Assembly (NCBI GenBank): GCA_002104895.1
Contig: MCFG01000384.1
Location: 1 to 30,000 of the forward strand
Length of the DNA stretch: 30,000 nucleotides
Direction of reading: 5' to 3'
Source of the DNA: Anaeromyces robustus
Taxonomy: Eukaryota > Neocallimastigomycota > Neocallimastigomycetes > Neocallimastigales > Neocallimastigaceae
The number at the start of each line of letters is the position of its first letter. Positions within the stretch are counted from its first letter, which is position 1. Positions 1 through 30,000 of the stretch are shown in pieces. The position numbers and the translations under genes were made by a program. A model generated the notes under the pieces. That model did no database searches. It was not told the origin of the DNA and saw only the letters and a program-made list of their open reading frames with translations.

Positions 1-1182
1 TTGTGTATGTCTTTTAATATCTATTGATTTTGGAACATATTCATCACTACCACTTGAAATTAATAAAATTGGACATTTTATATATTTTCTATGGTTTCCT
101 TCTATATAAATAGAATTATAAAATAATATTAAAATAGTTTAAAAATTAAAATAAGTTATTATTTTTAATGATATTTGATATTTATAGTTATTGTCTTTAA
201 AAATATAAAGCCAATATTAGTATTCTATTTTATACCTTTAAAATCTAAATTTAAAAATATTTTTCCCAATTCTTCATTGCTTAAATCTGTAGAGAACATA
301 TCATCAGTACCTCTATTTTATTAATAAATACATATAACATATATAATATTAATATAGCATTCTGTATTGTTTGTTATATTATTATTGTTATTCTTGTTAT
401 TATTATAATTAATATTAATATTAATTTTATTATTATCTACTTAATATCGTATAAAGACAAATATCTATTAGCTGTAATTGGTGCTTCATCTACTTCTGGT
501 GGCATATAATAATGACCTTTTCCTTGATTTACTAAATCTTTTGCTATATTAATTTTTTCATTTAATAATTTTTCTCCTTTTGAATACATTGCATATTCTC
601 TGTCTGAAACAGCACCTTGAAGAATTATTCCAGAAAGAAGATTTTTATATTTACCATATTTTACATAATACATTGCATCCTATTTATTATTATTTAATTA
701 TAATTGTATTTATTTATCATTATTCAAAAGAAATTAATTAAATTTTATATTCAATTTATTACATTTATTTGTTTTCAAGGAATTAAAAATTAATTTTAAA
801 TTAATATATTTAACTTTTAAATTAATTAATATTTAATCTTTACCTGTGCACCTGTAGAATGACCCATTAAAACTATTTTAAATTTTGAATTTTTATTATT
901 ATTAGCATTTTTATTTATTAAATAAGCTATTATGTCATCTATTTCTTGAATATCATTATCAAGGTTAACTTTTCCATAACCCAAATATGAACTTGATAAT
1001 AATGGTTGTACTAATGAATAATTAAATTTTTTAACAATTCTTGAAAGATTATCAATATAAGGCAAGGCAAGAAAACCATCTGTTAAACCACCAATAAATA
1101 TAAACTTATCAGCAATTTCTGGATTTGTTTCAAATAATGAAAGTCTTTTATCTTTATTATAAATCTCTAATTCTCCAAACAT
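1..1182 (-). CDS. DUF1749 (UPF0613) alpha/beta hydrolase, 3' part missing
   Basis: Partial gene that runs off the left edge. Hand-built exons on the minus strand are 1182-844, 679-441, 312-236 and 101-1; the introns (843-680, 440-313, 235-102) have GT/AG ends and the frame is kept across each join. Residues 107-113 read GHSTGAQ, the nucleophile elbow of an alpha/beta hydrolase with Ser109. Later exons carry GTDDMFSTDLS and an ISSGSDEYVP strand, whose Asp is the likely acid of the triad; the catalytic His should lie off the window. This pattern is that of the DUF1749 family, which is widespread in fungi and includes the siderophore esterase SidJ. The true substrate cannot be read from sequence. 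There is no signal peptide, so it is probably cytosolic. The start is the first ATG; an A-run lies just upstream. Family call is firm, function is not. Confidence 0.85.
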
Positions 1183-1550
1183 TTTAAAATGAAATTAAAA
1201 AAAAAAAAAAAACTAAAATAAATATAGAATATATTCTATATATAATTTTTAATTTAATAATTAATTTAATTAAATATATTTACATATATATAATTAATAA
1301 TGATTTATTAACAAACATTTTGTTAGATAAAGAAATTTATTTATAATTTTTCTGTAACACAATAAGAAAATAAAGTTTTTATATGTTGCACCAAACATTT
1401 ATATTATATATATTAAAAAAATAAAATTATAGTTTTTTTTATTCTGAATATGTATATATAATAATTATTACATATATTGTATTTTTAAAAATAAAATTAA
1501 TGTATGCTTTTAAAAGATTCATAAAAAATATTGATCAGGAAATAATAATA

Positions 1551-1552
<2 letters not shown>

Positions 1553-1594
<42 letters not shown>
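1553..1594. repeat. poly-A tract, about 42 nt
   Basis: Uninterrupted run of A in the spacer upstream of the DUF1749 gene. It has no flanking target duplication or retrotransposon body, so it is read as simple sequence rather than a retroposon tail. Confidence 0.9.
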
Positions 1595-1596
<2 letters not shown>

Positions 1597-2740
1597 AAAA
1601 TTATATTAATAAAATAAATAACAGATAATTAGTGTGATTTGTTATGTGTTATTATTAAATATGAAATTATAACATTTTTAATAATTTTTGTATTTTCTGC
1701 TTTTATTTAAATATTACAAAACTTCTTTATAGATTTATAATGGAAAAACATAAAATTTGGAATGATTTAATATAATAAAAATGATTTAGTTATATTATTT
1801 TAAATTTAATTTACATATAATTTTTATATTTAAGAATATTATTAGTAAACTATTTTAAGATAAATATAATAGAAAAAAAGTTAACAGTAAACTATTTAAA
1901 TAATTTAAATAACCTTAATAATTAAGATTAGAATTTTATTATTAGTTAATTTTAAAATAGTACCAATAAAATATTTTAAACAAAAAAAAAAAAGAAAGAA
2001 AATAAAATAAAATAAAACATTTAATTTTTTTAAAAATATTTATTTTACTATACTTCATTATAATATTTATTATATAAAAATAATATTATGATATACAAAA
2101 CGTTATTAAAAAAGTAGACACATTCACACAATAAATAAAGTAATAATTCTTTTTAATATCTCAAATAATAATCTTTAATAGTATTTATAATTTGTATTAA
2201 GTTTAATAAAATATATATATAAATATTTAGTTTGATTTGGATTTTGTGATTATTATTTTATAATACCTAGTATTTAAATAAGAAAAAAAGTTTTTAAAAT
2301 TAAAATTCTATTTTGTTATGATTTTTTGCAATTTATATGTTCATAAAAAATATTACTTTAAGTTAAAATATTTAATCAAAAGAATAAAGTAAATAAATTA
2401 TTTATATATATATTATTATAATTATATTTGAATATCATTTTATCTTTTTTTACCTTTAATTTTCAATATTTACAATAAGTGCTAAATTTATGTTTTATTA
2501 AAAAAGGAATTACAAATATTGAAACAAATTATTATCAAATTTAAATTAACAGTATATAATAAAATTTTTGTAATTAAAGCAATAATGAAAATTTAATAAA
2601 TAGCACTTAATAAAATAAAATAAATAAATAATAATTATTTATAAATATATTACTTGAAAAAGATATTTATTGTTTTTTAATAATTAAGATAAAAAATATA
2701 TAGAGATTTATATAGACAATAAAATGAATATAAATATTTG

Positions 2741-2780
<40 letters not shown>
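2741..2780. repeat. poly-A tract, 40 nt
   Basis: Second uninterrupted A-run in the same spacer, about 660 bp upstream of the repeat-protein start. Long A/T tracts like this commonly exclude nucleosomes in fungal promoters; that role here is inference. Confidence 0.9.
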
Positions 2781-2782
<2 letters not shown>

Positions 2783-3444
2783 AATCAATAATAATTAAGC
2801 GAAGTATATTAAATATAAATAAAATTTTAAAAAATTTTATTTTTTTATTATTTTATTATAATATTATTTTTTTGAATATAAAGAAAGTTTAATTTATATA
2901 TTTCTAATATACATATAGGAAATTTTTTTAATGTTATTTTTTAATCTTTAATTTTTTTCTTTTAGATTATACAACATGCTATGAGTCCAGTATTATAATA
3001 CTAATTATTTTTCATAAAAAACAATTATACTATACTTTTTATGTCAAATAACACTTATAGAAATTAAAAATACAATTTATATATTAAACTATATTATTAT
3101 TTGTTATTTATATATTAGCATTAAAAATATTAATTACTGTAGATCTTCTAAATTTATTTTGTTTTTATTTTGGAAGGTATTGAAATAAATTGTTTTATAA
3201 AAATATTTATATATATAGTACAATAAACATAAAAGAAATAATTTATTATTATTTTCTTTTAATTTAACACATATTATTAACTATATTAATTTCTTTTTTT
3301 CGACAATATTAATTAAATAATAAAATTATAATTATTTTTGAAACTACAAATATACATAAGAACTAAAAAAAAAAAAAAAATTGAATAAATAAATAAATAT
3401 ATTATAATAGTAATAATATATATTGTATTTATATATATATAAAG

Positions 3445-6400
3445 ATGAAAATACATGCTATTTTTTTTATTTTATCATTAGTATATACAAATACATTATC
3501 AAATCCGAATCCATGTATTAATGAAGAATATTGTTCAAATACATTAATAAATTCGAAACTTTCGACTTCAAATATTTCAAAAGATGAACTTAAATATAAA
3601 CAAAATTTAAAACATAATAATCATTTGGATGAAAAGACATTACAATCATGTGAAGAAGCTGCAAACCAATTTGTTGAATGTAATATGAAAAAATATTCGT
3701 CAGCAGAAGATTTATGTCAAAATGGTTATAGTAAATGTATGAATGCAATAAAATCTTATAATGAACTTTGTAATATTGAAAATTCTGAAACAAAAGAATT
3801 GGAATTATTATTGAAATCTAAATGTCAACTAGATAGTGTAGGTCAATTATGTTCTTTTTCACAAAATCTTTTAGATATAGATTTTGGATATGAAACAAAA
3901 ATTGATTTTTCACTAGAAGCTATAGAACCAAATTGTTATGATGAAAAATGTAGAAATATATTATTAAATTATTTAACATTTTATAAAAATAAAAATGAAT
4001 ATTATGACATACAGAGTTTTGAATATATTATTAAATATATTAATAGTAATGAATGTAACAAGCAAGATAATATATTTAAAAGAATATTTAATGGTATAAG
4101 TAATAGAATAAAAAGAAGTATTGGAAAAAAAGAAATGACAAAAGACGTTGAAGAAAAAGAAGAACAAGAAGCACAACAACAAGAATATATTAAAACAAAA
4201 GAGAAAAAAATAAATATTCTTGAAAAAAGAGGAAATAATAATAAAAATGGTGATGTGCCTTTAGGAATGAAAAATATTCTTAAAAATTATAAAAATAAGA
4301 GCGAAAAAAATGGTTTAGGGATAGGAAAAAATTCAAAAACTACAATAACAGATGATATTATTGATGACCTTGCCATGTACAGAAATATTGAAAAATCAAA
4401 TAATAAGGAGCCTGTAGATGATTTAGCTATGTATAGAAATACAGCTAATAAACCAGTTAATGAACCAATTGATGATTTAGCTATGTATAAAAATAAAGGT
4501 TATACAAGTGGCGAACCCATTGATGATTTATATATGCATAGAAATAAAGGCACAGTGGAAAAAGAACCTGTTGATGATCTATCTATGTATAGAAATAAAG
4601 GAACAATAAATAAAAAACCAATTGATGATTTAGCTATGTATAGAAATAAAGGAACAGTAAATAAAGAACCAGTTGATGATCTTTCTATGTATAGAAATAA
4701 AGGAACAACTAATAAAGAACCAGTTGATGATCTTTCTATGTATAGAAATAAAGGAACAGTAAATAAAGAACCAATTGATGATTTAGCAATGTATAGAAAT
4801 AAAGGAACAGTAAATAAAGAACCTGTTGATGATCTTTCTATGTATAGGAATAAAGGAACAACTAATAAAGAACCAGTTGATGATCTTTCTATGTATAGAA
4901 ATAAAGGAACAGTAAATAAAGAACCTGTTGATGATTTAGCTATGTACAGAAATAAAGGAACAGTAAATAAAGAACCAATTGATGATTTAGCTATGTATAG
5001 AAATAAAGGAACAGTAAATAAAGAACCAATTGATGATTTAGCTATGTATAGAAATAAAGGAAATACAAATAAAGAACCAATTGATGACCTTGCTATGTAT
5101 AAAAACAAAGGAACTACAGATAAAGAACCAATTGATGACCTTGCTATGTATAAAAACAAAGGAACTACAGATAAAGAACCGATTGATGATTTAGCTATGT
5201 ATAGAAATAAAGGTCAAACTAATAAAGAACCAATTGATGATTTAGCTATGTATAGAAATAAAGGTCAAACTAATAAAGAACCAATTGATGATTTAGCTAT
5301 GTATAGAAATAAAGGTCAAACTAATAAAGAACCAATTGATGATTTAGCTATGTATAGAAATAAAGGTCAAACTAATAAAGAACCAATTGATGATTTAGCT
5401 ATGTATAAAAACAAAGGAACTACAGATAAAGAACCAATTGATGATTTAGCTATGTATAGAAATAAAGGAACTACAAATAAAGAACCAATTGATGACCTTG
5501 CTATGTATAAAAACAAAGGAACTACAGATAAAGAACCAATTGATGATTTAGCTATGTATAGAAATAAAGGTCAAACTAATAAAGAACCAATTGATGATTT
5601 AGCTATGTATAGAAATAAAGGTCAAACTAATAAAGAACCAATTGATGATTTAGCAATGTATAGAAATAAAGGTCAAACTAATAAAGAACCAATTGATGAT
5701 TTAGCAATGTATAGAAATAAAGGTCAAACTAATAAAGAACCAATTGATGATTTAGCTATGTATAGAAATAAAGGTCAAACTAATAAAGAACCAATTGATG
5801 ATTTAGCTATGTATAGAAATAAAGGTCAAACTAATAAAGAACCAATTGATGATTTGGCCATGTACAGAAATAAGGGAACTACGGATAAAGAGCCAATTGA
5901 TGATTTAGCTATGTATAAGAACAAAGGAACAGTAAATAAAGAACCAATTGATGATCTAGGTATGTATAGAAATAAAGGAACTACAAACAAAGAGCCAGTT
6001 GATGACCTCGCTATGTATAAAAACAAAGGAACTACAGATAAAGAACCAATTGATGATTTAGCTATGTATAGAAATAAAGGAACTACTAATAAAGAGCCAA
6101 TAGATGATTTAGCTATGTATAGAAATAAAGGCCAAACTAATAAAGAGCCAATAGATGATTTAGCTATGTATAGAAATAAAGGCCAAACTAATAAAGAACC
6201 CGTTGATGATTTAGCTATGTATAAGAACAAAGGAACTACAGATAAAGAACCAATAGATGACCTTGCTATGTATAGAAATAAAGGTCAAATTAATAAAGAA
6301 CCAATTGATGATTTAGCTATGTATAGAAATAAAGGAACAGTAAATAAGGAACCAATTGATGATTTAGCTATGTATAGAAATAAAGGAACTACAAATAAAG

Positions 6401-9400
6401 AGCCAGTTGATGATTTAGCTATGTATAAAAACAAAGGAACTACAGATAAAGAACCAATAGATGATTTAGTGATGTATAGAAATAAAGGTCAAACTAATAA
6501 AGAACCAATTGATGATTTAGCTATGTATAGAAATAAAGGTCAAACTAATAAGGAGCCAATTGATGATTTAGCTATGTACAGAAATAAAGGTCAGACGAAT
6601 AAAGAACCTGTAGATGATTTAGCTATGTATAGAAATAAAGGTCAGACGAACAAAGAACCAATAGATGATTTAGCTATGTATAGAAATAAAGGAACTGTAA
6701 ATAAAGAACCAATTGATGATTTAGCTATGTATAGAAATAAAGGAACTACAGATAAAGAACCAATTGATGATTTAGCTATGTATAGAAATAAAGGACAAAC
6801 TAATAAAGAGCCAATTGATGATTTAGCTATGTATAGAAATAAAGGTCAAACTAATAAAGAACCAATTGATGATTTAGCCATGTATAAAAATAAAGGAACA
6901 ACTGATAAAGAGCCAGTTGATGATTTAGCTATGTATAGAAATAAAGGAACAACAAACAAAGAACCAATTGATGATTTAGCCATGTATTTTGCAAAAAATC
7001 CACAAGGAACTACTGATTACAGTAATACTTTAGGAATGAATAAAACGCAAAAAGATGAAAAAAAAGAACCAATTGATGATTTAGCAATGTACAGAAATAA
7101 AGGAACTGTTAGTAAAGAACCAGTAGATGATTTAGCAATGTATAGAAATAAAGGAACTGTTAACAAGGAACCAATTGATGACCTTGCTATGTATAGAAAT
7201 AAAGGTCAAACTAATAAAGAACCAATTGATGATTTAGCTATGTACAGAAATAAAGGTCAAACTAATAAAGAACCAATTGATGATTTAGCTATGTATAGAA
7301 ATAAAGGAACTACAAATAAAGAACCAATTGATGATTTAGCTATGTATAAAAACAAAGGAACTACAGATAAAGAACCAATTGATGATTTAGCTATGTATAG
7401 AAATAAAGGTCAGACGAATAAAGAACCAATTGATGATTTAGCTATGTATAGAAATAAAGGTCAAACTAATAAAGAACCAATTGATGATTTAGCTATATAC
7501 AGAAATAAAGGTCAAACTAATAAAGAACCAATTGATGACTTAGCTATGTACAGAAATAAAGGTCAAACTAATAAAGAACCAATTGATGATTTAGCTATGT
7601 ATAGAAATAAAGGTCAAACTAATAAAGAACCTGTAGATGATTTAGCTATGTATAGAAATAAAGGTCAAACTAATAAAGAACCTGTAGATGATTTAGCTAT
7701 GTACAGAAATAAAGGTCAAACTAATAAAACTAATAAAGAACCTGTAGATGATTTAGCTATGTATAGAAATAAAGGTCAAACTAATAAAGAACCTGTAGAT
7801 GATTTAGCTATGTATAGAAATAAAGGTCAAACTAATAAAGAACCAATTGATGATTTAGCAATGTATAGAAATAAAGGTCAAACTAATAAAGAACCAATTG
7901 ATGATTTAGCTATGTATAAAAATAAAGGCCAGACTAATAAAGAACCTGTAGATGATTTAGCTATGTACAGAAATAAAGGACAAACTAATAAAGAACCAAT
8001 TGATGACCTTGCTATGTATAGAAATAAAGGTCAAACTAATAAAGAACCAATTGATGACCTTGCTATGTATAGAAATAAAGGTCAAACTAATAAAGAACCT
8101 GTAGATGATTTAGCTATGTATAGAAATAAAGGTCAAACTAATAAAGAGCCAATTGATGACTTAGCTATGTATAAAAACAAAGGAACTACAGATAAAGAAC
8201 CAATTGATGATTTAGCTATGTATAGAAATAAAGGTCAGACGAATAAAGAACCAATTGATGATTTAGCTATGTATAGAAATAAAGGTCAGACGAATAAAGA
8301 ACCAATTGATGATTTAGCTATGTATAGAAATAAAGGTCAAACTAATAAAGAACCAATTGATGATTTAGCTATGTATAGAAATAAAGGACAAACTAATAAA
8401 GAGCCAATTGATGATTTAGCTATGTACAGAAATAAAGGTCAGACTAATAAAGAACCAATTGATGATTTAGCTATGTATAAAAACAAAGGCCAGACTAATA
8501 AAGAACCAATTGATGATTTAGCTATGTATAGAAATAAAGGACAAACTAATAAAGAACCAATTGATGACCTTGCTATGTACAGAAATAAAGGACAAACTAA
8601 TAAAGAACCAATTGATGACCTTGCTATGTATAGAAATAAAGGACAAACTAATAAAGAACCAATTGATGACCTTGCTATGTATAGAAATAAAGGTCAAACT
8701 AATAAAGAACCAATTGATGATTTAGCTATGTATAAAAATAAAGGTCAAACTAATAAAGAACCAATTGATGATTTAGCTATGTATAGAAATAAAGGTCAAA
8801 CTAATAAAGAACCAATTGATGATTTAGCTATGTATAAAAACAAAGGCCAGACTAATAAAGAACCTGTAGATGATTTAGCTATGTACAGAAATAAAGGACA
8901 AACTAATAAAGAACCAATAGATGACCTTGCTATGTATAGAAATAAAGGTCAAACTAATAAAGAACCAATTGATGATTTAGCTATGTATAGAAATAAAGGT
9001 CAAACTAATAAGGAACCAATTGATGATTTAGCTATGTACAGAAATAAAGGTCAAACTAATAAGGAACCAATAGATGACCTTGCTATGTATAGAAATAAAG
9101 GAACTACAAACAAAGAGCCAATTGATGACCTTGCTATGTATAAAAACAAAGGAACTACAGATAAAGAACCAATTGATGATTTAGCTATGTACAGAAATAA
9201 AGGTCAAGTTAATAAAGAACCAATTGATGATTTAGCTATGTATAGAAATAAAGGTCAAACTAATAAAGAACCAATTGATGATTTAGCTATGTATAAAAAC
9301 AAAGGAACAACTGATAAAGAACCAATTGATGATTTAGCTATGTATAGAAATAAAGGTCAAATTAGTAAAGAACCTGTTGATGATCTTGCCATGTATAGAA

Positions 9401-10494
9401 ATAAGGGAACTACAAACAAAGAACCAATTGATGATCTTGCTATGTACAAAAATAAAGGCACAGTCGATAAAGAACCTGTTGATGATTTAGCAATGTATAA
9501 AAATAAAGGAGCCACTTACAAAGAACCATCTGATGATCTAGGTATGTATAGAAATAAAGGTACAGTTTCCAAAGAACCTATAGATGACTTAGCAATGTAT
9601 AGAAACAAAGGAGTCACATATAAAGAACCAACTGATGATTTATCAATGTACAGAAATAAAGGTACAGTTTCCAAAGAACCTAATGATGATCTTGCAATGT
9701 ACAGAAATAAAGGCTCCAAAAATAGAGAACCAATTGATGATTTAGCAATGTACAAAAATAAAGGTAATGATAATAAAGAACCAACTGATGATTTATCTAT
9801 TTACAAAAATAAAAGTAGTAATACTAATACAGAACCACTTGATGATTTAGCAATTTACAGAAATAAACAATCTTCAGGAATAAAAAATAGTAACAGCGGT
9901 TCATTAAGAATGGGAAAAGGAAGTACAAGTACAAATACTAAATCTAATAATAATAAAAATGGTTTAGCGATAAATAAAAGTACTAGTAATAAGAATAATA
10001 ATGATATTATTGATGATCTTTCGATGTATAAAACTAAAGATAATACAAGTACTAATAAAGAACCTCTTGATGATTTATCAATGTATAGAAATAAAAGTAG
10101 TAGTTCTAATAAAGACATAATTGATGATTTAGCTATGGCTGATAGATCAAAAAGTGCTTCATCCAATAACTTCTATAATACTGCTTCTACTTCCTCAGGT
10201 ATTAAAAGCAGTAAAAAAAAATCAAGTAGTAGTCCATCTAGAAATTCCATATTGCGTATGGGAAAAATTGAAGATATTGCTTTAAAAAAAAAGAGAGAGG
10301 GTATAAGTGAAAATACTGAATATTCAACAGAAGAAATAATATTTGATGAAACTATTGATACAGAAATAAATACAAATAATGAAACAAATGAAATACCAAC
10401 AGATGAAATAATATTTGATGAAGAAGTATCTTCAACAATAGAAAATAATATACAAGAAAATCCTACAGAAACCCCAGACATAGAAGAAATATAA
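3445..10494 (+). CDS. giant secreted 17-residue-repeat protein (2349 aa), unrecognised
   Basis: Single open frame without introns. I do not recognise the family. Residues 1-19 (MKIHAIFFILSLVYTNTLS) look like a signal peptide. Residues 24-204 hold 12 cysteines in a helical-looking region; no cysteine follows. A basic linker (about 205-300) has two Kex2-like sites, IKR-S and LEKR-G. Residues 303 to about 2235 are about 110 units of consensus EPIDDLAMYRNKGQTNK. The first and last units are degenerate, and a non-repeat island sits at 6985-7065. The tail is Ser/Asn-rich, then acidic, with two IIFDE boxes (from 10330 and 10402). No C-terminal membrane helix or GPI signal is seen, so it is probably released or bound through the Cys domain. 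Repeats are charged and lack dibasic sites, so they are probably disordered. Possible roles (wall protein, adhesin, binding scaffold) are guesses. The ATG at 3445 is the only start that gives the signal peptide. Confidence 0.88.
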   Translation: MKIHAIFFILSLVYTNTLSNPNPCINEEYCSNTLINSKLSTSNISKDELKYKQNLKHNNHLDEKTLQSCEEAANQFVECNMKKYSSAEDLCQNGYSKCMNAIKSYNELCNIENSETKELELLLKSKCQLDSVGQLCSFSQNLLDIDFGYETKIDFSLEAIEPNCYDEKCRNILLNYLTFYKNKNEYYDIQSFEYIIKYINSNECNKQDNIFKRIFNGISNRIKRSIGKKEMTKDVEEKEEQEAQQQEYIKTKEKKINILEKRGNNNKNGDVPLGMKNILKNYKNKSEKNGLGIGKNSKTTITDDIIDDLAMYRNIEKSNNKEPVDDLAMYRNTANKPVNEPIDDLAMYKNKGYTSGEPIDDLYMHRNKGTVEKEPVDDLSMYRNKGTINKKPIDDLAMYRNKGTVNKEPVDDLSMYRNKGTTNKEPVDDLSMYRNKGTVNKEPIDDLAMYRNKGTVNKEPVDDLSMYRNKGTTNKEPVDDLSMYRNKGTVNKEPVDDLAMYRNKGTVNKEPIDDLAMYRNKGTVNKEPIDDLAMYRNKGNTNKEPIDDLAMYKNKGTTDKEPIDDLAMYKNKGTTDKEPIDDLAMYRNKGQTNKEPIDDLAMYRNKGQTNKEPIDDLAMYRNKGQTNKEPIDDLAMYRNKGQTNKEPIDDLAMYKNKGTTDKEPIDDLAMYRNKGTTNKEPIDDLAMYKNKGTTDKEPIDDLAMYRNKGQTNKEPIDDLAMYRNKGQTNKEPIDDLAMYRNKGQTNKEPIDDLAMYRNKGQTNKEPIDDLAMYRNKGQTNKEPIDDLAMYRNKGQTNKEPIDDLAMYRNKGTTDKEPIDDLAMYKNKGTVNKEPIDDLGMYRNKGTTNKEPVDDLAMYKNKGTTDKEPIDDLAMYRNKGTTNKEPIDDLAMYRNKGQTNKEPIDDLAMYRNKGQTNKEPVDDLAMYKNKGTTDKEPIDDLAMYRNKGQINKEPIDDLAMYRNKGTVNKEPIDDLAMYRNKGTTNKEPVDDLAMYKNKGTTDKEPIDDLVMYRNKGQTNKEPIDDLAMYRNKGQTNKEPIDDLAMYRNKGQTNKEPVDDLAMYRNKGQTNKEPIDDLAMYRNKGTVNKEPIDDLAMYRNKGTTDKEPIDDLAMYRNKGQTNKEPIDDLAMYRNKGQTNKEPIDDLAMYKNKGTTDKEPVDDLAMYRNKGTTNKEPIDDLAMYFAKNPQGTTDYSNTLGMNKTQKDEKKEPIDDLAMYRNKGTVSKEPVDDLAMYRNKGTVNKEPIDDLAMYRNKGQTNKEPIDDLAMYRNKGQTNKEPIDDLAMYRNKGTTNKEPIDDLAMYKNKGTTDKEPIDDLAMYRNKGQTNKEPIDDLAMYRNKGQTNKEPIDDLAIYRNKGQTNKEPIDDLAMYRNKGQTNKEPIDDLAMYRNKGQTNKEPVDDLAMYRNKGQTNKEPVDDLAMYRNKGQTNKTNKEPVDDLAMYRNKGQTNKEPVDDLAMYRNKGQTNKEPIDDLAMYRNKGQTNKEPIDDLAMYKNKGQTNKEPVDDLAMYRNKGQTNKEPIDDLAMYRNKGQTNKEPIDDLAMYRNKGQTNKEPVDDLAMYRNKGQTNKEPIDDLAMYKNKGTTDKEPIDDLAMYRNKGQTNKEPIDDLAMYRNKGQTNKEPIDDLAMYRNKGQTNKEPIDDLAMYRNKGQTNKEPIDDLAMYRNKGQTNKEPIDDLAMYKNKGQTNKEPIDDLAMYRNKGQTNKEPIDDLAMYRNKGQTNKEPIDDLAMYRNKGQTNKEPIDDLAMYRNKGQTNKEPIDDLAMYKNKGQTNKEPIDDLAMYRNKGQTNKEPIDDLAMYKNKGQTNKEPVDDLAMYRNKGQTNKEPIDDLAMYRNKGQTNKEPIDDLAMYRNKGQTNKEPIDDLAMYRNKGQTNKEPIDDLAMYRNKGTTNKEPIDDLAMYKNKGTTDKEPIDDLAMYRNKGQVNKEPIDDLAMYRNKGQTNKEPIDDLAMYKNKGTTDKEPIDDLAMYRNKGQISKEPVDDLAMYRNKGTTNKEPIDDLAMYKNKGTVDKEPVDDLAMYKNKGATYKEPSDDLGMYRNKGTVSKEPIDDLAMYRNKGVTYKEPTDDLSMYRNKGTVSKEPNDDLAMYRNKGSKNREPIDDLAMYKNKGNDNKEPTDDLSIYKNKSSNTNTEPLDDLAIYRNKQSSGIKNSNSGSLRMGKGSTSTNTKSNNNKNGLAINKSTSNKNNNDIIDDLSMYKTKDNTSTNKEPLDDLSMYRNKSSSSNKDIIDDLAMADRSKSASSNNFYNTASTSSGIKSSKKKSSSSPSRNSILRMGKIEDIALKKKREGISENTEYSTEEIIFDETIDTEINTNNETNEIPTDEIIFDEEVSSTIENNIQENPTETPDIEEI
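4351..10149 (+). repeat. 51-bp coding minisatellite, about 110 units
   Basis: In-frame tandem array inside the giant gene. Units 3 to 51 (4462-6960) are each exactly 51 bp with no indel. After the island in unit 52, units 53 to 105 (7066-9777) are again 51 bp, with one 9-bp insertion near 7720-7740. Core units differ by few bases; edge units are divergent, as expected if unequal exchange or conversion homogenises the middle. Assemblies and short reads will often collapse this region. Confidence 0.95.
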
Positions 10495-11347
10495 GATATT
10501 AAGATAAATAATATAATCTGGGTAAAAAAAATATTATTTTTAAATTTCATACTTGTTAATATCTGGCATAATATTATATTATATTATAATGTAATAATTT
10601 TTTTATTTTCCTTTTTTTTTTTTTTTTTTTATTTTCTTTTGTTTTTTATTTTCTTTTTTTTTTTTTTATCATTTATTTAACTTTTTATTATTTGTAATTT
10701 GTATTAAATTAATAGAATCACCATGACATGACTTTTTTTTAAAAAATATTTTTATGCAAAAACAAAAGCAAAAGTATTTTATTAAAACAACAATAATTAT
10801 TTTATATAAGTATACTTCCATAAAAAAAATATTTTTTTCTGCTTCATTGTACATATAACATCAAATTATTAACTACAATTACAAAATTACAATAATATCT
10901 ATATATAGAAAATATAAGTTTTTTAAAAATAAAAAACTTTTATTTTCTTTAAATATATATAATAATTTTATTTAATTCATTTCATAATTATCATCCTACA
11001 TATATAATATATACAATGTTTTACTTATTTTTTTCTTTTTTTTTCCTTTTCTTTTAATTATTTTTTATATTTTTATTTATTTAATTTGTATTACAAGTTT
11101 ATAAACTAACATACCATCCAAAACTTTTAAAATAATAAAAACAGTTTTAATAAATAAATTACAAATGTTGTTTAATAACAGTTATATATGTATAAAGTAA
11201 TTTATTCATTTCAATTTTTTAATTTTTTTCTATTTATTTTTATTTTTATTATATTATTTATTAATTTATTTATTTATTTATTTATTTATTTATTATGTTT
11301 ATTATTGTTTATTATTATATTTATTATTATTATTTTTTGTTATTTAC

Positions 11348-11525
<178 letters not shown>

Positions 11526-11546
11526 GTTTTAATATTTTCAAGTTTT

Positions 11547-11601
<55 letters not shown>

Positions 11602-11602
11602 T
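11547..11602. repeat. (TTTA)n microsatellite, about 14 copies
   Basis: Tetranucleotide run just after the (ATT)n tract. A shorter TTTA run lies on the other side at about 11262-11292. Confidence 0.92.
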
Positions 11603-11772
11603 TATTTATCAATTTTTTTATTAATAATTTATTCATTTATTTATTTACTTTATTTATTTACTTATTTTCATTTATACTATTCATTTATCTAGATAAATAC
11701 TTCTACTTTTATTTATAATAAATTTTATATCTATTTAGCACATATATTATTATATATACATAATAATTTTTT

Positions 11773-13800
11773 CTATTGAAGGTTATTTTCACCCTCTGAT
11801 TTATTATCATTTTCTTCATTTTCAATATTATCTTTTACTTCATTTTCACTTTGTATTATTTCATCTTTTTTTTCATTTATTTCATTTTCATTAACATCTT
11901 CATCCATATTATTTTTTTCTGTTTTCTCTAGTGTATCAATATAAGAAACTTCTTTTATATTGCCTTTAATTGGTGCAACAATATCTTCTATTATTGGATT
12001 ACTTTCAATATTATGCTTAACACCACCATAAACACCTTTTAAAAATCCATTTATAATTGATGGAACCAATATGATTACTATAATTTTACATATTTCCTCA
12101 TATATTTGTCTTTCTCTCATTGTCCATATTTTATGTTCTTCACGTTGACCATATTGTTCTACAGCTTCAACATATAATTTTAAATTCTTTATGATACAAT
12201 CTAAGAAAGATTTTAAGCAAGATATAGGTGCAAAAATTCTTAAAGTATTATAAATATTAAAATATAAATTAATCATTAATGCTAAATATGGATAAGATAA
12301 TAATATTTCTTGGGGCTTAAAAATCGGTATTGATGAAGTTGAATTGTCTCCATTATTATTTTCATTTGAATTTATATTGTCTTCAACTTTATTAATTCCA
12401 TCTTGTATATATTTTAATTGCGATTCATTATTCTTTTCATACATACTTTGTATTTCACATTCTTTAAACCAAGTAATACATTTATCTGTACCAATTTGAA
12501 TTTGATCAATTATAATACTTTCAACATTTTTCTCAAATAGTTTTTCCATAATATGTCTAAAATCAATACCATTTTTACCTAAAGACATACCAAAATACAT
12601 TACTTGTACAGATAAAGAAGAAAGTTTTGCTATATCTTTAATTAATGGTAATTTCAATTTGAAAACTTCTACTATATCATTTATATTAGTAGTAATATAG
12701 GATGAAAGAATTAAAGAATATGAAAATTCATTATTTGATGATTCATCCGACAATATATTAGTATTATTATTAGAATTATTAGAATTTATTAGATTATTTG
12801 TTTTATTGAAAAATACATTACTATTATTAATAAATATTTCTATGTATTGGGTTATAATTTCAATAAAATGTTCCCTAAGTAAATCTATATACTTTCTTAA
12901 ATACTCATCTGGAGAATAATCTTTTACTTTGATTTCTGATAATAATGATTTTAAATATATATCCCTTTGCTGAAGAAATATTATAGGTAATTCATGAGAC
13001 TTAAATAAATCCATTTTTCGTAAATAATTAATAATACGAATACATAAAGGTAATTTAATGTTACCCCTTAAAAGTTGAATAAGTTGTGTAATCATTAATG
13101 CACTTGTTTCTTCAACTTCTTTTAATATTCTTTGTAAAAGATTGGAATCGGTATGATTTGACAATATTTTTTTAGTATGATTTTTTAATTCCATGGCTTC
13201 ATCGTAATAGCCATTTCTAATAAAAGTATCTAAAAGTTGTGGTATTTCAAGAATTTCAACAATTTTAGAATGTTGGTTTAATATAAGATCAATTCTATTT
13301 TTATCATCAACAAATTGATCTAAACATTTTGTGAAATCTTTACATGCATCTTCTATATTATCTAAGATATTTAATGATGAATCAATTTTATCATTTGTAC
13401 TTGCAAAAGATTTATTTATTTTCTGTGAACATTCATTTGCTTCAAGAAAATATTTATAATTGTTAAATGTTACAGATACTAATTGTTGGTCAATATATTT
13501 ACTATGGTCTTCAATTAATTGAGGTTCCTTTTTTAATTCCTCCACAGAAGATGCCATTAAATGATTCATATATTGTTGATATTCCTCATCTTCAAGTATT
13601 TTTTTATCAATTAAATTTTCATTCCCTTTTTTTAATAAATTATTTTTATTTATTGAATTTAATTCTTCTTTTTGTCTTTGTTGTTTATTGGCTTCTGATA
13701 ATAAATCAACTAATAAATTATTGAAATGACTTTCAGTAAATTGCTCTTTATTAAATTCATTCTCATTAATATTAATATCATTGTTCATGATGTTGTTCAT
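11773..13800 (-). CDS. COG8: conserved oligomeric Golgi complex subunit 8
   Basis: 675 residues in one exon. COG8 (Dor1 family) is a subunit of the COG tether, which captures vesicles for retrograde traffic within the Golgi. Recognition rests on the ordered landmarks of the family: a long N-terminal helical part with coiled coil (about 85-190), LLDTFIRNGYYDEAMEL near 190-206, ITQLIQLLRGNIKLPLCIRI near 232-255, FLQQRDIYLKSLL, then EYLRKYIDLLREHFIEIITQ followed by EIF. Human COG8 has matching phrases in the same order, from memory of the family. Asn/Ser-rich inserts (about 340-360 and 465-490) and a Glu/Asn/Lys tail (from about 615) make it slightly longer than the roughly 610-residue human protein. 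No signal peptide, as expected for a peripheral cytosolic protein. Two in-frame ATGs lie close together (13800, 13788); the first is taken. Confidence 0.9.
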   Translation of the reverse strand: MNNIMNNDININENEFNKEQFTESHFNNLLVDLLSEANKQQRQKEELNSINKNNLLKKGNENLIDKKILEDEEYQQYMNHLMASSVEELKKEPQLIEDHSKYIDQQLVSVTFNNYKYFLEANECSQKINKSFASTNDKIDSSLNILDNIEDACKDFTKCLDQFVDDKNRIDLILNQHSKIVEILEIPQLLDTFIRNGYYDEAMELKNHTKKILSNHTDSNLLQRILKEVEETSALMITQLIQLLRGNIKLPLCIRIINYLRKMDLFKSHELPIIFLQQRDIYLKSLLSEIKVKDYSPDEYLRKYIDLLREHFIEIITQYIEIFINNSNVFFNKTNNLINSNNSNNNTNILSDESSNNEFSYSLILSSYITTNINDIVEVFKLKLPLIKDIAKLSSLSVQVMYFGMSLGKNGIDFRHIMEKLFEKNVESIIIDQIQIGTDKCITWFKECEIQSMYEKNNESQLKYIQDGINKVEDNINSNENNNGDNSTSSIPIFKPQEILLSYPYLALMINLYFNIYNTLRIFAPISCLKSFLDCIIKNLKLYVEAVEQYGQREEHKIWTMRERQIYEEICKIIVIILVPSIINGFLKGVYGGVKHNIESNPIIEDIVAPIKGNIKEVSYIDTLEKTEKNNMDEDVNENEINEKKDEIIQSENEVKDNIENEENDNKSEGENNLQ

Positions 13801-14078
13801 TTTATTTTTATTTTCTGTTTTATAATTTTTTAATAATTAAAAAACAACAATAATTATATTATATAATATAGTTAATATTATAAAATATAAAGTATAAAAT
13901 ATTATATGTAAAAGTATTTATTTAATATGCAGAAGTATTTATTTAAATATAAATAGGTTTGTTTTGATTTAAAATGTAATTTCCATTACTTTAATTCCTT
14001 TTTGTTTTTATATATATATATATCATGTGATATTTCACATGAATGTATCACCTTAATATCCTTAATATATGTTCATAT
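13801..14078. other. COG8 upstream region
   Basis: AT-rich stretch between the COG8 start and the transposon. It has a short direct repeat (AGTATTTATTTA twice, near 13911-13945) and the palindrome listed separately. It should contain the COG8 promoter. Confidence 0.5.
14023..14042. promoter_or_regulatory. palindrome with two E-box-like TCACATGA arms
   Basis: TCATGTGA and TCACATGA arms are perfect inverted copies separated by TATT, about 225 bp upstream of the COG8 start. Each arm contains CACATG, an E-box variant recognised by some bHLH factors. Function as a regulatory site is inference; the symmetry is seen directly. Confidence 0.35.
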
Positions 14079-14087
14079 ATTATTCAT
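14079..14087. repeat. 9-bp target site duplication, left copy
   Basis: ATTATTCAT directly abuts the left end of the inverted-repeat element. The identical 9-mer abuts the right end at 15203-15211. Confidence 0.7.
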
Positions 14088-14091
14088 GAAT

Positions 14092-14139
14092 GTGTTGCAT
14101 TTCGCAATGTTGCATTTCGCAATATGATATGGGGCGCAT
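14092..14139 (+). repeat. left terminal inverted repeat block
   Basis: Holds two 15-bp subunits and one GGGGCGCATA box. A third, weaker piece (TTTTTGCAATGAGGCGCATA) follows at 14147-14166. These pieces are probable transposase-binding repeats. Confidence 0.75.
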
Positions 14140-14759
14140 ATTAAATTTTTGCAATGAGGCGCATAAAAAACAAATAAAGAAATGAAAAATTTTTTAACAC
14201 AAATTATGAAAGCCACGTTATGAAATAAAATAAAATAGAATTTAAAAAAATTAAATAAATAAATAAAAAATATATATATAAATAAATGAATAGAAAATAA
14301 ACAAATAAATAAATATTTCTTTTCTTATTAATTACTTAAAAAAAAAAAAATAAAGTAAAAAAATTAAAAAAAAAAAAATTATTATAAAATTAAATATATT
14401 TATATTATTTTTTTGATAAATGAATAATAATAAATAAAATAAAAGATAATAAATAATATAACAGTATTATATATGTATTTTTATTAAAAAGACGATAACA
14501 AATAATAAATAAAAAAAATAATATAAATTTTAGAATAAAGAAAAGAAACAAATAAATAAATATTTTTTTATTAATTACTTATTTACGAAAAAAAAAATAT
14601 AAAAATAAAAATTCATTATAAAATTAATTATTTTTATAAAATTTTTTTGATTTGAAATATTAAAAAAAAAAATTCAATATTATTAAAATATTAAATAAAA
14701 AATATAATTATAAAAAAAAATATTCAAAAAATATTCAATATTATTAAATTATTAAATAA

Positions 14760-15005
14760 AAAAAAATATTCAAAAAATATTCAATATTAATTAAATAAAA
14801 AAATATTGAAGAAATATTCAATATCATTAAATAAAAAAAATAAATAAAATATTATTAAAATAAAAAATATTCAATATCATTAAATAAAAAAAATAAACAA
14901 AATATTATTAAAATACTAAAAAAATATTCAATATCATTAAATAAAAAAAATAAATAAAATATTATTAAATTACTAAAAAAATATTCAATATTAAAAAAAA
15001 TATTA
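14760..15005. repeat. degenerate 53-57-bp tandem repeat inside the MITE
   Basis: Units beginning ATATTCAATATCATTAAAT start at 14814, 14867 and 14924; a divergent fourth (ATATTCAATATTAA) starts at 14981, and related pieces lie to the left. Spacing is 53, 57 and 57 bp. Another loose duplication, about 245 bp apart, links 14301-14423 with 14549-14656. The element's inside seems to have grown by local duplication. Confidence 0.65.
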
Positions 15006-15127
15006 AATATTATTATCATTAAATAAAAAAATATTATTAAATAAAAAAATATTATTAACTAAAAAAATATTATTAAATAAATAATTCTTTATATTATATT
15101 TTTATTTATTTAATTATTTATACAATT

Positions 15128-15196
15128 ATGCGCCCCATTGCGAAACGCAACATTGCGAATTGCAACATTGCGAAATGCAACATTGCGAAATGCAAC
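15128..15196 (-). repeat. right terminal inverted repeat block
   Basis: Read on the minus strand it holds four 15-bp subunits (TTGCATTTCGCAATG twice, then variants with AATTC and GTTTC middles) followed by GGGCGCATAA. The left end has only two full subunits, so the ends differ in copy number. Confidence 0.75.
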
Positions 15197-15202
15197 TCTC
15201 CC

Positions 15203-15211
15203 ATTATTCAT
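15203..15211. repeat. 9-bp target site duplication, right copy
   Basis: ATTATTCAT, identical to 14079-14087 and placed directly at the right end of the element. Confidence 0.7.
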
Positions 15212-16244
15212 TTATACTAGAAAAAAGAAAAAATTTATACTAGAAAAAGAAAAAAAAAATTATAAATTTGTATAAAATGGTTTAACAATAATATTTTTAA
15301 TTAATTGAATAATATTGTTATAAAAATGTACATCATGTGATATTATGATTAAAAACAATATTTTTATGGAATTTGAAATTATATTCTTTTTGATTTAGGA
15401 AAATAAAAAATTTATACCAAAAAATTTTCCATTATTATATAACTTTATTTATTATATTTTTGGTAAAAAAATATAAAATAATTATAAAATCTAAAAAAAA
15501 AAATATTTATTAAAATTTTTAAATTTCCATTTTTATTTGTTTAGTTTTAATATATTATATTAAAAATTAATAAAATCTAGTTATTTATTTTAACATTCAG
15601 GTTAATTTATATCACATATACTATCTAAAATTTTTATTCTATTATAAATGTAAATTATTTTTTTTTTTTTTTTTTGAAATTCTTTAAACTGCTTTTTGTT
15701 TTTTTTTTTTTGTTAATTAATATTGAACTATAATATTAAATTAAAAGATATAAAAAAATAATTTTACAAGTCATCAGTATTTTAGTTCTTGTAATCATTA
15801 TCTATAATAATTAAATTATAATTTCAATAGAACATAATATTATATATTATATTGATATTATTAATATTTTGCAAATTAATTATGAATAAAGTTTCAAAAT
15901 AAAAAAAAGGAGAAATGATCACCATATATTATATATTAATCTAATATATGATTACTTATTGTATACAAATAAAATTTACCATATTTATAATATTGTTTAT
16001 ATTTATAAATGCTTAATTTTATTATCAATTCAAATATTTTTTTTATTAATTAATTTTTGATGATTTATTTTTAAAAAACCTCTATTGTTAAAGTTAATAT
16101 TGTTATTTAATAATTAATTTATATTATTTATATATATTTATACATACATGACATAGTTTAATTTTTTTTTTTTTTATCTTTTTTCTTTCATTTAGTAGAG
16201 ATTATTTTGTTTTATTTTTTTTTTTTTTTTTGATAAAAAAAAAA
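15212..16244. other. mannanase upstream region
   Basis: AT-rich DNA with several T-runs (about 15658-15675, 15701-15711, 16161-16173, 16213-16231), the last one ending 14 bp before the start codon. No gene is seen. A 13-mer ATCATGTGATATT at 15332-15344 repeats the one at 14022-14034. Confidence 0.5.
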
Positions 16245-19200
16245 ATGGTTAATTTTTCAAAAATAATAAGTTCTCTTGCATTATTAGCAGCGCCAGCCGT
16301 TGCTACAATTGGAGGATATGTATACACCGAAGGAACAAATTTCTATATTGATGGGAAAAAAATTTATTTCTCAGGAACAAATACCTGTAAATATCAAAAC
16401 ATTGTAAATCTCTTTGCCTATTTATATTATTATTAAATATATATTATTATTATTTATTTGTTTATTTATTTATTATTTATTTATTATTTATTTATTTATT
16501 ATTTAAATATCAATATATATTTTAAAATTTACATTTGTATAACTGAAATTATAATTAATGAAATTTTATCAAATAAAAATTTTAATGTAATTTCAATAAT
16601 TGAAATTTCAAAAATGAATTGCAAAAATTAAATTCTAAAAAAATTATTTGTAAAATATATAAGACTTTTTACATAGTTCACAAAATGAAAGAGTTGATCT
16701 TGCCCTTGAGGTTTCTGCTAAACATAATCTTCAAGTAGTTCGTGCATGGGCATTTTGTGATTATAATGGTTGTGGTGATAAGCAATTTGTTAAATTCGAA
16801 AATGGAAAAGTAATTATAAAAATAAATTCTATAATAATTCCAATAAAAAAGCAATATTCTTTTTTATTTAAATATAACAAAATAATAACAACTATTTTTA
16901 TTTTAATATAAAGGCTATTTTCCTTGAAGATAATATGGAATCAATTGATTATTTTATTGCTGCTGCTTCACAAAGAAATATCAGATTAGTCTTAGCCTTT
17001 ACTGTAAAATATTCATAAATAATAAATATATTAATAAATATATATAGACAAATTAATATGATAAAAATTTATTAAAATTATAATTTATTATAATTAAAAA
17101 GAATAACTGGACTGATTATGGTGGTATGGATGCATGGGTTAAAGGCCTTGGTGGAAAATATCATGATGATTTCTATACTGATAAAGAAATTCGTAAAACA
17201 TTCAAAAGTTATATTAAAACCATAGTTACTCGTATTAATCGTCATACAAATATTCGTTATAGTGATGATCCAACTATTTTCTCTTGGCAATTAGCTAACG
17301 AACCAAGATGTGGAGATGGACCATCTGGACTTCCTCAATCCGGTAAATGTACACCAGAAGTTATTACTGAATGGGCTAATGATATTAGTTCATATATTAA
17401 AGAACTTGATAAAAATCATCTTGTCTCAGTTGGTTGTGAAGGTATTATATCGATAATTTTTTCTATATTTAAATACATAACTAGAAATATTCTTATAAAA
17501 AATAAAAAATAAAAAATAAAAAATAAACAATAAAAATAATATATTAAAAAAAAATATCATAACAAAAATAGGTTTTGGACTTGAAGCACCATCAGGTTCA
17601 AAAGGATTATATGCTTATAAATACGAAGAAGGAACAGATTTTGAAACTCTCACAGCATTACCAAATATCGACTATAACACATATCATTATTATCCAATTC
17701 CATGGGGTATGACTGATTTAATTGCACATACTAAAGATTGGATTGAAGCTCATCAAGCCGTTGGTAAAAAATTAAATAAACCAGTTGTATTTGAAGAATG
17801 GGGACTTGAAACACCAAAGGATTGTTCAAAAGAAGAACGTATTCAATATTATAAAACTTGGACTAAACAAATTCTTGATGCTGATGTTCCAATGAATATG
17901 TTTTGGTATACTGTTGGTGCTGATTATTATGGAACTGGTAATATATTAATAAATAATTATGATATATTTATTAATAAAATATTATATGTATTAATATTTA
18001 TTATCTATATAAATTATATTATCATTACTAGATAATTATATTCTCAAAGAGGATGAATTAACTGAATCAATTGATCCATTTACTGGTAAATATATATGTA
18101 TATTAATATTTAATACATTTTGAAATTAATAAAAATAATTATTTAGTATTTTATTTTATTTTATTTTATTTTATTTTATCTTATTTTACTTTTTTTTTTT
18201 TTTTTTTCTAAAAAAAAATAACAATAAAAATATTATTATATGTACATATTAATTATATATACCTTTTTAAATTTCATTACTACAGAGGCTATGTTGGAAA
18301 AAAGTGATTACCAATTAAAGACCAAATCTATTGGAAGAACTGATTTACCATCGATTTATTGGAAAGTAGAAGGATGTGGTGATTTATGGAGTCAATGTTC
18401 AAAGTAAGAATAATATAATTATATAATTATGAATATAAAAAAAAATTATCCAATCAATATTTATAATAACATAATATAATAACATTTTTAATAGTCTTTC
18501 AACTCAACCAGGTGTAAAATGTTGTTGTCATGGATGTCAATGTGTTTCTCATGATGATCTTTATGCTCAATGTAAACCAAGAGCACCAGGTATTAAAAAA
18601 AAAAAATAGAAATGATTTATATATAATAATATATATATTTAAATTTATATATATATTTGTATATTCATTTAATTATTAAAAAAAAAAAAATAGACTACAG
18701 AAACTCAACAATTCCAGATGCTGTAGAAATTGAACGTCTTCCAGGCGGTTCAGCACCAGTTACACCTAAAACAACTACTACCTCAGGAAGTTCACCAACT
18801 TCAGATACATCATGGTACCTTTTTATAAATAATAATTAAATAAAAAAAAAAAATAATATAAAGCATTGGTAACACTAAAATAATATTAATAATAATAATA
18901 ATAATAATAATTAAATACAATTAAAATAAATAGTTTCTCTATAGCATTAAATTACCCATGTTGTCAAGGTAATAACGTTGTTTATATAGATGATGATGGT
19001 GAATGGGGTTATGAAAATAATAACTGGTAAATTAACAATATAATATTATTTATATATAATATAAAAAATAGTAACTTGTATACTAATTTTGATTTAAATA
19101 TTTATAAATAAAAAAAAGGTGTGGTATTGGTAAAGGAAAATCAGAATCATGTACAGGAAAAAGTCAAGGGTAATTTAATCAATATATTATACAATAAATA

Positions 19201-19504
19201 TATATTATATTATTTACAATTTATTAAATATACCTATATATATATATAACAGTTACCCATGTTGTTCTTCATGTGATGTCATTTATACTGATGGTGACGG
19301 TAACTGGGGAGTGGAAAATAATGAATGGTAATTTATTTATATATTAATTAAATTATAAATAATCATTTAAAAAAAAAATAAAATAAAATAAAATTAATTA
19401 AAATAAATTAAAATAAAAATAAAAATGAAAATGAAAAATGATATTTAACAAATTTATATTAATATATATATTTTTTTAGGTGTGGTATTAAAGATTCATG
19501 CTAA
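16245..19504 (+). CDS. secreted GH5 endo-beta-1,4-mannanase with CBM1-like module and two fungal dockerins
   Basis: Thirteen hand-built exons: 16245-16386, 16664-16809, 16914-17003, 17102-17441, 17572-17937, 18032-18085, 18286-18403, 18495-18589, 18694-18814, 18934-19026, 19119-19169, 19253-19327, 19480-19504. The 571-residue product keeps frame at every GT-AG join. Residues 1-20 are a signal peptide. The GH5 domain (about 21-375) opens with [16 protein letters not shown] and has Arg74, the acid/base Glu193 in LANEP, His278, and nucleophile Glu315 in VVFEEWG, as in subfamily 7 mannanases. A Cys-rich module (about 407-447, ending DDLYAQCKP) resembles a divergent CBM1. A Thr/Ser/Pro linker leads to two fungal dockerins (491-532, 533-571) with YPCC and WGxENNxWCGI. 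The enzyme would cut beta-mannan while held on the fungal cellulosome. An upstream in-frame TTG is not the start; the ATG at 16245 is. Introns are 83 to 277 bp. Confidence 0.88.
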
Positions 19505-20004
19505 GAAATAAAAGCACCCAATAGAACTTTATAGTTCAGAAATATATAAAGAATAAAAATATTATTTTTATATCTTTTACTTTTTTTTTTTTTAAATAAA
19601 ATTTAAAACATTTTAAATAAAAAATTTTAAATGAAATTTTTTTTTTATGCGACATTACAATAATCATATTTATATTTCTTTTACACAATTTTATATATTA
19701 TTTTATAAAAAAATAAAATAAAATAAAATAAAATAAAATAAAAAATGAAAAATGAAATAAAATTAATAATAAAACAAAAAAAAAAAAAAATAAAAATAAA
19801 AAATAAAATTTAAATTACTTTCTTTGCCTTTATTTTTATTTTTACCATTTTTTGTTTTTGTTTTTGTTTTTTATTTTGTAATTTTTTTTTATGTTTATAG
19901 AAATATTATTACTTTTAAAAAAATTAAAAAAAAAAAAAAATTAAAATAAAATAAATAGAAAATATATATAGTTGATAATATAATAAATTATATTTAATAT
20001 AATA
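19505..20004. other. convergent 3' spacer
   Basis: 500 bp between the 3' ends of the mannanase and the following minus-strand gene. It holds AAAAT and T-run simple sequence and should contain both polyadenylation regions. No gene is seen. Confidence 0.65.
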
Positions 20005-22980
20005 TTATTTTTTTCTTTTAAAATAATTGATTAATTGGCTCTGTAATACATCATTATTATGAATCATTCGCTTATATTTTAAATTATCATCTGTTAATAA
20101 ATAAAAAATAAATAAATAAATAAATATTAGTTTTATTGTTTAAAACAAAATAAATAAATAAATAAAATAAAATAAAATTAAAAATAAAATTAAAATTAAA
20201 AATAAAATAAAATAAATTTTAAATTAAATAATTACCAATTAAAGATTTTAATATTACTATAGTTTCAACACAACTCTCTTCAATTAATAACAAATTTTCT
20301 AATTGTTGATTTCTTTCTTCTATAAGTTTTTTTATTGTTTCTACATGATTTTTCATATGATCAATGATTTTTTTACTTTTATTAGTTTCTTTTTTATTTC
20401 TTTTTCTTTTAACCTCTGAATTTTCAACATTTGATTCAGAATCTGTCTCAAAAAACTTTCCATCACTATTATTATTTGAATGTTCACTATTATCACTACT
20501 TTCACTTTCATCATTATTATCTTCTTCTTCTTCTTCTTCTTCTTCATCATCATCATCTTCATTTTCATCTTCATCTTCATCTTCATCATCTTTTTCATTA
20601 TGTCTTTTATGTCTTGTTCTATATTCATGCTTATGTTTGTCTTTTGAATTTTTATTTCTATATTTATTATTAGTCAATTTTTTATTTTCACGACTATTTT
20701 TCATATCATTTTCTTTATCATTAATATATTTTGTAATATCATTATAATTTTCTAAATTACTTGGTATAAATTTAACATTATTAGATCCATTTCCATAATA
20801 AGTGATCCTTGTTTTTTTGTTAGAACTTCGTAATACTCTTTCTCCATTTACTGATTCATTATCTGAATTAGTTGCATTAAGCATATCAATTTCTAATTCT
20901 TTAAGAAGTCTATTTTTACGAATATCTTCATTCTTATTTTTATGAATAGTATTATTATTATCCCCTTCATCAGAAGAAGAATCACTATTATCATCTGAAC
21001 TTGAATCACTAGAAATCTTTTTATTTGTAGATTTTGCTCTTTTTTTTCTTTGAAAATCTTGATCTGATAATTGACTAAATTCAACAGAAGATGATGAACG
21101 AGTCATATATTTATGATTATGTTCATTTATAATAATAGGGGATACAGATCGTGTTAAATAATGATGTTTTCTTGTTTTTAATTCATTTATTATAGGAGAC
21201 ACGGATCGCGTTAAATAAGGATGATTCCGTTTTGGGGATTTATCTAAATTTTCTGGAGATTTAAGTCTTCTTGAGTAACGATTTTTTTGTTTTATCGTTT
21301 CGTTTGAAATTTCTACTGATGATGATCGTGATGATCTTGTATAATAATGATGTTCTTGTTGTAATTGTTTTTTTGACTAATCAAAATATATTGTAATATG
21401 TATATATATATATTAATATAATAATAAAATTAATAAATAAATAACAGTAATAATAAAATAAAATAAAATAAAATAAAATAAATATAAATAAATAAAAGTA
21501 ATAAAAAAAAAATAAAATAAAATAAATTAATTTATGAACAAATAAATAAATGATATTAAAAGCACTTTTAGTATAATATTGTAATTATTACCTTATTATC
21601 TACAGTCTCAGATGATTTTGATGACCGTAATGTCATTGATGATGAACTTTCATTTGATTTTGAAGACGGTTTACGATTACTTGATTTATTTATTTCCTCT
21701 TTTTGTTGAGATCTTAATGTCATTGAAAAAGTTCTATTCCTTGTTGGTGAACTATTTACACTTGTTGATTTGTTATCAACTTTTGGGGAAGAAGCATTAG
21801 AAGTTGACCTTAAATTATAATGATTCTTATTTTCTTCAACCTTTATTAATTTATTACTTTTATTTGAAGAATTACTATCAATAGATATTACTGAACTACT
21901 GCGTCTTAAATTATATCTCTTACTTGGAGAATTTTCCTCTTCACTTTCAAAAGAACTGCTATCAATATTCATACTAATGCTTTGTTTTCTTTTAACTAAT
22001 AAGTAATTCTTCATTTCTTTTTTTGTAGGAGTGTTAAATAAACTAATATTATTGACTTCGTTATTTATTAATAAATTATTATGGTCTTTAATAGAATCAT
22101 TAAATATTAGAGGATGAGAAATATCTGATATATCTTCTTCATTTAATAAATTCATTATTTTCTGCTTTAATTCATCTTGAATTTCATTTTTAATACCTAA
22201 TAAATTAATATATAAAATTTTTATAAGCAGTATAATTTGTTGACGTTCAGATAAGGAAAATGTTTGATATGAATTTCTCTGATTTAAAATTCTTTTTATA
22301 TCACTTATTGATAATGTATTCTGATTTAAATATAAAGAAAATAGTTCATATAAATTATTAAACATTATTTGATATTCTATATATTGGAAATATGCATATT
22401 TTAAACATAATTCTATAATATCTAATTGCTTTGGAAGATTAATATTACTTTTATTGTTACATTTCTTATATAACTTTAAAAAATGATACAATGAAATTGG
22501 TTTGGTATGGTATTTCAAAATTGCTAATAGACATAAAATATATACATGATAGAAATTTCTATCTTTAAATGGTATAAAAAGAGAAGGATAATATTCTTTT
22601 GAAGCATTATTATTATTCTCAAAAATTACATTCTCTGGATATTCTTTTATATATTGACTTAATTTATTACTTAATTCTGAACTAATTATTGTTAATTCAG
22701 AAACTTGATGACTATACGTATGGAAAATAATTGGATCTATAATTTCAACAAATTTAATATATCGTTCATAAAAAGTACTATTATTATTATATTTAATTAG
22801 TAAACTAATGTTTTTCGACAAGTTCAATGGATTTTTCTTTAAATATTGAATTTCTTCCTCATGAATTTTACTTTCTAGTTTTATTTTTTTTTTATCATTA
22901 TTATTATCTATATTTTCTTCAATATTCAGTAAATGTTTAATTTCGTTATAATTTTCTTTTTCAATTGTATTATTATTCAT
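20005..22980 (-). CDS. probable nuclear protein with repeated LRS motifs (871 aa), unrecognised
   Basis: Three hand-built exons on the minus strand: 22980-21592, 21376-20236 and 20090-20005, with frame kept across both GT-AG introns. I do not recognise the family. Residues about 40-295 are a helical, Leu/Ile/Tyr-rich domain. A long Ser/Asn/Lys-rich, probably disordered region follows, with about nine copies of a short motif, hydrophobic-x-[LT]-R-S: YNLRRS (355), YNLRST (388), MTLRSQ (419), MTLRSS (449), YYTRSS (474), YLTRSV (517, 536), YMTRSS (553) and VLRSS (about 644). Then come a basic stretch and an acidic run of Asp/Glu (about 725-760). The last 75 residues look like a coiled coil ending in YFKRKK. 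Basic and acidic low-complexity blocks suggest a nuclear or chromatin protein; this is inference. The first two exons look like separate genes unless the introns are removed. Confidence 0.75.
20521..20590. repeat. coding TTC/ATC microsatellite
   Basis: Trinucleotide run that encodes the Asp/Glu tract on the minus strand in the 871-residue protein. It also opens misleading frames on both strands (Ser, His, Leu, Met or Lys runs). Confidence 0.85.
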
Positions 22981-25821
22981 TCTTGCTGATTAAACAAAAA
23001 TAAAACAAAACAAAACATGAAAAAAAATTTTTAATATAAAATAAATAAATATGTAAAAATATAAATTGATTTTTTCACGTCACTACCAAATATGATTTCT
23101 TATTATAATTATAGATATATTTATTATTAAATTACATATTTTTTAATTTATATATATTTAAAAGTTTAATATTGTTATCAAATAATAAAATAAAAAATAT
23201 AAAGATATTAAATGAAAACAAAATATTGAAACATTTGTTATCTTATTCTCTTATTTATATTATTATTTTGTTCAATTTTCATTACATAATTTTAAGATGA
23301 ATAGAAATCTATTTTAAATTAATTATTAAACTAATAATATATATAATTATATTTTTATATAAATATAAATAGAATTTAAAAATTAATTATTATTTTAATA
23401 TTTTAATATGTTTTATTTTCATTAATCATTTTGTTTTAATCCTTAGTAAATATATTCTATTTATATTTATATTTAATATATAATTCTGTTAAATAATTAG
23501 AATGGAATTTTGTGTAACATATATATTAAACAAAATTTTAAAATAATTTAATATATACATTAATTATTACTACAATAATTAATAATTAATGTATTTTATT
23601 TATTTATTGATTGATTTATTTATTTATCCATTTATTTATTTATTTATTTATTTATAATCTAACCTTTATAAAATATAATATGATTAGGATGTTATATTAT
23701 AAATACAATAATTAATAATATATTTAAATGATAATTATTTTTTTTCATATATATAATAAATATTTAATTTTTTTTTCTAAACAACAAATTGAATTTTATT
23801 CTTTTTTTTTGTTTTGTTTTGATATAACATTTATTTTTACATATAGTAAAAGTAGAAATTACAAATATCAGTATATTAATAAACAATTTAATATATATAT
23901 TATAAACTCTATTATTTAAAAATTTTTATAATTAAATTGTAAAAGATAAATCATACATATATATAAATTCTAAGAACTAAAAAATAATTAATATAAGTGG
24001 ATAACAAAAGAATATAAATAAATATTAATGAATATGTAAATAAATAAATAAATAAATAATAAAATTTATTAATCATCAATTATTATAATTAATAATAATA
24101 ATAATAATAATAAAAATACAATAATTAATATGTTTGATACCATATAAAGTTTTAATATTACATTTATTATAAAAACAATAAAATGTATTTATATATAATG
24201 TATTACATTATCTATAAATACATTATAATTAATAAAAATTTTTAATCATTAAAAATTTATAGGTTATATGTATAATACATCAAACTAAAAAAAAGTAAAA
24301 GTAATAAAAATATTATAAATATAATTAGAGCCTTAACGAATTTTATTTCAGTAATCTTTTAATTAATTTCATGAGAAAAAACAAATATTATTTAAATAAA
24401 TATTATTTAATAAATTATCGAAACTTTGTTAATATTATAATAATATTATTATTTAAAAAGAATTAACCCTAAATAAAAATGAATTTAATAAGAATTCTAT
24501 TATATTACAATTATTACTTAATAGTATTTATTACATTTCAAATATTATTATTATATAATAATTAATATATATTATAAAGTGTATAAATAAAATTAAGAAA
24601 ATAATTTAAAAAATTTTAAAAAAAATCATATACTTTTAAATAGAATTTACATAAATAAGGTTTACATTTTATATATATATATATATATATTTTATTTAGT
24701 CATTAAAAATTCTAATATAAAAATATCAAAAATGAAATTTCGATTATAAACTATTTGATATAATTTTATTATTAAAAATTATATTTTGAAGCTGCTATAT
24801 AATAAAAGAGAAATCAGTTAAAAACTTTATTAATATATTTCATTTTCATTTTTTTCTTGTTAACTTTATCTTCAATATTTTAAAATTTATATATATTTTT
24901 AATTTTTAGGTTCTTTTGATAAAAATTAAAATAGTTTTTTTTTTATATTTTTTTTACTGTAGAAAATTATTAGTAATTTTTAAATTTTTTAATTAGTTTA
25001 TTTAAATAATTTAATAATATATTCAATTATATATTTTGTAAAATAATCAATGTATATTGATGTATTATAATCTTTATTATAATTTTAAATTTACATTATT
25101 ATTTTTTCATATACAATCTAATACAGAAATTAATTTATTAATAATATTATAATTTAATAATATATTATATATTAAATATTATATAATGTAATTTTTTTTA
25201 TTTTCCATTTTTTTTTTCTTTTTTAATTTGTTTTAATATTTTTATTTATTTTTATATTACAAATTTATTTGTAATTGTTTCGTCATATTTATCATTTGAT
25301 TTACAGATTTTAAATCAAAAATAAATAATATTGTATTAAAAGATTTAATAGAATTTTAATTTTATTTTAGATTATTTATAACTATAACTAAACGTTGAAA
25401 GTAATAAATAGCACCTTTTTTATTTGATATTAAAAATATTTCAATATTTTTATTAGATATTATAAAATAAGATATAACTTGATGTAAACAAAAGATAAGA
25501 TAATAAAATGATATAATAGAAATAATAAATAACGAAACGAACTTGAATAAATATATATATATATTCGACTTTTTTTTTTCTTTATCAAAATATTTCATAA
25601 TATTAACATAAACAAAGAAATAAAAAATAAACAAATTAACAATTATTCGAATAAATAATAAATGAATAAATAAAAAATTATAAATAACAATATATATATA
25701 TATATATAAAAGAAATAATATATATGTGGATGAATATATAAATAAAGCATAAATATAATAAAATAAAAAGTAGAGATTACGTTTATAATGTAATAAAAAA
25801 CATAATAACAGGACAATTTAT

Positions 25822-25822
25822 A

Positions 25823-25885
<63 letters not shown>

Positions 25886-25934
25886 ATGAATAATAAATAA
25901 ATAAATAAATAAATAAATAATAAATAAATATATA
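25822..25934. repeat. (AAAT)n microsatellite, interrupted
   Basis: Long AAAT tetranucleotide run with two small breaks. The minus strand reads as repeated LFIY and has no coding signal. Confidence 0.92.
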
Positions 25935-26299
25935 AATAAATAAGCCATTTAATAGTAATCCATATTGATCTTTTGTTTATTTCAAAAAGGAGATAAAAAT
26001 AGTATATATAATAATAAATATTCATATATATAAACAAACTAAATTTTATATTCATATTAATCAATGTAAAAAAAATATTTTAAAAAATATATTTGATAAA
26101 CAAAAACAAATAAAAAAAAGAAAATCAATAATAAAGAGTAAAAAAAATAAAACAAAATACAATAAATGAAATAAAAAATAAAATAAACAAAAAAAAAAAA
26201 TTAAAAATAAAAATAAAAAAAAATATTTTTTATTTTTAATCTGAAAATAATGAAAATATAAAATTTTTGGAATATAAAATATTATCATTATATATAAAT

Positions 26300-26521
26300 A
26301 ATAAGAAAAAAGTATAAAATAATAATAAAAAAGAAAGGTCTATTAATAAGAAAAAAGTATAAAATGATAATAAAAAAGAAAGGTCTATTAATAAGAAAAA
26401 AGTATAAAATGATAATAAAAAAGAAAAATATATTAATAAAAAAAGTATATAATAATAATAAAAAAGAAAAGTATATTAATAAGAAAAATTATATAATAAT
26501 AATAAAAAAGAAAAGCATATT
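26300..26521. repeat. 45-bp tandem repeat, five units
   Basis: Units at 26300-26344, 26345-26389, 26390-26434, 26435-26477 and 26478-26521 (45, 45, 45, 43 and 44 bp). The first three are nearly identical; the last two have drifted. It ends about 215 bp upstream of the SDR start, so it may lie in or near that promoter. A Lys/Ile-rich frame through it is a by-product of the 45-bp period. Confidence 0.92.
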
Positions 26522-26735
26522 AAATATTTTTATCAGCATAAGATAGGAATTTATTTATATTTATATAATAATTATTAATAACAATGAATAACAATATAAA
26601 TAATTATCATAGTGATGTATTATCATTGTTTACATTAATGACTTTAAACTTTGATTAATTTAATTTTGTTGAACATAATAATTAAAAATTGATTATTCTT
26701 TTTTAATTAACATTTTTATTATATATTAATAAAAG

Positions 26736-27020
26736 ATGGTAAAGGTTCTTGTCCTTGGTGGTGTTGGTTTTATTGGAAGAAATTTATGTGCATACTTAAT
26801 CGAAAATGATTTAGTAGACCAAGTTACTGTTGCTGATAAAGTTTTACCAGCAACTGCTTATTTAAATGACAGACATAAGAAGGCTTTCGATAGTCCAAAA
26901 CTTACTTTTAAACAAGCTAATTTAACTAATGCAGGTATGTATTTTTTTTAGAAAAATTTTTTTAACTTAATAAATAATCAATAAATATTATATATACAAA
27001 GATACCAACAAACAAACACA

Positions 27021-27052
<32 letters not shown>

Positions 27053-28874
27053 AAATTAATAAACAAACAAATAAATAAATAAATAAATAAATAATAAATT
27101 AATAAACTAATTTATATATAAAAAGCTGCTGTTGAAAAGATTTTCACTTGTGATGATGGTTCAGAATATGATTATGTTTTTAACTTAGCTGCTGAAACTA
27201 AATATGGTCAATCTGAAGGTGTATGTATTTAATTATAATTATATTAGATTATAGAAGATATTTGAAAATAAATATTTATTTATTCTTTTTTTATAATGTA
27301 ATTATTATTTTTAAAAAATTAAAAAATAGGTTTACAATGAAAAAGTTTTAGGTCTTTCTGTTACTTGTGGTAAAGAAGCAGCAAAAAGAAATATTAAAGC
27401 TTTTGTTGAATTAAGTACTGCTCAAATTTATGATGGTGATAAGGTATATAAAATAAATATGTATATTAAAAAAAAAAAAAACTGTTGATATCTAATTAAT
27501 TGTGTATAATAGAAACCAAGTAAAGAAGATGGTAAAACTAAACCATGGACTTTAATCGCTAAATATAAGTTGAAGGCTGAAGAAGAATTAATGAAGATAC
27601 CAGGGTATTATATTATATTTACAAAATAAATATATATTTTTTAAATATTAAATAAATGAATAAATCAATAAATAAATAAGTACTTATTATAATTCATTAT
27701 GATATATAAATAGATTAAATCTTGTTATTTTAAGACCAGCTGTTGTTTATGGTCCAGGTGATATTTTAGGAATTAGTAAGTTTTTTAATAATTTTAATTT
27801 TATTATATTTATCTTTATGTATATATTTGTCTTGTTTAAAAATTAATAAATATAAATTAATAAAAATACTTTATAAAAATAATTATTATTTTATTTATAG
27901 CTCCACGTTTAATTATTGGTGCTGTATACCGTCAATTAAATGAAGAAATGACATTCTTATGGACTAAAGACTTAAAATTAAACACTGTTCATGTTTCAGA
28001 TGTTGTAAGTATATTTATATATTGTTTTATTATATTGTATAGTATATGATTTAATATAATAACTATATGAATTATATATTAATCTTAATAAATAAAAAAA
28101 TAAAAGGTTCGTGCTATTTGGCATGTATCTGCTACTGTTGAAGAAAAGGGTGGTCGTACAAAACCAATTACTTCACCAGAAATTTATAATTTAGCTGATA
28201 AAGAGGATACAAGTAATTATTTAGTTAAAATTTTTTTAATAGTAATACTAATTATATTTGGTTATTGTTATTAATATATTAATTAATATAATTGTATATC
28301 AAATGTAAATATTTAAATATTATTTAAATAGACCAAGAAACCATCAATGTTTTCATTAGACAAATCTTTGGTATTAAAACCGGTTTCCAAGGTGCTCTTA
28401 TTAGTAATTTCGCTAAGGTAAATAAATAAAATTTCGATTACATTAATAATATATTTAAGTATTTAAATTAATATATTTGGTTTATAATAATTTATAGTTA
28501 AATATGGAATCTGTAACTGAAGATGTTAATGATAAACATCTTCAACCATGGTCAGAACTTTGTAAAAACAGTGGTGTTACAAATACTCCACTTACTCCAT
28601 ATTTAGATAAAGAATTATTAAAGGATAATGCTTTAAGTGTTGATGGAACAAAGGTAAGTCTAGAATTATTATAGATATGTTTAAATATATAATATAAATT
28701 ATTTATAATTAATAAAATATATATTTTATTTTATTTTTTATTGATAAATTACAGATTGAAAGAGAATTAGGTTTTACTTATAATGTTCCAAATGTTACTT
28801 TAGAAAAAGTAAGAGAAGTTATTGATGACTTTGTAAATCTTGGTATATGGCCAAAGGGTACTACCGTTAACTAA
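26736..28874 (+). CDS. extended SDR, NAD-dependent epimerase/dehydratase-like protein (377 aa)
   Basis: Ten hand-built exons: 26736-26934, 27126-27220, 27330-27443, 27513-27604, 27714-27775, 27901-28004, 28107-28212, 28332-28417, 28498-28653 and 28755-28874; all joins are GT-AG and in frame. It begins with a Rossmann fold: strand VKVLVLGG, then glycine motif GGVGFIG (residues 8-14). NLAAETKYGQ fits the NAxxT-like region, ELSTAQIY (125-132) fits the active-site Ser/Thr strand, and ILRPAVVYGPGD (about 172-183) is the usual extended-SDR strand. In place of YxxxK it has IAKYK (151-155): the Lys is present, the Tyr position is Ile. There is no signal peptide, so it is probably cytosolic. The substrate cannot be told. 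It may be an atypical SDR that binds NAD(P) without the normal redox step. The first intron holds AAAT runs. Confidence 0.85.
27016..27100. repeat. AAAT runs in the first SDR intron
   Basis: Two blocks of AAAT repeats separated by a related AT-rich piece, wholly inside intron 26935-27125. Confidence 0.8.
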
Positions 28875-30000
28875 ATAGAATAAACAAATTTCTATTTGTT
28901 TATTTTATAATAGAATATATCTAAAAATAACAATAATTATAAAAAATTAAAAAATAAAATCAAAACAGTAATAAGTATTATGAAAAGATAAAAATAATAA
29001 TCATAATAATCATAATAATCATAATAAGCATAATAATAATAGTAATAATAATAAAATAAAGTAAAATAAAATAAATAAATAAATAAAAAAAAAAAAAAAA
29101 AAAAAAAAAAAATCGGGATCATATCAATCGATCTTGATAATTTTTAAATCACATTTACAAATAAATTAAAAAAAAAAAAAAAAGAATTTTTTTATATATA
29201 GTTTATTTATAAATAATATGTTTAATATAAAAGGGTAGAATTAATACTTTTATATATCAATGTTAACAGAAAATATATATATTTATATATATATATAATG
29301 AAATATTTTAAACAATATATGACAACAAAATCAACAAAATTATTTATATTTTTTTAAAAATAAATATAATACAGAAATAAATAATAAAATAAACAAAAAT
29401 AAATAAATAACATAAAAATAAAATATAATAAAATAAAATAATTATAATAAAATAATATAATTTGTAATAAAACAATATATAAAAAAAAACTTTTTAAAAA
29501 AAATAATAAAAAAATATAAAAAAATTAAAAAATAATAATAAAAAAAATTAAAAAAAAATATTTTTAAATATTAAAATAAAACAGATTATTTAAATTATTT
29601 ATATTAAAATGAAAACTCTTTAATATATATAATTTAAAAAAAAAAAAAAAAAAAAAAACTCTTTAATATCTTTAATATAAATAGTTTTTTTTAATATATA
29701 TTTTTTTATTTAATATATTATTATTATTATTATTTTCAGTTTCGGTTTTTAATTATTGTAAATTTTCATAACAAAAATTTTCTAAAATTTTCTAAACTTT
29801 GTAATACATATATTTTTTTTCCTAATTTATAAATGAAATTTATGGAAGTATAAAATATGAATCATACAACATACATAATAATAAACTAATTAAATAATTT
29901 TAATTATTTATTAATTAATTATTAATTAATTTATATATTTATACTTTTTTTAAGTAAATGAATAAAAAAAAAAAAAAAAACAAAGAAATTATTTAATTTA
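28875..30000. other. 3' AT-rich spacer
   Basis: 1.1 kb after the SDR stop to the window edge. It includes an ATAATC-type repeat (about 28994-29055), a poly-A run (29085-29112) and more A-runs near 29637-29658 and 29965-29980. No gene is seen. Confidence 0.65.

Follow-up and report, generated by a model that had tools for sequence, protein, structure and literature searches.

A giant, probably secreted protein of Anaeromyces robustus with about 110 copies of a 17-residue unit whose core is under purifying selection

A single open reading frame of Anaeromyces robustus was found to encode a giant protein consisting mostly of about 110 copies of a 17-residue unit, and comparison of the codons used in these units showed that the core motif of the unit is maintained by purifying selection. 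The frame is located in a window of 30,000 nucleotides (positions 1 to 30,000 of contig MCFG01000384.1; 'window' refers here to this whole stretch). We tentatively characterize the product as a secreted, unanchored extracellular protein that would display its many copies of one motif to a putative partner, while a cysteine-rich head would hold it at the cell wall or at a surface complex; we see close to an even chance, though somewhat less, that this reading is right. About 110 selected copies in one probably secreted protein would make a strong natural case of multivalency based on linear motifs, and the array would be a ready-made bait for finding the partner.

The frame (3445-10494, forward strand) runs from ATG to TAA through 2349 codons with no internal stop; the intact 7-kb frame proposed in the first-pass annotation was thus confirmed. 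The computed pI of the 269.5-kDa product is 5.46. Across the array, the other five reading frames contain 49 to 572 stops each; an antisense open frame at 4500-5159 was set aside as a by-product of the array. The GC content of the gene is 27.2% versus 13.7% in positions 1-3444 of the window, with a range of 9-29% among the kilobases of the window. Coordinates of the features are given in Table 1.

Table 1. Features of the gene and of the encoded protein (positions in the window; aa, amino acid residues)
Feature	Position	Strand	Basis
Whole open reading frame, 2349 aa, 269.5 kDa	3445..10494	+	translation
Signal-peptide-like N terminus, aa 1-19; putative cleavage point	3445..3501	+	hydropathy, sequence
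10-Cys domain, aa 69-204; Cys 24 and Cys 30 precede it	3649..4056	+	Cys pattern, profile
Basic linker, aa 206-302; three KR sites (aa 212, 223, 261), two LxM/LxI..K motifs	4060..4350	+	sequence
Repeat array of 110 units anchored by DDL, aa 303-2235; consensus EPIDDLAMYRNKGQTNK	4351..10149	+	repeat and codon analysis
Array interruption, aa 1185-1208, with LGM..K motif	6997..7068	+	sequence
Degenerate array gap, aa 2142-2186, with LRMGK and LAINK motifs	9868..10002	+	sequence
C-terminal tail, aa 2236-2349; Ser-rich, then acidic, with KKKR (aa 2281-2284) and IIFDE twice; hydrophobic anchor absent	10150..10491	+	sequence

The protein contains no Trp and nine N-glycosylation sequons in total. It has exactly 12 cysteines, all of them close to the N terminus as the annotation had it (aa 24, 30, 69, 79, 91, 98, 109, 127, 136, 164, 169 and 204). 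A signal peptide had been proposed as well, and hydropathy supports a signal-peptide-like start, with a compatible hydrophobic stretch at aa 4-14; the protein is probably secreted. The hydrophobic C terminus expected of a GPI-anchored wall protein is absent: within the last 25 residues the best mean hydropathy over 12 residues is -0.84.

The expected size of the array, about 110 repeats over some 1930 residues, agreed with the 110 DDL anchors that we counted in aa 303-2235. The spacing between successive anchors is exactly 17 residues in 101 of 109 cases, DDLAMY occurs 94 times and DDLxM[YH] 106 times, and 39 units are identical to EPIDDLAMYRNKGQTNK. Tandem Repeats Finder placed 107 copies with period 51 and 85% matches at 4396-9867. 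A constant spacing between DDLAMY and RNKG, claimed earlier for every unit, holds for the 102 of 110 units in which the register DDLx[MI][YH][RK]NKG is complete; it does not hold for the other eight (two at the array start, five near the array end and one at the mid-array interruption), and the array is also broken by the interruption, by the degenerate gap and by an additional TNK close to aa 1427. In all 101 in-register units seven of the 17 positions, P2, D4, D5, L6, N11, K12 and G13, are invariant, with M8 and Y9 nearly so. More than one codon is in use at six of the seven invariant positions (the exception is D4, GAT throughout); together with the invariance this excludes a chance origin of the repeat.

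Six further motifs, L-x-[MI]..K without DD, lie on either side of the array (aa 273, 291 and 2270) or within it (aa 1196, 2154 and 2174); what they have in common with the array unit is L-x-M/I plus a later K. In 265 pooled non-array residues (the motif at aa 1196 was excluded) five were observed where 0.43 were expected, a count that no shuffle out of 5000 attained, though this test flatters a motif that was defined after the sequence had been inspected. These motifs may be relics of older units.

The codon comparison was made for the 101 in-register units, with pN/pS computed pairwise. Mean diversity was 0.248 at third codon positions, 0.119 at first and 0.084 at second positions; the units differ from each other chiefly by silent changes. 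The pN/pS ratio was 0.101 for core residues 1-13 (0.031 without positions 3, 7 and 10) and 0.489 for linker residues 14-17. We ran 300 neutral simulations under AT-rich substitution, 100 at each of the transition biases 1, 3 and 6, and drew 40 unit change-counts in every run. Units were independent copies of the consensus, free of shared descent and of exchange between units; core pN/pS fell between 0.48 and 1.98 and linker pN/pS between 0.36 and 4.88. As the observed core value, 0.10, was below every neutral simulation, the core is constrained and purifying selection maintains its motif. The linker value is inside the neutral range, and the linker is under little or no constraint.

This result already strains one alternative, a near-neutral spacer or stalk grown by unequal crossing-over, where length would count and the motif would not; the seven positions without a single replacement in 101 units argue against it too. 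Still, mean base differences from the consensus are 8.6 in the first 14 in-register units, 10.8 in the last 8 and 4.0 in the 79 units between them, an end-divergent pattern roughly as predicted for unequal exchange, even if 15 of the 79 middle units differ at eight or more bases. Among fungal phyla, Neocallimastigomycota are also reported to have the highest number of low-complexity regions per genome (PMC11878562). On balance, we regard a mere spacer as rather unlikely.

Composition and AlphaFold2 prediction from a single sequence, both weak evidence, suggest that the array could be disordered. Its hydropathy, 0.349, is under the order boundary of 0.416; the fraction of charged residues (FCR) is 0.356 and the net charge per residue 0.009 (a net charge of -17 across 1933 residues). 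For eight units (136 residues, no alignment) AlphaFold2 drew eight short low-confidence helices at a pLDDT of 38.8. The idea of one amphipathic helix per unit was unsupported: four segments were tested on two scales, and in these eight tests the observed moment was equalled or exceeded by 33 to 92% of shuffles.

A nearly balanced polyampholyte could also be a self-associating matrix polymer, with the acidic half of one unit pairing with the basic half of another and forming a hydrated extracellular gel or coat that needs no separate partner. Charge is indeed arranged in blocks (blockiness 0.0894 versus a maximum of 0.0765 in 100 shuffles), and strong conservation would also be expected under self-association, which counts against the display of a motif to a partner. 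Yet charge pairing alone would not need invariant L6, N11 and G13 or near-invariant M8 and Y9. We consider a self-associating polymer unlikely, though with a chance that has to be taken seriously.

We favour motif display, as constraint is strong on the 10-13 residue core and slight or absent on the linker, the spacing is constant and the head is of a kind common to surface-type proteins. The head would hold the protein at the cell wall or at a surface complex, and the presumably disordered, nearly charge-balanced tail would expose about 110 copies of DDLxMY(R/K)NKG, each a separate low-affinity site for a putative extracellular partner; repetition would bring avidity and reach, and the Q/T/V-N/D-K linkers would be free spacers. 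The multivalent array envisaged in the first-pass annotation is thereby favoured by the selection on the motif, with binding as the presumed role.

Within its own genome (70,169,043 bases, 769 contigs) the unit appears to be confined to this gene. The DNA pattern for DDLxMY matched at 105 forward positions, 104 of them inside the gene, and at one reverse position (C187), where the frame reads through a stop codon. The same pattern read backward, used as a control, gave two forward matches and one reverse match, so the two matches outside the gene are at chance level. As a protein query (E up to 0.001) the unit retrieved no other locus among the best 50 candidates, and matches to the protein tail were likewise confined to this locus. 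A pattern derived from residues 1-385 matched 27 stretches of viral contigs, none encoding a relative, and a 139-residue piece of the array had no match there; in one scan of prokaryote genome contigs the same piece matched nine stretches, none of them a relative. As these collections are not fungal, the viral and prokaryote results say little about fungi.

That the unit belongs to no described family held for Pfam, where no credible family was found, and the Cys domain had no credible match in Pfam, NCBIfam or PDB sequences. For the whole protein, Extensin_1 (Pfam) scored above the cut-off at E 2e-54; as no single stretch passes alone and the best one spans just a single residue, this score was attributed to the repeats. 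Below the cut-off were OrsD (Pfam, whole protein), RGI_lyase, DUF4951 and His_binding (Pfam, eight units, no passing stretch) and Sigma-70 (Pfam and NCBIfam, N-terminal part). The string DDLAMY was not found in the literature searched.

The Cys domain, on the other hand, is not a one-off; the same genome encodes a large family to which it belongs and whose members have a common ten-cysteine pattern. Residues 1-302 as query gave one weak relative on C310 (E 0.00167), and the reverse search from this relative gave 48 places at E up to 1, including the giant's gene at E 0.0128. A typical member, L082, retrieved at least 64 places at E up to 0.01, a count that includes L082 itself, genes represented by more than one place and a small number of frames containing stops; the giant's gene is absent from it. 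Our description of the family covers 30 loci from the search with the C310 relative and six members fetched later, a set overlapping the 64 places.

The shared trait is ten cysteines at nearly fixed spacing. The drawn pattern fits 14 of the 30 loci, the giant's gene among them; the other 16 are incomplete, partial, made of tandem half-modules or differently spaced. The giant's head has the ten cysteines in family order and keeps C6-x8-C7 and C8-x4-C9, while 6 residues separate C3 from C4 and 10 separate C4 from C5, where 7 and 13 are usual in the family. The family consensus CQxDENGxLCP and CKSKxC is partly kept (CQLDSVGQLCS and CYDEKC in the giant).

Against a profile of 13 members, built without the giant, the head scored 28.0 bits; the best scores of shuffled heads were 3.0 in 2000 full shuffles and 15.6 in 2000 shuffles with cysteines fixed. 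With the discovery relative, L063, left out as well (12 members), the head scored 22.0 bits versus at most 8.8 in 3000 Cys-fixed shuffles, and longer frames holding the whole head domain scored 11.0-17.7 bits with the same profile, still above the best shuffle; the drop is probably due to the bias correction for repeats. When open frames of 80 residues or more were collected from all the loci and from the window (252 in total), the best 60 were family loci or pieces of the giant, and the six members fetched later scored 41.6 to 96.3 bits. By these scores, and at 15-26% identity to 13 other aligned members, the giant's head is a divergent member of the family. A structure model of the head is all-helical, with a pLDDT of 55.8 that is too weak for reliance; we assume that the ten cysteines form disulfides.

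In eight members scanned there was no credible Pfam match to the head; hits on L081 and L089 were below the cut-off and were set aside. Nor was the family named in the titles retrieved on anaerobic-fungal secretomes, on Cys-rich, chitin-binding or GPI proteins, on scaffoldins or on adhesins. What accompanies the head varies. Hydrophobic GPI-like C termini were present in 16 of 34 frames examined (one frame being a piece of the giant and several being incomplete); L064 combines the head with chitin-binding domains (Pfam Chitin_bind_1, E 8.6e-20), and in L083 a subtilase domain (Pfam Peptidase_S8, E 1.3e-22) is followed by tandem half-modules. In L022, L063 and L093 the head is joined to a Thr-rich stalk with PVDPEPTE repeats, and in L094 it bears a GNTPGGSP insert. 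The member closest to the giant in plan, judged from its translated frame, is L095 (C478:7700-8800, reverse strand), a miniature with a head, four 13-residue HTEDYSRT(S/K)NGN repeats, which like the giant's units combine acidic, Tyr, basic and Asn-Gly parts, and an acidic end; there is no anchor within the 335 residues read of its 352-residue open frame, about 17 residues lying outside the reading.

From this domain company the family looks like a surface or extracellular module with varied tails, and the GPI-like C termini, the chitin-binding domains and the subtilase domain of relatives point to a cell-surface setting. We only infer that the giant shares this location, as its head is very divergent, is missing from the 64 places found with L082 and was first linked by a weak match. 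If the family is common to other anaerobic gut fungi, it would be a general surface module. Seven places of the family lie on one 70-kb contig (C291), likely a local expansion. On C138, the neighbouring loci L083, L084, L091 and L092 were read as subtilase-type with tandem half-modules, some with Thr/Lys-rich tails, the subtilase domain being confirmed by Pfam in L083 alone.

A signal-peptide-like start followed by many identical units could also indicate a precursor cut by proteases into signalling or otherwise bioactive peptides, such as a Kex2-processed repeat protein. Proteins of this class, secreted fungal proteins that like the giant have many near-identical units (PMC7329392, PMC6339444), are reported in Neocallimastix and Piromyces (PMC7329392). 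Their published criterion, however, is Kex2 sites between repeats (PMC7329392), and no such sites separate the giant's units: a dibasic pair (KK) is present in just 2 of 109 inter-anchor stretches, with neither KR nor RR in any, so Kex2-type release of single units is unsupported. KR at aa 212, 223, 261 and 2283 flanks the array, and cleavage there could release the array intact by removing the head and the tail. We judge a peptide precursor to be quite improbable.

A plan similar to that predicted for the giant, a signal peptide, a Cys-rich region and a long repetitive C-terminal part with no GPI anchor, is described for the repetitive secreted effector Rsp3 of Ustilago maydis (PMC5923269). 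Rsp3 decorates the hyphal surface and is described as predicted non-processed (PMC5923269), whereas its repeats are cleaved by Kex2 according to PMC7329392. Rsp3 differs from the giant in its several kinds of degenerate repeat and in the smaller size of its gene, with alleles of 1.8-2.6 kbp (PMC5923269); the plans are compared from description only, we claim no kinship, and the plant-pathogen role does not transfer. Also comparable are the AGL proteins of Glomeromycotina, a symbiotic group of fungi; they are tandem-repeat proteins that are specific to the lineage, secreted and disordered (PMC8786786). AGLs are small and Pro/Gly- or Gly/Asn-rich, while the giant's array is charged, with Tyr and Met.

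One could speculate that the array is an alternative cellulosome scaffold, its motif being a putative binding site for dockerins or for another common module of secreted enzymes. Dockerins are plentiful: at least 150 matches to CBM_10 (fungal dockerin) were found in the genome, where 150 of 683 candidates were scored, with none in 14 control genomes; together with the low GC content of the window they are the mark of an anaerobic gut fungus, in line with the first-pass annotation. Known docking domains are much longer than the DDLxMY-type motif, which counts against such a scaffold, and we hold it to be very improbable. CBM_10-like dockerins have been linked to anaerobic fungi (PMC10978972), and known scaffoldins are reported to be large and repeat-rich (PMC8262932). 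The ScaA group of anaerobic-fungal scaffoldins, like the giant large and repeat-rich and, as presumed for the giant, secreted, is said to include membrane-anchored and unanchored members; compared by description, the giant with its 269.5 kDa is smaller than the conserved ScaA group, for which a size above 500 kDa is reported (PMC8262932, PMC10978972). A conserved fungal cohesin is described as elusive, and the attachment of enzyme complexes in anaerobic gut fungi as unresolved (PMC8262932); the former leaves room for a second scaffold system. In such a system ten-Cys heads would share the anchoring, some would carry their own arrays, and the giant's approximately 110 DDLxMYRNKG copies would be putative docking sites for one class of secreted proteins, possibly dockerin enzymes, an arrangement like a cellulosome in outline but using linear motifs where a cellulosome has folded cohesins; we give this extension only a slim chance.

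Other genes were recognized in the window downstream of the giant. A Dor1-like (COG8) gene lies on the reverse strand at 11773-13800 (Pfam Dor1, E 5.4e-77). On the forward strand at 16200-18700, exons of what is probably an intron-containing GH5 glycoside hydrolase gene precede pieces of Cys-rich exons, the Pfam Cellulase match (E 0.00015) covering one exon and falling just under the cut-off. A probable first exon of an NAD-dependent epimerase is located at 26736-26951 on the forward strand (Pfam Epimerase, above the cut-off). Finally, a short tandem repeat of CATTGCGAAATGCAA (4.1 copies, 93% matches) is present in AT-rich surroundings at 15136-15196.
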